From an uncultured Saprospiraceae bacterium (lineage in GTDB: Bacteria; Bacteroidota; Bacteroidia; Chitinophagales; Saprospiraceae): a DNA stretch of 64,000 bases. Below the pieces are notes generated by a model. It was given only the letters and a program-made list of their open reading frames with translations. It had not been told where the DNA came from and made no database searches. The translations under genes were made by a program, and so were the position numbers. Below, in pieces: positions 1-64,000 of the stretch (positions are counted from its first letter, which is position 1; every line of letters starts with the position of its first letter). The stretch is from positions 1-64,000 of the forward strand of contig CALIZI010000021.1 in the NCBI GenBank assembly GCA_938028705.1, given 5' to 3'.

Positions 1-1771
1 TACCGTCAGGATACTCACAAGTAGCTGATAAAGGCGTACTTGAATCACATGCCTCAAGTGTGGGTGAGGGCCAACTGTGTGTACCTTCACAATTTTCATC
101 CGCATCTACTGTCGCACTTGATGTATCTGAACCATTACATACAATTATCGGATCAGGCGTACCTACTGTGACTACAAATGTACAAGTAGCTGTATTACCC
201 GCTGCATCTGTAGCTGTGTAAGTTAGTGTAGTCGTACCTATCGGGAAAGTACCTGTGTTATTAGCATCAAGTGTTACACCATTGTCTGTCGTAGGTCCGC
301 TAAGGACTACACAATTACAATCGTCTGTGTATGCACCCGTAGATGGGTCGTCAGGATTTTCAGGAGCAATCGGATTGCCGTCTGCATCAACTGTTGGTGG
401 TACATATACCGGTACAGGTATAGTTACTTCTGCTCCGTCGCAAGTACCTGTTGCTGAAAGATCATCAGGACAAGTAATCAGCGGATCTACATCGTCATTC
501 AATGTAACCGTAGCTGTGCCAACTGCACTGTTACCCGCACTGTCAGTAGCTGTAACTGTTACCGTAATCGGGTCGTCACAAACACCACCGTCATCAAATA
601 CTGTTCCCGGTGCAGGGTCTTGTGTGACCATTACATCACAATTGTCTGCTCCGGTATATAATGGATTCGCTGCTCCATTTATAAATTCATCTTCATAGTT
701 TGGTATAGTTACATCACAATCGTATATGCCGTTTTCGCTGGTCGCTTCCGTAACATCCGGTGGATTTACAGTTGGCGGGTCGTTATCTACTACTGTAACA
801 CTAAGGTTACATTGTGGTGCAGTAGGATAGGTGATTTGTGTAGTTCCTAATGGGAAGGTATCACCGGGCGCACAAGAACCGCTTGAACCGTCAGGATACT
901 CACAAGTAGCTGATAAAGGCGTACTTGAATCACATGCCTCAAGTGTGGGTGAAGGCCAACTGTGTGTACCTTCACAATTTGCATCTGCATCTACTGTCGC
1001 ACTTGATGTATCTGAACCATTACATACAATCACCGGATCTGGTGTTTCTACTGTTACTGTAAATGTACAAGTAGCTGTATTACCCGCAGCATCCGTAGCT
1101 GTGTAAGTCAATGTTGTTGTACCTATTGGGAATACAGCAGTGTTATTCGCATCAAGCATTACACCATTATCTGCGGTAGGTCCACTAAGCACTACGCAAT
1201 CACAATCATCTGTATATGCGCCGGTAGCAGGATTTGCAGTATTCATAGGAGCACTTGGCTCGCCTGTAGCAGGGTCAACCGTTGGCTCTACATATATCGG
1301 TACAAGAATAGTTACTTCCGCTCCGTCGCAAGTACCTACTTCTGTAACATCAGCAGGACAAGTAATGAGTGGATCGACATCATCATTCAATGTGACGGTA
1401 GCTGTACCGACTGCACTGTTGCCTTCAGGATCGGTAGCTGTAACTGTTACCGTAATCGGATTGTTACAAACACCACCATCATCAAAGACTGTTCCCGGTG
1501 CAGGGTCTTGGGTGACGGTTACATCACAGTTGTCTGCTCCGGTGTATAATGGATTCGCTGCTCCATCAATGAATTCGTCTTCGTAATTCGGTATGGTTAC
1601 ATCACAATCATAAAAATCATTATCACTTGTTGCCTCTGTAACATCTTGTGGGTCAACAGTAGGTGGTGTATTATCCACTACTGTAATCGTAAAATTACAT
1701 CCGGGAGCATCGGTATAGTTCACACTAGTTGTACCAAGTGGGAAGTTATCGCCTGACGCACATGTACCCGT
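1..1771 (-). repeat. Tandem 885-bp repeat units inside HYR gene
   Basis: The sequence at 2-140 recurs nearly unchanged at 887-1025, and 256-330 recurs at 1141-1215. The period is 885 bp, exactly 295 codons, so the repeat is in frame and spans several HYR domains per unit. Differences are mostly single substitutions, implying recent duplication or ongoing homogenisation. The array continues off the left edge, so copy number is unknown. Confidence 0.85.
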
Positions 1772-3670
1772 TGAACCGTCGGGGAAGATACATGTCGGAG
1801 ATACTGGAAATTCGTTATCACAATTATCAACAAGTATAGGATCTGTCCATGTATGTACTGCTTCGCAATTAGCATCAGCATCAATGGTTACGTTGACGTT
1901 TGTTCCATTACATTGTGGTGTAGGTGGAGCATCATTGACTACTGTAACTGTAAATGTACACGTAGCGGTATTTCCAGCTACGTCAGTAACAGTATATTCA
2001 ATAGTGGTTGTACCTTCTCCAAAAGTATCACCTGAATCGTGTGTACTCGTAACAGAAGCTACTCCACAGTTATCGGCTGTTGGTGGGTCTGGCCACGTTG
2101 CAACAGCATCACAATTCGCTCCTGCACTTAATGTTATATCGTCAGGACAGTCAACAGTCGGGTCTTCATCATCAATTAAAGTTAAGGTAACAGAACAAGT
2201 CGTTGAATTACCCGCATTGTCTGTTACAGTAATAATTACATCTTGTGTAGAGTTGTGGCTTCCACCCCAAGCAGTTCCCGGTGCAGGATTTTGAGCGGCA
2301 GTAGCTTCACAATTGTCAGAGAAACTGCCATCGGTACCTGCTACAAGCGCAGGGATGAAATCAGGCACGGTAGCTTCACAATCGTAAGTATCACCGCTTG
2401 CACTGGTTGTCATAGTAACGTCAGCCGGACATTCTAAGACCGGTGGTTTGTCATCGACAACAGTTACGTCAAACGTACAAGTGGCACTGTTACCGGCTGC
2501 ATCTGTGGCAGTATAAGTAACAGTCGTGGTTCCCACAGGGAAGAAGTCACCTGAATCGTGGCTGGAAGATTCACTGACTACACCGCAGTTATCGGTAGCT
2601 GTAAGGTCGAATGGTACATTTGCACCACAACCGCCATCGCAACTTGCCATAATGTTTGGTGGACAATTGACAACAGGATCTTCTCCATCTTCTACCACAA
2701 TTTGGAAACTACAGTTATTTGTATTTCCATTTACATCCGTAACAGTTCCGTTCACAATTGTAGTTCCAATCGGATATTGCTCGCCTGACGCACAAGGTGC
2801 TTGCGTACCATCAGGAAAGATACAGGTAGCTGTGATACTTTCTATACCGCAGTTATCAGTTCCTGTGATTTCCCATGTAGCCGTAGCGTCACAGTTAGCC
2901 TCATCTGTTGTAACAGTGATGGTTGATGGACAATTGGGTACAGGTGGCTCATTGTCTTCCGCAGTATATGTGGTCGTACAAGAGGCATTGTTACCATTAG
3001 AGTCCGTTGCAGTAAATGTTACGGTTTCGCTTTCACCCGCTTCGAGTGTAAGTTCAGGAATGTCAACGGTTACCTCAACACCACATGAATCAGTAGCGAT
3101 TGCACCTGACGGTATAACCAGCACTTCACACTGTCCCGGAGGTAGTGGTATCGTTTGATCTGGCGGGCAGACAATTTCAGGATCTACGAAATCCGTCACG
3201 AAAATAGTAGCCTGTGCAAAACAAACATCTCCAGAAGGAGTTGTCACTTCCAAGTCATAGACACCGTCAACAAGTCCGGTACCTGTGGCATCCATGGTAT
3301 TGTATATGTCACCTTGGAAGAGATTTGACACAGGATCTATGTCACTTGCCAAAACCTCGTAAGTAGCAGAAGGTATGGTTTGTGGACCGGAAACCCAATT
3401 AATCATGAAAATACCTACTTCATTGGTAGATAAATTAATGGTAATCTCGCCTGTAAACTCGTCTGCACATTTCAAATCTATGTGGTCCAAACTCAAACCA
3501 CATAAAAGAAAGGCTGCATTATTAGCATCGGCAGCTGCCTGTGGCAGTGCTGTCTGTACTTCTTTTGATTGTGCCGAAGCAGCAATTGTCAAGAGTAAGA
3601 ATGTCAGTACACCGAAACATTGTTTGAGTGTACTTCTGAGTTGGAATAGCTGTTGCAGTTCCATCCTCAT
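1..3670 (-). CDS. HYR-repeat secreted surface protein (3' part off window)
   Basis: The minus-strand frame is open from the window edge to 3755. ATG codons lie at 3700, 3670 and 3664; 3670 is chosen because a signal peptide (hydrophobic VLTFLLLTIAASAQ) follows at a normal distance. The first roughly 165 residues are a unique N-terminal region. After it comes a series of hyalin-repeat (HYR) type beta-sandwich domains with openings such as IVCPPDQTIPLPPGQC and NEPPVPNCPSTITV, regularly spaced cysteines and DNCG-like turns. HYR domains are extracellular adhesion-type modules, and in Bacteroidota such giants usually end in a T9SS sorting domain; here the end is outside the window, so export by T9SS is inference. 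The downstream portion is made of long near-identical repeats. Plus-strand open frames across this gene are shadows. At least 1,223 residues are present. Confidence 0.85.
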   Translation of the reverse strand, partial: MRMELQQLFQLRSTLKQCFGVLTFLLLTIAASAQSKEVQTALPQAAADANNAAFLLCGLSLDHIDLKCADEFTGEITINLSTNEVGIFMINWVSGPQTIPSATYEVLASDIDPVSNLFQGDIYNTMDATGTGLVDGVYDLEVTTPSGDVCFAQATIFVTDFVDPEIVCPPDQTIPLPPGQCEVLVIPSGAIATDSCGVEVTVDIPELTLEAGESETVTFTATDSNGNNASCTTTYTAEDNEPPVPNCPSTITVTTDEANCDATATWEITGTDNCGIESITATCIFPDGTQAPCASGEQYPIGTTIVNGTVTDVNGNTNNCSFQIVVEDGEDPVVNCPPNIMASCDGGCGANVPFDLTATDNCGVVSESSSHDSGDFFPVGTTTVTYTATDAAGNSATCTFDVTVVDDKPPVLECPADVTMTTSASGDTYDCEATVPDFIPALVAGTDGSFSDNCEATAAQNPAPGTAWGGSHNSTQDVIITVTDNAGNSTTCSVTLTLIDDEDPTVDCPDDITLSAGANCDAVATWPDPPTADNCGVASVTSTHDSGDTFGEGTTTIEYTVTDVAGNTATCTFTVTVVNDAPPTPQCNGTNVNVTIDADANCEAVHTWTDPILVDNCDNEFPVSPTCIFPDGSTGTCASGDNFPLGTTSVNYTDAPGCNFTITVVDNTPPTVDPQDVTEATSDNDFYDCDVTIPNYEDEFIDGAANPLYTGADNCDVTVTQDPAPGTVFDDGGVCNNPITVTVTATDPEGNSAVGTATVTLNDDVDPLITCPADVTEVGTCDGAEVTILVPIYVEPTVDPATGEPSAPMNTANPATGAYTDDCDCVVLSGPTADNGVMLDANNTAVFPIGTTTLTYTATDAAGNTATCTFTVTVETPDPVIVCNGSDTSSATVDADANCEGTHSWPSPTLEACDSSTPLSATCEYPDGSSGSCAPGDTFPLGTTQITYPTAPQCNLSVTVVDNDPPTVNPPDVTEATSENGIYDCDVTIPNYEDEFINGAANPLYTGADNCDVMVTQDPAPGTVFDDGGVCDDPITVTVTATDSAGNSAVGTATVTLNDDVDPLITCPDDLSATGTCDGAEVTIPVPVYVPPTVDADGNPIAPENPDDPSTGAYTDDCNCVVLSGPTTDNGVTLDANNTGTFPIGTTTLTYTATDAAGNTATCTFVVTVGTPDPIIVCNGSDTSSATVDADENCEGTHSWPSPTLEACDSSTPLSATCEYPDG

Positions 3671-3700
3671 TTGGTCTAGATAATATGTATAATTTCCCAT

Positions 3701-4832
3701 AGAAAAAGGTACATCTGGAATTAAGAAATAAGAAGATTTAAATGAAAAATATGATTAGTTAGTTTACTAATGCGAACTAAATAGTTAAAATTAAGTTGAT
3801 TTATCAATAACATGTATTTTTATTTAATAAATTTTCAATAATTGAAAAAAATGTGTATATAGTTGATTATCAATAAAAAGATGTCTTTTAATATTCATTT
3901 TGTTAAAAGCATTTTATTTAAATGAATATAAAAAATACTGATAACCAAATTTTTAATAAAAAATCAACTCTTAGTGGGCATAATTTAGTTACTAATATAA
4001 ATCAAGGGTAAATTTAACTAAAAAAAAATAATTTTTATAAAATCAAGGCAATAATGTACTTTTTTTAATAAAAAATGTGACATGCCATAAAATAATGTAC
4101 TATTTAATAAAATTGTAGGTGAATACCCATTTCATAGGCTCGGAAATGCAATAATACAATTATTTTCATAATTGTCAACAATAACTGTCATTAAATCGAA
4201 GGCTTTTTTTTAATCACTGTAGAGTAAGCAACCATATCTGTAAAATAATAACTTATATAAGATTGTTAATGAAATATTAATAAATTTTAAAGGAGGATTA
4301 TGATGATAAATAAAATTTATGTAGAAATGTGAATTTATTTTTATTTCGTTTTATTTTTTTAGTAATTGTGTTTGTAAGTTTCCAAGTTATTTTATTCATT
4401 TTTTGCTCAATTTATGCGGGAAGGTCATTTTTTTTCAAAGAAAAAGTATCTCTTTGTAAATTTTATGTCAAATAAAAAAAATATTTTCCACCGTTTTGTG
4501 ACATTTAAAAAATAGTATTTAATGTTTTTTTGTGTTATATTTTATTCCCAAAACTCCACTTTTTTTGAAAAAAGCATAAACACATACAGTTATTTTCATT
4601 AATGTGTGGTTCATTTATTTTAACTAAAATTAATATAAAAAGTATTGGCAGTCAGCATTTTTCAAGCAAACAATATATCAATATAGAATTTATCTATATA
4701 GTATAAGCCCGCTAAAACATTTCTATTATTCCGTATATGTTTTTTTATATAAATATTTCAAAAACACCTAATATGTAATAAATTTAGCACTATTAAAATG
4801 TAAGATTAGCACTAGATTGTTTTTTTTCACGA
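3701..4832. other. Long AT-rich spacer between divergent surface genes
   Basis: About 1.1 kb of very AT-rich DNA with no convincing coding frame lies between the divergently transcribed HYR gene and the T9SS cargo gene at 4980. The palindrome TTGATTATCAA occurs at 3863-3873. No tRNA or clear terminator was seen. The spacer probably holds the promoter of the HYR gene, but no good TAnnTTTG match was found near its start. Confidence 0.5.
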
Positions 4833-4863
4833 TTGCTTTGTAAATAAAATAATCATACATTTG
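4833..4863 (+). promoter_or_regulatory. Bacteroidota-type promoter for gene at 4980
   Basis: TTG at 4833-4835 is followed after 20 bases by TACATTTG at 4856-4863, matching the TTG / TAnnTTTG (-33/-7) consensus of Bacteroidota housekeeping sigma. The predicted 5' UTR is about 110 bases. Confidence 0.6.
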
Positions 4864-4979
4864 CAAAGAACTATCGTAACAGCCCACCACTATTATAGCC
4901 AAACTAAATCAAGTTTTTAACGAGTTTTCTGTCAAAGATATAACTTTCCATTGACAGAGAAAAAAACCTATTTATCATT

Positions 4980-6707
4980 ATGAAAAAATGTTTATGTTTC
5001 GTTGTAATAGCAACGGTGATGCTTGTCCTATGTCCAAATAATAGTGGTGTGTATGCGTATTCCAATGATGCGCTCTTTTTAGAAAACAATTGTGACGAGA
5101 TAATATTCGACAATACTCAAAGTGCGAATTTTCAGATGTCTTGTGCCTCATCTTGCAGTGCAGTATCTGCTGCTAATGACTGTGGACATGCGATATATGA
5201 TGAAAATAACTTTTCTAATCCCAATACCCATTCAAGCCTGGGAGGTGGAGATGGCTTAGGATGTCAAACGTATGGATTTTCGACTCCATTGGTTTTAAAT
5301 ACACAAAGCGGCTCTTCTCATACAATATGTACGGAATATACATCAATGGCTTATGAAGCGTCTTACTATTTCCATGTCACTGCTGCCAATCCGAGTTGTG
5401 TCAGTCGCAGTATGGCAATATATAATGCCAATACATGTTCGGTAGCATCAGGTGTAAATATCACACAACCTACTACAACCTTTCCCGGTTCGGCTACCGG
5501 ACTTACTCCCGGTAATGATTATGTGCTTTGCCATACTTATACTTCAAATGGTTGTGCTGATAATTTTTCTTCCAGTCTTTTTGAGGTTTGTGCGAGTATA
5601 GTTGAAGTGCCATATTGTAGCTCCGACCCTCACCCACGCGACGCTGCCGTATGCTCAGATGATAATTCGCAACTCCAACTAGGTAGTTTGTGTACTGCTG
5701 ACCCTGATTTTAGAGATTATTTTCCGAATGGTGTTTCAGGCTTTGCCGCTTTTTTCTATACTGCAAATGGAACAACACTGACCAATTTTCCATCCGGTCT
5801 GAAGGCAGGTGATATAGGCGGCAATACTAATATTAGATTTTATGATGAATCTAATGCTGCAAACGGTGGTGACTGTTCTCCGATTAATCTCAATCCCCGA
5901 ACCAATACTTCCTGTACGCCAATTACAATTCCTGTCGGTATTGTGGGTATAGATGTCAATAGTGTTGGCACCCCTATTCTCAATATAATACCGGACTGCC
6001 CGATAATAGAAGCTACTATAACTGTCAACCCTCAACTTACCTCACAAGTATCCGGCAACAATATCCATTTAATCTCCGCAGGTGGAACAATTTGTCAGAC
6101 TATACCTGTTGGTAGTGGCAGTGGCGGTGGTTATACCAGCGGTAGCACCAGCAGCGGTCTTAATGATGATACGAATAGTACCAATCAAGGTAATGTTAAT
6201 TTACCTAATACAGTTGGCAATATTAATGGGTATAATCCTCGTCCGGGTCTTACCGGACAGAACTTACCAAGTATTAGTGCAGTCGGTACATACACAATTA
6301 CTCCACCGCCGCCTTCCGGTTCTTCCGGTTCTTCATCAACGACAGAAATCAATGTTCCCTGTGTGACTCCAAGTGGTAATCGTATTTCGGATACCGGAGA
6401 AACGTTAATCGGGCATACAGTTGAAATATCTGATGGCGGCGAATTGATTATTACGCTTGACGAGCCTATTCCAAGTCAAATCACAGTGTATCCAAATCCT
6501 GCCAACAATCAACTTTTCTTTAACACCTCTCAGGCAGGTAATTACGCAGTGCATATATATGATACTTTCGGTAAGCAGGTATTCTATACAGAAACCAATG
6601 ACGATACTCCTTTGGATATTGGTCACTTACCTTCCGGCTTATATACTTACTCATTGGAAAATGAAGCACAAACACTCCGTAACCATGGCAAATGGGTGAA
6701 GCAATAA
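4980..6707 (+). CDS. Secreted T9SS cargo protein of unknown function
   Basis: A 575-residue protein. It has a signal peptide (MKKCLCFVVIATVMLVLC, cleavage near residue 26), a cysteine-rich body, a Ser/Gly/Thr-rich linker around residues 375-460, and a C-terminal sorting domain from about residue 500. That domain carries ITVYPNPANNQLFF, IYDTFGKQVF and LPSGLYTYSL, the three signature stretches of type A T9SS domains (TIGR04183-like). It is therefore expected to cross the outer membrane by T9SS and be surface-attached or released. The middle region is not recognised. The start follows directly after the predicted signal sequence with no nearby alternative. Confidence 0.85.
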   Translation: MKKCLCFVVIATVMLVLCPNNSGVYAYSNDALFLENNCDEIIFDNTQSANFQMSCASSCSAVSAANDCGHAIYDENNFSNPNTHSSLGGGDGLGCQTYGFSTPLVLNTQSGSSHTICTEYTSMAYEASYYFHVTAANPSCVSRSMAIYNANTCSVASGVNITQPTTTFPGSATGLTPGNDYVLCHTYTSNGCADNFSSSLFEVCASIVEVPYCSSDPHPRDAAVCSDDNSQLQLGSLCTADPDFRDYFPNGVSGFAAFFYTANGTTLTNFPSGLKAGDIGGNTNIRFYDESNAANGGDCSPINLNPRTNTSCTPITIPVGIVGIDVNSVGTPILNIIPDCPIIEATITVNPQLTSQVSGNNIHLISAGGTICQTIPVGSGSGGGYTSGSTSSGLNDDTNSTNQGNVNLPNTVGNINGYNPRPGLTGQNLPSISAVGTYTITPPPPSGSSGSSSTTEINVPCVTPSGNRISDTGETLIGHTVEISDGGELIITLDEPIPSQITVYPNPANNQLFFNTSQAGNYAVHIYDTFGKQVFYTETNDDTPLDIGHLPSGLYTYSLENEAQTLRNHGKWVKQ

Positions 6708-6742
6708 AAGTTAGTGTTTCGATAGTTTCATTGTCTAATGGC

Positions 6743-6804
6743 TATATGGTTCGATGTTTTCATGGTTTTCGAGTTCGTTAACTATGAAATCATCGAACCA
6801 TATA
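6743..6804. repeat. Intergenic hairpin, 14-bp perfect arms
   Basis: The arms 6743-6756 and 6791-6804 are perfect inverted complements (tatatggttcgatg), and pairing continues imperfectly inward. The hairpin lies just after the stop of the plus-strand cargo gene and may protect its transcript end. It belongs to a wider set of word-repeat hairpins in this window. Confidence 0.75.
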
Positions 6805-6807
6805 AGT

Positions 6808-6834
6808 ATAAAAAAACCCGCTCTAATGAGCGGG
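6808..6834 (-). terminator. Rho-independent terminator of gene at 6878-8041
   Basis: The stem cccgctc (6817-6823) pairs with gagcggg (6828-6834) around a 4-base loop. The A-run at 6810-6816 becomes the U-tract on the minus strand. It may work weakly for the convergent plus gene too. Confidence 0.8.
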
Positions 6835-6877
6835 CTTGCTTTGCATATTGTTTATATAACCAATTGTACTGAAATTT

Positions 6878-8041
6878 CTATTTTGTAATTACTAGTTTTT
6901 GAGGTCTTGCGAACCAATTATCACCATTGATCTGCAACAAATATATACCCGGTGACAATTCTTGAGGAATAATACAAGAAATGGTATTTGCTCCTTCGTC
7001 CAATCCCAGCTGCTTTTCATATAGTACACTTCCTAATACATCCATCAAAACTAATCCGGCAAAAGTTTGCACCCTATCGGTATAGACCTGTACCCTGAGA
7101 GCTTGTCCGGTTTTTATCGGATTGGGATATACACTTGTAATACCATTGATAATATCCGGTGAATAACAATCACTATCCACTTTGATAACATCAGAATATT
7201 CATAACTCCCATCTAAATCTACAGCTTTGAGTCTATAATAATTGTACACTCCAACCCGCTCGTCAATGTATAAATAATCCATCGGCAATTGTGAAAATCC
7301 CGTAGCCTCTACCCTACCTAAATCGCTGAAAATCAGTCCATTTGTACTCTCTTGAATGATAAAATAATTACTGTTTGTTTCCGTAGCTGTTTGCCAAGTC
7401 AGTTGAATTTCGCAATCATCCGCTATGCCTTCAAAAGAAGATAACTCAATGGGCAAAGGCTTACAAAGTTCCGAGATACATCCTTGCAAATCAGAGAAAT
7501 CACCTTCTCTCATAATGTAATACCGCTCCTCAAATCTCTCGCTAATAAAAGTATATGGAAAAAGGTTTCTGCTATGCCATTTCAAATCCACACAACTGGT
7601 CGTATCAATAATATCAAAGCCCAACCTTCCGACACTTACCCACTCTGTACCTATCTCATAGCCAACACCTCCAACCAATTCAAAACCATAGGATACCACC
7701 GTATCCACAGAACCAAGCAGTGCGTGCGGAGAGTAAAAACTTGGCGCATGGACACCCTCCGTAATATTCCCGGATATATCAAGTTCTTCTACCACACGTG
7801 GATTCGCTAACACTTCCCGATTAAAAGAAAAACGATAGTTTTGGTCTGCTAATCTAAATGTACTGTTTGCATCTGCTGCCTTAATTTCTATATCAAAATA
7901 TGCTTCATTAATAGCACAATCGGAAGACTGTCCTATCTGAAATCTGACATCATATACGCCATTTTGTGCAGTCAGTACACAGACTGGTGATAATAATAAT
8001 ATAACAAATACCCATAAAGTAGTGGTCTGTTCTCTGCTCAT
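6878..8041 (-). CDS. Secreted T9SS cargo protein of unknown function
   Basis: A 387-residue protein with a signal peptide ending near VCVLTAQ and a beta-rich N-terminal region that may be cohesin- or fibronectin-like (not certain). A segment LPIELSSFEGIADDCEIQLTW follows, then TATETNSNYFIIQES. This fibronectin-like stretch typically precedes sorting domains in Bacteroidota. The C-terminal T9SS domain begins near residue 300 (SVYPNPIKTGQALRV) and ends in GIYLLQINGDN and LVITK. Function is unknown beyond secretion. The gene is flanked by a strong terminator at 6808-6834. A TTGATAATCAA palindrome lies about 150 bases upstream. Confidence 0.85.
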   Translation of the reverse strand: MSREQTTTLWVFVILLLSPVCVLTAQNGVYDVRFQIGQSSDCAINEAYFDIEIKAADANSTFRLADQNYRFSFNREVLANPRVVEELDISGNITEGVHAPSFYSPHALLGSVDTVVSYGFELVGGVGYEIGTEWVSVGRLGFDIIDTTSCVDLKWHSRNLFPYTFISERFEERYYIMREGDFSDLQGCISELCKPLPIELSSFEGIADDCEIQLTWQTATETNSNYFIIQESTNGLIFSDLGRVEATGFSQLPMDYLYIDERVGVYNYYRLKAVDLDGSYEYSDVIKVDSDCYSPDIINGITSVYPNPIKTGQALRVQVYTDRVQTFAGLVLMDVLGSVLYEKQLGLDEGANTISCIIPQELSPGIYLLQINGDNWFARPQKLVITK

Positions 8042-8190
8042 AATTTGGACTTAATCAACTTGTCTGTAATTCATTGTTTCCTGTATAGTTGATGTCAATC
8101 CTCAAAAGGTTGCAAAGCATATATTATTTCGACATGTAGTCATAGGCTAATTACCGGTATTTAATACCTTCCCAATTCAAACTCAATTAA

Positions 8191-8201
8191 TTGATAATCA
8201 A
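8191..8201. promoter_or_regulatory. TTGATAATCAA palindrome upstream of cargo gene
   Basis: This 11-bp palindrome lies about 150 bases upstream of the start at 8041. The longer string ttgataatcaaactttta recurs at 55887, about 130 bases upstream of another T9SS protein on the same strand. It is a candidate operator or conserved promoter part. The rest of the spacer 8042-8340 is AT-rich with no other feature seen. Confidence 0.35.
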
Positions 8202-8340
8202 ACTTTTACACAAAAGAAATATTTATTTTTAAAATAGTAAAAAAAATCAATAATTCATCAATAAATTTATTCACGATAATTATTAATTATTAAAATATTT
8301 TCATTTTGTAGTAAATAATTATATCAACATTTTTTATGTT

Positions 8341-8508
8341 AACCCAAGTTGAATATGTAGCCTCCAAGTTTTTTTAGGTGGTTTAGTTGTCAGACGAATG
8401 CTGTTTTAGAAGGCACCGATTATTTGATATATCTTCGCTTTTAGAAAAGAATTCGTCTGACAACTCTCCCCGCTCTGATTTTTGGGGGCTACATATTCAA
8501 CTTGGGTT
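8341..8508. repeat. Nested foldback element, 22-bp outer arms
   Basis: The outer arms 8341-8362 and 8487-8508 are perfect inverted complements (22 bp). The inner arms 8386-8399 and 8451-8464 are also perfect (gttgtcagacgaat). The 168-bp element could fold into one long stem or a cruciform. No coding capacity or transposase was seen. It sits between the rpoC terminator and the upstream region of the next gene. Confidence 0.8.
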
Positions 8509-8540
8509 AAAAGTAAAAAATCTCATTATTTTTAATTTTA

Positions 8541-8583
8541 TACAAAACAAAACGGGCATTTTCCATACTGGAAAATGCCCGTT
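8541..8583 (-). terminator. Terminator of the rpo operon after rpoC
   Basis: A 15-bp perfect stem (8551-8565 with 8569-8583) has a 3-base loop and is followed on the minus strand by ttgttttgta. It lies 25 bases after the rpoC stop and closes the operon. Confidence 0.85.
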
Positions 8584-8608
8584 ATTTTTATGCGTTTGAG
8601 TAGAAAAA

Positions 8609-11600
8609 TTATTCTACCGAATCTGCAACTTTTTCTGCGTGTTCTTGCTTGGCAGCTTCTCTGAATCGTTTGTCTTCTTCTCCAATGACAATCAAATCAT
8701 TGTATTTCCTCATACCTGTTCCGGCAGGTATTTTCTTACCGACAATAACGTTTTCTTTCAAACCAAGCAAATAATCGCGGCGTGCGCCTATCGAAGCCTG
8801 ACTCAATACTTTGGTCGTTTCTTGGAACGAAGCCGCTGAAATCCAACTACTCGTACCCAAAGAGGCTCTCGTGATACCCTGTAATAAAGGACTTGAAGTC
8901 GCGGGTACTGCATCGCGGTGTTGTACCAGTTTTTTGTCTGAACGGCGAAGCAATGAGTTCTCTTCGCGCAACTGACGCAATGTCACAATTTGTCCGGCTC
9001 TAAGATTCGAGGATTCGCCTTGGTCGGTCACAACTTTCTTGTCGTATATCCAATCATTTTGCTCCAAGAACTCGAATTTATCGACCGCTTCTTTTTCCAA
9101 GAATGTCGTATCGCCTGCATCTTCAATCATTACACGTTTCATCATCTGACGTACAATGACCTCAATGTGTTTGTCATTGATATTCACACCCTGCATACGA
9201 TAAACTTCCTGTACACCGTTGACCAAGTGAGACTGTACGGCGAAAGGTCCTTTGATATTCAAAATATCGCGTGGCGCAGTAGCTCCGTCCGAGAGTTGGA
9301 ATCCGGCACGTACAAAGTCACCGTCTTGAACAAGGATGTGCTTGGAAAGTCCGATAAGGTACTTACGACGTTGTCCGGTTTTTTCATCTGTGACGATACA
9401 TTCTCTGTTACCACGCTTGATTTTACCGAAGGATACGATACCGTCAATCTCCGAAACAACGGCAGGGTTCGACGGATTACGCGCCTCGAATAGCTCTGTA
9501 ACACGCGGCAGACCACCCGTAATATCTTGGATTTTACCTAATGCACGCGGTATCTTCGCTATGGTTTGTCCGGGTATGACCGACTGATTTTCTTCTACAT
9601 TCAAGTATGAACCTACCGGAAGGTTATACGCTTTCAAATCTTCGCCGTTCTTATCTGTGATTTTTACGACCGGTATTTTCTTCTTATCTTTTGTTTCAAT
9701 AATGACTTTCTCGCGGTAGCCTGTTTGCTCGTCCACCTCTTCACGATAAGTGACTCCCTCTTCGATAGCATCGTATTTGATGATACCACCAAACTCGGAT
9801 ATAATCTGTGAATTGTATGGATCCCACTCACATATAACGTCACCTTTTTTGACCTTACTACCTTCGGAAATATTCAAAATAGAACCATAAGGAATATGCT
9901 CGGAGTGAAGCTGACGTTTGGTTTTGGGTTCTATAATTTTTACTTCCGCAGAACGTGCCAACACGATTTCTTTCTCTTCTCCATCACTTTTATAGGTAAT
10001 CGTACGCAAACTGTCGAACTCAATGACTCCATCGAATTTGGCATCCAATTGTGACTCGGTAGTCGCACCACTTACCGTACCACCAACGTGGAATGTACGA
10101 AGGGTCAACTGTGTACCCGGCTCACCGATGGATTGTGCAGCAATGATACCAACGGCATCTCCCATTTCGGCAACACGCCCTGTGGCAAGGTTTTTACCAT
10201 AACACAAGCGACATGCGCCCCGGCGTGTTTCGCAAGTGAGTACGGAACGAATTTCGATAGATTCTATACCGGCTTCGTCTATGAGTTTGGCTTGTTTTTC
10301 ATTAAATATTGTTCCTGCCTCTACCACTAACTCATTGGTCGTTGGGTGATATACATCGTGCAGGCTGGTACGCCCTTCGATACGCTCACTCAATGCCTGA
10401 ATGATTTTTTCATTATCTTTCAATGGCTGAATGGTAATTCCGCGCAAGGTGTTGCAATCGTGTTCACGAATGACCACATCCTGTGCTACGTCCACCAAAC
10501 GACGGGTCAAGTAACCCGCATCGGCAGTTTTGAGTGCGGTATCGGCGAGACCTTTACGCGCACCGTGTGTAGAGATAAAGTATTCGAGTACCGATAGTCC
10601 GTCAAGGAAGTTGGCAAGAATCGGATTTTCGATAATCGCGCCCCCTGTATCACCTGATTTTCTTGGTTTTGCCATTAAGCCTCTCAATCCGCACAACTGC
10701 TTAATTTGCTGCTTGGAACCACGCGCCCCCGAATCCAACATCATAAATACCGAGTTGAAACCTTCCTTGTGTTCGGCAAGTTCCTTCATCAAATTTTCGG
10801 TAATACGATTATCAGCATAGGTCCATTTATCAATAATCTGATTGTAGCGTTCATTATTGGTGATGAGCCCCATGTTGTAATTTTCCCATACCTCATCCAC
10901 TTCTTCTTGTGCAGTTTTTAAAGTTTCTGCTTTGAGTGTCGGTGTGATAAGGTCAGGTAAGTTGAAGGACAATCCACCTTTATATGCCCACAGGAAGCCC
11001 ATGTCTTTGATGGAATCCAACAGTACGGCTGTGGTTCTGAAATCGGTACGTTTGAGGATTTTACCAATGACTTTTCTGAGGTCTCTTTTACCCAGTTGCT
11101 CATTGACAAAGGGTAAAGTATCGGGTACACTTTGGTTGAAGATAACACGACCTACGGTGGTCTCGATAAGTTTTTTGACCAAATTACCTTCTTCGTCTTC
11201 CACTAATGCTTTGACGTGTATCCATGCGTGCAGGTCAATCATGCCTTCATTATAAGCAATGATGACTTCTTCCGAAGAATAGAATTTGCGCCCTTCGCCT
11301 CTTACTGTAATTTTCTTCGATGAGCGTTTTCCTTTGGTAATATAATAAAGTCCGAGTACCATATCCTGAGAAGGCAGGGTAATCGGCGAGCCGTCTTGCG
11401 GATTGAGCATGTTGTGTGCCGAAAGCATCAATACTTGTGCTTCCAGAATGGCTGCATTGCTCAAAGGTACGTGTACCGCCATTTGGTCACCATCGAAATC
11501 GGCGTTGAATGCCGAACAAACAAGCGGGTGTAGCTGAATGGCTTTACCTTCAATCAGTTTGGGCTGAAATGCTTGAATGGAAAGTCGGTGAAGCGTGGGC

Positions 11601-12928
11601 GCACGATTGAGGAGTACGGGGTGTCCTTTGAGCGTATTTTCCAAAATATCCCAAATCACGGGATCTTTTCTATCTACTAACTTCTTGGCAGATTTGACCG
11701 TTTTGACCACTCCACGCTCTATGAGTTTTCTGATAACGAATGGCTTGAACAACTCCGCTGCCATACCTTTCGGAATACCACATTCGTGTAATTTTAAGGT
11801 GGGACCAACCACGATAACGGAACGACCTGAATAGTCCACACGTTTACCGAGCAGGTTTTGGCGGAAACGCCCTTGCTTACCTTTTAATATATCACTCAAT
11901 GATTTGAGCGCACGTCCACCTTCTGCTTTTACGGCATTGGATTTACGCGAATTGTCGAATAAAGAGTCAACAGCCTCTTGAAGCATCCGTTTTTCGTTAC
12001 GTAAAATAACTTCCGGTGCTTTGATTTCCAAGAGACGTTTCAGACGATTATTACGTATAATCACACGACGATATAAGTCGTTCAAATCCGAACTGGCAAA
12101 ACGTCCGCCATCAAGTGGTACGAGTGGGCGCAACTCAGGCGGCACAACGGGCAGGTACTGAATAACGACCCATTCCGGTCTGTTTTCAATACGGGTTTGT
12201 CCGTTGCGTAAAGCCTCTACTACGCGAAGGCGTTTGAGGGCTTCGGATTTACGCTGTTGGGAGGTCTCGGTGGCTGCCTGATTACGCAAGGCATAAGACA
12301 GTTCGTCAAGTTGGAGACGACCCAATAGATCCTTGACCGCTTCCGCACCCATTTTTGCTAAGAATTTGTTGGGGTCATCATCTTCGAGCAATTGATTTTC
12401 TTTGGGCAAACCCTCCAATATCTCCAGATATTCTTCCTCTGTGAGCAAGTCCATTTTCACAATACCATCCGGCTCTTTGATGCCCGGCTGTATGACCACA
12501 TAACGCTCGTAGTAGATAATCGTTTCCAGTTTTTTGGACGATAATCCCAAGAGGTAACCAATCTTATTCGGCAATGATTTGAAGTACCATATATGCACGA
12601 CAGGCACCACCAGTTTGATGTGTCCCATACGTTCACGACGTACTTTTTTCTCGGTCACTTCCACTCCGCATCTATCACACACAATGCCTTTGTAGCGAAT
12701 ACGTTTGTATTTTCCACAGTAACATTCATAATCCTTAACCGGACCGAATATACGCTCGCAAAACAGTCCGTCTCTCTCCGGCTTGTAGGAGCGATAATTG
12801 ATAGTTTCCGGTTTTAATACTTCACCATAGGACCGCTCCAAAATATCGTCGGGCGACGATAGGGCAATGGTGATACTATCAAAATCGTTGTTTACCTTAT
12901 TATTAGATACGTTTTTTTTAAAAGACAT
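8609..12928 (-). CDS. rpoC: DNA-directed RNA polymerase subunit beta'
   Basis: A 1,439-residue beta' subunit forming the catalytic half of RNA polymerase with RpoB. The N-terminal zinc ribbon has C69, C71, C84 and C87. The catalytic magnesium loop [13 protein letters not shown] starts at residue 475. Clamp, bridge helix and trigger-loop segments follow (for example [18 protein letters not shown]), and a second zinc site has the form [13 protein letters not shown]. Length is normal for Bacteroidota. Unusually, it is not adjacent to rpoB: about 1.75 kb of small unrelated genes separates them, so transcription must either read through these or start from a promoter not recognised here. No good promoter match was seen at 12929-13100. 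Confidence 0.98.
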
Positions 12929-13098
12929 ATATTTTTAGTTGACTGGTTGATTAGTGTATCGGTTGTCAGATTGACTATACTGTGTAATATTTTATGATGA
13001 AAAAAATTATAGCTTGTGTGTTTTTTACTTATAATACCTTCCACTCCAGCAATAAATTCTTCTCAAGTTTCTGTTTCATCATTAGTTTTCACCAATTT
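12929..13098 (-). other. Spacer upstream of rpoC with 16-codon frame
   Basis: An AT-rich spacer. On the minus strand a 16-codon frame (13079 to 13029, MKQKLEKNLLLEWKVL) follows the candidate immunity gene. It could be a leftover of a decayed gene or chance. No TAnnTTTG promoter for rpoC was found. Confidence 0.3.
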
Positions 13099-13524
13099 TT
13101 ACGATGAATAATTATAAACTTCGTAATCCATTAATGCTACACCTTTCTCTTCGTAATGCTTATTAAGCTCAATTAATTTTTTTTTATTGAATGACGGATT
13201 ATTAAACCATGATATAATTTTATTTAAATCCCAATCATAATAAACAAAGACGGTATGCTCATCTAAGATAAATTGACCTAGCAATAGTGGCTGATTATTT
13301 TTTTCAAAATATTCCTCTAAATGAATCAGCGTAGATAAATATCCTTCGACCATCTGCATGGCTCTCTTTCGTCTGACCATCAGATTATAATTATCTTTAT
13401 CAATAGGCATGCTATCAAAAAAATACTCTTGCCGTTTGAGACAAGGAAGCATTTGTTTCGATAGTTCTTTATCCTCGCTCAATTGTGAAAAGATAAGGTC
13501 ATGCTTGTTAAAACTTGCCACCAT
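13099..13524 (-). CDS. Candidate immunity protein next to ART-like toxin
   Basis: A 141-residue soluble acidic/basic mixed protein, not recognised as a named family. It is predicted mostly helical in its first two thirds (KQMLPCLKRQEYFF, MVEGYLSTLIHLEEYF). The start ATG at 13524 overlaps the upstream gene's end by 17 bases, so translation is probably coupled. A small unrelated protein encoded directly downstream of, and overlapping, a toxin-like gene is the normal position of an immunity protein in polymorphic-toxin cassettes. That role is inferred from position only. Confidence 0.5.
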   Translation of the reverse strand: MVASFNKHDLIFSQLSEDKELSKQMLPCLKRQEYFFDSMPIDKDNYNLMVRRKRAMQMVEGYLSTLIHLEEYFEKNNQPLLLGQFILDEHTVFVYYDWDLNKIISWFNNPSFNKKKLIELNKHYEEKGVALMDYEVYNYSS

Positions 13525-13954
13525 CTTTGTATCTTTGTGAAACCGGATCGAATACAGGCTTCGTTTCCGGCTCAGTAATCATAGAAACTTTTGCATCTAA
13601 TATCTCACCTATAATGAGTTTTTCCGATTCGAAGGAAAAATCAGGTGAATATACAAGTTCGGATATTTTAAATTCTTTTTCAAGTATAACAGCTTTTCCC
13701 GGATTGTCAGTAAGTGCCCAATCTTCAGCTACCCATCTTTCTGTTGACCAAGAAGTATAGATACTATCTGTCTCTCCCATATTATGTTGATCGGCTGTCT
13801 TATCACCACCTTTTGGTCTGACTATTCCCTTTACAGCATCTTTGTATTTAACATGATTACCTGATACGCCTCTATAAAGTGTAATTTTCTCATTCGTGTT
13901 AGTGGATTCCGGCACCTTGGTTTTTTCATTTGGTGTGTGAGGAATGACAAGCAT
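13508..13954 (-). CDS. ADP-ribosyltransferase-like toxin domain protein
   Basis: A 148-residue protein. Visible motifs fit the arginine-specific (R-S-E) ADP-ribosyltransferase fold: ITLYRGVSG (R near residue 28), SIYTSWSTERWVAEDWA (the S-T/W-S strand, near residues 65-80), and a late ESEKLIIGEI segment with glutamates (near residues 108-117). This order is common in the C-terminal toxin tips of Rhs and other polymorphic toxins. There is no signal peptide. Upstream the frame stays open for eleven codons beyond the ATG (to a TGA), ending in a GIFK-like stretch, so this may be a detached tip of a larger toxin. The 141-residue gene overlaps its 3' end. It is a non-housekeeping insert inside the rpoB-rpoC unit. 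Function is inference. Confidence 0.5.
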   Translation of the reverse strand: MLVIPHTPNEKTKVPESTNTNEKITLYRGVSGNHVKYKDAVKGIVRPKGGDKTADQHNMGETDSIYTSWSTERWVAEDWALTDNPGKAVILEKEFKISELVYSPDFSFESEKLIIGEILDAKVSMITEPETKPVFDPVSQRYKDGGKF

Positions 13955-14091
13955 TTTAAAAATACCTGTCGTCCTATATTTTAGTAGTCAATCTGTGTCG
14001 AACACTACCTAAATTTTTACTTTTATTTGTAAATGGAAGCTTGGTCAATTTTAGTTTCGTTCTTGTACGATTCTAAATTTTCAAATAGTAA

Positions 14092-14157
14092 TTAATGTCT
14101 GCCCTTTGCACCTGCTACATGTAATTTTATGGCTTCTTCTAAATTTTTATCTTTCAT
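14092..14157 (-). CDS. 21-residue frame, possible gene remnant
   Basis: This tiny frame (MKDKNLEEAIKLHVAGAKGR and one more residue) starts inside the stop codon of the 106-residue gene (TAATG overlap), so it would be translationally coupled. The amphipathic helix-like start resembles the first helix of a TPR-type repeat protein cut short by a stop. It may be a truncated gene or a small coupled peptide. Confidence 0.3.
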   Translation of the reverse strand: MKDKNLEEAIKLHVAGAKGRH

Positions 14158-14477
14158 TAATTTTGGAATTTACTTATCAGACAATTACCTTTTCCCGACT
14201 CATCACTCGTTTTCACCAATGCACTAATTAAATGCTTACCCGTAATATCCGTTTCTTCTATATTATTTGTAAATGATTTTACCAAAATGGAAAATGTGTT
14301 ATTATCAGGTATTCCACTAATCGCTACTGCATCAATCTTCATTTCAATATCGGGCTGTTCTTCTATAATACATTGCAAATCAGGTACTAATTTCCCTTCA
14401 ATCAAATCACCATCAATCGCATACGCTTTAAGTTTGCTTAAATACGTTTTATTTAATATTTTAAATTTTAAACTCAC
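14157..14477 (-). CDS. Small beta-rich protein between rpoB and rpoC
   Basis: A 106-residue protein of unknown function. The sequence alternates short strands (KFKILNKTYLSKLKAYAIDG, EMKIDAVAISG, FSILVKSF, ITGKHLISALV). The arrangement of a G-L-V-P turn, a DIEMKIDAVAI strand and a final D-x-x-G-K-x-L motif faintly recalls the second beta-barrel domain of EF-Tu-type proteins, but this is a weak resemblance. It lies about 200 bases downstream of rpoB. The spacer 14478-14682 is AT-rich with no terminator seen, so it could be read from the rpoB transcript. Confidence 0.45.
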   Translation of the reverse strand: MSLKFKILNKTYLSKLKAYAIDGDLIEGKLVPDLQCIIEEQPDIEMKIDAVAISGIPDNNTFSILVKSFTNNIEETDITGKHLISALVKTSDESGKGNCLISKFQN

Positions 14478-14682
14478 ATTTCTGTTAAATTTTATTGATT
14501 TTCAATTAATAATAAATAATTTAAAATTAATATTTTATTAAAAACAATTTTAAAAACAAAATTATATTTTGAATTAGCTTGTGAAAATTTTGAATTTCAA
14601 TAAGAAAAATGACCTCATTCGGAACATTTAATAACTCGAAAAAATTTAACAGAAATGACAGTTTTAAATCACTCACTAAGCA

Positions 14683-17600
14683 TTAATCAAATTTCACATC
14701 AAGTGCCAATCCGCGCAATTCGTGTACCAATACATTGAAGGATTCAGGGATACCCGGCTTGGGTAAATTGTCTCCTTTTACGATGGCTTCGTAAGCCTTC
14801 GCACGTCCGACGATGTCATCAGATTTGATGGTCAAAAGTTCTTGTAAGATATTGGATGCACCAAAGGCTTCCAATGCCCACACTTCCATTTCACCAAAAC
14901 GCTGACCACCAAATTGTGCTTTACCACCAAGCGGCTGCTGCGTAATGAGCGAGTAAGGTCCGATAGAACGTGCGTGCATTTTATCATCCACCATGTGCGA
15001 TAATTTCAACATATAAATCACGCCTACGGTAGCTTCCTGATGGAAGCGGTCGCCCGTTTCTCCATCGTATAAGTAGGTCAGCCCGTAAGCGGGTAATTCT
15101 GCTTTGTCAATATACTCTTGTACCTGAGCATCTTTTGCGCCGTCGAAGATGGGTGTGGCGAATTTGACTCCCAATTTGAGTCCTGCCCAACCGAGTACGG
15201 TCTCGAATATCTGTCCGAGATTCATACGGGAAGGTACACCGAGCGGATTGAGGCAAATATCAACCGGCGTTCCGTCTTCGAGGAAAGGCATGTCTTCCAT
15301 ACGCACGATACGCGATACAATACCTTTATTTCCGTGACGACCCGCGAGCTTATCCCCTACTTTGAGTTTACGTTTTTTGGCTAAATACACTTTTGCCAAT
15401 TTGAGTACACCCGCCGGAAGGTCATCACCAATACTGATGTTGAATTTCTCGCGCTTGTAGCTACTGATTTCTTCATTGATTTTAATCGTATAATTGTGCA
15501 ACAAGCGTTTGACCAAGCCATTGGTGTGGTCATCTTCCGTCCAATTTGAATAATCAATCGACGTATAATCCAAGTCTTTCAAGTTCTTCTGTGCGAATTT
15601 TACACCCTTCGGTAGTTTTTCTTCATTATAAATACTACGCAATCCGGCAGATGTTTTGCCTTTGAGTAATACTAATAATTTATCTACCAATATGGCTTTG
15701 AGTCCATCCGTTGCTCTGGTGTGTACCTCATCCAGTTTGGCGAGATCTTCTTTCTCTTTCTGCTTCTTCGCTTTATCTTTTTTCGCCCTTGCAAAGAGTT
15801 GCTTATTAATAATAATACCTTTGGTAGAAGGCGGTGCTTTCATCGAAGCATCTTTTACATCGCCCGCTTTATCACCAAAAATCGCACGCAAAAGTTTCTC
15901 TTCCGGTGTCGGGTCAGATTCGCCTTTCGGCGTAATTTTACCAATTAAAATATCGCCCTCTTTCACCCATGCACCAATGCGAATAATACCGTTTTCGTCC
16001 AAATCTTTGGTAGCTTCTTCGCTGACATTCGGGATGTCATTGGTGAGTTCTTCTTCTCCCAATTTGGTATCCCGTACTTCCATATCAAACTCTTCGATGT
16101 GAAGCGAGGTAAAAATATCTTCCCGAACTACACGCTCGGAAATCACAATGGCATCCTCAAAGTTGTAGCCTTTCCAAGGCATAAATGCCACTTGCAGGTT
16201 TTGTCCTAATGCCAACTCACCGCCTTGTGTAGCAAAGCCTTCACAAAGTATCATACCGTTATTTACCTTATCCCCTTTTCGGACGATAGGCTTGAGATTG
16301 ATACAAGTACCCTGATTGGTACGTTTAAATTTGGTGAGTTTGTATGTTTTTAAATTATCATCAAAACTAACAAGTTGGTCTTCGTCAGTTCTGTCATAAC
16401 GAATCACAATTTCATTAGCATCCACATATTCTACTTCTCCTTTTCCTTCTGCATTAATCAACATACGTGAATCTCGCGCTACCTTACCTTCTAATCCTGT
16501 ACCGATAATCGGTGAAACAGGCTTAATCAAAGGTACTGCCTGACGCTGCATGTTCGAGCCCATGAGTGCGCGGTTCGCATCATTATGAGATAAAAACGGA
16601 ATGAGGGAAGCGGACACCCCGACAATCTGATTGGGTGCTACATCCATAAATTCGATACCGTCATCATTCGGGTCAAGCACAGGGAAGTCACCATGATTAC
16701 GACATTTGACACGCTCACTGAGGAAAACACCTTTTTTGTCCACGTTCTTTGTGGATTGGGCGATGGTTTTCATATCCTCTTCTTCGGCAGAGAGGTATTG
16801 AAGTCCTGTGACGTTGACTTTACCTTTTTTGACCGGACGATATGGCGTTTCGAGGAAGCCCATTTTATTGACCTTCGCATGTACACACAAAGTAGAAATC
16901 AAACCAATATTCGGTCCTTCCGGTGTCTCAATCGTACACAGGCGACCATAGTGAGAGTAGTGAACATCACGCACCTCAAAACCCGCACGCTCACGCGAGA
17001 GACCACCCGGTCCGAGTGCCGAGATACGGCGTTTGTGGGTGATTTCGGAAAGTGGATTGGTTTGGTCAAGGAATTGCGATAATTGACTGGTACCAAAAAA
17101 TGAATTGATAACGGAAGAAAGTGTCCGTGCATTAATCAAATCGACGGGTGTGAAAACCTCATTATCCCGTACATTCATACGCTCGCGAATGGTACGTGCC
17201 ATACGTGCCAATCCGACACCAAACTGAGCATACAATTGCTCACCAACAGTACGTACACGACGATTGCTCAAGTGGTCAATATCGTCAATTTCGGCTTTTT
17301 GATTCATCAAACGCACCAAGTATTTGACGATGGCAATGATGTCCTCTTTGGTGAGGGTTTTTGTACCTCTGTCAATATCTTGTTTGAGTTTGCGATTGAT
17401 TTTATAACGTCCTACATCGCCCAAGTCGTAACGCTTATCGGAGAAGAACAATTTATCAATAATACCGCGTGCCGTTTCTTCATCCGGTGGGTCTGTACCT
17501 CTTAATTGGCGGTAGATATGCTGCACAGCTTCCAATTCAGAATTGGAGGTATCTTTTTGAAGGGTGTTGTATATAATAGAGTAATCCTCTTCGATGTCTT

Positions 17601-18486
17601 CACGCTGAAGAATGATGCTTTCGACATCTGTTTCGAGGATACGGTCAATATTATCTTCATCAAGAATGACATCTCTTTCGAGGATGACCTCGTTACGTTC
17701 GATGGTGACAACCTCGCCTGTATCTTCATCCACAAAATCCTCTGTCCAACTACGCAGGATACGGGCGGCAAGTTTGCGTCCAAGATGTTTTTTAAGTGAT
17801 TTTTGATTCACTTTTACCTCATCTGCCAACTCGAAAATATCAAGTATCTGCTTATCGGAATCGAAGCCGATAGCACGCAGCAATGTGGTAACAGGAAATT
17901 TCTTTTTACGATCAATATAAGCATACATGACCGTATTGATGTCGGTAGCAAATTCCATCCAAGCCCCTTTGAACGGAATGACTCTCGCCGAGTAAATTTT
18001 GGTTCCGTTGGGGTGAAGGCTTTGCCCGAAAAATACGCCCGGCGAACGGTGCAATTGCGTAACAATGATACGCTCCGAACCATTGATGACGAATGTACCT
18101 TTGGGGGTCATATAGGGAATATTGCCAAGAAAGACATCTTGAACAACCTGCTCGAAATCAACGTGTTCCTCGTCGTTGCAAGAGAGCTTGAGTTTTGCCT
18201 TGAGTGGCACATTATAGGTCAAGCCGCGTTGCGAGCATTCCTCAATAGAATATCTTGGCGGGTCAACAAAGTAATCCAAAAACTCCAATTCAAAGATGCT
18301 ACGGGCATCCGATATAGGGAAGTTTTCCTGAAACACCTTGTATAAGCCCTCATTGCTCCTGTTCTCAGGGGTGGTTTCAAGTTGGAAAAACTCTCTGAAT
18401 GATTTAACTTGTATTTCGAGAAAATCAGGATACTGTGAATCGTGTTTGATTTTACCGAAATTGATGCGTTCTGCTACCTTAGTCAT
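14683..18486 (-). CDS. rpoB: DNA-directed RNA polymerase subunit beta
   Basis: A 1,267-residue beta subunit. The start [15 protein letters not shown] matches Bacteroidota RpoB. Rifampicin-pocket residues are visible in [23 protein letters not shown], followed by [21 protein letters not shown]. The conserved active-site regions ([35 protein letters not shown]) and the C-terminal switch/clamp segment [18 protein letters not shown] are present. It precedes rpoC in transcription but is separated from it by an accessory insertion. Upstream, rplL is followed by a roughly 410-base spacer with a hairpin. Confidence 0.98.
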
Positions 18487-18528
18487 GTATTGTTGTTTAG
18501 CCGAATTGATGGATGTGACTTTTGACGA

Positions 18529-18561
18529 GTGTTGAAGTGTTGAAGTGTTGAAGTGTTGAAG
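18529..18561. repeat. Short tandem gtgttgaa repeat upstream of rpoB
   Basis: Four near-perfect copies of gtgttgaa lie directly upstream of the rpoB start, with partially complementary words (caacaatcagacaattcaac) about 35 bases away. This is one of several word-type repeats in the operon spacers. The neighbouring part of the 413-base rplL-rpoB spacer also holds a TTGATTATCAA palindrome at 18746-18756. Confidence 0.6.
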
Positions 18562-18815
18562 AATAATTTTTCATTCTATGACAAATCAACAATCAGACAA
18601 TTCAACTAACTTTAACAATCATCTTTAAGCCTGTGGTAAACGAAAAATCGGTCTTTTCCGACATGATGATAAATACATTATTTTGTCGGGGAAGAAATCT
18701 CTTAATTTATGGCTTTGTTGTTCGTTTGAATAATCACCTAATTTATTGATTATCAATACTTTACGAAAGCAATAAGCACCTTTGTAGTTGTTTTCGTTCT
18801 ATGTTGCTTCAATAT

Positions 18816-18855
18816 ATGGGAATAGGCTTAACCGAAAATCCGGTTAAGCCCATAC
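18816..18855 (-). terminator. Hairpin between rplL and rpoB (possible attenuator)
   Basis: The stem ggcttaaccg (18825-18834) pairs with cggttaagcc (18841-18850). No strong U-tract follows on the minus strand, so it is more likely an attenuator or processing hairpin than a full terminator. The rplL-rpoB gap is a classic attenuation site in bacteria; its use here is inference. Confidence 0.45.
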
Positions 18856-18899
18856 CTTTTTCTTATGCAACAGGCAATACTACCTGTGCTGTGTTGGTC

Positions 18900-19277
18900 T
18901 TACTTGACTTCTACCTCAGCACCTGCCTCTTCGAGGGCTGCTTTGATAGATTCAGCTTCGTCTTTAGATACACCTTCTTTAATATTACCGGGCGCACCGT
19001 CAACGAGTTCTTTAGCTTCTTTCAAGCCAAGACCGAGTAAGTTTTTCACTTCCTTAACGACTTTGAGTTTTGCCGCACCTGCTGATTTCAATACCACATC
19101 GAACTCAGTTTTTTCAGCCGCAGCTTCGCCGCCTCCGCCACCGGGTCCGGCAGCAATAGCTACTGCCGCCGCAGCAGGCTCAATGCCATAGTCGTCTTTT
19201 AATACGTCAGCCAGCTCTTTTACTTCCTTAACGGTAAGACCGACCAGTTGTTCAGCGAGTGATTTTACATCTGCCAT
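18900..19277 (-). CDS. rplL: 50S ribosomal protein L7/L12
   Basis: 125 residues, the normal length. An N-terminal dimerisation region ([19 protein letters not shown]) is followed by the alanine/glycine hinge ([16 protein letters not shown], residues about 35-52). The C-terminal factor-binding domain contains [20 protein letters not shown] and ends in AEVEVK. Multiple copies form the ribosome stalk with L10, encoded just upstream in the same operon. Confidence 0.97.
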
Positions 19278-19585
19278 TCTAATAAAATTTTAAGCATTGT
19301 ACTTTAACGGTGGACGACCAACGGTAAACGGTGGACGGCACACATCGCGTTAAAATAGAATTTAATAATTTTCGAGTAATATGAGATTTGTATATTTTTA
19401 AAATCCGTAACAATTTTTCAAATATTTCAATTATCTCGCTTACTCGTTTTTGTTATATTTATTCATCATCCGCTTACGAATGATGTGGAAGCCGATTTTT
19501 AAATTCAAGTTCAAATTTAATTTGGCTTCGCCAAATTAAATTGCGCTCTGAACCAAGTTGAACTTGCACTTGTTTCTTGCACTTT
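19278..19585 (-). repeat. rplJ-rplL spacer with stem-loops
   Basis: A 308-base spacer. The arms 19514-19525 and 19531-19542 form a perfect 12-bp stem closed by a cttcg loop. An outer caagttcaa / ttgaacttg pairing flanks it. Near rplL lies the word repeat acggtggacg..acggtaaacggtggacg (19305-19338). The stem-loop may act in processing or in L10 autoregulation; neither is shown by sequence alone. Confidence 0.55.
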
Positions 19586-20113
19586 CTACGCTGCTTCTCC
19601 TCTTTCTTCGAGTGCTTTGAGCAATCCTGAAAGGGTGTTGCCACCTGATTGAAGTGAACCCAAAACGTTTTTGATAGGCGATTGTAGAAGAAGGATAACA
19701 TCCCCAACAAGCTCTTCTTTAGATTTAAGATTGCTTAGTGGTTCTACTTGGTCATCTCCCAAGAAGATGTCAGAATCAATATATGCTGCTTTGAGTACAG
19801 GCTTTTCGTGGTCTTTGCGAAAATCTTTGATAATTTTTGCAGGTCCGTTGGACGACTCGGAGAACATGACGGCTGTCGGTCCTTTGAGTGCATCATATAA
19901 GTCTATATAAGCGGTGTCGTTGACCTGTTCGAGTGCTTTTCTGACCAGTGTATTTTTCAATACTTTTATTTCAATACCTTTTTCAAAACACTTTCTGCGA
20001 AAGTTGTTGATTTGCTCAACAGTGAGTGAAGAATAATCGGTAATATAAAAGTATTGGGAATTACTGAATTTATCTTTTAACGCCTCGACGGTAGCGATTT
20101 TTTCTTTAGTCAT
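19586..20113 (-). CDS. rplJ: 50S ribosomal protein L10
   Basis: 175 residues. The N-terminal rRNA-binding domain includes MTKEKIATVEALKDKF and the conserved YFITDYSSLTVEQIN-type stretch. The C-terminal helix for L7/L12 dimers ends in GLLKALEERGEAA. It anchors the stalk on 23S rRNA. In many bacteria L10 represses its own operon leader. Confidence 0.97.
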   Translation of the reverse strand: MTKEKIATVEALKDKFSNSQYFYITDYSSLTVEQINNFRRKCFEKGIEIKVLKNTLVRKALEQVNDTAYIDLYDALKGPTAVMFSESSNGPAKIIKDFRKDHEKPVLKAAYIDSDIFLGDDQVEPLSNLKSKEELVGDVILLLQSPIKNVLGSLQSGGNTLSGLLKALEERGEAA

Positions 20114-20115
20114 GC

Positions 20116-20193
20116 TTGATTAATTTTGAATGAGTGAATTTTGAATGAATGAATAATTTACGATTCATTCACTCTTTCCTTCATAATTCATTC
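20116..20193. repeat. Spacer hairpin, gaatgagtgaa word type
   Basis: Between rplA and rplJ the words gaatgagtgaa and gaatgaatgaa face their inverted complements ttcattcactc and ttcattcatt. The region can fold as an imperfect hairpin. The same words recur at 21573-21668 and 28747-28798. Confidence 0.6.
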
Positions 20194-20194
20194 A

Positions 20195-20887
20195 TTATTT
20201 GATAGATTTAATGTCAACCGGAATACCCGGACTCATGGTGGAAGCTACAGTGAGCGACTTGACATAAGTACCTTTTGCCGAAGCAGGTTTCATTTTCATC
20301 AATGTCGATATGAGTTCACCGGCATTTTCCGCCAGTTTGTTCGGCTCAAAAGAGACACGCCCGACAGAATTGTGGATGATACCGAATTTGTCAACGCGGA
20401 AGGCGATTTTACCACCTTTCACATCGCTTACGGCAGCACCTACATTGGGGGTGACTGTACCTGTTTTAGGGTTGGGCATCAGACCTCTTGGTCCGAGCAC
20501 TCTACCCAATCTTCCGATTTTTGCCATTACATTAGGTGAGGCAACGACTACGTCAAAATCTGTCCAACCGCCTTGTACTTTCTGGATGAGTTCATCCAAT
20601 CCGACGAAATCCGCGCCTGCAGCTTTGGCTTCGTCTTCTTTATCAGGGGTGCAGAACACCAACACACGCTTGGTTTTACCCGTTCCGTGCGGTAATGAAA
20701 CTGTGCCTCTGAGGGCTTGGTCGGCTTTGCGCGGGTCAACTCCCAAGTGCATGTGGATGTCAACAGACGCATCAAATTTCGCAGTATTCACTTGCTTGAC
20801 AAGTGACATTGCTTCCTCTATTGTATATAGCTTACCGGCTTCTATTTTTTCGTTTGATACTTTACGCTTTTTAGAAACTTTTGCCAT
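20195..20887 (-). CDS. rplA: 50S ribosomal protein L1
   Basis: 230 residues from ATG at 20887 ([15 protein letters not shown]). The frame is open to 20935, but the 16 added codons come from the repeat acggtaaacggctgacggtgaacg in the spacer, so the internal ATG is taken. L1 signature regions are present: [22 protein letters not shown] and [16 protein letters not shown]. It binds 23S rRNA at the L1 stalk. Confidence 0.97.
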
Positions 20888-21000
20888 AACTATTTTAATA
20901 TAGACGGTAAACGGCTGACGGTGAACGACAGACATTTTCCATCTTTTTTATGAAAAAAACAAAATCGAAAGAGGTGATTCGATTTTGGAAAATTTATTTG

Positions 21001-21105
21001 TTGGTTGATGGAGTTTATAGAGTTGATTAGTTTATAAAGTAAATTAGTTAGTTTATGCTGTGTCAAACTCTATCAACTTTATAAACTCTATCAACTCTAT
21101 CAACT
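21001..21105. repeat. Spacer hairpin, gtttataaag word type
   Basis: Between rplK and rplA, words such as gttgatggagtttatagagttgat and gtttataaag face aaactctatcaactttataaac and further ctatcaactctatcaac copies, giving an imperfect long hairpin that reaches the rplK stop codon. The same word set recurs at 22603-22705, 24272-24367 and 24455-24528. Confidence 0.7.
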
Positions 21106-21561
21106 CTACTGCTCTTCTGCTGCTCCCCAAGGCGGTGTACCTGTGACCACCAAGCCCATACTACGTGCTGTTCCTGCTACCATTTTCATAGCTGACTCAA
21201 CGGTAAAGGCATTGAGGTCAGGCATTTTATCTTCGGCTATGGTTTTGATTTGATCCCAATTGACTTTGCCTACTTTTTCCCGATTAGGTACGCCCGAACC
21301 TTTTTTAATCTTAGCTGCTTCAATCAATTGTACTGCCGCAGGTGGGGTTTTGATAATATAGGTAAAGGATTTATCCTTGAATACGGTAATCGTCACCGGA
21401 AGAACTTTTCCCATACGGTCTTGTGTGTCGGCATTGAATCTTTTGCAAAATTCCATGATATTGACACCTTTTGCACCCAATGCGGGTCCTACCGGAGGGG
21501 CTGGATTTGCTTGTCCGCCTCTGACCTGAAGTTTGATAAATCCTGATACTTCTTTTGCCAT
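21106..21561 (-). CDS. rplK: 50S ribosomal protein L11
   Basis: 151 residues. The N-terminal domain is [29 protein letters not shown] with the proline-rich linker. The C-terminal rRNA-binding domain holds the conserved [11 protein letters not shown]. It forms the GTPase-associated centre with L10-L12. It lies in the normal nusG-rplK-rplA order. Confidence 0.97.
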
Positions 21562-21844
21562 TTTTATACCTTTGAATGAACTTAAAATGAGTGAATGTAG
21601 TGTTCCGATAGTTATCGGGATGAATAAGTGAATAGACTATTACTGCCTTATCATTTCATTCAAAAAATACTATTTCAATCATTCTAAATTTCATCATACA
21701 TTCGTAAATAATTTTTTAAAAATTATTTTTATTATTTTAATAAAAATTAAAATATATAATTTATTTTATTTAAAAATATTTTAATTTAATATTATTATTG
21801 ATTGTAAAAAACTATGAACCATGAACCAACAACTATGAACTAAC
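21562..21844. other. nusG-rplK spacer, AT-rich with word repeats
   Basis: A 283-base spacer. The side near rplK carries gaatgaa/gagtgaatg words and an inner ccgata-gtta-tcgg hairpin, facing tcatttcattcaa. The middle (21700-21800) is almost only A and T. The side near nusG has actatgaaccatgaaccaacaactatgaac-type word repeats. No coding frame was seen. Confidence 0.5.
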
Positions 21845-22396
21845 TTAGGTTTGCTTTTCGACTTGCATAAAGTTGAGTTCAACCTCTGTGCCTCGTCCAA
21901 ATATTTTTACAATTACTTTGAGCTTTTTCTTTTCTTCGTTAATCTCTTGAATGGTACCGATAAATTCGTTGAATGCACCGTCAATGATTTTGACTGCCTC
22001 ACCTACGATGAATGGTTCGCTGAGTGATTCTCCCGCTTCTTGCGATTCATCCACCTTACCAAGTATTCGATTGGCTTCGGCTTTTTGCATGGGAATCGGA
22101 TTGGTTTTTCCCAAAAAGTGAATGACATTCGTAATACCTGTAATTGCCTGTACCATTTCTCCGCTGAATTTGCCTTCTATTGCTTCTACCAAAATATAGC
22201 CGGGCAATATATTTCTCGCTTGGATAACTTTTTTACCGTTGCGAATTTTATATACTTTCTCTGTGGGGATCAGCACTTGCGTTACTATATCACCCCAACC
22301 GGAACGTGAAATTTCTAAATCAATACGTTCTTTGAGTTTGTTTTCCTTGCCGCTGATAACGCGCAAGCAATACCATCTTCTGTCTCCGAATGCCAT
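21845..22396 (-). CDS. nusG: Transcription antitermination factor NusG
   Basis: 183 residues. The NGN domain starts WYCLRVISGKENKLKERI. The C-terminal KOW motif lies around EAVKIIDGAFNEFIGTIQEI, followed by KLKVIVKIFGRGTEVELNF. NusG binds RNA polymerase and couples it to ribosomes or Rho. It lies 11 bases downstream of secE. Confidence 0.97.
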   Translation of the reverse strand: MAFGDRRWYCLRVISGKENKLKERIDLEISRSGWGDIVTQVLIPTEKVYKIRNGKKVIQARNILPGYILVEAIEGKFSGEMVQAITGITNVIHFLGKTNPIPMQKAEANRILGKVDESQEAGESLSEPFIVGEAVKIIDGAFNEFIGTIQEINEEKKKLKVIVKIFGRGTEVELNFMQVEKQT

Positions 22397-22407
22397 AAGC
22401 TTGCTGA

Positions 22408-22599
22408 TTAACCGCCGTAAATAAGCGTTTTTAGTATAACGCTCGAAATATTGTCCATGACAAATATAATAAGTGCAATGATAACCGAGGCTACCAAGAC
22501 CAATATTGTGTTGCTCTGTAAGTCACTCATAGTTGACCAAGTAACTTTGGTGGCTAACTCATTGTAACTATCTTTTATGTATGAAATGACGCTTTCCAT
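22408..22599 (-). CDS. secE: Preprotein translocase subunit SecE
   Basis: 63 residues with an amphipathic start (VISYIKDSYNELATKVTW) and one membrane helix (TILVLVASVIIALIIFVMD). This is the short single-span form usual in Bacteroidota. It is a SecYEG channel component. It is followed closely by nusG. Confidence 0.95.
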   Translation of the reverse strand: MESVISYIKDSYNELATKVTWSTMSDLQSNTILVLVASVIIALIIFVMDNISSVILKTLIYGG

Positions 22600-22602
22600 G
22601 AT

Positions 22603-22705
22603 TGGTTGATTAGTTTATTGAGTTTATAAAGTTCATAAAGTTTGCACAGTTTATAGTGTTTTATCAACTCAATAAACTTTGTAAACTTTGTAAACTTTAC
22701 GAACT
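22603..22705. repeat. Spacer hairpin between tRNA-Trp and secE
   Basis: The words ttgattagtttattgagtttataaagttc face aactcaataaactttgtaaactttgtaaacttt, forming an imperfect hairpin of about 100 bases. Its position directly after a tRNA in a co-transcribed unit would suit an RNA-processing site; this is inference. Confidence 0.65.
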
Positions 22706-22708
22706 AAT

Positions 22709-22784
22709 TGGCACGGGTAGTAGGACTTGAACCCACAGCCTACGGTTTTGGAGACCGTCGCTCTACCAGTTGAGCTATACCCGT
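22709..22784 (-). tRNA. tRNA-Trp (anticodon CCA)
   Basis: The acceptor acgggta (5' end 22784) pairs with tacccgt. The anticodon loop tctCCAaaa lies in the cggt/accg stem, and the T-loop ttcaagt is present. The discriminator is G and the CCA end is encoded (22711-22709). It lies between tuf and secE, as in many Bacteroidota. Confidence 0.95.
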
Positions 22785-22924
22785 AACTAATGATTGAATT
22801 TTGAATGCGATAATGCGTTTATGCAACAATAATTTTATTATTCAAAATACCTTATCATTAAGATGCTTGAAGCCCACGACAAGATGTCGCAGGCTTTCAA
22901 GTTATATTTATATCGAGAAATCTC

Positions 22925-24112
22925 TTATTCGATAATTTCAGTCACCTGACCTGCACCTACGGTACGTCCACCTTCGCGAATCGCAAAACGAAGACCTTTT
23001 TCCATAGCGATTTTGGTAATCAAGTGAACTTCCAATGCTACGTTGTCACCGGGCATGACCATCTCAACGCCATCCGGCAGTTTGATGTCTCCTGTAACGT
23101 CAGTAGTACGGAAGTAGAATTGTGGACGGTATCCGTTGAAGAATGGTTTGTGACGACCACCTTCTTTTTTGCTGAGTACATATACCTCACACTTAAATTT
23201 GGTGTGTGGATTGACTGAACCCGGCTTGCAGATAACCATTCCGCGCTTGATCGCAGTTTTTTCAATACCACGAAGGAGTAGTCCTGCATTGTCTCCTGCT
23301 TCACCTCTGTCGAGGATTTTGCGGAACATCTCTACACCTGTAACAACAGATTTGAGTGGTTCATCTACGAATCCAATGATTTCAACTGCTTCGCCAGAGT
23401 TGATGATACCACGCTCTATACGACCTGTGGCAACTGTACCACGACCTGTAATAGAGAATACATCCTCAATAGGCATCAAGAAATCTTTGTCTGTGTCGCG
23501 TGGAGGTAGCGGAATGTCATTGTCCACTGCTTCCATCAATTTTCTGACAGCCGCTACTGCGTCTGCATCGCCTTCCAGTGCTTTTAAGCCAGACCCTTGA
23601 ATGACGCTGATATTGTCTCCATCAAACTGATAGCTACTCAATAGCTCACGAACTTCCATTTCTACAAGCTCAAGCATTTCTTCGTCGTCCACAAGGTCAA
23701 CCTTGTTCATGAATACGACGATTTGTGGTACACCTACCTGACGTGCAAGAAGGATGTGCTCACGAGTTTGTGGCATAGGACCGTCTGTAGCCGCAACTAC
23801 AAGAATAGCACCGTCCATTTGTGCCGCACCCGTTACCATGTTCTTTACGTAATCCGCGTGACCCGGACAGTCAACGTGTGCGTAGTGACGCGAAGCTGTT
23901 TGGTATTCTACGTGTGCCGTATTAATGGTAATACCACGCTCTTTTTCTTCTGGCGCAGCATCAATCGCATCATAGTCCATTTTGTCTGCCAGTCCATCTC
24001 CCGAAAGTACGGTAGTGATTGCAGCAGTTAAAGTGGTCTTACCATGGTCAACGTGACCGATAGTACCTATATTTACGTGGGGCTTATCCCTGTTAAAAGT
24101 TTCCTTAGCCAT
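22925..24112 (-). CDS. tuf: Elongation factor Tu
   Basis: 395 residues. G1 GHVDHGKT lies at residues 19-26, with DCPGH (G3) and NKVD (G4) present. Domains 2 and 3 are complete ([30 protein letters not shown]). It delivers aminoacyl-tRNA to the ribosome. It is flanked by tRNA genes on both sides and is likely co-transcribed with them. Confidence 0.98.
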
Positions 24113-24186
24113 CGGTTTGAGAAATTTTTATTTGGTGTGAAAAATTTTATTTAATAGTAAAAAATCAGAACTTACTTTTTTGTTTG

Positions 24187-24258
<72 letters not shown>

Positions 24259-24271
24259 TTTGTAGAGCGAG

Positions 24272-24367
24272 CCTATTGATTAGTTTACGGAGTTTATAAA
24301 GTTTATTGAGTAATTTGCCTTTAGCAAAGGCATTATAACTATTTAACTTTATAAACACTATAAACTA
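24272..24367. repeat. Hairpin between tRNA-Gly and tRNA-Thr
   Basis: The words tagtttacggagtttataaag and aactttataaacactataaact are inverted partners around an inner gcctttagcaaaggc stem. This is the same gtttataaag family as other spacers of this operon. Confidence 0.7.
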
Positions 24368-24374
24368 AATATTG

Positions 24375-24447
24375 AGCGGAAGACGAGACTCGAACCCGCG
24401 ACATTCAGCTTGGAAGGCTGATGCTCTACCAACTGAGCTACTTCCGC
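24375..24447 (-). tRNA. tRNA-Gly (anticodon TCC)
   Basis: The acceptor GCGGAAG (5' end 24447) pairs with CTTCCGC. The anticodon loop ctTCCaa lies between cagc and gctg, and the T-loop ttcgagt is present. CCA is not encoded. Confidence 0.95.
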
Positions 24448-24454
24448 TTGTATG

Positions 24455-24528
24455 GAGTGATTAGTTGATGAAGTTTATAAAGTTGAATACTGATTACTTT
24501 ATAAACGCTATAAACTGATCACTAAACC
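24455..24528. repeat. Hairpin between tRNA-Tyr and tRNA-Gly
   Basis: The words gtgattagttgatgaagtttataaag and ctttataaacgctataaactgatcac are inverted partners with few mismatches. This is a member of the gtttataaag word family. Confidence 0.7.
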
Positions 24529-24530
24529 TG

Positions 24531-24613
24531 TGGGGGTGATAGGAATCGAACCTATTCAGTCAAAGACACTGGATTTACAGTCCAGCCCGGCTCTCCAACT
24601 CCGGCGCACCCCC
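24531..24613 (-). tRNA. tRNA-Tyr (anticodon GTA)
   Basis: The acceptor GGGGGTG (5' end 24613) pairs with CACCCCC. The anticodon loop ctGTAaa lies in the ctgga/tccag stem. The long variable arm is typical of bacterial tRNA-Tyr (83 nt). Discriminator A; CCA not encoded. Confidence 0.95.
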
Positions 24614-24756
24614 GAATCCAAGTGATTAGTAATACCAATTCATCTGAATAGGTAACTTAATCTTTTGTTTTTTTATGAAATATAAGTTAAAACTTTTTTT
24701 AAACTCATAAGCTACTCATTCGACATTTACACGTCTAAAGAAATGAGCAGTTTTTG

Positions 24757-24830
24757 AGCCGATGGAGGGATTCGAACCCCCGACCCGCTGATTACAAATC
24801 AGCTGCTCTGGCCAACTGAGCTACATCGGC
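24757..24830 (-). tRNA. tRNA-Thr (anticodon TGT)
   Basis: The acceptor GCCGATG (5' end 24830) pairs with CATCGGC. The anticodon stem GCTGA/TCAGC holds the loop TTTGTAA. It is the first gene of the tRNA-tuf-rpo operon in transcription order. The roughly 140-base gap to tRNA-Tyr has no feature seen. Confidence 0.95.
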
Positions 24831-24904
24831 AAAATTCATCTTCTTTTTTGGTCTCTTTTACCAAATTTTTATTGGTTTTTTGGTCGCTTTTTCAAAAACG
24901 CTTG

Positions 24905-24934
24905 CAAATTTACGAACTTTTTTGAAAGAGTAAA
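24905..24934 (-). promoter_or_regulatory. Promoter of the tRNA-tuf-secE-rpl-rpo operon
   Basis: On the minus strand TAAATTTG (24912-24905) matches TAnnTTTG, and a TTT element (24934-24932) lies 19 bases further upstream. The predicted start is about 70 bases before tRNA-Thr(TGT). Confidence 0.6.
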
Positions 24935-25033
24935 GTCTTTTCTTACTTTTTTTTATTTTTTTTCTTGACTTTTTTGTTGTTGTACAAGTAGCATCATTAA
25001 CGCTTGATACTTGCAAATCGTTCCATATTGCAT

Positions 25034-25069
25034 AAAAAAAATCTGTCCTTTTGAAAAAGGACAGATTTT
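25034..25069 (-). terminator. Terminator of the rpsU-xerC-hpf operon
   Basis: A 15-bp perfect stem (25038-25052 with 25055-25069, sequence type atctgtcctttt) is followed on the minus strand by a U-run (25034-25040). Confidence 0.85.
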
Positions 25070-25106
25070 GAATAGAAAATTTTGCAATTTGATAATTTTT
25101 TAAAAA

Positions 25107-25406
25107 TTATCTATGGTTCAGTTTTTCTTTATGTTTGATAAGTTGTTTTCTTAATGCTCCTACCGCACCGTCAACCGAGCCTTCAAAAGTTTTGCTAATT
25201 TCTTTAGCTATAATGGTATCTCCGGGTACTTGAATTTTGATTTCGGCTACTTTGTCCTGCACTCGTCCGGTTTTCTCCAACCGGAGTATCACATCTGCAT
25301 CTATAATCCTATCATAGAAGTTATCCAATTTGTTTACCTTTTTGTCAATAAACTGTAGTAGCTTTCTGTCGGCTACAAAATGTACAGATTGTGTTTGAAC
25401 TCTCAT
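25107..25406 (-). CDS. hpf: Ribosome hibernation-promoting factor, short form
   Basis: 99 residues from ATG at 25406 (MRVQTQSVHFVADRKLLQFI). The frame is open to an ATG at 25463, but the 19 extra residues do not fit the family. HPF/YfiA fold features are visible: KKVNKLDNFYDRIIDADVIL, then the second strand-helix part ending KHKEKLNHR. It binds the 30S decoding centre to inactivate ribosomes in stationary phase. It lies downstream of xerC, a standard Bacteroidota order. Confidence 0.9.
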   Translation of the reverse strand: MRVQTQSVHFVADRKLLQFIDKKVNKLDNFYDRIIDADVILRLEKTGRVQDKVAEIKIQVPGDTIIAKEISKTFEGSVDGAVGALRKQLIKHKEKLNHR

Positions 25407-25469
25407 ATCAATCAATTTGTTGGTTAACAATTCTTCACCTTTAATATAAGGTAAAGCTTTCATTCAATG

Positions 25470-26360
25470 TCAGGCTTTGGGATGCGCCTGTTCATAAACA
25501 CGTTTTAATTTTTCAATGGAATTGTGCGTATAAATTTGGGTCGAAGCCAAGCTGGAATGTCCCAAAAGTTCTTTTACTGAATTGAGGTCGGCACCATTGT
25601 CGGTAAGGTGCGTGGCGAATGTGTGTCGCAATACATGTGGACTACGTTTGTCTTGTGTGGTAATTTCAGAAAGGTGACGTTTCACAGTATTATAAACGAA
25701 TTTGGGATATAGAGGTTGTCCTTTGTCGGTCAAAAAAAGGTCATTTGAGTTAGTTTCGGGAAAAGTGTTTTGACGGAGACTGATGTATTGCTCTAATATT
25801 TTTTTTAGTTGGTCCGAAAAGGGAATCATACGCTCTTTGCTGCCTTTACCAAATACGCGAAAACGACATTTGACCAAATCGGTATCCGCCAATTGAAGTC
25901 CAATGAGTTCGGCACGACGCATACCCGTAGCGTAAAGGGTTTCGAGTATGAGACGATTGCGAAGTCCGGCATAACCTGCTCCAAAATCAACATTTTGAAA
26001 TAATAATGCCATACTTTTATTGGTCAGAAATGTAGGAAGTTGTTTGCTTGTTTTGGGCATCACTATCTTATTCATTGGATTGATGCTGATCAATCCCCGC
26101 TTCATGGTATATTTATGAAAGGTTTTGAGCGTGGAGAGTTTGCGGTTAATGGAAGTGGTGGTCATACCTTGTTCTAACATACACACCATCCAAGAACGGA
26201 TGTGTGTATGTCGAATATCTTGTAGTTGGGATATAGTATAGGTGGTACGTAGATAAAGTGCATACTGTTTCAAGTCATTTCGATATGCCTGAAGGGTATG
26301 GTCAGCGTATCTCTTTTCTAATTCGAGATACCGGAGGAAGGATTTAATTGTATTTTTCAA
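25470..26360 (-). CDS. xerC: Tyrosine site-specific recombinase XerC/XerD type
   Basis: 296 residues. An N-terminal SAM-like DNA-binding domain (residues 1-90) is followed by a catalytic domain with all active residues visible: R148 (GMRRAEL), K172 (GKGSKER), H242 and R245 (HVLRHTFATH), H268 (LGHSS) and Y277 (IYTH). It likely resolves chromosome dimers at dif. The position between rpsU and hpf is the conserved housekeeping one, so this is not a mobile-element integrase. C versus D assignment is by context. Confidence 0.9.
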   Translation of the reverse strand: MKNTIKSFLRYLELEKRYADHTLQAYRNDLKQYALYLRTTYTISQLQDIRHTHIRSWMVCMLEQGMTTTSINRKLSTLKTFHKYTMKRGLISINPMNKIVMPKTSKQLPTFLTNKSMALLFQNVDFGAGYAGLRNRLILETLYATGMRRAELIGLQLADTDLVKCRFRVFGKGSKERMIPFSDQLKKILEQYISLRQNTFPETNSNDLFLTDKGQPLYPKFVYNTVKRHLSEITTQDKRSPHVLRHTFATHLTDNGADLNSVKELLGHSSLASTQIYTHNSIEKLKRVYEQAHPKA

Positions 26361-26471
26361 ACGGACTACATTAATATTTGGTTGTGAGCCAAATGATTAA
26401 ATACACTACATCACCCCATAAAATTATGAAGTTGCAAGGAGAAAGTCAAGCGTCTGAACAAATATATTTTT

Positions 26472-26666
26472 TTATCCCTCCAACTTACGCAACATTTCTG
26501 ATTTGTATTTCGCTTTGAGGACTTCGGTACGGCGAGCTACTGAAGGCTTTACGAAGTGCTTGCGACGACGAAGTTCTTTGAGTGTACCGGAACGCTCAAA
26601 TTTTCTTTTGTACTTTTTTAATGCCCTGTCAATTGAAGGACTTTCTTTTACGTCAATGATTAACAT
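26472..26666 (-). CDS. rpsU: 30S ribosomal protein S21
   Basis: 64 residues with the basic S21 pattern: MLIIDVKESPSIDRALKKYKRKFERSG, then RRRKHFVKPSVARR. First gene of the rpsU-xerC-hpf unit. Confidence 0.95.
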   Translation of the reverse strand: MLIIDVKESPSIDRALKKYKRKFERSGTLKELRRRKHFVKPSVARRTEVLKAKYKSEMLRKLEG

Positions 26667-26785
26667 ATAAATTATTGATTAAGTGCTTTTTATCCGTAAA
26701 ATAATTTCACTATTTATTTATAATTACAAAACGAATAAATTGTTAGCTATTTTTTAATTTGTATTTTCTCAAAAAAACAAGAGTG

Positions 26786-26793
26786 CAAAGATA
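26786..26793 (-). promoter_or_regulatory. Possible -7 element upstream of rpsU
   Basis: TATCTTTG on the minus strand matches TAnnTTTG about 120 bases before rpsU; no clear -33 partner was seen. The rest of the 411-base spacer to 27077 is AT-rich. It carries the word run caaatttcaaatctcaaatcaaattcc around 26830 and nothing that looks coding. Confidence 0.35.
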
Positions 26794-27077
26794 TGACTTT
26801 GTTTTCAAAAATGCCACGTTTTGAGCAAATTCCAAGAAACAAATTTCAAATCTCAAATCAAATTCCAAAAAAGTATTGCATAAAACTTGCACTTCAATTG
26901 GAATCAGATGCGAATGTAGGATGAGTAAAAAGTTTAAAAAATAAAATATTATATTTTTTTACAACATTTAAAATATTGTTTTTTATTGAATTAAAAATTA
27001 TAATTAAAAATAACTTTATTAAAAAAAAGACTTTTTACACAATCTCGAAATCTTCATTTTGTTTCGTATTTTTACGC

Positions 27078-27677
27078 ATGAAAAAAATACTGAATCACCT
27101 CTCCCACGATCCGGTTTTAAAAGCCATCCTCTCCGACAATATCCCGCCACATAGAGGCGCAGAAGCCGACCTGTTCAACGACCTCATCCGCTCTATCACA
27201 GGGCAGCAACTTTCTGTCAAAGCCGCTTCTACCATTTACGGACGCTTCCTCGACTTGTACGACACCAAGCCCACACCCGACAGCGTATTAGCCACTCCGC
27301 ACGACAGGCTTCGCAGCGTCGGATTTTCCAATCAAAAAGCAAAATACGCACATAATGTTGCCCAATATTTCAAGGATCATCCGCTCACCAAAAGTCAATA
27401 TGATACAATGACCGACGACGAACTCATCACACAACTCACTGAAATTAAGGGCGTTGGCAAATGGACGGTGCAGATGATTTTGATGTTTTCATTGGGCAGA
27501 CCCGATGTGTTTCCGGCAGATGATTTGGGCATTAAAAATGCAATGGTGAAACTCTATGATTTGGATATTGACGATAAAAAAATACTCAAAAAACGCATGA
27601 CCGAAATCGCTGAAGCATGGAAGCCCTATCGCTCTTATGCTTGTTATTTTTTATGGGAATCTTTGAATTCAAATTGA
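27078..27677 (+). CDS. DNA-3-methyladenine glycosylase (HhH-GPD family)
   Basis: 199 residues from ATG at 27078 (MKKILNHLSHDPVLKAIL). The frame extends upstream to 26976, but that part is AT-rich spacer. HhH-GPD features: ITGQQLSVKAASTIYGRF, the helix-hairpin-helix LTEIKGVGKWTVQMIL (about residues 115-130) and the catalytic aspartate in FPADDLGIKNAM. It excises alkylated bases (AlkA-type base excision repair). It is related to the AlkA catalytic domain without the N-terminal TBP-like part. Confidence 0.85.
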   Translation: MKKILNHLSHDPVLKAILSDNIPPHRGAEADLFNDLIRSITGQQLSVKAASTIYGRFLDLYDTKPTPDSVLATPHDRLRSVGFSNQKAKYAHNVAQYFKDHPLTKSQYDTMTDDELITQLTEIKGVGKWTVQMILMFSLGRPDVFPADDLGIKNAMVKLYDLDIDDKKILKKRMTEIAEAWKPYRSYACYFLWESLNSN

Positions 27678-27819
27678 ACCACGAAGTACACTAAATACAC
27701 TAAAATCGAACTGACGCAGAAGAACACAAATTATTTTTTACAATCAGTAATTTTCTTGGGAATCTTAGTTTTCTTTTGTCTGTATGACTTTCGTGTGCTT
27801 AGTGCGCTTCGTGGTTCAA
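27674..27819. repeat. Hairpin of cacgaag/cactaag words
   Basis: The arms 27674-27686 and 27807-27819 are perfect inverted complements (ttgaaccacgaag). Inner words tacactaaatacacta and tgtgcttagtgcg pair partly. The left arm includes the stop codon of the upstream gene. Confidence 0.75.
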
Positions 27820-27829
27820 ATATTCTAAT

Positions 27830-28741
27830 ATGAAAAAATTATTCAAATTATTTTTAATATTTATTTTTGAAAAAACGGGTATTGACTGGATGTACGCGCT
27901 CAAAAAAATGCGAACTTCGGGTGATTTTTTAGGTCGTATCCATCGTGCAGCGCAGATTCAGTTGATACAAACTTATCGTCAATTATCACTTGGTAATCAA
28001 GGTAATGCACCTGATTTTTCAAATATTTCTTTTAGAAATCATGCACAAAACGGAGAGGATGGCATACTGTTATATATTTTTTCGGTCATTGGTTTTGGCA
28101 ATCGTAAATGTATAGAAATCGGCTGCGGAAATGGCGTGGAATGTAATACTGCCAACCTGTTATTGAATCATGGTTTTGAGGGTTTGTTGGTGGACGGCGA
28201 TGCTTTGAATATTCGTTATGGTAAGGCATTTTATGGGCGCAATAAAGACACTCACACTTGGCAGCCTCGCCTCATACACGCACTCGTAAATGCGGAAAAT
28301 GTGAATGATTTGATGCGTCAACATGGCTTTGAAGGGGAGATAGATTTGCTGTCGATTGATATAGACGGCATGGATTATTGGGTGTGGAAAGCGATAGATA
28401 GTGTGTCGCCGCGTGTGGTGGTCTTGGAATGTAATAATCTGTGGGAATCCGATATTGCCAAGACGATTCCATACAAGCCTGATTTTATTTCGGATGCGCC
28501 GGAGTATTATGCAGGGGCTTCGCTGGCAGCTATGAATACATTAGCACGTGAAAAAGGCTACCGCCTGATTGGTGCGAATAAGTACGGCTTCAATGCTTTC
28601 TTTTTGAGGAATGATATTGATGCAGTTCAACAATTTTTCCCAGAAGTCTCCCCTACCGATTGTCAACAACATTCGTATTGTAAGTATGCTCAAACTATTA
28701 AAAAAGAAAAAATTATAGATAGAGATTGGGTAGATGTTTGA
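27830..28741 (+). CDS. FkbM-like / class I methyltransferase-like protein
   Basis: 303 residues. A Rossmann-type SAM-binding start is visible in NRKCIEIGCGNGVECNTANLLL (about residues 85-110), then an acidic strand end GLLVDGD. Later SIDIDGMDYWVWKAI and RVVVLECNN resemble FkbM-type O-methyltransferases that act on sugars or lipids, but the family assignment is not firm. There is no signal peptide; the N-terminal 15 residues are hydrophobic. It neighbours a glycan biosynthesis set, so a glycan-modifying role is plausible inference. Confidence 0.6.
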   Translation: MKKLFKLFLIFIFEKTGIDWMYALKKMRTSGDFLGRIHRAAQIQLIQTYRQLSLGNQGNAPDFSNISFRNHAQNGEDGILLYIFSVIGFGNRKCIEIGCGNGVECNTANLLLNHGFEGLLVDGDALNIRYGKAFYGRNKDTHTWQPRLIHALVNAENVNDLMRQHGFEGEIDLLSIDIDGMDYWVWKAIDSVSPRVVVLECNNLWESDIAKTIPYKPDFISDAPEYYAGASLAAMNTLAREKGYRLIGANKYGFNAFFLRNDIDAVQQFFPEVSPTDCQQHSYCKYAQTIKKEKIIDRDWVDV

Positions 28742-28746
28742 TATTC

Positions 28747-28798
28747 AATGAGTGAATGAGTGAATTTTGAATGAGTGAATTTTGAATGAGTGAATTAT
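28747..28798. repeat. Tandem gaatgagtgaa word repeat
   Basis: Four successive copies of gaatgagtgaatttt-like words follow the FkbM-like gene. They are the same words as in the rplJ-rplA spacer. Confidence 0.6.
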
Positions 28799-28848
28799 TT
28801 TAATTTTTATTATTAAAAAAAATTTAATTGCAAATCAACATTATCCAT

Positions 28849-28882
28849 AAAAAAAAGCCACTCAAAATGAGCGGCTTTTTTT
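28849..28882. terminator. Bidirectional terminator
   Basis: aaaagcc-a-ctca (left) pairs with tgag-c-ggctttt (right) with one mismatch. The A-run on the left and T-run on the right make it usable for the plus-strand FkbM-like gene and the minus-strand tRNA-Phe. Confidence 0.75.
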
Positions 28883-28887
28883 GTTTG

Positions 28888-28960
<73 letters not shown>

Positions 28961-29115
28961 AACCTTCGCTTTTGGAAGCGAGTGCAAAGATAAAGGCTTT
29001 TTTGATTTATGCAAAAAAAACTAAGCTTACAATTAAAAAAAATGTTTTTCAATTGTATTTCTAAGTATTGGGGAGTTTGGGAATTTGTTTTTTGGTGCTT
29101 GGAATTTAACCCAAG

Positions 29116-30657
29116 TTATTCCAAAAAATAAATTTTATACGCCTCATTATTAGCGACTTGCGGGAAATCCAGATAATGGTCTTTAAAGGTAAGTAAATGT
29201 GTAATACCGTATTTGGTTTGTAATTTTTTAATATCAGCTTCATTCATTTTTTTGAAATTTTCGTCTGCCAAATCGAATAATTCTAAACCCACTTTGCGCG
29301 AATTGACATCTACACCATACACATCCTGAATGCGTGTGTACCAATCTGCCATCGCTACTTTTCGATGTACCAAGACCTTATAATCTACCATCGAACTTCG
29401 CTCACCATAGACTTTTAAAGTCGTAAAATTTATCGGATGTAAAAATAATGCACCTTGTGAAGTTTTCTGCTTGGCGAGATAACCGATGTTTACTTCGGGG
29501 TCGTCAAAATACTGATTGCCATAATCAAAAGGTACATCCCAAAAGAGCAGTGAGTGGGCAAAAATTAAGACATATAATACTCCTGCACCCACCGCTGCCA
29601 AGACCGGAAACGCTAATTGTTGTAATATTTTTTCTTGTAAAAAAGGTAAGGATTTTTCCAACATCGCAAATACCGCAAGCACCGTAAATGCCTTCATCCA
29701 AATCGTCATTTTGAACCATTGTAAAGAGGCGACATTGACCTCCGAAAAGCCCTCGACAAGCAGCACACACACACCCATACCTATCCAAGACATCACAAAA
29801 AACAACCCGATTTTGACTTCTCTGACGAGAAAAAAAACTGTTCCGAATATCAATAAAGGTATGATAATCAGATAATTATACAAACCAAACTGCGAAGGTA
29901 AATAATGATGCGGAGAACGAAACTCAAATAAAATTTCAAAAAACTGTGCGTTGGAAATACCTTTATCTTCAAAAAAGAATTTTAAAAATATAACCCACAA
30001 TCCGCCCGTAATGATGAATAAAAATACTGCGCTAAAGAACCTTCCCCAACTGATTTTCACCACATCCAATATCCGACCAATAAACAGCACTCCGGCACAA
30101 GTCACAAATAATTGAACCCCGATGACGGGCTGTAATAAAGTAGCCAAACCAAAGATGAGCAAAGCCGTCACATAACGCTTTTTCAGCAATTGAAAAATAC
30201 CAAACAGCCCTATCAATTTGACCAAACTACTCACAAAAAATGAGTTGTAATATAATTCATTTCCACCCAGATTGATACCGTACAGCGGCACAAAAATTAC
30301 GAGAATTGCCAACCACACCAAGTAGTCCGTTTTGATAAACATCTTCCCGATTTTGTACCACAACAAAAACTGCAACACCGTCACCAAGACGTGCATCAAC
30401 ATACACATCAATTCAAGGTAATCGCCTGATAATGAGAGCAAATACGAAAAAGCAAAACGTTCATTCGGCACTTTGGCGTGTATGCCTTGCAGGTAATTGT
30501 CGAGCGGATAGAGGTCAGCATCATTGAGCAGTTTGGCGTAGGCTTGGGTTTGCATCGCGTCATTGCGCCCGTACTCGTAGCCCCATCGCGCCACTACGCA
30601 GAGGTAACAGGCGAGTAAAGCAATCAGTAATTTTAACGGATGTATAGTGGATTTCAT
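29116..30657 (-). CDS. Multi-pass membrane protein, GT-C-like
   Basis: 513 residues with about ten hydrophobic spans (LLIALLACYLCVVA at the start; others between residues 70 and 390) and a C-terminal soluble part of about 130 residues. An early acidic/aromatic loop (RWGYEYGRNDAMQTQAY) and a C-terminal catalytic-free region ending in THLLTFKDHYLDFPQ resemble membrane-embedded GT-C glycosyltransferases and related DUF families, but no diagnostic motif is certain. It lies next to a GT2 enzyme and a flippase on the same strand, so a role in surface glycan assembly is inferred. Confidence 0.6.
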   Translation of the reverse strand: MKSTIHPLKLLIALLACYLCVVARWGYEYGRNDAMQTQAYAKLLNDADLYPLDNYLQGIHAKVPNERFAFSYLLSLSGDYLELMCMLMHVLVTVLQFLLWYKIGKMFIKTDYLVWLAILVIFVPLYGINLGGNELYYNSFFVSSLVKLIGLFGIFQLLKKRYVTALLIFGLATLLQPVIGVQLFVTCAGVLFIGRILDVVKISWGRFFSAVFLFIITGGLWVIFLKFFFEDKGISNAQFFEILFEFRSPHHYLPSQFGLYNYLIIIPLLIFGTVFFLVREVKIGLFFVMSWIGMGVCVLLVEGFSEVNVASLQWFKMTIWMKAFTVLAVFAMLEKSLPFLQEKILQQLAFPVLAAVGAGVLYVLIFAHSLLFWDVPFDYGNQYFDDPEVNIGYLAKQKTSQGALFLHPINFTTLKVYGERSSMVDYKVLVHRKVAMADWYTRIQDVYGVDVNSRKVGLELFDLADENFKKMNEADIKKLQTKYGITHLLTFKDHYLDFPQVANNEAYKIYFLE

Positions 30658-30670
30658 TTTTTTTCTGAAC

Positions 30671-30865
30671 CACTAAGCACACGAAGGACACGAAAACGAA
30701 TCAACTCAGAAGGACACAAGTTGTTGCCCCGAAACCTATAAGGTTTTTAGAAACCTTATAGGTTTGATTATCAGGAATTTAAAACAGATTTCAAGATAAA
30801 TTTCTTCTCAACTCTTTGTTCCCTTTCATGTTCATTTTGTTTTCGTGTTCTTAGTGTCCTTAGTG
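30671..30865. repeat. Nested hairpin running into GT2 gene end
   Basis: The outer arms 30671-30697 and 30839-30865 are 27-base inverted partners with 3 mismatches (cactaag-acac-aag-acacgaaaac type). The inner arms 30732-30746 and 30751-30765 are perfect 15-bp partners (aaacctataaggttt). The right outer arm encodes the last residues of the GT2 gene. Confidence 0.8.
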
Positions 30866-31551
30866 CTTATAAATCTATATTTTATCAATGTCCAAATCGC
30901 CTCCAAGCCATCGTACCAACGTATCTTTTTTCCTTCCTCAATATTGCGTGGTGTATAAGTAATCGGAATCTCCAAAATCGGAATCTTACGTTTCAAAATC
31001 TTCGCCGTCACCTCCGGGCAAAATTCAAATCCTTCACACTCTAAGGGAATACTCATCAGCAAGTCGCGGTCAAAAACTTTGTAGCAAGTCGGCTCGTCTG
31101 TCAGGCGCGAACCGTAGAGCAGATTAGTTACAAAAGTCACCAACAAACCGCCGTAATAAAAGCGCAATGCCGAGTGGCGTTTGTTCGATTTATTGAGTAT
31201 CCGCGAACCATACACGACCTTGTATTTGCCGTCCAAAATCGGTTGTATCAACTTCCCGTATTCCTCCGGTGCATACTCCAAATCCGCATCCTGCACAATC
31301 ACCACATCGCCCGTACATTGCTCAAAACCAACGCGTAACGCATGTCCTTTTCCTTTATTTTTTGGATTCAGAATGGTATTGTATTTGCCATTATACGAAG
31401 ATAAAATACTTGGTGTGCTATCCTTCGAACCATCATCCACAATGATGATTTCCTTTTCTACTTCGCCCAAATCCACCGCATCTATACGCTGCAAAATCGC
31501 GGCAATAGTCGCTTCTTCATTATAACATGGTATGACGATAGATAATTTCAT
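30832..31551 (-). CDS. Family 2 glycosyltransferase (DPM1/polyprenol type)
   Basis: 239 residues from ATG at 31551 (MKLSIVIPCYNEE). The frame continues to 31608, but those codons come from an inverted repeat. GT-A motifs: IIIVDDGSKDST (nucleotide binding) and VVIVQDADLEY (DxD-like metal site), then YGSRIL and ITYTPRNIEEGKKI. It likely transfers a sugar from a nucleotide sugar to a lipid carrier or glycan at the cytoplasmic membrane. The C-terminal tail STKDTKNTKTK is encoded by a repeat arm and is unlikely to be ancestral. Upstream neighbour: a flippase. Confidence 0.85.
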   Translation of the reverse strand: MKLSIVIPCYNEEATIAAILQRIDAVDLGEVEKEIIIVDDGSKDSTPSILSSYNGKYNTILNPKNKGKGHALRVGFEQCTGDVVIVQDADLEYAPEEYGKLIQPILDGKYKVVYGSRILNKSNKRHSALRFYYGGLLVTFVTNLLYGSRLTDEPTCYKVFDRDLLMSIPLECEGFEFCPEVTAKILKRKIPILEIPITYTPRNIEEGKKIRWYDGLEAIWTLIKYRFISTKDTKNTKTK

Positions 31552-31552
31552 A

Positions 31553-31664
31553 GTAATGTAGCGCGATACTTCCAGTTCGCACACCGTAGAACGATGCTTC
31601 CAGCCCATCCTGCGTTAATTTTACTCTGCATACGTGAGACGCGGACTGGAAGTGCCGCATTACG
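31553..31664. repeat. Inverted repeat between flippase and GT2
   Basis: The left arm 31553-31580 (gcgaactggaagt.. on the minus strand) and the right arm 31640-31664 (gcggactggaagtgccgc) are imperfect inverted partners. The right arm supplies the flippase stop codon region and the left arm abuts the GT2 ATG. Confidence 0.65.
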
Positions 31665-32973
31665 TAGTGAGCCACAAAGATAATAAAAAACTTCCCATCA
31701 AAAGCCCCGAATACAAGACATACATCCGCACATTCAAATAGGCATTTAACGATATTTTTAATATAAAATAATTATATAAAATCATGATAATTTTCTCACA
31801 AGCAAATGCAATCACCGTTGCTACTGCCACACCAATCAAGCCCATAATTTGTACCAAAATCAGACTCAATACCACATTAATTACCAACTCAATCAGCGAT
31901 ACCCATAATATCAATCCTGTTTTTTTTAATCCTATTAAAATCGTCTGAGGGAATAATACACGACTGATTAACAGGAGTAAATAAATATTAAAAATCAATG
32001 CACTGTCTTTAAAATCAGGATTAAAAACAATGGGAAACAAAATAGGTGCAGCAAACATCAGCCCAATCGAAATCCAAAATAGCCAGCGCATAAAACCCTG
32101 CGATTTGGCTTTAATTTCGCTCAACCCGACTTGCAAATTTTCTGCCACACGCGGTATCATCGCCGAGCTAAATGCTGTCGTCAATGCCAATGCCAAAGGC
32201 AATTCTCGCGCCCCGTAGCGAAACACCGCAAACGCCCCGCTATCAAAAAACCGATGGATAATCACCCCGTCAATATACTCTGCGCCGCCTGCCACGAGGA
32301 TGTTGAGTGTCAGAGGAAATGATAGCCACAGATAAGGTTGTAGTATCTCCCAATTGAATCGAAAACGTCCGTATTGTGCCAGTAAAACCAACGTCCAAAT
32401 CAGCTTTGTTATTGCCAAAAAAATCAGTCCGTACAGGCTGCCTTCAATCCCAAATCCCAAGATGATTGGCAAGATAACAGCGACCACATACAGTCCGAAA
32501 GCGTAGAGTCCGAAGCCTATAATTTTTCGCGGTTGATTGGTGAGTAAATAAATATATTCGACTAAAAAAGTCGGTGTATTCAGGAGGACATAAAGGCAGA
32601 GTAAATTATAATACGGTAAATTTTCATAATTCGTTAAGCCTTGAATGACAGCATTTTTAAATAAAAAAAACACGCTCACCACAAGCGCACTCATTCCGCA
32701 AAATACGAGAAATACATTGACAAAAAACTCACGCCGTTCCGTCTCATTCAAATCGGGATAAGTCGTCAGCATACCTTTCAATAAGCCCGATACCCAGAAA
32801 AAACTAATGCCCGTTCCTAAGAAAATCAGTGTTTCATACACCCCGATTTCCTGTATGCCCAAGCCGCTTTTTGCCAAGAGAATATTCGTCAATATCACCG
32901 CCCCGAAGCGCAGGATTTGAAAGGCTTGAAGCGATTTGACATTATCAATTTTTATATTGGAAAAAATCGGCAT
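31660..32973 (-). CDS. Oligosaccharide flippase / polysaccharide exporter
   Basis: 437 residues with about 12 to 14 membrane helices, starting NVKSLQAFQILRFGAVILTNILLAKSGLG. The overall pattern fits the Wzx/MurJ-like (MOP) flippase group, including helix-breaking glycines and a conserved FRYGARELPLALALTTAF segment that resembles lipid-linked oligosaccharide flippases. It likely moves lipid-linked glycan units across the inner membrane. Downstream GT2 and membrane protein genes support this. Confidence 0.75.
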   Translation of the reverse strand: MPIFSNIKIDNVKSLQAFQILRFGAVILTNILLAKSGLGIQEIGVYETLIFLGTGISFFWVSGLLKGMLTTYPDLNETERREFFVNVFLVFCGMSALVVSVFFLFKNAVIQGLTNYENLPYYNLLCLYVLLNTPTFLVEYIYLLTNQPRKIIGFGLYAFGLYVVAVILPIILGFGIEGSLYGLIFLAITKLIWTLVLLAQYGRFRFNWEILQPYLWLSFPLTLNILVAGGAEYIDGVIIHRFFDSGAFAVFRYGARELPLALALTTAFSSAMIPRVAENLQVGLSEIKAKSQGFMRWLFWISIGLMFAAPILFPIVFNPDFKDSALIFNIYLLLLISRVLFPQTILIGLKKTGLILWVSLIELVINVVLSLILVQIMGLIGVAVATVIAFACEKIIMILYNYFILKISLNAYLNVRMYVLYSGLLMGSFLLSLWLTT

Positions 32974-33043
32974 TTATTGAATTTGAAGCACGAAGATCAC
33001 GAAGAACACAAAAATAAAACGGATAAAAAGAACACAAATTATG

Positions 33044-33207
33044 GGCATGTTTAGATTTGTTGTAAAAGTAGTTGACACTTTTTCACGCAGAGCGCACAGA
33101 GTTCGCAGAGGGTTAATTATCAAATCTCTGCGACCTCTGCGTGATTTACTCAATTTGGAGCTTATGCTACATTGCAAAAAAGTGTCAACTGCAATTCTAA
33201 ACATGCC
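33044..33207. repeat. Triple-nested foldback element
   Basis: Four inverted pairs nest inside one another: 33044-33055 with 33196-33207 (ggcatgtttaga), 33070-33083 with 33177-33190 (agttgacacttttt), 33084-33092 with 33135-33143 (cacgcagag) and 33104-33110 with 33126-33132 (cgcagag). The string gtgtcaactacttttaca of the left arm (reverse strand) recurs at 42611-42628. Confidence 0.8.
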
Positions 33208-33210
33208 AAA

Positions 33211-33726
33211 TTATGGCAAATTAATATTCAATACATACAAAGCCAAATCTTCATCGTCATTTGGCAGTCGAATGATTTTATCATACACAAAACCCAATCG
33301 CTTCAACAAATTGATAGAACGCTGATTAGTGGGCAGCGTAACGGCAAGTATTTTTTGGAAATCATGTCGCTCCAATTCATAATTCAATACTGCGCGAGTG
33401 GATTCATACGCATATCCAAAACCTTCATAATCAGGAAGAAAAGCAAAACCCGCATCTACATCATCCAAACCTTCGCGTCGGAAAAAGCCCGTTGTGCCAA
33501 TCGTCACGCCACTGTCTTTTAGGATGACTTTGTACGCCCCAAAACCGTCTTTTTCGTAGCAAGGAAAATATTTTTCAATGATATAATTTCGTGCATCGTC
33601 CAATGTACGCACTCCTCTGTCACCGATATTTTTTATCCATGCAGGGGTATTGAGCAATTCTAAGACGAATGGCGCATCTTCGAGGGTGAAACGGGTGATG
33701 AGGAGACGGTCTGTGGTGATTTTCAT
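33211..33726 (-). CDS. GNAT acetyltransferase, RimJ/RimL type
   Basis: 171 residues. It starts MKITTDRLLITRFTLEDAPF, with motif A around FLPDYEGFGYAYESTRAVLNY and the late TLPTNQRSINLLKRLGF characteristic of RimJ/L-type N-acetyltransferases using acetyl-CoA. The start is 4 bases after the DUF4435 stop, so it is the third gene of the ATPase-DUF4435 operon. Its substrate is unknown. It could be incidental, or it could modify a component of the system. Confidence 0.85.
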   Translation of the reverse strand: MKITTDRLLITRFTLEDAPFVLELLNTPAWIKNIGDRGVRTLDDARNYIIEKYFPCYEKDGFGAYKVILKDSGVTIGTTGFFRREGLDDVDAGFAFLPDYEGFGYAYESTRAVLNYELERHDFQKILAVTLPTNQRSINLLKRLGFVYDKIIRLPNDDEDLALYVLNINLP

Positions 33727-33730
33727 TCGA

Positions 33731-34735
33731 TTAATTGAAATTTTGAATGTATAAATCTAAGTCTGACTTTATTTTTTGGTAGAGAATGCAGGTTTTGAAA
33801 TCGGTGTTGGTGGAGAGGACATCTTTGATGTCTTTACATTTGTTTTTATAGTGGTTAATTTGGTTTTTTGATTCTTCTTGGTGTTGGGCGTTGATACTAA
33901 TTTCCTGTATTTTTTTCTTTCTTAATTTGCGACACAGTGGTTTTAAAATCATCAAGACCACGTTATCAAATAAAGTATGTCCATTCATAAAAAGATATGC
34001 TGTATCTTCATTTAAACCTGATGGACGAAGTTGTTGAGACAATGCTGCAACTTTCTGAATATCAGAGGGATGACTTTGCTCTAATTCAGCTATTTTGGCT
34101 TGTACTCTCTGCTCTACATCTAAAATAGCAGCTTTACATCGCGTATCAATATCTACATTTATCAAGATTTTTACAATGTCAGAAAAGTTAGTTATTGTAA
34201 ATGTGGTCGTATCATTTTTAGAAGTAAAATACAAAGACCATAATAAGAGCGGATGAATAATATTAGAATATAATTTTAATAATTTTGATAGATTGATTTT
34301 TTGTTCGGAGTTCTTTGTTGCACGTACACATACACCTTGTAAACTCTCTTTGTAACACTTTAAATTTTCTGTTGAATACACATACGTTTGAAAAATATAT
34401 TGGTTTAGATTAATTTCTTTAGAGTTACCGGAATGAGTGGGTAAAAGGTAATCATAATCACTATCAACACACAGAATAAGATGTTTTCCGGTGTTGTTAG
34501 CGTGTTTTAAAATTGTTTGCTTCCCTGTAGCAAGACTATTATTTCTTGATAATGGAGTGATGTCAAACACAATATTTTTTTGGGGCTCATAATCTTTTAA
34601 AATGTCATACCAGAATGCCTCGTCTTCATGCCCTTCTACGTACACCTGTACACGTGGTAGGGTGTCATTCGGGCGCAATTTTGCAAAGGCTTCGACAAGA
34701 TTAGAATCAAGATTTTCGGTAAGTCTATTCGGCAT
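33731..34735 (-). CDS. DUF4435 (TOPRIM-like) protein, AriB-like effector candidate
   Basis: 334 residues. The N-terminal TOPRIM-like pattern is YVEGHEDEAFW (E34) then LILCVDSDYDYLL (D91, D93), followed by YSTENLKCYKES, which is typical of DUF4435. In PARIS systems the DUF4435 protein AriB is the nuclease effector held by the ATPase AriA; it acts by cleaving tRNA. This gene overlaps the ATPase by 11 bases (34725-34735), so the pair is translationally coupled. The C-terminal half is helical and unlike known domains. A defence role is inference from the pair. Confidence 0.7.
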   Translation of the reverse strand: MPNRLTENLDSNLVEAFAKLRPNDTLPRVQVYVEGHEDEAFWYDILKDYEPQKNIVFDITPLSRNNSLATGKQTILKHANNTGKHLILCVDSDYDYLLPTHSGNSKEINLNQYIFQTYVYSTENLKCYKESLQGVCVRATKNSEQKINLSKLLKLYSNIIHPLLLWSLYFTSKNDTTTFTITNFSDIVKILINVDIDTRCKAAILDVEQRVQAKIAELEQSHPSDIQKVAALSQQLRPSGLNEDTAYLFMNGHTLFDNVVLMILKPLCRKLRKKKIQEISINAQHQEESKNQINHYKNKCKDIKDVLSTNTDFKTCILYQKIKSDLDLYIQNFN

Positions 34736-35684
34736 TTTCTAAAATGGCTTGATTATCAGTTACTATTAAATCGCTGATTTCCTTTACTTTATCCATCCAA
34801 CCATCCATAATAATGGCAGGAGAATGTGTCGCAAGAATAATTTGTACATTCGGGTTGAGTTCGAGAATATAGTCTATTAGCTTTTTTTGGACATCAAAAT
34901 GTATGGAGATTTCTGGTTCGTCCATAAACAATATTGTAGGCTGTTGATCTTGCACTAACGTAGTTAGTAAAATAATCAAAATTTGTTTTTCGCCGGAAGA
35001 TAACTGATAAGGTGATATTTTTCGTTTTTTTGAACGAAACGAAATCTCATTTTCTGATTCATCTACATGTTTCCCCGTGTGTGAATAGGCTTCATTTAAA
35101 ATTTTGATAAATTTCTTTTTAGGGAGATTTATAGTGTGAAGTTTTGTTGTACCATTTGCAGCAGTTCCATTTACCTCTAAAGCTCTTTTTCCTAAATCTA
35201 CTTGATAATTCAAATATTTTCTTTGTAGAAGATAAATCAGCCAGTCTAAATACGTTTTAATTTGACTATCAAATTTTTGTGCCGTTTCTTTGATAAGTAA
35301 CTCATTATCAATAGGTTTAATGAAGTCAATCGCAGGAACTTCGACTTTCCTAAGTACAAGGCGAGTAAGTGGTTTAGAGGGCTTGTTTTTAGTTGGTGGT
35401 TCTTGTACATAGGGTAAGTCATCAACCATATCATGAGGGTCAATTTCATAGAATCCGAGTGTTTGGTCATTATCAAAGGTTAATGTAATGTCTTCCATTT
35501 TGTAAGGCTTATCTATGAATTTTTGAATTGCTACCTCATAAACATACCTCAAAACCGTACTCTTCCCACTCCCATTCACACCCGACAATACATTCACATC
35601 AGGATGCAAATTCCATTCAAGGTCATATCGCCCCCAAAGCCCTTTAATCTCAATTTTCGATATATATTTAATAGCTTCTTCCAT
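34725..35684 (-). CDS. AAA/ABC-type ATPase, AriA-like (OLD/AAA_15-21 group)
   Basis: 319 residues. Walker A GVNGSGKST (35-43), ABC signature LSSGEKQ (228-234), Walker B ILFMDEPE (251-258) and H-loop ATHSP (285-289) are all present. This fits the SMC/RecF-like ATPases that occur with OLD or DUF4435 nucleases. It is shorter than many AriA proteins, lacking a long coiled-coil insertion. The gene starts the three-gene operon ATPase-DUF4435-GNAT. It likely senses phage proteins or DNA and controls the partner; this is inferred from the family. Confidence 0.8.
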   Translation of the reverse strand: MEEAIKYISKIEIKGLWGRYDLEWNLHPDVNVLSGVNGSGKSTVLRYVYEVAIQKFIDKPYKMEDITLTFDNDQTLGFYEIDPHDMVDDLPYVQEPPTKNKPSKPLTRLVLRKVEVPAIDFIKPIDNELLIKETAQKFDSQIKTYLDWLIYLLQRKYLNYQVDLGKRALEVNGTAANGTTKLHTINLPKKKFIKILNEAYSHTGKHVDESENEISFRSKKRKISPYQLSSGEKQILIILLTTLVQDQQPTILFMDEPEISIHFDVQKKLIDYILELNPNVQIILATHSPAIIMDGWMDKVKEISDLIVTDNQAILENAE

Positions 35685-35719
35685 AATTACAGATTGAAAT
35701 TTTATGCAATTTACAAAAA

Positions 35720-37054
35720 TTATGTATCAAATTCCAATCGCATCCCTTGTCGGCTTTCATCAAAAATACCATTCGAGTATGCCAAATGACCGCTTACGAT
35801 AGTATGCGTCACTCTCCCCTTAAATGTCGTTCCTTCCAATGGCGACCACCCGCATTTATAGTGAATATTTTGCGGATTGACGGTCCAATGATAACTCAAA
35901 TCCACCAATGCAAGGTCGGCATGATAGCCCTCGCGTACATACCCGCGTTCATGTACGCGGAAGCACTCGGCAGGGGCATGACACATCTTTTCCACGATGC
36001 GTTCTAAGGTGATTTTTTCTTGATGATAAAAGTCCAACATCACATTCAAGGAGTGCTGAACAAGCGGCAAGCCCGAAGGTGCTTTGAAATAGGTGTTTGC
36101 CTTCTCTTCGCGGGTATGTGGTGCGTGGTCGGTAGCGATAATATCAAGGCGATTATCCAATAAAGCAGGAAAAAGCGCAGCTTGGTGTGTAGCGTCTTTT
36201 ATCGCAGGATTGCACTTGATTTTTGTACCAAGTTCGTCGTATTGACCGGCATTGAAATGAAGGTGATGTACACAAACTTCCGACGTTATCTTTTTCTGTT
36301 TCAGAGGAATATCATTTCTAAATAAATCTAATTCATCTTTTGTAGAAATATGTAAAATATGTAATCGTGTACCATGTTTTTTCGCTAATTCGACGGCAAG
36401 GCTTGACGAAATCAAACAACCCTCCACATTCCGTATTTCAGGATGACAACGAATCGGAACATCCTCGCCGTAACGCTCGCGGTATGCAGCCACATTAGCA
36501 CGAATCGTCGTTTCATCTTCACAATGCGTGGCAATCAACATCGGACATTCGGAAAACAACTTGTCTAATGTGACAGGGTTATCGACCAACATATTCCCCG
36601 TACTACTGCCCATAAATGCCTTAATACCACAAACGTTTTTCGGATTGGTTTTTAAGACTTCTTCCAAATTATCATTCGAGGCACCCATGAAAAATGAGTA
36701 ATTCGCAAGCGACTTTCGGGCAGCAATGTCATACTTATCTTGCAGCAATTCTTGAGTGAGCGTAGAGGGCTTGGTATTGGGCATTTCCATGTACGAAGTG
36801 ATGCCTCCGGCTACGGCAGCACGCGGCTCGGTGTAGAGGTCCGATTTGTGGGTCAAGCCCGGCTCACGAAAATGTACTTGGTCATCAATGATCCCCGGTA
36901 TCAGATATTTACCTTCACCGTCAATTTCGATGTCTGCCTTCTTATTTATCTGATAAGCAACACGTTCTATACGTCCGTTTTCTATCAATACATCGGAATT
37001 AAATATGACACCTTCATTGATAATTTGAACGTTTTTTATGATAATTGATTGCAT
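35720..37054 (-). CDS. pyrC: Dihydroorotase (amidohydrolase)
   Basis: 444 residues. Metal-site motifs: DDQVHFREPGLTHKSD (HxR at about residues 60-62), EMPNTKPST, AFMGSSTGNML, HCEDE, LHILHISTKDE and the last metal aspartate in ATDHAPHTREEK. It catalyses ring closure of carbamoyl-aspartate in pyrimidine synthesis (class I, allantoinase-like branch). It is independent of the neighbouring defence-like operon, with a gap of 36 bases. Confidence 0.9.
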   Translation of the reverse strand: MQSIIIKNVQIINEGVIFNSDVLIENGRIERVAYQINKKADIEIDGEGKYLIPGIIDDQVHFREPGLTHKSDLYTEPRAAVAGGITSYMEMPNTKPSTLTQELLQDKYDIAARKSLANYSFFMGASNDNLEEVLKTNPKNVCGIKAFMGSSTGNMLVDNPVTLDKLFSECPMLIATHCEDETTIRANVAAYRERYGEDVPIRCHPEIRNVEGCLISSSLAVELAKKHGTRLHILHISTKDELDLFRNDIPLKQKKITSEVCVHHLHFNAGQYDELGTKIKCNPAIKDATHQAALFPALLDNRLDIIATDHAPHTREEKANTYFKAPSGLPLVQHSLNVMLDFYHQEKITLERIVEKMCHAPAECFRVHERGYVREGYHADLALVDLSYHWTVNPQNIHYKCGWSPLEGTTFKGRVTHTIVSGHLAYSNGIFDESRQGMRLEFDT

Positions 37055-37068
37055 AAAAACTCTTGGTG

Positions 37069-37105
37069 AAAGATGTCAGACATTTTAAAAATGTCAGACA
37101 TCTTT
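37069..37105. repeat. Hairpin of gtcagacattt words
   Basis: The 17-base arms 37069-37085 and 37089-37105 are inverted partners with one mismatch (aaagatgtcagacattt). They lie between the lipoprotein stop and the pyrC start. Confidence 0.75.
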
Positions 37106-37110
37106 TGCGA

Positions 37111-37530
37111 TTATTTCAATTTTTCCAACAACTCCTCCCCTCCTGCAATAGTTCCTTTCATATCATCACTCACATCTTGTATTTCGATTTTTTCTTTTTC
37201 TAAATATCTCATAATTTCTTCGTGTGTGCGGGTGTCTTTTTCGGAAGGAAGTTTTAGATTCGCCATCCATTCCATCATGCCTTCTCCGGCTTGTTCGAGG
37301 GCAAGAATATGATCGTCAATTTCTTTTTGAACTGCTTTATCTGTGACAGTCTTTTTTTGCTCGCGTAATTGCTTTTGAGTTTGATAAATATCATCCATTT
37401 TGGGCATTACTTCATCGTGTATGACCATGACCTCGCGGATGAGTTCTTGTTGGATAGCTTCATTGTTTGGTTTGCAATTGGAAAAGTAAAACATTGAAAA
37501 GCAACAAAATATAATGAGTATTTTTTTCAT
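37111..37530 (-). CDS. Putative lipoprotein, helical
   Basis: 139 residues. A signal with lipobox FYFSNC predicts lipidation at C19, so it is a membrane-anchored periplasmic or outer-membrane lipoprotein. The body is helical and charged (IQQELIREVMVIHDEVMPKMDDIYQTQKQL) with coiled-coil tendency. The family is widespread in Bacteroidota without known function as far as I recognise it. Confidence 0.75.
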   Translation of the reverse strand: MKKILIIFCCFSMFYFSNCKPNNEAIQQELIREVMVIHDEVMPKMDDIYQTQKQLREQKKTVTDKAVQKEIDDHILALEQAGEGMMEWMANLKLPSEKDTRTHEEIMRYLEKEKIEIQDVSDDMKGTIAGGEELLEKLK

Positions 37531-37580
37531 TTTTAAAAATATTTTATTTGTATTTAAATTGAGATTTGAAGTTGAATTTA

Positions 37581-37627
37581 GCCTAAAACTTGTCAGACAT
37601 TTTGAAAATGTCTGACAAGTTTTAGGC
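37581..37627. repeat. 23-bp perfect hairpin of gtcagacattt words
   Basis: The arms 37581-37603 and 37605-37627 are perfect inverted complements around a single base. It lies between the lipoprotein start and the GT2 stop. No U-tract was seen, so it is classed with the repeat family rather than as a terminator. Confidence 0.8.
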
Positions 37628-37651
37628 AGCGATCTGGAAAATCACGATGCA

Positions 37652-38377
37652 TTACTTTCTTGAAAAAATATTATATTTAATAATACAATAAATAGCACGA
37701 AAACCATCCCGCCAATTAATTTTTTTCCCTTCCTCATACGTGCGTCCGTAGTAAGAAATACCGACTTCGTAAATGCGAACTTTAGGGATGCGGGAGATTT
37801 TGGCAGTCACTTCCGGCTCAAATCCAAAACGTTTTTCTTTAAGGTGGAGACTTTGTATCATCTTGGTATTGAACAATTTATAACAGGTCTCCATGTCGGT
37901 CAAGTTGAGATTGGTAAACATATTGGAGAGGAAAGTCAGAAATTGATTACCTATCGAATGCCAGAAAAAGAGAATACGATGTGGCTTGCCGCCCATAAAT
38001 CGAGAGCCATACACCACATCCGCAAAACCATCTAAAACAGGCTTCAATAAAATATTATACTCCTCCGGGTCATACTCCAAATCAGCGTCTTGAATGATGA
38101 GATATTCGCCCCTAGCATGAGCAATGCCTGTATGCAAAGCCGCTCCTTTACCTTGATTGACCTCGTGATTATAAAATTGAATATTGGTATCAGGATGATC
38201 GGTGATGTATTGCCGGATAACGGCTTCAGATTCATCGGAAGAAGCATCATTGATTAAGATGAGTTCTTTTTTAATATCATTCACCAAGTTGACCGCACGT
38301 ATTTTATCCAATATCTTGTGGATAGTTCGCGCTTCATTATAAACCGGAATGATGATAGATAATTGATTGATTTGCAT
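37652..38377 (-). CDS. Family 2 glycosyltransferase
   Basis: 241 residues, similar in plan to the GT2 at 30832: [62 protein letters not shown] and [15 protein letters not shown]. It is a DPM1-like polyprenol-phosphate or glycan glycosyltransferase. It is not next to other glycan genes and has its own promoter-like site at 38413-38443. Confidence 0.85.
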
Positions 38378-38412
38378 AATGTACTATTGTCCACCGGACA
38401 ATTATATGAATG

Positions 38413-38443
38413 CAAAAATAGGCTAATTTTATGGGTTAAAAAA
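38413..38443 (-). promoter_or_regulatory. Promoter of GT2 gene at 37652-38377
   Basis: TATTTTTG on the minus strand (38420-38413) matches TAnnTTTG, with a TTTT run about 20 bases upstream. The predicted leader is about 30 bases. Confidence 0.5.
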
Positions 38444-38477
38444 ATGAGATATTGAAAGGTGCAATTTACACATTATA

Positions 38478-38512
38478 AAGATGTCAAACACTTTGAAAGT
38501 GTTTGACATCTT
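38478..38512. repeat. 17-bp perfect hairpin, gtcaaacacttt words
   Basis: The arms 38478-38494 and 38496-38512 are perfect inverted partners (aagatgtcaaacacttt). This is a variant of the gtcagacattt hairpins. It lies downstream of the GH5 gene, and no U-tract was seen. Confidence 0.75.
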
Positions 38513-38546
38513 GTTTAATCATCGAACGGTTAGCCTTAAAGTCGGT

Positions 38547-40166
38547 CTAAGGCACCACAAGTTTCTCCGTATAAGTACCTCGTTCCGTTTCCACAGCAAT
38601 CAAATAAATACCCGATTCAAGATTCGCATTTATCACTGGATTGTAGGATAATATTTGATAAAATACTTCTCGTCCTTGAATATCAAATACCCGCACGACT
38701 TTTTCCGAATCATCGTCATTGCCGATATTGATTTGAAATTTTCCATTCGGACTTGGATTAGGGAAAATACTGATAGCCAATGTGTTATCATCCTCAATTT
38801 TCGGTGAATTGACGCGCTCAAGATACCACTGTTGCGAAGTCCAGCTTGTGTTGAGTGGTCCGTTTTGTACTTCTGCCCAGTTGGTATTTCGCCCATTGAG
38901 GTACTGACCGCCCCAGTTGCAACGCAGTCGGTAATTACTCGCTCCGGCATCTTCCAAAGTCCACATTTGCGAAGTCCAGCTTGTATTTAGCGGTCCGCTT
39001 CTGACTGTTCCCCAGTTGGCTGCATCGCCGCTAAGGTATAAGCCTGTCCAGCGATTGCGAAGGCGATAAGTATTGCCCGAAACACGTTCCAATTCCCACA
39101 TTTGCGAAGTCCACGAATCATTATGAGGTGCTACCCTTGCCGGATTCCATGGGGTATTGTCTCCATTGAGTCTCAAATCACCCCATTTGCAGTACAGACG
39201 GTAAGTGCCTTCGGGCAAAATACCGCCGCCACCACCGCCACCGGGGTTGCCTTGCCAGTAATAGCCGTTATTTTTAGCGTGCTGAATAAATTGATTGGTC
39301 AGATTGAAGGAATTATCATCCCAATCTCGCCAATCTACCCAACTGATGCCCATGCGTTCCCATGCTTCACCATTGACAAAAAAGCCTTCAATCGGATTGA
39401 CATAGGGCCAAAAATCGGTGCGTATATCCCACTCCGTACAAATCACGCGATAGTTTTGCATCAATTGACGCACTTTATTCAGGTTGTCGTCGGGTGCATT
39501 GGCGTAACTGTGAACACCCACCGAAGCATTCGTCCAATCCACCTCATAATAATGATTCGTAATACCCACAATATCATGGTTCAATGAATTAAAGGTAAAC
39601 ATAATAATATGTCGGTTCGGGGCAGCATTCCGTACTTGATTGTACAGCCCTACCAAGCCGCTTTTGAAATTCGGGTGGTAATAATCATCACTCACAAAAG
39701 TCGGTTCATTTACGATTTCATAGTAAACAAGCGGGTTGTCGGCATACCGCCAGGCGATTTCTCCCCAAAATTGATTGACCGGAGAAAAATTATAATACAA
39801 ATTGCTCGTACCTTGTTCGTCAATATTATGATAATTGATAATAAGATTCATACCCGTTTCATTGGCATTTTGTACGCATTGGTCAATATAAGGACGCACT
39901 TCCGCAGGTGACCAATGTTGAAAACCATTGTCTCTGTACCAAGGATCTACCCAACACAGTCTGATGGTATTAATTCCTTGCGATTGCAAGTAATACCAGT
40001 TATTAATATCAGTGGCAAAACTGTTACTTTGAGGAAGATGTTTGGCGAGCATCATAGGTGCGCCGCGCATTTGTTCTCCATTAGCATCGAATAAAGTCCC
40101 TTGTGCAAATAGGGCGCAGTTCATTAGGGTGAAAATTGCTATAAATATTAATTTTATTTTATTCAT
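38547..40166 (-). CDS. Secreted GH5 endoglycanase with ricin-like module, T9SS
   Basis: 539 residues from ATG at 40166, which gives the signal peptide MNKIKLIFIAIFTLMNCALF. The upstream open frame to 40328 lies in repeat DNA. The GH5 (beta/alpha)8 domain spans residues about 25-300, with acid/base E154 in EIVNEP and nucleophile E245 in VICTEWD. A poly-glycine linker follows, then three QW-type beta-trefoil repeats (YRLYCKWGDLRLNG.., YRLRNRWTGLYLSG.., YRLRCNWGGQYLNG.., each ending in SWTSQ-W). The C-terminal T9SS domain is SIFPNPSPNGKF..GIYLIAVE. It likely hydrolyses beta-1,4-glucan or mannan outside the cell, with the lectin module binding glycan. Confidence 0.85.
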   Translation of the reverse strand: MNKIKLIFIAIFTLMNCALFAQGTLFDANGEQMRGAPMMLAKHLPQSNSFATDINNWYYLQSQGINTIRLCWVDPWYRDNGFQHWSPAEVRPYIDQCVQNANETGMNLIINYHNIDEQGTSNLYYNFSPVNQFWGEIAWRYADNPLVYYEIVNEPTFVSDDYYHPNFKSGLVGLYNQVRNAAPNRHIIMFTFNSLNHDIVGITNHYYEVDWTNASVGVHSYANAPDDNLNKVRQLMQNYRVICTEWDIRTDFWPYVNPIEGFFVNGEAWERMGISWVDWRDWDDNSFNLTNQFIQHAKNNGYYWQGNPGGGGGGGILPEGTYRLYCKWGDLRLNGDNTPWNPARVAPHNDSWTSQMWELERVSGNTYRLRNRWTGLYLSGDAANWGTVRSGPLNTSWTSQMWTLEDAGASNYRLRCNWGGQYLNGRNTNWAEVQNGPLNTSWTSQQWYLERVNSPKIEDDNTLAISIFPNPSPNGKFQINIGNDDDSEKVVRVFDIQGREVFYQILSYNPVINANLESGIYLIAVETERGTYTEKLVVP

Positions 40167-40207
40167 AATATATTTTTTGAAATGTAAAATGTAAAAGTGT
40201 TTGTATA

Positions 40208-40426
40208 GTACCTTGACAATGTTATGTTTTAAAAATAAAAATATGCTTGTGTTTAACATGGGATATTTTTTCCGAATTTGGGCTAAAACTCGTCTGACAT
40301 TTAAATATTGCTGGAAATATAACATCATCGGTAAATTTTGAAAATGTCTGACGAGTTTTAGCCCAAATTCAAGAGTAAAATGCCAATTATATTAAACAAA
40401 AACCGAACATGACATTGTCAAGGTAC
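40208..40426. repeat. Nested foldback element, 15- and 29-bp arms
   Basis: The outer arms 40208-40222 and 40412-40426 are perfect inverted complements (gtaccttgacaatgt). The inner arms 40274-40302 and 40342-40370 are 29-base partners with one mismatch and contain the ctcgtctgacattt word seen in other hairpins. The 219-bp element fills most of the GH26-GH5 spacer (40167-40561). Confidence 0.85.
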
Positions 40427-40561
40427 ATAATTAATTTACTTTTTATTTTATTTATAATAATTTTAAAATCAATAAAATAGAAAAGAATCACGTTTGTTTC
40501 GCGTTAGAAACTTTTACATTTTAAATTTATTATTTTACATTTTACATTTAATTATATTAAT

Positions 40562-42319
40562 TTATTTTTTAATAAAAATACCTCTCGCAAAACGCTCTGT
40601 TCCATCTTCATTTTTCAAATAACCTACCAGCAAATAAGTGCCTTTGGCGAGTGTACTGACATCCATCGTTTGCCCTTGACCTTGAAGAGCGAGTTTGCCC
40701 GATGTATCGTAGATTTCGTAATCCAAAGGCGTATCAATACCATTGAGTTGGATGAAAGAAGTTGCCGGATTTGGCCTGATTTGCAATTCGACGGTTTCGC
40801 CTTGTGTGAGGCGTACATTTCTACCGTCGAGGTACTCCAATGTCCACATTTGACTCCACCAGTTGGTATTCAAATCGTAGGTTTGTACCTCAAGTTGGTC
40901 GGGAGTTTGGAGATACCTGTCTGTCCAGCGATTTCTGAATCGGAAGTGTCCTGTACCGGTACTTTCGATGTGCCACATCTGACTCCACCAAGCGTTATTG
41001 AGCGAATACACATTGACCGGAGCTTCGTTGTTATCTGCCGTATTGGTGAGATAATTGCCACCCCAACTACATCTGAGGCGATAAGTACCTGCCTGCGCCT
41101 CTTCGATATTCCAACGCTGACTATACCAATTCTGATTGAATGGAAATAACCTGACTATTGCATTGGCTTCGTTTGCTGTTTGGTGCAAATAGGTGTTGGT
41201 CCAGCGATTTTTGATACGCAATTCACCCACAAAACCCGAACCTCCGCTTGGCGGTGGCGGCGGCGGTGGATTTACCCCCAAATTAATTTCATCCCGCGTA
41301 ATGACCCACGAATCGGCAAAAGTCTGATAAGTATATTGGTTGTCGGCATAGGCGATGCTGGCTCCGGGCCAACTGTGCCAAGCGTAGGAAAACACAAAAT
41401 CAGGATATTTGCTTTTGATATTATTGACCATTCGCCTGTAATCATAATTGCCGAAAGCGCCCGAAATTGTAGGTCCAAACTCCGTAAAACCCATTGGGTG
41501 TCCGAGCGATTGCATGTCCTGATATTCGCGTGAAGGGTCATAAGTATTGGCATTATCGTCATACAAATCCATACCAACGACATCCACGTATTGGCTGCCC
41601 GGATAGTAATTCGTAAGGGTGCGATAGAATGTATTGCCAACAGAATAAACCCAGAGCAAATTGTCCATTCCTTGCTCATAAGTGAGGTAGTTGAACATAT
41701 CTCTGTACAGGTTTTTATAGGCTTCTTCGTGTCCTTCCCAGTATTTTTCGCCCCACCAGAACCAATCGCCGTTCATCTCATGTAGTGGTCGCCAGAGGAC
41801 GGTCACGCCTGCATCTCGCAGAGGACGCAGGGCATTTGCCACTTCTGCCAATTGCGCTCGCCATACGTTGTACATGCCGTTGTTTGGGTCGGTTAGTTCC
41901 CAGAGACTTTCGTAGTTGTTGGTATCCCATGAGTTGCCGCCCGTCCAGGGGTTGTCAAAGTGCCATGATAGCGTGACCAAGCCGCCGTCGTTCCAATAAT
42001 TAATCATTAATTGATTGGTTTGTGAGACGTTATGACCATTATCCAAGCCATAATCACCGCCAATCATACCAATCCATTTTCCGGTTTGGTTGCGAAGTTC
42101 GCTGACGTAATTATTGTAGCCACTCGACATGTTATTGCCATGTCCCAAGTCTTGTCCCAAAAGCAATTTGTTGTTGCTTTTGTTTTTCAAGCTACTTAGA
42201 TATTCCAAGACCTGTTTGGTTTTGGCATTGGAATTAGGATTAGCGGGATTTTGTGCTATTGCAATATTTGAAATGAAAAATGCAACACATAAACAGATAA
42301 AAGTTAGTTTATATCTCAT
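40562..42319 (-). CDS. Secreted GH26 beta-mannanase with ricin-like module, T9SS
   Basis: 585 residues. A signal peptide ends near NIAIAQ. The GH26 domain (residues about 30-340) has LLGQDLGHG, acid/base E181 in WRPLHEMNGDWFWW, nucleophile E280 in GFTEFG and the HSWPGA loop. A proline linker (PPPPPPPSGG) leads to three beta-trefoil repeats (IKNRWTNTYLH.., YRLRCSWGGNYL.., FRFRNRWTDRYLQ..). The T9SS domain runs LQIRPNPATSFIQL..GTYLLVGYLK. Predicted to cleave internal beta-1,4-mannosidic bonds of mannan or glucomannan. Neighbours are GH5 and GH10 enzymes of the same build. Confidence 0.9.
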   Translation of the reverse strand: MRYKLTFICLCVAFFISNIAIAQNPANPNSNAKTKQVLEYLSSLKNKSNNKLLLGQDLGHGNNMSSGYNNYVSELRNQTGKWIGMIGGDYGLDNGHNVSQTNQLMINYWNDGGLVTLSWHFDNPWTGGNSWDTNNYESLWELTDPNNGMYNVWRAQLAEVANALRPLRDAGVTVLWRPLHEMNGDWFWWGEKYWEGHEEAYKNLYRDMFNYLTYEQGMDNLLWVYSVGNTFYRTLTNYYPGSQYVDVVGMDLYDDNANTYDPSREYQDMQSLGHPMGFTEFGPTISGAFGNYDYRRMVNNIKSKYPDFVFSYAWHSWPGASIAYADNQYTYQTFADSWVITRDEINLGVNPPPPPPPSGGSGFVGELRIKNRWTNTYLHQTANEANAIVRLFPFNQNWYSQRWNIEEAQAGTYRLRCSWGGNYLTNTADNNEAPVNVYSLNNAWWSQMWHIESTGTGHFRFRNRWTDRYLQTPDQLEVQTYDLNTNWWSQMWTLEYLDGRNVRLTQGETVELQIRPNPATSFIQLNGIDTPLDYEIYDTSGKLALQGQGQTMDVSTLAKGTYLLVGYLKNEDGTERFARGIFIKK

Positions 42320-42650
42320 TGTTCGTAAAAAATTAAATGGTTATTTGACTGTATTGTAACCGAATTAGATAAATTTAATTAAAATATTTTTAAATATGTT
42401 TTAGAATTGCAGTTGATTTTTTATATTTAAATTGAAATAATATAAATATAAAATAATAATTGTAAAATATAAATTTGTAGGACGCGAGATGTTTCTATTT
42501 TATTTATTTTTAATTATTTAAATAATATAAAAATGAAAATATATTGTACACGTACTACATCCAGATAGTTATCGGGATTTACATTTTAAATTTATTATTT
42601 TACATTAAAAAAAAGTGTCAACTACTTTTACAGTAAATTTAAATATGTTC
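42320..42650. other. GH10-GH26 spacer, AT-rich
   Basis: A 331-base AT-rich spacer upstream of GH26. Near the GH10 stop, 42611-42628 repeats the string gtgtcaactacttttaca found in the foldback element at 33044-33207, apparently without its inverted partner. No coding frame was seen. Confidence 0.5.
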
Positions 42651-44405
42651 TTATTGTTTAATAAAAGTACCTCTCGCAAAACGCTCTGCACCGTTTTCAT
42701 CTTTCAAATAAGCAACTAACAAATACGTACCATTAGCGAGTGTGCTGACATCTACTGTTTGCGCTGTACCTTGCAGGACGATTTTGCCGGATATATCATA
42801 AATTTGATAATCCAAAGGACTGTGAATACCCGTCAGTTGAATGGTAGAAACGGCAGGGTTGGGACTGATGATGAGGTCAATGGCTTCGCCTTGTACGACT
42901 TTCAGATTTCTACCGTCGATATACTCAAATACCCACAATTGACTCCACCAGTTAGGGTTCAAATCGTGCGTTTGGACATCAGATTGATTGGAGGTGTGTA
43001 GGTACTTTCCGGTCCAGCGATTTTGGAGTCGGAACAGCCCGTTTCCGGCATCTTGTATATACCACATCTGACTGGTCCAATTTTGTTGATAGCTAAATAC
43101 ATTGACCGGTGCATCGTTGAATGTATTAGAACTATTGAGATAATTGCCGCCCCAGCCACTACGCAAGCGGTAGCTGCCATCCGTTGCTTGTTCGACATTC
43201 CAACGCATGCTGTACCAGTCAGCCACGAATCCTTGTAGAGAGGTATTTGCAGCGACAGAATTATCGTTTTCATTCAAATAAGTATTCGACCAAAGATTGC
43301 GAATACGCAACTCGCCCACAAAGCGGTCTTGTGTTGGAGGTGGAGGAGGAGTACTTCCTGTAAATGCTTCGAAGAGTCCCCAGTAAGCGGGTTTTTTATT
43401 ATTATTTCTATCGAATGGTAGCGGGTGATCGACGATATTATCCTCGTCGAATTGATTATCGAAGAGGTCATACCAAGTATATTTGTCGCTCAAGTCCCAC
43501 GTTTGGAAGTACTCCCCTCTAGTCGGGTTTCGGAGAAAAATTTCAGCAACTTTTTTGTAGGCTTGTTTTTGTCTTTCGAGCCAGTAATCGGAGTTGTCGG
43601 GGATGCGTATGTCGAGTTCGGTGACATAATTTTTGAGTCCCATATCGGATATTTCCTGCATGCGTTGTTCGAGTGGAAAATTGGGGTCGAGTGCCAAGTC
43701 AGGATTAGCGATGTGCAATTGCCAACCAAGACCATCTATGCGCGTACCCGATGATTGTATCCAGCCCAAGAGTCCTTTGACGGTTTCAAATTTGGCTAAA
43801 TTGGTTTCTATATGATAGTCATTATAAATGAGTTTGGCATCGGGGTCGGCAGCATGGGCTTCGCGGAAGGCTTTGATGATGTATTCGCCTGTCATAGCCT
43901 TATTCCAGTAGCAATAACGATAATTGCCAAAGTAATCTATGGCTTCATTGACAACATCCCATACATCCACACGTCCTCTGTATCTGCCTACCACAGTACG
44001 GATATGGTCGAGCATAATCCCCTCGGCTTCGTGCAGAGGTTTGTTGAGTACCCAATCAGGAATAAGTGCATCTTCTCCCCATACGAGTGGGTGTCCGTGT
44101 ATATCCCAATTGTTGGCTTCGGCAAAATCCATTCTGGCATCCGACCTGCCCCAGTTATACACACCTTCATAGGGATGGGTGTTTGATTTCCAGTAGGTTG
44201 TTACGGTAGCTACGGACATGTTATCGCGGTAGAGTTGTGCATTTGCGGGGTCGTCAATTTCCATAATGGGAGACCCAAATTTGATGCCTTGCGCGAGTGC
44301 TGCGTCTCTGACTTCTTGTGCATTGGTAGGGCTTAGATATAAAAAGAACATAAGCGACAACATAGCTATGCCGCTACTTTTTGTTAAATGTTTATACATT
44401 TTCAT
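42651..44405 (-). CDS. Secreted GH10 endo-xylanase with ricin-like module, T9SS
   Basis: 584 residues from ATG at 44405 (the frame opens to 44432). A signal peptide ends at LSPTNAQ. The GH10 barrel spans residues about 30-370, with HGHPLVWG, acid/base E154 in DVVNEAI, nucleophile E263 in VTELDIRI and TWDLSDKYTWY. A short PPPPPT linker and beta-trefoil repeats (IRNLWSNTYLN.., YRLRSGWGGNYL.., FRLQNRWTGKYLH..) follow. The T9SS domain is LIISPNPAVSTIQL..GTYLLVAYLK. It likely hydrolyses xylan backbones. It is paralogous to the next gene, and the last part of both genes is nearly identical at DNA level. Confidence 0.9.
   Translation of the reverse strand: MKMYKHLTKSSGIAMLSLMFFLYLSPTNAQEVRDAALAQGIKFGSPIMEIDDPANAQLYRDNMSVATVTTYWKSNTHPYEGVYNWGRSDARMDFAEANNWDIHGHPLVWGEDALIPDWVLNKPLHEAEGIMLDHIRTVVGRYRGRVDVWDVVNEAIDYFGNYRYCYWNKAMTGEYIIKAFREAHAADPDAKLIYNDYHIETNLAKFETVKGLLGWIQSSGTRIDGLGWQLHIANPDLALDPNFPLEQRMQEISDMGLKNYVTELDIRIPDNSDYWLERQKQAYKKVAEIFLRNPTRGEYFQTWDLSDKYTWYDLFDNQFDEDNIVDHPLPFDRNNNKKPAYWGLFEAFTGSTPPPPPTQDRFVGELRIRNLWSNTYLNENDNSVAANTSLQGFVADWYSMRWNVEQATDGSYRLRSGWGGNYLNSSNTFNDAPVNVFSYQQNWTSQMWYIQDAGNGLFRLQNRWTGKYLHTSNQSDVQTHDLNPNWWSQLWVFEYIDGRNLKVVQGEAIDLIISPNPAVSTIQLTGIHSPLDYQIYDISGKIVLQGTAQTVDVSTLANGTYLLVAYLKDENGAERFARGTFIKQ
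42658..42935 (-). repeat. Near-identical 3' segment shared by the two GH10 genes
   Basis: The bases encoding the T9SS domain here match 44649-44928 of the next gene almost perfectly, while the catalytic parts differ much more. Upstream non-coding bases of both genes (44406-44460 and 46388-46450) are also similar. This indicates tandem duplication followed by local gene conversion of the sorting domain. Confidence 0.75.
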
Positions 44406-44641
44406 AACAAAAATTAATAGTTTAATAATCAAATTATGCGGTATCGAAGGACATAATTTTGCCAGCTAATTTTTATGGATGTAAAAGTGGATGTTGAATG
44501 AGGGAAGCGTATGTGTTAAGTGGAAGTATATTTTAATTTTTAATTTAAATTGAATTAAAGCACTGATAATCAATTCTATAAGGTTTTTGAAAACCTTACA
44601 GGATTTGTGTATGCCTCATATTCCACCGATTTCTTACATAA

Positions 44642-46387
44642 TTATTGCTTAATAAAAGTACCCCTCGCAAAACGCTCAATACCGTCTTCATCTTTCAAAT
44701 AAGCAACTAACAAATACGTACCATTAGCGAGTGTACTGACATCTACTGTTTGCGCTGTACCTTGCAGGACGATTTTGCCGGATATATCATAAATTTGATA
44801 ATCCAAAGGACTGTGAATACCCGCCAGTTGAATGGTAGAAACGGCAGGGTTGGGACTGATGGTGAGGTCAATGGCTTCGCCTTGTACGACTTTCAGATTT
44901 CTGCCGTCGATATACTCAAATACCCACAATTGACTTTGCCAATTTGAGTTGTAATCGTGGGTGCGAACATTGAATTGATTGCCGGTATGAAGATACCTGC
45001 CTGTCCATCGGTTTTTGAGTCGGAACAAGCCGTTTCCGGCATCTTCGATGAACCACATTTCGCTCCAAAAATTGGGGTCGTAGGAGGCAACATTGACAGG
45101 TGCATCGTTGAAATTGGCGGTGTTATTAAGATAATTGCTACCCCAGCTACATCGCAAGCGATAAGTTCCTGCGTCGGCTTCTTCAAAATTCCAACGTTGG
45201 CTAAACCAATCGGGGCGGGCTTCGTGCAAGATAACTTCGCCACCGGAGAAATTGCCGGCTTGATGCAAGTAGGTGTTCGACCAAAGGTTTTTGATACGCA
45301 ATTCGCCTACATAGCGATTTTCGTCAATACCTGCAAATCCTTCGTAAAGCCCCCAAAAAGCGGGTTTTTTATTGTTATTTCTGTCGAATGGCAGCGGGTG
45401 GTCAATTCTTCCTTCGGGGTCGTATTGATTGTTATTTTGGTCGTACCAAGTGTATTGGTCGCTCAGGTCCCAAGTCTGAAAATACTCGCCTCTGGTCGAA
45501 TTGCGGAGAAAGATTTCAGCGACTTTTTTGTAGGCTTGTTTTTGTCGTTCAAGCCAGTAATTCGAGTTGTTGGGGATGCGTATATCCAGTTCGGTGACAT
45601 AGTTTTTAAGTCCCATATTGGATATTTCGTTCATGCGTTGTTCGAGAGGGAAATTATCACTAAGTACCTCGTCGGGATTTGCTATATGCAATTGCCAACC
45701 CAGACCGTCCACTTTTACACCTGCCCACTGCATCCAATTGAGGAGTCCTTTGACGGTTTCAAATTTGGCGAAATTGGATTCTATACCATAATCATTGTAA
45801 ATCAATGTGGCATTGGGGTCAACGGCGTGTGCTTCGCGGAAGGCTTTGAGGATATATTCGCCCGTCATTGCCCGATTCCAGTACGAATTACGGTATGTAC
45901 CATCGTCCTCAATGGCTTCATTGACAACATCCCATATATCTATACGCCCTCTGTAACGACCGGCTACGCGGCGGATATGGTCGAGCATGAGTGCTTCAGC
46001 TTGATTGAGTGGCGTGTTGAATACCCAGTCGGGAATGTGAATATCGCTGCCCCATACGAGTGGGTGTCCGTGTACATCCCAGCCGTTTTCTTCGGCAAAT
46101 TGTATGGCTTCGTCGCTTTGCGCGAAGTCAGGCGGACCCGGGTTGATGCGAGTGCTATATTTCCAATAAGTGGGGATAGTACCTACGGCAACATTGTCGC
46201 GGTAGAGTTGTCTGTTGGCAGGGTCTTGAAGGGTGAAGAGGGGGGAACCGAATTTGATGCCTCTCGCGGCGGCAGCATCACGTACTTCTTGTGCTTCAGA
46301 AGTATGGCTCAGGCATAAAAAAAACATCAGTAACAATATAGACATTACTATACTGCTAGCACTTAGTAAATATTGGTATATTTTCAT
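44642..46387 (-). CDS. Second secreted GH10 endo-xylanase, T9SS
   Basis: 581 residues from ATG at 46387 (MKIYQYLLSASSIVMS); the frame is open to 46453 but the extra part has no signal character. The GH10 domain has acid/base E157 (DVVNEAI) and nucleophile E266 (VTELDIRI), with TWDLSDQYTWY. Beta-trefoil repeats run IKNLWSNTYLH.., YRLRCSWGSNYL.., FRLKNRWTGRYLH... The T9SS domain is nearly identical to that of the neighbour. It likely has the same xylan-degrading role with altered specificity. A 453-codon open frame exists on the opposite strand, but it is a shadow. Confidence 0.9.
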   Translation of the reverse strand: MKIYQYLLSASSIVMSILLLMFFLCLSHTSEAQEVRDAAAARGIKFGSPLFTLQDPANRQLYRDNVAVGTIPTYWKYSTRINPGPPDFAQSDEAIQFAEENGWDVHGHPLVWGSDIHIPDWVFNTPLNQAEALMLDHIRRVAGRYRGRIDIWDVVNEAIEDDGTYRNSYWNRAMTGEYILKAFREAHAVDPNATLIYNDYGIESNFAKFETVKGLLNWMQWAGVKVDGLGWQLHIANPDEVLSDNFPLEQRMNEISNMGLKNYVTELDIRIPNNSNYWLERQKQAYKKVAEIFLRNSTRGEYFQTWDLSDQYTWYDQNNNQYDPEGRIDHPLPFDRNNNKKPAFWGLYEGFAGIDENRYVGELRIKNLWSNTYLHQAGNFSGGEVILHEARPDWFSQRWNFEEADAGTYRLRCSWGSNYLNNTANFNDAPVNVASYDPNFWSEMWFIEDAGNGLFRLKNRWTGRYLHTGNQFNVRTHDYNSNWQSQLWVFEYIDGRNLKVVQGEAIDLTISPNPAVSTIQLAGIHSPLDYQIYDISGKIVLQGTAQTVDVSTLANGTYLLVAYLKDEDGIERFARGTFIKQ

Positions 46388-46628
46388 ACAACAAAAATTA
46401 ATAGATTTAATAATCAATAAATTATGCGGAATCGGAGGGCATAATTTTGCCAATTAATTTTTGTGAATATAGAGCGGATATAATATGGGGGGAGGGGTAA
46501 ACGGCAGATTTATAGGAGTGTAGTACAAACCTGTTTATTATACATACTTAAAAGAGGAAAATGTAAACAGTTGGTGGTGGGAAGTGAGGTTATTGGATTA
46601 CTATCTCCTGATTTTATACTACATTTGA

Positions 46629-46660
46629 TTTGTTTTTTTAAAATATAGTTCGTAAATTCG
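46629..46660 (+). promoter_or_regulatory. Promoter of the methyltransferase gene
   Basis: TTTG (46629-46632) is followed after 20 bases by TAAATTCG (46653-46660), one mismatch from TAnnTTTG. The ATG lies 20 bases further. Confidence 0.5.
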
Positions 46661-46680
46661 CATACTATAAATAGCAAAAT

Positions 46681-47577
46681 ATGGATAAAATAATTTTGGG
46701 TGATTGTACTAAAGAATTGTCTAAACTATCTGAAAAATCAGTTGATTTGGTGGTAGCCGACCCACCATATTGGAAGGTGATAGGAGAGAAATGGGATTAT
46801 CAATGGCGAACAGAAGCTGATTATGTGGAGTGGAGTATCGGTTGGATTAAGGAGGTGTCGCGGGTGTTGAGGTATGGTGGAACTTTTTATCTTTTCGGAT
46901 ATTTTCGGACTTTAGCTTTATTGGTTCCGTATTTTGATGATTTAGAATTGGATTTGAGACAGCAAATTTTGGTGGACAAAGGGATGCGAGCTGTTTCGGG
47001 TAGAGCTACAAAAAAGTATAGATTGTTCCCGAACACAACGGAAAGTATTTTATTCATTACTAAAGAAAATAGAAAATTTGTCAAACCGTTTTTGAAAGAA
47101 CGACAAGCCGCATTGGGGCTTTCTGCAAAACAAATTAATGAAGCAATGGGTGTAAAAAGCAACGGCGGCGGCATGTGGAGTATTTATACCGGCAAGAATG
47201 TCTGTGAGCAATTTCCAACGGAGAAAACTTGGTCTAAACTCCAGAAAATTCTTGATTTTGACTTGCCTTACGCGAAGGTTGCCCAAACTTTTAATCCGCA
47301 AATGGGATTGACCGATATTTGGAGAGATATTGATTTTTACAAAGAAAAGCGCATTCATTCTACCCAAAAACCTTTGAAACTTATCAAACGTCTGTTACTG
47401 GCAAGCAGCAATGAAGGTGATTTAGTGGTTGACCCTTTCGCAGGAAGCGGCTCAACCGCTCTTGCAGCCATTCAATTAAACAGAAATTATATTACTATTG
47501 AAAAAGATGTCGATTATTGTAATGTGATGAAAGAGAGAATCGAAGCGGTGAAAAATCCATTGTATAGTTTTGTTTAG
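46681..47577 (+). CDS. DNA methyltransferase, beta-type (N6-A or N4-C)
   Basis: 298 residues. Catalytic motif IV ADPPYW (residues 26-31) precedes the SAM-binding motif I DPFAGSGST (251-259), the order of beta-class amino-methyltransferases. TQKPLKLIKRLL is the usual motif X region. DPPY favours adenine-N6. It probably modifies a short DNA site. No restriction endonuclease is recognisable next to it. It is convergent with a C-protein-like regulator 15 bases downstream, so it is either a solitary methylase or the remnant of a restriction-modification system. Confidence 0.85.
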   Translation: MDKIILGDCTKELSKLSEKSVDLVVADPPYWKVIGEKWDYQWRTEADYVEWSIGWIKEVSRVLRYGGTFYLFGYFRTLALLVPYFDDLELDLRQQILVDKGMRAVSGRATKKYRLFPNTTESILFITKENRKFVKPFLKERQAALGLSAKQINEAMGVKSNGGGMWSIYTGKNVCEQFPTEKTWSKLQKILDFDLPYAKVAQTFNPQMGLTDIWRDIDFYKEKRIHSTQKPLKLIKRLLLASSNEGDLVVDPFAGSGSTALAAIQLNRNYITIEKDVDYCNVMKERIEAVKNPLYSFV

Positions 47578-47592
47578 TTCATTTCTGCCAAA

Positions 47593-47808
47593 TTATTTAA
47601 ATAAATCGTTGATACTCACTTCTAAAGCATTGGCAATTTTTTCAATATTAAGTAAAGTAATATTTTTTTCTGCCCGTTCAATCATGCCTATGTAGGTACG
47701 GTGCAAGTCGGCTTTAAATGATAACTTTTCCTGCGAAAGCCCTCTCTCTTTGCGAAGTTCCCGTACTCTGTTTCCGAATTTTACTAATATTTCTTTTTTT
47801 GAATTCAT
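47593..47808 (-). CDS. XRE/C-protein-like HTH regulator
   Basis: 71 residues, a single helix-turn-helix domain (FGNRVRELRKERGLSQEKLSFKADLHRTYIGMIER) followed by NIEKIANALEVSINDLF. The size and the LHRTYIGMIERAEKN signature match controller (C) proteins of restriction-modification systems. It is convergent with the methyltransferase and likely binds the inverted repeat upstream of its own start. Confidence 0.85.
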   Translation of the reverse strand: MNSKKEILVKFGNRVRELRKERGLSQEKLSFKADLHRTYIGMIERAEKNITLLNIEKIANALEVSINDLFK

Positions 47809-47822
47809 TACTAATTAAAACG

Positions 47823-47868
47823 TAAAGCTAACTTTAGTGTTCAACAGCTACAACAGATTATAGTTAGC
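47823..47868 (-). promoter_or_regulatory. Candidate promoter/operator of C-like regulator
   Basis: On the minus strand TTG (47853-47851), 20 bases and TAGCTTTA (47830-47823) approximate the promoter consensus. The inverted repeat gctaact (47827-47833) / agttagc (47862-47868) flanks it. This would suit autoregulation by the HTH protein; it is inferred. Confidence 0.4.
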
Positions 47869-47902
47869 ATTTTTGTATTCAAATAGCTAAGTCTAAAAAG
47901 GG

Positions 47903-48319
47903 CTATAAGGCCTCCATTTTACCTTTAGAAGTGATTTTATAGGCAAAAGGACGACTTTCCCGAAGTGCGATTTTGTTCATTTGCTCCCAATGCGCGACCA
48001 ACACCTTGACCATATCCCAATATTTGAAACCCGTTTTGGAAGGTGGGCGGAGGTAGAACATGCCTAATCTATGCTGTTGAGATAATTGGCGTTGAAGTCT
48101 GGTTTTGTGAATGTTATAATCTTGTGTAATGATACAGGCATCACCTTTACCTGCAAGCGGTATCCATACTTCGTCTTCTGTACCTGCGCCAAATTCTACT
48201 ACGACAGATTTAACTGTGATTGTGCCGTACTTTTTAAAGTCGTCATTAAGTCCTTGCTGTAAAATATTAAAGGCTTCGGCAAGTGAAGTGGATATATTTT
48301 CGTCAATGTAGAAAGTCAT
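47903..48319 (-). CDS. PIN-like toxin (DUF5615/PIN_8 type)
   Basis: 138 residues. It starts with the acidic strand MTFYIDENIS, followed by KGDACIITQDYNIHKTRLQRQL and LGMFYLRPPS, the pattern of DUF5615/Mut7-C-like PIN nucleases. It overlaps the DUF433-domain gene by 4 bases (ATGA type), giving the common antitoxin-then-toxin order. The toxin is predicted to be an RNase. Confidence 0.7.
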   Translation of the reverse strand: MTFYIDENISTSLAEAFNILQQGLNDDFKKYGTITVKSVVVEFGAGTEDEVWIPLAGKGDACIITQDYNIHKTRLQRQLSQQHRLGMFYLRPPSKTGFKYWDMVKVLVAHWEQMNKIALRESRPFAYKITSKGKMEAL

Positions 48320-49005
48320 TGGGTTTGACAGTATTCGATAGCGGCTTCTACTTCTTCCAACTTAATTTTGTAGAGACGAGCAATGAAATCTTTCGGTTCG
48401 CCACCTTTATATAAATAGTAGAGCGTTTGAGGATAAATATTATTGTTGATGAGAACAGGGCTTCCAAATTGTCGTCGCGGGTCAATGACAATGGGCTTTT
48501 CTTTACCTATCGGATAATATTTACTTGCCAATGAATCCCTGTTAAAGTCGAGTTTTTCAATCAATGAGTGGATAGCATCCGATTGGAATGGCTTTTTTCC
48601 GGTTAATGAAATGGTATCGTTTTTCGTTTTCCAAAAAACTTCATTTCCTTCTGTGTACATACCTTCCAAAACCGCTTTGTGAGCAAAGGGTGTAGGCGTA
48701 CCATACAAAACCGCGAGTGTCTCGCGCACCTCAAGCACTTCCTGTGTGTGTACACCTGCATCCGCAAGGTGCATCATGGTATGCAACTCTATTAAAGTCA
48801 AGAAGTTAACACCTCTTGAGCCGTCCACTTCCCATACATAGTTGCTCTTGAAGGCTTCTCCCAACTCCCCTTTCCAATACCGACGCATCCACGCATAGAC
48901 CTTACGGTAAGGCATATCCAATATCTTTACCACATCGGGAAAAGGAAAGATGCCTTTACCGATGGAGAAGGGGTTGGTTGGTATGGTGGTGGTTTTGGCT
49001 TGCAT
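48316..49005 (-). CDS. DUF433-domain antitoxin with N-terminal HTH
   Basis: 229 residues. The N-terminal part (FPDVVKILDMPYRKVYAWMRRYW) looks like a MerR-type winged helix. The C-terminal DUF433 region begins VIDPRRQFGSPVLINNNIYPQTLYYLYKGGEPKDFIARLYKI. DUF433 proteins pair with DUF5615 toxins, as here. A TATATTTG (-7) motif lies at 49017-49010, so close to the ATG that the mRNA may be leaderless. Confidence 0.7.
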   Translation of the reverse strand: MQAKTTTIPTNPFSIGKGIFPFPDVVKILDMPYRKVYAWMRRYWKGELGEAFKSNYVWEVDGSRGVNFLTLIELHTMMHLADAGVHTQEVLEVRETLAVLYGTPTPFAHKAVLEGMYTEGNEVFWKTKNDTISLTGKKPFQSDAIHSLIEKLDFNRDSLASKYYPIGKEKPIVIDPRRQFGSPVLINNNIYPQTLYYLYKGGEPKDFIARLYKIKLEEVEAAIEYCQTQ

Positions 49006-49079
49006 GTTACAAATATACGGGTTTTTTTGGCGGATATTAAATTTGTTTTTTTTGATGTGATTTAAAAATAAATTTAGAA

Positions 49080-49457
49080 TTATCCTTCAGCTAATAGCAC
49101 ATCATAAATATCACTGGCATCAGCCATTCTGTAATGGATAGTATCATACAAATCATCGGTAACAGAGGTCTGTGGGAAAGTCCATACGAGTTTTTGTTCA
49201 TCATTAATGACCTCTAATTCCGCACAGTATTTCCAACGCGAAACATTTGTATATATTTTTTTTCTGCATTTATATGTTCTAAATAATTTACCTTTGTAGT
49301 TAGTTCGATACGCTTTTCCTAAGACTTCAAAGTCCCCATTCAATTGAAGTTCAATCAGGTTTGCATCTGCTTCTTCCCAAGTCACCACCTTATCTAAGGT
49401 CAATCTAAGCAAATTCAAAATGGCTTTATCATTGATATTTGGGTAATTTTCAAGCAT
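49080..49457 (-). CDS. Unknown protein, second gene of a two-gene unit
   Basis: 125 residues, not recognised. A helical first third (INDKAILNLLRLTLDKVVTWEEADANLIEL) is followed by a beta-rich part with a basic patch (YKGKLFRTYKCRKKIY). There is no signal or membrane segment. Its start overlaps the end of the upstream membrane-protein gene by 8 bases, so the two are coupled. The stop lies 74 bases before the antitoxin start. The acidic and basic halves suggest a nucleic-acid or peptide ligand, but this is a guess. Confidence 0.6.
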   Translation of the reverse strand: MLENYPNINDKAILNLLRLTLDKVVTWEEADANLIELQLNGDFEVLGKAYRTNYKGKLFRTYKCRKKIYTNVSRWKYCAELEVINDEQKLVWTFPQTSVTDDLYDTIHYRMADASDIYDVLLAEG

Positions 49458-49932
49458 AATTATCGAATTTTATAATATTCATCAAATAGTATTCAATGCT
49501 TTTAGCCAAGCCTGAAGCAATAATGTAAACATTCCACACATCATTTTTGAAAGATTGCCTGTTTTTCTCTGCTACCAACTCGTACTTATTATTTATTTTC
49601 AGAATATCATTAATTAAAGTTTTACAATTTCTTCTTTCGTTGCTTTCTAAATGTAACATCAGACTTTCGACCGTAACTCTAATGTCATTTATTTTCAGCT
49701 TAATTTGGTCCGTCGAATTATCAAATTTTTCATAATAATCCAACAGCTCTTTTTTGTGCTGTTTCAAATCTTCCAACAAATTTGGTAGGTTCTCATTTCT
49801 CAATATTTTTCCTCTGAGTGCTGCCAATTTAGAGTTGATGATATACGAATAAATCAACACCCCAATCGAAATCAGCAAACCAAGTATCGAACAAATACTG
49901 CCAACGAAATTAATGTCTTGCAAGGCTTCCAT
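49450..49932 (-). CDS. Membrane-anchored coiled-coil protein of unknown function
   Basis: 160 residues. One N-terminal transmembrane helix (SICSILGLLISIGVLIYSYII, residues about 12-32) is followed by a long charged coiled-coil (LEDLKQHKKELLDYYEKF..ESNERRNCKTLINDILKINNKYEL) and a helical tail. The protein would be anchored with its body in the cytoplasm. It is the first gene of an overlapping pair. Single-span-plus-coil proteins with an unknown partner next to methyltransferase and toxin-antitoxin genes are typical of defence-island cargo, but no function is known. Confidence 0.6.
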   Translation of the reverse strand: MEALQDINFVGSICSILGLLISIGVLIYSYIINSKLAALRGKILRNENLPNLLEDLKQHKKELLDYYEKFDNSTDQIKLKINDIRVTVESLMLHLESNERRNCKTLINDILKINNKYELVAEKNRQSFKNDVWNVYIIASGLAKSIEYYLMNIIKFDNYA

Positions 49933-50038
49933 TTATTATTACGGGAATCAATTGTTTTTAGTTCACTCAAATTTAAGCAAAAAACAGCATTTTTCAAAAC
50001 CCCATTGAAACTTAATCCTGTACTTAAACTTCAACTCC

Positions 50039-51943
50039 TCAACTCATATACTCCCAAGCCGTCTCATAAGCCCCATGTTCTTCCACATAAGTCAAAAAAT
50101 CTCCATAAAACTCATGCCCGCCAATCGTCGCACTATCGCCGATGACGATAAGTTTCTTTTTGGCGCGGGTCATGGCGACATTCATGCGGCGGTAGTCGGA
50201 AAGGAAGCCGATTTCGCCCTTTGAATTGGAACGGACGAGGGAGATGTACATCACGTCGCGCTCTTGTCCCTGAAAGCCGTCGATGGTCGAAATGGTTACT
50301 TGGTCTTTGACGGGTTCGAGTTTGTCGAAGGTCGAAAATTCGGTTTTAATGTGTTCTACTTGAGCGCGATACGGGGAGATGATGCCGATGCTTGGTTGTT
50401 CGTGGTCGTGGAATTGGTCGAGCAATTTGGCGAGGTGTTCGTAGAGGATGAGCCACTCGTCGGGGTTCATTTTGCTGCCCGATTCGGGATTGACACGCTC
50501 CTCAAATCCGCAACCTGCCGTATCGACAAACACCAAAGGAATATCCGCCGCTAATTGGAGTTTCCAATGCTCTACGGCGACATCTGCAAGGAGTTGATTA
50601 TCATAAAATTGTTGATTGGAGAAGCCCATGATGAGCGTATTCATGCGGTATTGTACATTAAGGAAATTGACGGTATCAAATCGTTCCAAACCCTTCTCAA
50701 TCAAGGTTTTGGCATAGCCTAATTTTTGTGCCTGATACGATTTTACGGTAGGCGGCAGTTGGAATGGGTCGCCTGCGAGGATGACGCGATGCGCTCGCGT
50801 GAGGGGAATCCAAGTGGCGGCTTCGAGGGCTTGCGCGGCTTCGTCAATGACGACGGTATGGAATTTATGCTCGTCGAGTGTGCCATGTATCGTATTGATG
50901 AGGGTACACGCCACCACATCGGCAGCCGCGATAATTTGATGGATTAAGCTATCTTCAAGTTGACGCGCCCAGCCGCTGAGTTCGCCGGCTTCGCGGTAGA
51001 GTTCGTTGCGCTCGCGGCGGTCTGCGTGGGTGAAGGTGCGTTTGTATTTTCCGGCTTTGCGACGACATTCAGCGGCTTGTTGCTTTACTTTTTTGATGTT
51101 TTTGGATTCGGGATGTGCAGAGAGCCGTCCTTCTAAGGTATGTTCAATCAGTTTTTCATCGACCCGCGAGATATTGCCGATACGGACGACATTCAAGCCT
51201 TCATTCGAGAGTCTATCAACCATCAAGTCAACGGCGGCATTGCTGGCGGCGGTGACTAATATGCCATTTTCTTGCTTGCATACGAGTTTGATTGCCTGTA
51301 CTAATGTGGTGGTTTTGCCCGTTCCCGGTGGTCCGTGTATGATGGCAACATCGTAGGCGGCGAGGATATTATTGATAGCGGCATTTTGAGATTGATTTAG
51401 GTTGGGGACTTCGATGTGATGGCTTAATTTTCGGAATTGCGGCTGTACTTTTCCCAGAAAAATATCGCGCAATTCTGCCATGCGATTGCCTCGCGCTTTG
51501 ATGATTTTTTTGAGGGCTTTTTCCATTTCCAAATACGTTTTTTCATCAAACATCAAATCAATACCAAGCAAACCGCGATTCATCCATTGCGGTACGTCTT
51601 TACCACTCAATATGATTTTCATTTTGTTTTTGTCAATGTATTTTATGACACCGCCGCACTCTTTCGGTGTTTCTTTTTCTTCTTTTAAAAAAATATTGAC
51701 GGGCATACCTGCGCGAAATTGGTGGGTTTCGTTGAGGTTGGCTACACGCTCGCCGATGACGTAGGCTCGCTCGCCATAAGTAAAGCCCGACTTCTGCACG
51801 ACGAAGGGATGCCAACACCAGCCTTTTTCCTTTTTTTTCGCCAATGGTAATTTTAATACCATAGCGCGGTATTGCTCGAAATCTTCCTTTTTTTCGATAT
51901 ACAGGGTTTCCAGTAATTGCTCTAATTCGGTGGTATCAGCCAT
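50039..51943 (-). CDS. SF1 helicase, UPF1/SMUBP2-like
   Basis: 634 residues. An N-terminal OB/stalk region (1-180) precedes Walker A GPPGTGKT (204-211), DEAAQALEAATWIPLTRA (motif II), GDPFQLPP (III), NVQYRMN (IV), TISTIDGFQGQERDV (V) and RMNVAMTRAKKKL (VI). This is the IGHMBP2/UPF1-like SF1B group, which acts 5' to 3' on RNA or DNA. In bacteria it is a stand-alone gene of uncertain role. The 106-base gap to the coiled-coil gene has no feature seen. Confidence 0.85.
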   Translation of the reverse strand: MADTTELEQLLETLYIEKKEDFEQYRAMVLKLPLAKKKEKGWCWHPFVVQKSGFTYGERAYVIGERVANLNETHQFRAGMPVNIFLKEEKETPKECGGVIKYIDKNKMKIILSGKDVPQWMNRGLLGIDLMFDEKTYLEMEKALKKIIKARGNRMAELRDIFLGKVQPQFRKLSHHIEVPNLNQSQNAAINNILAAYDVAIIHGPPGTGKTTTLVQAIKLVCKQENGILVTAASNAAVDLMVDRLSNEGLNVVRIGNISRVDEKLIEHTLEGRLSAHPESKNIKKVKQQAAECRRKAGKYKRTFTHADRRERNELYREAGELSGWARQLEDSLIHQIIAAADVVACTLINTIHGTLDEHKFHTVVIDEAAQALEAATWIPLTRAHRVILAGDPFQLPPTVKSYQAQKLGYAKTLIEKGLERFDTVNFLNVQYRMNTLIMGFSNQQFYDNQLLADVAVEHWKLQLAADIPLVFVDTAGCGFEERVNPESGSKMNPDEWLILYEHLAKLLDQFHDHEQPSIGIISPYRAQVEHIKTEFSTFDKLEPVKDQVTISTIDGFQGQERDVMYISLVRSNSKGEIGFLSDYRRMNVAMTRAKKKLIVIGDSATIGGHEFYGDFLTYVEEHGAYETAWEYMS

Positions 51944-51948
51944 ATTGT

Positions 51949-51980
51949 CGTGATTCGTGATTCGTTGATTCGCGATTCGT
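51949..51980. repeat. gattcgtgattcg word repeat
   Basis: Four close copies of gattcg(t/c) lie immediately upstream of the helicase gene, another member of the short-word spacer repeats. Confidence 0.55.
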
Positions 51981-52143
51981 TTTTACAATAAAAAATTGCT
52001 AACTCGTGCGAATCCAACTAATATGGCGAAGGTAGGGAATTATTGGGGAAAATGGACTCGCCTTACATTTTTGGAAAATGCAAGGCGAGTAATACACGTT
52101 TTATTTGTAGAGTAAATTCATGAATTTGCTCTACGAAATAATA

Positions 52144-55100
52144 TCAATCCACCAGAATTTTCTCATAAAAATCTTCTCCTTTGACTGTTATTTTAATGGT
52201 GTAAATGCCTTTGGCAAAGCCGGACACATCAATCGTATTATCTGTCAAGGCTGCGGTGATTTGTCTGCCTATGGAATCAAAAATGAGGATGCGCTCTATC
52301 GGTTGTTCATTCGTTTGAATGTATAATTTATCTTTGACCGGATTGGGATACACACTCACCTGTGTAAGTGCGTAACGCAAACTCACGACATTGGAATAGG
52401 TAAACGCACCATCAAAATCTACCTGTCGCAGGCGGTAGTAGGAGGTGCCGAATAGCGGAGCGAGGTCGCGGTAGGTGTAGCTGTATGGATTGGTGGTCGT
52501 GCCTTGTCCGTCTTGCCAAGCGATTTTTTCCCATGCGATACCATCTTGGCTGCGTTGTATCTCGAAGCCTGCGTTGTTGGTTTCGGTGGCGGTGCGCCAT
52601 TGGAGGAGGGCGGTTTTGTCTTGGAGGCGGACGCGGAGTGGTTCAATCATTTCGACAGGGAGACCACATAGATTGAGTATCTCTGTTGAGGAGTTACAAT
52701 TCGGGGCGTTGTCGTAGATGTCTGATGTGCCGCCATCAGCTAAGTAGGTGCAAATATTGGGTAGTCCACAAAGAGAGAGGTTAGAGTTTGAGTGTATGTT
52801 TAAATTAGTTATAGTTGCAGGGTCGATATTTTCTAAACCTGTCAAATCGGTCAGTCCATTATTCGTAATAGATATACCTCCGTCAACAGAAGTTAAATTC
52901 GCCAGACTCATTAAGTCATCCAAATAATTATTGTTACTAATATTCAGGCTTCCGTTAATAGTAGTCAGATTATCTAAGTCCAAACTTGATATGGAATTAT
53001 TTTGAATAGTCATACTCCCGGCAGAAGTCAGAGAATTTAATCCCAAACTCCATAATTTAATACTATTTTCAATAGTGACACTACCGGAAATAGTGGTTAT
53101 ATTTCCTAAACCTGCTAAACTGAATAGACGGGTATTATAAGAAATGTGTAAAAAACTAAGGGAAGTCACATATTGAAAAATTGGCAAATTTATTATATCG
53201 TCACTGGTATTGTAAGTGAAAGTGAACCCTCCTCCGATGGAAGTTATATTTCGTATTGCCTCTAGATTGTATAAGCTAGAATTGTTTGAGATAGTCACAT
53301 TACCCCCGACAGTAGTTAGATCATTTAGCCCCACTAATTTTTGTAAATTATAATTATTAGTAATAATTAAATCTCCCCCAATAGAAGTTATACTAGGAGT
53401 AGTTGTCAGCCCTCCTTCCAAACTATTATTATTCGAAATCCGTAAATCTTCTCCGATAAAAGTTGGGTTAAAACCAATGATGTGAGCCAAACTATTATTA
53501 CCGATAATAATCAGAGAAGCCCCGATAGAATCAAGACTAGATAATCCTCCCAAATTGACTAGCGCATTATTGTTAATAATTTCCAGAGAATCAGTAGCCG
53601 TTATATTATTCAACCCCGCTAAACTTGTTAAAGTACCATTGTTTGCGATCCGCAAGTTTCCACTAATTGAAGTGAGTTGACCCAAGCCACTAAGACTCAT
53701 TATAGAATTATTATCTACTCCTTCTATTATGAGTTCTCCCGATAGTTTAGTACAGTTGGGATAATTGGCAGCAAATGCGTCAATCTGTGCCTGAAGGCTA
53801 AATACAATATCACCTGTCGGGCATTGATTGTTGCCAAGAGAGATGTCACAGCTTTCTGAAACTTCTGTAATGCTATTGCAATCGGGAGCATTGTTGGAGA
53901 TGTCCGCAATACTTCCATTTTCCAAGTAAATACATATACCTTCAATGCCGCATATATTCAAGGCAGTATTATCTCTGACTACTAAAAGCGTAAGTGTTGT
54001 ATAGTCCAGATTTTCTAGCCCAGTAAAGTCGGTCAGCAAAGTATTATTCTCAATCCATAAATACCCGCCAATAGAAGTGATTTGGCTGAGTCCATTGAGG
54101 TTGGAAATATCAGTGGAGTTGACGATCATTACATTACCCGCTATTGCTGTGCAACCGGGGTTATTAATGGCAAAATTATCTATTTGTGCCTGTGAAATAA
54201 AGATGATTAAATCGTCAGAACAGGAAGGTGGCGAGTTATCACACAAAGCGGAGACCTCCTCTGTATTGGCACAGCCCGGTGCATTATTCGAAGCACTGAA
54301 ATTTCCCTGATTTTGTATGTAATTACAAATGCTTGTCAGATTGCAAAAGGATAGGTCGGGATTATCTTCGATACGCATACTTGTTATACCTGACATATCA
54401 AGGGTTTCTAATCCGTTTATATCATTGAGTATATTGTTACCTATAATATTTAGTCCGCCATTTATGGTTGTCAGGTTGCTTAATTCGCCAAAATTGGTGA
54501 ATAAATAATTAGATGTAATCCAAAAATCTTCACCAATAGAAGTAATATTATTCAAGCCGATCAAAGTAGTCAAGTTGTAATTACTCCCAATCGACAAATC
54601 TCTACCAATAGAGGTAACATTATCCAAGCCAACTAAATCCGTCAATTTATTATTTCTTCTAATCCAGAAATCTCTACCAATAGAAGTAATATTCTCCAAG
54701 CCTGTCAAAGTCGTTAAGTTAGCATTGTCCCTAATCAACAAATCTCTACCAACAGAAGTAATATTCTCCAAGCCGGTCAAAGTCGTTAAGTTGCTATTAT
54801 ACTGAATACGCAAATCTCCACTAATGGAAGTAATATTCTCCAAGCCGGTCAAATCTGTCAAGTTATTATTATTATCAATAGTCAAACTCCAAACAGAAGT
54901 AATATTCTCCAAGCCTGTCAAAGTCGCTAAGTTATCATTACTTCGAATAGTCAAAGATCCAACAGAAGTAATATTTTCCAATCCGGTCAAAGTCACCAAG
55001 TTATCATTACTCTCAATCCTCAAATATCCACCAACAGAAGTAATATTGTCCAAGCTGGTCAAATCCGTCAAGCTATTATTATTCCAAATCCACAAATCTC

Positions 55101-55755
55101 CACCAACAGAAGTAATATTTTCCAATCCGGTCAAAGTCGTCAAGCTACTATTAGCCCGAATACTCAAATATCCACCAACAGAAGTAATATTTTCCAATCC
55201 GGTCAAACTCGTTAAGTTATTATTACTTCGAATAGCCAAAGCTTCACTAACAGAAGTAATATTCTCCAATCCGGTCAAAGTCGTTAAGTTATAATTACTC
55301 TCAACCACCAATCCACCGATGGTATTCAGATTTTCTAATGCAGTCAAAGTCGTCAAGTTATAATTATCCTCAATCACTAAATATTCACCAATAGAAGTAA
55401 TATTCTCCAAGCCTATCAAAGTCGTCAAGTTATTATTACTCTCAATCTTCAAAGCTTCACTAACAAAAGTAATATTCTCCAGTCCGGTCAAATCTGTCAA
55501 GCTATCATTATCATCAACCTCCAAACGTCCACCAACAGAAGTAATTTGATTAAGTCCGGCTAATGAGGTAATAGGACTGCTGTTGTTGTCATTAATAGTA
55601 AGATCCCTAAGTATCTCCGTACATCCCGGATAATTCGCTGCAAAGTCATCTATCTGCTGCTGTGAGCTAAATGTAATATTACCCGTCGGGCATTGCGCTT
55701 GTATCACAGCACAAAAGAGGAATAAAGTAAAAATAGATGGTATAATTTTTTTCAT
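52144..55755 (-). CDS. Giant leucine-rich-repeat-like T9SS surface protein
   Basis: 1,203 residues. A signal peptide (FTLFLFCAVIQA) precedes three blocks of receptor-L-domain or LRR-like repeats. Each block starts with a CPTGNI/DIxFxSQQQIDxFAxNYPGCT cap and ends in a cysteine-containing CNLTSICNYIQNQGNFSASNNAPGC-type cap. Repeats of 23-24 residues read GLENITSVGGDLWIRNNNNLTTLT. A fibronectin-like stretch (LQWRTATETNNAGFEIQRS) and a type A T9SS domain (VSVYPNPVKDKLYIQ..GIYTIKI) close it. It probably forms a surface adhesin or receptor. A TTGATAATCAA palindrome lies about 130 bases upstream. Confidence 0.85.
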   Translation of the reverse strand: MKKIIPSIFTLFLFCAVIQAQCPTGNITFSSQQQIDDFAANYPGCTEILRDLTINDNNSSPITSLAGLNQITSVGGRLEVDDNDSLTDLTGLENITFVSEALKIESNNNLTTLIGLENITSIGEYLVIEDNYNLTTLTALENLNTIGGLVVESNYNLTTLTGLENITSVSEALAIRSNNNLTSLTGLENITSVGGYLSIRANSSLTTLTGLENITSVGGDLWIWNNNSLTDLTSLDNITSVGGYLRIESNDNLVTLTGLENITSVGSLTIRSNDNLATLTGLENITSVWSLTIDNNNNLTDLTGLENITSISGDLRIQYNSNLTTLTGLENITSVGRDLLIRDNANLTTLTGLENITSIGRDFWIRRNNKLTDLVGLDNVTSIGRDLSIGSNYNLTTLIGLNNITSIGEDFWITSNYLFTNFGELSNLTTINGGLNIIGNNILNDINGLETLDMSGITSMRIEDNPDLSFCNLTSICNYIQNQGNFSASNNAPGCANTEEVSALCDNSPPSCSDDLIIFISQAQIDNFAINNPGCTAIAGNVMIVNSTDISNLNGLSQITSIGGYLWIENNTLLTDFTGLENLDYTTLTLLVVRDNTALNICGIEGICIYLENGSIADISNNAPDCNSITEVSESCDISLGNNQCPTGDIVFSLQAQIDAFAANYPNCTKLSGELIIEGVDNNSIMSLSGLGQLTSISGNLRIANNGTLTSLAGLNNITATDSLEIINNNALVNLGGLSSLDSIGASLIIIGNNSLAHIIGFNPTFIGEDLRISNNNSLEGGLTTTPSITSIGGDLIITNNYNLQKLVGLNDLTTVGGNVTISNNSSLYNLEAIRNITSIGGGFTFTYNTSDDIINLPIFQYVTSLSFLHISYNTRLFSLAGLGNITTISGSVTIENSIKLWSLGLNSLTSAGSMTIQNNSISSLDLDNLTTINGSLNISNNNYLDDLMSLANLTSVDGGISITNNGLTDLTGLENIDPATITNLNIHSNSNLSLCGLPNICTYLADGGTSDIYDNAPNCNSSTEILNLCGLPVEMIEPLRVRLQDKTALLQWRTATETNNAGFEIQRSQDGIAWEKIAWQDGQGTTTNPYSYTYRDLAPLFGTSYYRLRQVDFDGAFTYSNVVSLRYALTQVSVYPNPVKDKLYIQTNEQPIERILIFDSIGRQITAALTDNTIDVSGFAKGIYTIKITVKGEDFYEKILVD
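54600..55560 (-). repeat. Tandem 69-72-bp repeats in LRR-like gene
   Basis: At least a dozen in-frame units of 23 or 24 codons share strings such as gaagtaatattctccaa and ggtcaaagtcgt. DNA-level similarity is high, so the array is recent or recombining. It is not a CRISPR array: there are no unique spacers between constant repeats, and the whole is coding. Confidence 0.8.
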
Positions 55756-55886
55756 AATTCAAAATTTACAGATGAAGAAATTGTGTATGGTTGTAAATCT
55801 TGAATTAAAGGTACAGGCATTTAAGGGTAAAAAAAAGGAACGGTTTGGGGTGTTTTTACAAATCAAAAATTAGCTATCTTAAAATA

Positions 55887-55897
55887 TTGATAATCAA
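55887..55897. promoter_or_regulatory. TTGATAATCAA palindrome upstream of LRR-like gene
   Basis: The longer string ttgataatcaaactttta is identical to that at 8191, in the same orientation and at a similar distance from a T9SS gene start. It is a candidate regulator site. The rest of the 279-base spacer (55756-56034) is AT-rich. Confidence 0.35.
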
Positions 55898-56034
55898 ACT
55901 TTTATGTATAAAATATTTAATTTAATTTTAAAAAAGGTATCGTAAAAAGTGGTCATAAGGAGATTTTTTTTGGTATTTTTCTGAATGTAAGGCAATTTTA
56001 TAAACTGCTCTAAACGAGCAGAAGCAAAACCAAC

Positions 56035-57243
56035 TCAATCCCTAATATCACCGATAATTTCGACTTGGCTATCGTCCTTAATATTCATCGTAGGTTTGCC
56101 CTGATACATGGAGATTTCTCCGGTGACGCAGATTTGTTTGCCTTTGAGGGCTTTGTCGGGAGCGTAGCTAAAGTTGTTGCGATTGTCTTTCCAGATAGAT
56201 ACGCTGAAAAGTTGGTTGGGAAATTTTTTGTCTAAATTGAGGAAGGTCGCGCCGGATTTTTTACTGTATTTTGTAGCAACCACCGTACCACAGACGGTAA
56301 TCGTTTTGCCTTCGTGCAGTCGCGCCTGAACGGTGTTGTATTTTCCGTCGGGCAGTGGCGGACGCAAGGGCGCAACATCCGTAATAACACCGTCTTTTGA
56401 GGTTTCAGTCGTCCATTTATTGAAGTTAAAACGGGCTTCGTATTTTTCATCCAGATTCGGGAAAAAATCAATGCCTGTAATTGCTTCAATGCTGTCTATC
56501 GGCACTGCATAGCTCTCCAAAGGATATGCACATTCGGCATTGGGAAGCAAGAAACCGATGGCTTGTTTTTTCTCTTCGTCTAAGGCAATTTTATAATACA
56601 ATTTAGGCACACTGACTTGATTATCACCGATTTGTGGCAAGCCTTTCGTCAATACACCTCCTGCAACTACGTGTACCTGTCTGCCCCTGCTGATGACATA
56701 ATTCCGAACAAAACCTTCCAATTCCGCCCATCGTTCACGATTGAGTTCGGCAAGTTGCGGACTCATATTTGAATATAAATAAGACTCGCTGATACCCGTT
56801 TTTGTCCAACGAAAATCCGCCGAAGGCGCAATATGCCCCCTGTCGTAACCGGTGTACCAATAGTCGTCTTTTACCGCCGAGCCGGTCTTGATTTTATCAT
56901 CTTCGCGGAAGTCATTGGTACGACTAAGATTACCCGTAGTGACTTCGGGAATGACGATGTGCGCTACCCAAGCCGCTTGTTCGTGTTGTTCATTATAGCA
57001 TAAGGTCAGTGCTTCGTGTTCAACGATTTGGCATTTGGATTTGGACTTCGGATAGCCTGTGGCTTGAAGGTCATCTTTTACTTTTTGGAGCAAAAGGATT
57101 TCTTGTTGGGCAAGGATTTGAGCTTGTTGTTTTTCGAGTGCTTTGAGCAATTGTTTGTTCTCTTCTATTTGCCGGGCAGTGTTTTGACCGAAAACATCAG
57201 AGCATACAAGCATCAGGGTTATCACAATCACGTACTTAAACAT
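56035..57243 (-). CDS. Secreted DNA/RNA non-specific endonuclease with OB-fold
   Basis: 402 residues from ATG at 57243 (MFKYVIVITLMLVCSDVFG signal); an upstream ATG at 57273 is in frame. A short coiled-coil precedes the NUC domain: catalytic DRGH (residues 134-137) in YDRGHIAPSADF, metal-binding SNMSPQ and GVLTKG. The C-terminal part (TITVCGTVVATKY..KGKQICVTGEISMYQGKPTMNI) is an OB-fold-like nucleic-acid-binding domain. It likely degrades extracellular nucleic acid for nutrients. No T9SS domain was seen, so it may stay in the periplasm. Confidence 0.85.
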   Translation of the reverse strand: MFKYVIVITLMLVCSDVFGQNTARQIEENKQLLKALEKQQAQILAQQEILLLQKVKDDLQATGYPKSKSKCQIVEHEALTLCYNEQHEQAAWVAHIVIPEVTTGNLSRTNDFREDDKIKTGSAVKDDYWYTGYDRGHIAPSADFRWTKTGISESYLYSNMSPQLAELNRERWAELEGFVRNYVISRGRQVHVVAGGVLTKGLPQIGDNQVSVPKLYYKIALDEEKKQAIGFLLPNAECAYPLESYAVPIDSIEAITGIDFFPNLDEKYEARFNFNKWTTETSKDGVITDVAPLRPPLPDGKYNTVQARLHEGKTITVCGTVVATKYSKKSGATFLNLDKKFPNQLFSVSIWKDNRNNFSYAPDKALKGKQICVTGEISMYQGKPTMNIKDDSQVEIIGDIRD

Positions 57244-57790
57244 AAATATATTTTTAATAAAAATAAATTTCATTATACATATCCAAAGTGAATCGACATC
57301 TATTAACGAACAGGCAAAAGACTTGCCAATTTACCGGAATAAAAAACAGCATATCATGGTTGAAAGTCAGGTTTCAAACACTCATTTATCAGTGCGTAGA
57401 AATGAATGTTTTGTTGAAGAAGTTTTTAGTAGTTTTTGTAAATTCATTATACTTCAAATGTACAAAAAAACGAGCAGTTTTTCAAGTCCATCATTTAAGT
57501 CTGTTTTATAATTTTTTATTTTATTAAAATTGTTTATCTTTTTAAAGAACTAATAATCAATATTTTAAAAAATTATTTTTCTCAATAAAAATATATACCT
57601 ATCTATTTTGCTCTCACATCAATGATATGTGAAGCCTACATCTATTTAATGTCATTTTTTTGATGTCATTTTATTTAAAAAAACACAATAGGGTATTTTT
57701 ATGTTTTTAAAAAATAAGCATTTAAACACTTTTAATTATACTGTTTCAAAAATTTGTTGTCAATAAAAACAAAAAAATGTAATCAAATAG
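57244..57790. other. AT-rich spacer
   Basis: About 550 bases of very AT-rich DNA upstream of both the nuclease (minus) and the CoiA-like gene (plus). No convincing coding frame, RNA gene or strong hairpin was seen apart from the promoter at its right end. Confidence 0.5.
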
Positions 57791-57821
57791 TTGTGTTTGT
57801 CATTTTTTTGTTTTACTTTTG
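57791..57821 (+). promoter_or_regulatory. Promoter of CoiA-like gene
   Basis: TTG (57791-57793) is followed after 20 bases by TACTTTTG (57814-57821), a perfect TAnnTTTG. Transcription would start near 57826, which is after the first ATG (57824). Either translation starts at the ATG at 57845, or the transcript is leaderless. Confidence 0.6.
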
Positions 57822-57823
57822 TA

Positions 57824-58504
57824 ATGAATCAAATTTTAAATAGCATGATTACCCGCAACGTAAATGCAGATGTACAAAATTTTCGGATGAATGAAATTTA
57901 TAATTTCAATACCGGAAAAATCGAACAAGCCGATTATTGGCTCAAGCAAAGTCCTATGGTGCTGAATAAGCTCAAAGCGGCAATTCAGAACAATAAAAAA
58001 TCTTATGGTTGTCCGTTTTGCAAAACACCGCTTGTATTGAAGATGGGCGATAAAAAACACGCACATTTTTCGCATGTTCAAAGAGAGGATGGTATAGATT
58101 GTAAATTGTGTAGAAGTGTAGAACAACTATCAAAGGCTAACTTCACTGCACCCGCTGAGAAGGAACCTGCACTACATACATGGACGAGTACGCCCGTTTT
58201 AAATCTGCCGTTTTTTAACAGTACGGCTACGGCAAGTCCTTATATACATACACTTGCGGAAACGGAGGAAACACCCAAAAAAGATTATGCTTCAATGAGT
58301 GATACAGAGGTGATTAAATTGGTTTTTGAAAATAAAGTCAGTCGTACATTGATTAGTTTGAAAAACCGCGTAAGTGATTTGATTTTAGAAGGTTATAATT
58401 TACCAAAAAATTTAATAGAAATATTAGAACTAAGAGGTTGCGTGAAGAAAATGACGGCAAATTTGAGCCAAGTGCATTATCAAAAAGCAATCTTTGAATC
58501 CTAA
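57824..58504 (+). CDS. CoiA-like zinc-finger protein
   Basis: 226 residues from ATG at 57824; ATG at 57845 (MITRNVNADVQNF) is equally good and fits the promoter better. The N-terminal region holds YGCPFCKTPLVLKMGDKKHAHFSHV with later paired C and H (IDCKLCRS). It is like the Cys-His metal finger of competence protein CoiA, but without its nuclease part. The second half (residues 140-226) is helical and unrecognised. The finger may bind single-stranded nucleic acid; function unknown. Confidence 0.6.
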   Translation: MNQILNSMITRNVNADVQNFRMNEIYNFNTGKIEQADYWLKQSPMVLNKLKAAIQNNKKSYGCPFCKTPLVLKMGDKKHAHFSHVQREDGIDCKLCRSVEQLSKANFTAPAEKEPALHTWTSTPVLNLPFFNSTATASPYIHTLAETEETPKKDYASMSDTEVIKLVFENKVSRTLISLKNRVSDLILEGYNLPKNLIEILELRGCVKKMTANLSQVHYQKAIFES

Positions 58505-58830
58505 TTTTGGGAATTAGGATATTTGGAAATTCGGTTTATCAATTTCAAATCATCATTTTATCTAATATCCCAATTCTCCAATACCTAAAGTTCCAATGGC
58601 TTATAGTTAATAGTTAATAAATTGAGTAGCAGACACATACTTCCTCGTGTCTGTTACTTTTCTCAACAAACAACAAACAATAAAAACCTTGAACCGCTGA
58701 GTAACTGATTATAATTGAGTGTTGATAGCCTTGATGTTCTTAGTTGCTCGGTAGTTCGAGGTTTTTTTCATCACAAAAGCATTGGGTTTAAACCCAATGC
58801 TTTTGTGATGAAGGGGTTTTTGTAATTTAT
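58505..58830. repeat. Hairpin-rich spacer with 46-bp perfect palindrome
   Basis: 58767-58812 is a perfect 46-bp palindrome (23-bp arms, no loop, core gggtttaaaccc). Before it, aaaaaccttgaaccgctgag and gctcggtagttcgagg are imperfect inverted partners, and cagacac (58630) / gtgtctg (58648) form another stem. The palindrome could terminate both convergent transcripts, with ttttt after the right arm on the plus strand. Confidence 0.75.
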
Positions 58831-59694
58831 CTAACTTTTCAATAAACTCAACAAATACTCACCATAACCACTTTTGCGTAAGCGATGTGCTTGTGCGCTC
58901 AATTCTTCATCATTGATAAAGCCCATTTCGTAAGCAATTTCTTCGGGGCAACCGATTTTCAAACCCTGCCTTTCTTCAATAACCTGTATGTACTGCCCGG
59001 CTTGCATTAGGGATTGATGCGTACCTGTATCGAGCCATGCCGTACCTCTGTCGAGCAGACCAACACTGAGTTTTCCCTGTTCCAAATAATGCTTATTGAC
59101 ATCAGTGATTTCATACTCACCACGCGCACTGGGTTTGAGGTTTTTGGCGACTTCTACTACCGAATTGTCATAAAAATACAAGCCCGGAACGGCATAATTG
59201 GACTTAGGTTTCTCAGGTTTTTCTTCTATGGAAAGGGCTGTAAAATTTTTATCAAATTCCACCACGCCATACCGCTCAGGGTCAGAAACAGGATAAGCAA
59301 AGACGACTCCGCCTTCGGGGTCGGCACTGTTTTGCAGGAGGGTTTTTAAGCCCGTGCCATAAAAAATATTGTCACCCAAAATCAAAGCCGCTTTATCATC
59401 ACCAATAAATTCTTCGCCCAGTACAAATGCCTGCGCCAAACCATTGGGGTCAGGTTGTTCCTTATAACTCAGTTTGCAACCAAATTGTGAACCATCTTTG
59501 AGTAATTTTTCAAAATTGGGCAAATCATAGGGCGTAGAAATGATAAGAATTTCATTGATACCTGCCATCATCAGTGTAGAGAGCGGGTAGTAAATCATGG
59601 GTTTGTCATAAACAGGCATCAATTGTTTACTTACTGCCAAGGTCAGGGGAAACAGTCTTGTGCCGAGTCCTCCGGCGAGAATAATTCCTTTCAT
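58831..59694 (-). CDS. rfbA: Glucose-1-phosphate thymidylyltransferase
   Basis: 287 residues from ATG at 59694 ([18 protein letters not shown], the nucleotide-binding start). Other signature parts: [45 protein letters not shown] and [10 protein letters not shown]. It makes dTDP-glucose, the first step to dTDP-rhamnose for surface glycan. The other rfb genes are not adjacent. Confidence 0.95.
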
Positions 59695-59779
59695 ACTTTT
59701 TCGTTCAGTTTTGATTTGTATCAGGTAGTTGGTATCACGACAGATATTAGTTTGCAAGCTCAATATCCAATTATCTTAA

Positions 59780-59787
59780 TACCTTTG
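59780..59787 (+). promoter_or_regulatory. Possible -7 element for pxpC-like gene
   Basis: TACCTTTG matches TAnnTTTG about 60 bases before the ATG at 59844; a TTTG at 59751 is about 25 bases upstream, slightly too far. Confidence 0.35.
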
Positions 59788-59843
59788 TTTAAAATTCACA
59801 AATAACGTTTACTTTGACGGGAAAATAGGGAAATAATAACAAC

Positions 59844-60767
59844 ATGCAGGTCATCAAAGGCGGTTTATTGACAACCATACAAGACGGCGGACGGCATGGA
59901 TACCGAAAATTGGGTATTCCGCAGTCGGGCGTGTTGGATAGTCGCGCACATCGACAAGCCAATTGGCTGGTGAATAATCCTCCCGATGCGCCTGTCTTGG
60001 AATGTACTTTGCAAGGTGGAATTTTTCGTTTTGAAAGGGCGGCAGTCGTAGCGATTACGGGAGCGGATATGTCAGCTACATTGAATGATATACCTTGTCC
60101 AATGAACCGGAGTATTACAGTAGCAGCAGGTGATGTGCTGTCACTCGGCTACGCACACGCAGGCATACGCACTTACGTAGGCATACAAGGAGTGCCTGAT
60201 ATTCAGCAAGTTATGGAAAGTTACTCAACTTATACTATGGGTGGATTTGGTGGTTTTGAAGGACGTGCATTGCAGACAGGAGACACATTGGAATGGGGAA
60301 GTGACACACCGAAAAACCCTAATCGGGTATTGCCCGAACATGTTTTGCCACATTTTTATATTCAAAAAAACATTATCCGAATCATGCACGGACCGGAATG
60401 GGAACGTCTCTCTCCTACCGCACAGCAATTATTGCAAAATACATTTTATACCATACACACGGATAGTAATCGAATGGGGATTCGACTGCAAGGAGCAGCC
60501 CTTTCATTGGCAGATGATTTTTTGATGTCCTCCTCCGCTACATTGCCGGGTACAGTACAGCTTCCGCCCAACGGACAACCTATCGTACTCATGCACGACG
60601 GGCAAACGACAGGCGGCTACCCACGCATTGCAAAGGTGATAGAGACAGACTTAGGACGCTTGGCACAGATACCGCCGCATGGTAGTTTATCTTTCAGATT
60701 GGTGAATGAACAGGAGGCAAGAAGATTGATTTTATATAAAAAAGAGGTTTACGATGATCAGTCGTAA
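59844..60767 (+). CDS. pxpC: 5-oxoprolinase subunit C-like (biotin-dependent carboxyltransferase family)
   Basis: 307 residues. The start VIKGGLLTTIQDGGRHGYRKLGIPQSG and later PNGQPIVLMHDGQTTGGYPRIAKVI are signatures of the PxpC / urea-amidolyase-domain family. PxpC works with PxpA and PxpB to open 5-oxoproline using ATP. Neither partner is adjacent here, so the subunit may be encoded apart or have another role. The stop codon lies inside a hairpin. Confidence 0.8.
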   Translation: MQVIKGGLLTTIQDGGRHGYRKLGIPQSGVLDSRAHRQANWLVNNPPDAPVLECTLQGGIFRFERAAVVAITGADMSATLNDIPCPMNRSITVAAGDVLSLGYAHAGIRTYVGIQGVPDIQQVMESYSTYTMGGFGGFEGRALQTGDTLEWGSDTPKNPNRVLPEHVLPHFYIQKNIIRIMHGPEWERLSPTAQQLLQNTFYTIHTDSNRMGIRLQGAALSLADDFLMSSSATLPGTVQLPPNGQPIVLMHDGQTTGGYPRIAKVIETDLGRLAQIPPHGSLSFRLVNEQEARRLILYKKEVYDDQS

Positions 60768-60773
60768 ACCTCT
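60743..60773 (+). terminator. Hairpin over the pxpC stop codon
   Basis: The arms 60743-60754 and 60762-60773 are perfect inverted complements (agaggtttacga). No strong T-run follows, so termination strength is doubtful. Confidence 0.5.
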
Positions 60774-61167
60774 AACTTTGAGTTAAGAATTTTGCGTTGA
60801 ATTGTCTTTACAACTCTCTGAAAAAATCTTGTTGTTGGATTGTAATTATAAAGTATAACTGTGTAATTGAATTGATGTCTGCAATAAGCAGGTATTATTT
60901 ATAAATTCTTTTTCATTCTTATCGTTTTTGTGACATCACACATTCTAACTTTTTTTTACAATCAACTATTTTTCAGTTAATTAAGAGCATTTTATGTATG
61001 TATTTGAATATAATTAATACAAAGCCTTAATGTCGTAAAAATCATTTTAATTTGAGTAAAATAAACTGATATACTTAATGTTTTTTAATACCAAAATTTG
61101 ATATTCAACTTTAAATACAATATTAAAAAAAACATTTTAAATGTTCAAATATTTTCTGAAAATAAAT
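60774..61167. other. AT-rich spacer between convergent genes
   Basis: About 390 bases of AT-rich DNA between the pxpC-like gene and the end of the oligopeptidase gene. No coding frame, RNA or clear terminator was seen. Confidence 0.5.
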
Positions 61168-63285
61168 TCAATTTTTGATATTCTCCCCCACTTTATCAAT
61201 AACAAAAGCATACTCAAAAGCCACTTCTTTTAGTCGTTCATACCGCCCTGACGCACCGCCATGCCCTGCATCCATATTTGTTTTCAGAATCAGGGTATTG
61301 TCATCGGTTTTCATTTGGCGCAGTTTGGCAGTCCACTTGGCAGGCTCCCAATATTGCACACGCGGGTCGTTCAATCCGGCAGTGACCAGCATATTTGGAT
61401 AGTCTTTTGCTTCCACATTATCGTAGGGCGAGTAAGACTTCATATAATCATAATACTCCTTATTTTTCGGGTTGCCCCATTCTTCATATTCTATGACGGT
61501 CAGCGGAATGGTCTCATCGAGCATCGTATTGATGACATCCACAAAAGGTACATCAGCCACCACCGCCGCGAAGAGGTCGGGGCGCATATTGGTCACAGCT
61601 CCCATGAGCAAGCCCCCCGCACTGCCGCCTTGTATGGCAAGTCGCTCGCGGGTGGTATATTTTTCCTTAATCATGGTTTCTGCACAAGCAATAAAATCTG
61701 TAAACGTATTCTTTTTATTCAGATATTTTCCATCCTCGTACCATTTTCTACCCATCTCGCTACCGCCTCGTATGTGGGCAAGTGCATATACAAAACCTCT
61801 GTCGAGGAGACTGATACGGGCAGAGCTAAACGCAGGGTCGTAGCTGTATCCATACGAACCGTAGCCTTGCAAATAACAAGGGTTTTTACCATTCTTTTTC
61901 AAGCCTTTTTTGTAAGCAATCGAGATCGGTACTTTTGTACCGTCTTTGGCAGTGGCAAAGGCTCGTTCCGTCACATAATCGCTCTTATCATAACCGCCAA
62001 GCACCTCATATTCTTTTTTTAATATAAATTTTTCACTATTCATATCGTAATCATACACAGTGCGTGGGGTGATAGGCGACGAGTAAGTGAAGCGCACCAG
62101 ACTGGTATTAAAATCGGGATTTTCACTTCCCCAGTAGGTATAAACGGGTTCAGGGAATTTTACTTCATGTTGTGTATCATCTTTGAAATTAATAATAGAA
62201 ATATTTTTAAAACCACCTTTTCTGCCATAGACCACCAAGTGATTTTTGAAGGCTTCCGTAGCATCAATCAAGACCTTATCATCATGTGCAATAAACTCCT
62301 TCCAATACTTTCTGGCAGTCTTATTCACAGGCGTTTTCATCACTTTAAAATTGAGGGCATTATCGTTGGTCACAATATAAAAATCATCGCCATGATGCGT
62401 GACACTATACTCCTCATTTTGTTGGCGCGGCGCAAATATTTTGAACCTTCCAGTAGGTTTATCCGCATCCAGATACCGATACTCTGTCGTCACCTGACTA
62501 CCTAGACCGATATAAATATATTGTCCGCTTTTGCTTTTGGAAACTCCCAAAAAGTAAGCGTCATCCTTTTCTTCATAGACCAGCTTGTCATTCTTCGCCC
62601 CCAATTTGTGCCGATACAATTGGTAAGGACGACGCGCCGGATCGAGCATCGTATAAAAGAAAGTTTTATTATCATTTGCCCATGCTATCGCCCCGCCCGT
62701 AGATTTAATTTCATCGGCAAGCACTTCACCCGTTTCAAGATTTTTGACATAAATATCGTACTGCTCCGAACCGTCATAATCCACCGAATATGCCAACAAT
62801 TTATGGTCATCGCTCACACTAAAACTACGGATTCTGAAATATTCTTTACCTTCTGCAAGTTGATTGCCGTCCAGCAAAACCTCCTCGTCAGTTTCCAAAT
62901 TTCCTTTTTTACGACAATAAATACTATAATTTTTCCCTTCTTCGGTCCGCGAATAATAGTAATAATTATCCTCCTGCACCGGCACCGAAAGGTCTGTCTC
63001 CTGAATCCGTCCGACCATTTCATCATACAGTTTTTCCTGCAATTTTTTAGTATGTGCGGTCAGCTTTTCCATATACACATTTTCAGCATTTAAGTAATCT
63101 ATAACTTCCTGATTCTCTTTCTCTCGCAACCAGTAATAGTTATCCACACGCACATCGCCATGCGTGGTATCTCTGTGTTCAACAATCTTTGCTTTGGGCG
63201 TATCCATATTTTTTTCCCTTTTATTTGGCTGACATGCCGTACAAGCCAGCAAGCCACATACAATGAGTAAATTTAATCGCTTCAT
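61168..63285 (-). CDS. Prolyl oligopeptidase-family peptidase (oligopeptidase B type), lipoprotein
   Basis: 705 residues from ATG at 63285; an ATG at 63315 is in frame. Lipobox LLACTAC predicts lipidation. A seven-bladed propeller spans residues about 60-400, followed by an alpha/beta-hydrolase with nucleophile S555 in IQGGSAGGLLMG, the acid aspartate in AGLNDPRVQYW and the histidine in DAGHGGASG. Signature GYGSYGYSYDP supports the S9A oligopeptidase B group. It cleaves short peptides after basic residues, here probably in the periplasm. Confidence 0.9.
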   Translation of the reverse strand: MKRLNLLIVCGLLACTACQPNKREKNMDTPKAKIVEHRDTTHGDVRVDNYYWLREKENQEVIDYLNAENVYMEKLTAHTKKLQEKLYDEMVGRIQETDLSVPVQEDNYYYYSRTEEGKNYSIYCRKKGNLETDEEVLLDGNQLAEGKEYFRIRSFSVSDDHKLLAYSVDYDGSEQYDIYVKNLETGEVLADEIKSTGGAIAWANDNKTFFYTMLDPARRPYQLYRHKLGAKNDKLVYEEKDDAYFLGVSKSKSGQYIYIGLGSQVTTEYRYLDADKPTGRFKIFAPRQQNEEYSVTHHGDDFYIVTNDNALNFKVMKTPVNKTARKYWKEFIAHDDKVLIDATEAFKNHLVVYGRKGGFKNISIINFKDDTQHEVKFPEPVYTYWGSENPDFNTSLVRFTYSSPITPRTVYDYDMNSEKFILKKEYEVLGGYDKSDYVTERAFATAKDGTKVPISIAYKKGLKKNGKNPCYLQGYGSYGYSYDPAFSSARISLLDRGFVYALAHIRGGSEMGRKWYEDGKYLNKKNTFTDFIACAETMIKEKYTTRERLAIQGGSAGGLLMGAVTNMRPDLFAAVVADVPFVDVINTMLDETIPLTVIEYEEWGNPKNKEYYDYMKSYSPYDNVEAKDYPNMLVTAGLNDPRVQYWEPAKWTAKLRQMKTDDNTLILKTNMDAGHGGASGRYERLKEVAFEYAFVIDKVGENIKN

Positions 63286-63376
63286 AATGAGTCCTTTTTT
63301 CCTTCCAAAATTCAAGAACGGTCAAGATGCAACATTTATAGCAAAAATGAAAACATATAGTGAAAATTGTATTGAT

Positions 63377-63420
63377 GTGTTGTAGTGTTAATGTCTTCAA
63401 GTTGTCGAACACTCCAACAC
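63377..63420. repeat. Hairpin of gtgttg/caacac words
   Basis: gtgttgtagtgtt (63377-63389) and aacactccaacac (63408-63420) are inverted partners with one mismatch, close to the words upstream of rpoB. Confidence 0.6.
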
Positions 63421-63425
63421 ATATA

Positions 63426-63457
63426 TTTGCATAAAAGCAGAAAAAAGCATAACTTTG
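63426..63457 (+). promoter_or_regulatory. Promoter of terminal lipoprotein gene
   Basis: TTTG (63426-63429), a 20-base gap and TAACTTTG (63450-63457) form a full Bacteroidota promoter, giving a leader of about 25 bases. Confidence 0.7.
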
Positions 63458-63485
63458 ATAATACAAAAAAATTAAACATAAAATC

Positions 63486-64000
63486 ATGAAAAATTTAAAA
63501 TATTTTATTCCTGCCTTATTATTATTATTTGGTCTCTTAATAACTTCTTGTCAGAAAGAAACAATTGATGACCTACCTGTAATCGAAGTTGAGTCTGCTT
63601 TGGATTTTGCTTATCGCTATGCCAACGGTACAGAAGCAACACACCAAGCCAACCACATCAATGACTACATCAACAACTGCCAAGATGCAGATTTTGTCAA
63701 TACCATTCAAGATACCAACGAAGCGATGACCTTCAGTGGTTTTGATTATTTCGATGCCTCAAAAGTTTATACGTCCAATGATGTCTTATTCTACCCCGTA
63801 CTGCGAAGCGGTGAACAAAACAGTGGTTTCCTCAACCTGTGTATGCCTTTTTACCTGACCGACAAGCCCGGCGAAGAACCGATTATCCTCATGGAAGGAC
63901 CCGGCGTGACAGCCATAGGCATCCTCACCGACCTGTTTAATGGCAGTGCCGGTGGTGGCAGAGGTGGTGACGACATCACCCCAATTATTGTCAACAATCC
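63486..64000 (+). CDS. Lipoprotein of unknown function (3' end off window)
   Basis: At least 171 residues from ATG at 63486. Lipobox LLITSC at the end of MKNLKYFIPALLLLFGLL predicts a lipid anchor. The body is acidic (LDFAYRYANGTEATHQANHIND, DVLFYPVLRSGEQNSGF) and contains a glycine-rich stretch (GSAGGGRGGDD) before the edge. The family is not recognised. It has its own strong promoter. Confidence 0.75.
   Translation, partial: MKNLKYFIPALLLLFGLLITSCQKETIDDLPVIEVESALDFAYRYANGTEATHQANHINDYINNCQDADFVNTIQDTNEAMTFSGFDYFDASKVYTSNDVLFYPVLRSGEQNSGFLNLCMPFYLTDKPGEEPIILMEGPGVTAIGILTDLFNGSAGGGRGGDDITPIIVNN

Follow-up and report, generated by a model that had tools for sequence, protein, structure and literature searches.

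The nested inverted repeats found in the window, i.e. the whole stretch of 64,000 nucleotides analysed from an uncultured Saprospiraceae bacterium, form a non-autonomous DNA transposon (MITE) with asymmetric inverted ends of about 40 and 31 nt and an 8-bp target duplication. The element carries in its interior a palindrome built on CGCAGAG, well shown to be a second, separately dispersed unit. Palindromes of this kind also frame the tiny gene of a predicted nuclease, GxxExxY, in many phyla, which suggests a little-known palindrome-plus-nuclease system.

Four inverted pairs are nested at 33044-33207, all present at the coordinates given in an earlier note on this DNA: an outermost pair of GGCATGTTTAGA (33044-33055 / 33196-33207), a second of AGTTGACACTTTTT, with 14 of 14 positions paired (33070-33083 / 33177-33190), a third of TCACGCAGAG and CTCTGCGTGA (33083-33092 / 33135-33144) and an innermost one of TCGCAGAGG and TCTCTGCGA (33103-33111 / 33125-33133). 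Perfect 8-bp direct repeats, absent from that note, bound the structure (Table 1). Folded as single-stranded DNA, the stretch 33036-33215 reaches -44.1 kcal/mol, versus -18.3 +/- 2.9 for 200 dinucleotide shuffles, none of which equalled it (z -8.9). The 62-nt palindrome by itself reaches -17 kcal/mol (z -4.8), a value also equalled by none of 200 shuffles. No Rfam match was found in the loci L122, L300, L301 and L001.

Table 1. Features of the nested element and of its decayed copy in the window.
Feature	Positions	Strand	Basis
Target-site duplication, left copy AAATTATG	33036..33043	.	identical to 33208-33215
MITE family F1, type A (CGCAGAG core), 164 bp	33044..33207	+	BLAST matches and paired copies
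Left end GGCATGTTTAGA...AGTTGACACTTTTT	33044..33083	+	end-word count versus control
CGCAGAG palindrome, inner separately dispersed unit, 62 nt	33083..33144	+	fold; recurrence in other MITE families and naked
Spacer, palindrome to right end (TTTACTCAATTTGGAGC...)	33145..33176	+	present in other type A copies too
Right end GGCATGTTTAGAATTGCAGTTGACACTTTTT	33177..33207	-	end-word count versus control
Target-site duplication, right copy AAATTATG	33208..33215	.	identical to 33036-33043
Decayed copy of the window MITE, without CGCAGAG palindrome, ~255 bp, approximate boundaries	42393..42647	-	both ends recognised

The genome to which the window belongs (8.0 Mb in 483 contigs) contains 54 BLAST matches to the element, partial ones included. 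Genome-wide counts of its words, as proposed in the earlier note, gave 61 matches for the right-end word and 41 for the left-end word, each with up to 3 mismatches, and 352 for the palindrome word ACGCAGAGNNCGCAGAG, several per palindrome; the control gave 0 in every case (reversed patterns for the end words). From the fetched stretches 47 copies with two facing ends, 141 to 671 bp long, were collected as family F1. In 45 of them a 35-nt left end faces a 26-nt right end, the exceptions being a copy with two right ends and one with a 34-nt left end. Both flanks could be read for 45 of the 47 copies. Their 8-mers, 88% A+T, agree perfectly in 24 copies and with no more than one mismatch in 31; 2000 shuffled pairings yielded a mean of 0.6 identical pairs and a maximum of 4. 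Paired ends, together with identical 8-bp flanks far beyond the shuffles, therefore identify F1 as a MITE family, with GGCATGTTTAGA as terminal inverted repeats, an 8-bp duplication and many copies too short for a transposase. In an assembly that breaks in repeats, reading of the fetched ends, at the level of the end sequences, revealed no parent combining F1 ends with a transposase.

Linkage of the end words was evaluated in 223 kb of fetched loci of the same genome, a set selected by these words and hence biased: exact GGCATGTTTAGA is followed by AGTTGACAC in 89 of 90 cases, and exact AGTTGACACTTTT is accompanied by the F1 outer word in 70 of 79 and by the outer end of another family, F2, in 6, the remaining 3 being at a contig edge or in truncated copies. 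The four pairs had been taken for four separate elements inserted into one another. This reading was rejected, as the outer two pairs travel as one end: they are the asymmetric ends of the MITE, and the CGCAGAG pairs further in are repeated words of a single hairpin. There are therefore two units and not four; MITE ends and a separately dispersed palindrome make one level of nesting rather than three. What holds of the original idea is that two dispersed units are nested.

Three types of core are found in F1: the CGCAGAG palindrome (type A) in 29 of the 47 copies, a share inflated because a type A query retrieved many of them, a GTTTGCTAAACTT palindrome in 9 and TGTAAAATG repeats in 9, so that 18 of the 47 have a core other than the CGCAGAG palindrome. 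Within the family, type C copies in L087, L085 and L088 (G000) are interrupted by sequences resembling family F6 (CTCACATTTCTGTTAAATTTTTTCGAG and variants), an apparent nesting of MITE in MITE. Remnants of ~50 bp, with the right end almost directly joined to the left one, occur in L052 (3621-3671) and L058 (480-528) of G000 and are apparent internal deletions.

Inspection of 20 stretches, fetched from about the first 100 palindrome matches listed, and of further loci of the same genome revealed four settings of the CGCAGAG palindrome: F1 MITEs, MITEs with other ends, one tandem array (L064) and naked palindromes, the latter at L116:499 and also around the GxxExxY gene of the same genome. The earlier note had reasoned that words never found alone would make the nest a single unit; CGCAGAG clearly does occur apart from the F1 ends. 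The other carriers are the families F2 GACATGTTTATCGA, F3 GGGTGCAGCCCAAATTGTCGC, F4 GGTTCTTTGACAATTTTTGCAAA, F5 TATACTGTGAACGG and F6 CATTTCTGTTAAATTTTTTCGAG. An F2 copy in L111 has an 8-bp duplication, AAAACATC; perfect 8-bp target duplications bound 4 of 4 copies of F3 and 4 of 5 of F4, and family F7, at locus L256 of congener G003, has 9-bp duplications CAATTCTTC. The palindromes inspected end in TCACGC...GCGTGA, and lack the GTAG (or CGTC) tag of RAYT-type REP/REPIN sequences.

The ends of the seven families were compared in 21 pairs, each against 100 shuffles; the right arms used for F2, F4 and F5 still held short remnants of the palindrome. F1 and F2 are related (score 26, shuffle maximum 13). 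Similarity is marginal between F1 and F4 (15 vs 13) and between F1 and F7 (11 vs 10), and borderline between F1 and F3 (score 12, equalled in 4 of 100 shuffles); in the other 17 pairs, F5 and F6 against F1 included, it was no better than in shuffles. We infer that the palindrome was captured by MITEs more than once, each captured copy being then multiplied with its MITE. A left end fused directly to the right spacer, without palindrome, gave 0 matches for the exact pattern, and therefore no pre-insertion form of type A was obtained; no duplicated target was detected around the palindrome itself, nor any MITE in the states both before and after palindrome insertion. The location of the palindrome in the MITE interior agrees with the suggested insertion at a hairpin tip, a weak argument since such short MITEs offer little other target. 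Instead of the CGCAGAG palindrome, an F4 copy in L085 (326-524, G000:C69) carries another one, rich in G+C (CCCCCTCCAAAGGGGG); palindrome capture by MITEs may therefore be general in this genome. In another genome of the phylum, six triplets of CACAAAG/CACTAAG type are arrayed at a spacing of 110-112 bp (G228:C59:85-666).

An arm described as lacking a partner, at 42611-42628, turned out to be the left end of a decayed whole copy, in which AGTTGACACTTTTT lies at 42610-42623 on the minus strand, AAAAAGTGTCAACTACTTTTACA is exactly as in the window element and the opposite end, TTTTAGAATTGCAGTTGA, is found at 42399-42416. Outside the genome, the F1 left end was searched in a set of 60 genomes, i.e. 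this one and 59 relatives. It was detected in four: 87 matches in the genome itself, 46 in congener G005, 13 in G002 and 2 in G003, with none in congeners G001 and G004 or in the 54 genomes of other genera. The comparison of close relatives for insertions, also proposed earlier, located the left end in three of five congeners and gave no before/after pair for the palindrome. In the congener loci the palindrome is present in 2 of 7 paired F1 copies. To the right of the window MITE lies an acetyltransferase gene, which three congeners (L267, L268 and L270) possess with no MITE beside it; these are not clean empty sites because the sequence to the left differs in each.

GxxExxY genes can sit near such repeats, and this prompted a search of the same genome, where one TIGR04256 match was detected. 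Three naked palindromes flank it, two on the upstream and one on the downstream side; they fold at -20.5, -23.7 and -31.3 kcal/mol. Protein P0001 is a member of the family by score (TIGR04256, 140.6 bits with a cut-off of 35; PF13366 PDDEXK_3, 135.4 bits with a cut-off of 22). Among 296 genomes of the phylum, taken as Bacteroidota on the strength of Por secretion-tail domains and of the protein's relatives, 17 contain the exact palindrome word and 26 a triple-unit pattern, the own genome counted in each, for a union of 37. GxxExxY is found in 35 of these 37 versus 152 of 296 overall (nominal hypergeometric probability 1.8e-9, the species not being independent). The two palindrome genomes without a detected GxxExxY, G164 and G230, have one palindrome match each, and 117 of the 152 GxxExxY genomes have neither pattern. 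Reversed patterns, used as controls, hit 3 of 296 genomes in one survey and 2 of 296 in the other; the two genomes of the latter, G103 with 6 matches and G184 with 8 (14 in total), are both among the 35, each having also one match to the real pattern and GxxExxY.

In 31 GxxExxY loci of the phylum, CACAGAG is the most enriched 7-mer near the gene (74 near and 7 far occurrences; 19 loci vs 2). Starting from the palindromes, GxxExxY lies within 1.5 kb in 3 of 18 palindrome loci of other genomes of the phylum. An L122 query gave 74 DNA matches in congener G005, a genome 69% complete compared by DNA similarity alone, all at its palindromes and none over the gene. The search for an empty site of the own GxxExxY locus in the congeners returned, beyond palindromes, a match to the gene itself alone, in G004, where such units also flank the GxxExxY gene. 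At that congener's locus L253, the gene is followed by a CTTTGCG/CTTAGCG tandem array with 8-bp spacing and a period of ~42 bp.

The survey was extended across phyla with an alignment of 30 proteins as query, and the best 80 of at least 556 relatives, among at least 587 candidate stretches, were retained. These loci span Bacteroidota, Acidobacteria, cyanobacteria, Planctomycetes, Verrucomicrobia, Chloroflexi, Desulfobacteraceae and others, the groups being partly taken from record titles. A motif-free count of words within 300 nt of the gene placed CGCAAAG (214 near, 85 far, 21x; 49 of 80 loci) and CGCAGAG (84 near, 32 far, 22x; 32 of 80) among the enriched words present in most loci. With units defined as CGCAAAG, CGCAGAG and variants, C[GA]C[ATG][AG]AG, repeated at a period of 8-9 bp, doublets stand beside 55 of the 76 genes with sufficient flank versus 12 of 245 intergenic stretches lying far from the gene in these loci; restricted to the 9-bp period, the figures are 39 of 76 versus 7 of 244. 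Upstream arms are 38 forward and 13 reverse, downstream ones 8 forward and 38 reverse, a polarity which therefore places the gene inside the palindrome. Similarly, the inverted similarity of the 150-nt flanks is at least 16 for 58 of 76 GxxExxY genes versus 21 of 251 other ORFs. The remaining 21 of the 76 loci yielded no unit doublet; in L188, L211 and L243 the counted units are absent and long palindromes of other units are present. Hand-chosen sets of 16 loci, for the flanks, and of 15, for the arms, were also inspected. Unit type tracks protein similarity weakly (p 0.022, 66 loci, uncorrected for taxonomy). At the level of sequence, the association of a palindrome family with GxxExxY genes across phyla, the gene often lying between the arms, is well supported.

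In two cases the arms and the gene stand between neighbors that are close in relatives. A 464-bp stretch with TTCACGCGAAGG...CTTCGCGTGAA arms and GxxExxY separates fabD from fabG in Sphingomonas parapaucimobilis; the gap is 30 bp, without the unit, in Rhizobium indigoferae, and the two genes are similarly close in S. paeninsulae, where fabG is unannotated and was matched by BLAST. In Bacteroides finegoldii, TTCACCACAGAG...CTCTGTGGTGAA arms and GxxExxY separate radA from a FAD-dependent gene; the distance is 13 bp in Parabacteroides distasonis, and a different ORF occupies the position in Phocaeicola massiliensis. From arm end to arm end the two units measure ~437 and ~472 bp, respectively. An [arm]-GxxExxY-[arm'] unit of about 440-470 bp is thereby shown to separate, on two replicons, genes adjacent in relatives; the comparisons being between species, they tell presence from absence and do not establish one insertion event. 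Plasmids seldom carry GxxExxY (8 of 72,556 records, four of the eight loci inspected). The plasmid locus L303, from Prevotella, has no CRCWRAG-type arms and an inverted-flank score of 11; the score of L301 is only 12 because an arm overlaps the annotated gene end. At the protein level GxxExxY was found in 0 of 50,697 phage records. Among viral contigs, a relative is encoded in 2 of 123 candidate stretches, and the palindrome word occurs in 19 stretches.

A structure model was built for a Nostoc sequence from a 73-row alignment (pLDDT 94.8). The best Foldseek match is 4ic1 (SSO0001), which we take to be a Cas4 protein, with an E value of 0.0057, none being below 0.001. Structural comparison with 4ic1 gave Z 9.6 and rmsd 4.4 over 101 aligned residues; Hjc (1gef) gave Z 7.0 and rmsd 3.3 over 86, where a Z below 8 may merely mean a common arrangement, and there is similarity to the fold of lambda exonuclease too. 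E27, D67, E77 and K79 are invariant in all 73 aligned sequences, the last three, which make up the D...ExK motif, being presumably catalytic. The modelled fold, the PF13366 match and D67/E77/K79 all fit a predicted PD-(D/E)XK nuclease.

These observations are combined in an explanation considered moderately probable as a whole: the window element is a MITE with a captured palindrome, the naked palindrome is a gene-less GxxExxY unit, and GxxExxY promotes its spread. The naked palindrome would be the non-autonomous form of the arm-GxxExxY-arm unit, to which it would stand as a REPIN stands to its RAYT gene. GxxExxY, with its predicted PD-(D/E)XK fold, would cut the palindrome extruded as a hairpin or cruciform, and the cut would promote copying or insertion of the palindrome elsewhere. 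Some palindromes may have landed in MITEs, or recombined into them, to be then multiplied by the MITE's own transposase; the window element would be one such doubly mobile copy. GxxExxY is a plausible candidate for the mobiliser of the palindromes. A broader formulation, somewhat less probable, is that GxxExxY and its flanking palindromes make up a phylum-spanning class of minimal mobile elements, of ~440-470 bp and with one PD-(D/E)XK nuclease of ~125 residues between arms of 8-9-bp units, whose gene-less palindromes would be non-autonomous offspring colonising other transposons, the window MITE among them.

Other explanations were weighed against this one. The nest could be a single unit, an ordinary MITE with a core hairpin arisen by chance, and the palindrome does occupy the same spot in nearly all type A copies (a 671-bp copy differs), as expected from one amplified ancestor. 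The palindrome is nevertheless missing from 18 of the 47 same-ended copies, its word has 352 matches genome-wide, and the same palindrome is found in MITEs with other ends and naked, which already contradicts the idea; it is very improbable and was rejected, since the palindrome exists outside F1 ends. It is also conceivable, and judged unlikely, that the palindromes are scattered hairpins, serving as terminators or mRNA stabilisers, without an enzyme of their own, GxxExxY being a passenger caught between them and the nesting in MITEs being due to recombination. The 15 of 18 palindrome loci of other genomes with no GxxExxY within 1.5 kb would be expected in that case, as would the failure to find a target duplication of the palindrome; GxxExxY in 35 of 37 palindrome-bearing genomes, and a gene-inside-palindrome polarity consistent across phyla, speak against it.

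Less probable still is a role of GxxExxY in defence or repair, in which the nuclease would attack or process palindromes once they are extruded, without spreading them, the arms being its own regulatory site. The resemblance of the fold to Cas4 and lambda exonuclease agrees with such a role, as do the two palindromes that immediately precede GxxExxY in the own genome, but the arm-gene-arm block stands between genes adjacent in relatives, and the 352 palindrome-word matches persist in a genome with GxxExxY.

Like other bacterial MITEs, the window element is short and non-coding, with inverted ends, an 8-bp target duplication and tens of copies; it differs from them in carrying a second dispersed palindrome. 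A bacterial MITE is reported for Cardinium (PMC9769881). The own genome resembles REPIN/RAYT systems (REPtrons) in having many intergenic palindromes and a single gene flanked by the same palindromes. However, the flanked gene belongs to the PD-(D/E)XK family rather than to the HUH tyrosine transposases, the arms are repeated 8-9-bp units without a GTAG tag, and in many loci the arms of a single palindrome enclose the gene. The likeness to Cas4 and, more weakly, to archaeal Hjc resolvases is one of PD-(D/E)XK fold, which does not imply function. REP/RAYT systems are described in PMC3733652 and PMC3116915; the former also reports genes for tyrosine transposases with long inverted repeats on either side, part of these repeats belonging to repeat families, and this is the nearest published analogy found.

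The accessible portions of PMC8934634 report a GxxExxY domain by one pipeline where another tool saw a cas4 gene; there, and in those of PMC12085832 and, for PF13366, PMC9756366, neither a function of GxxExxY nor a link to palindromes was found. Searches for PDDEXK_3, TIGR04256 and the palindrome words retrieved no literature, those for CGCAGAG as a 'repeat' were uninformative, and no description of the palindrome-GxxExxY association was found in the literature searched, whose coverage mostly excludes subscription journals. GxxExxY is present in 152 of 296 genomes of the phylum, yet no function is given in the literature found; its link to a palindrome family makes the function directly testable, and suggests where the dispersed palindromes of several phyla come from. 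The window element shows one mobile repeat travelling inside another and, if the proposed explanation is true, GxxExxY and its palindromes would be an analogue of REPIN/RAYT built on an unrelated enzyme.

Two further groups of genes were noted in the window. A DUF4435 gene beside an AAA_21/AAA_15 ATPase gene (33731-35684) is, we guess, the defence-like operon mentioned in the earlier note. Four neighboring glycoside hydrolase genes (GH5-like, GH26, GH10 and GH10) at 38547-46453, all of which encode a RicinB_lectin_2 domain as well as a Por secretion tail, are perhaps a cluster for xylan/mannan degradation.
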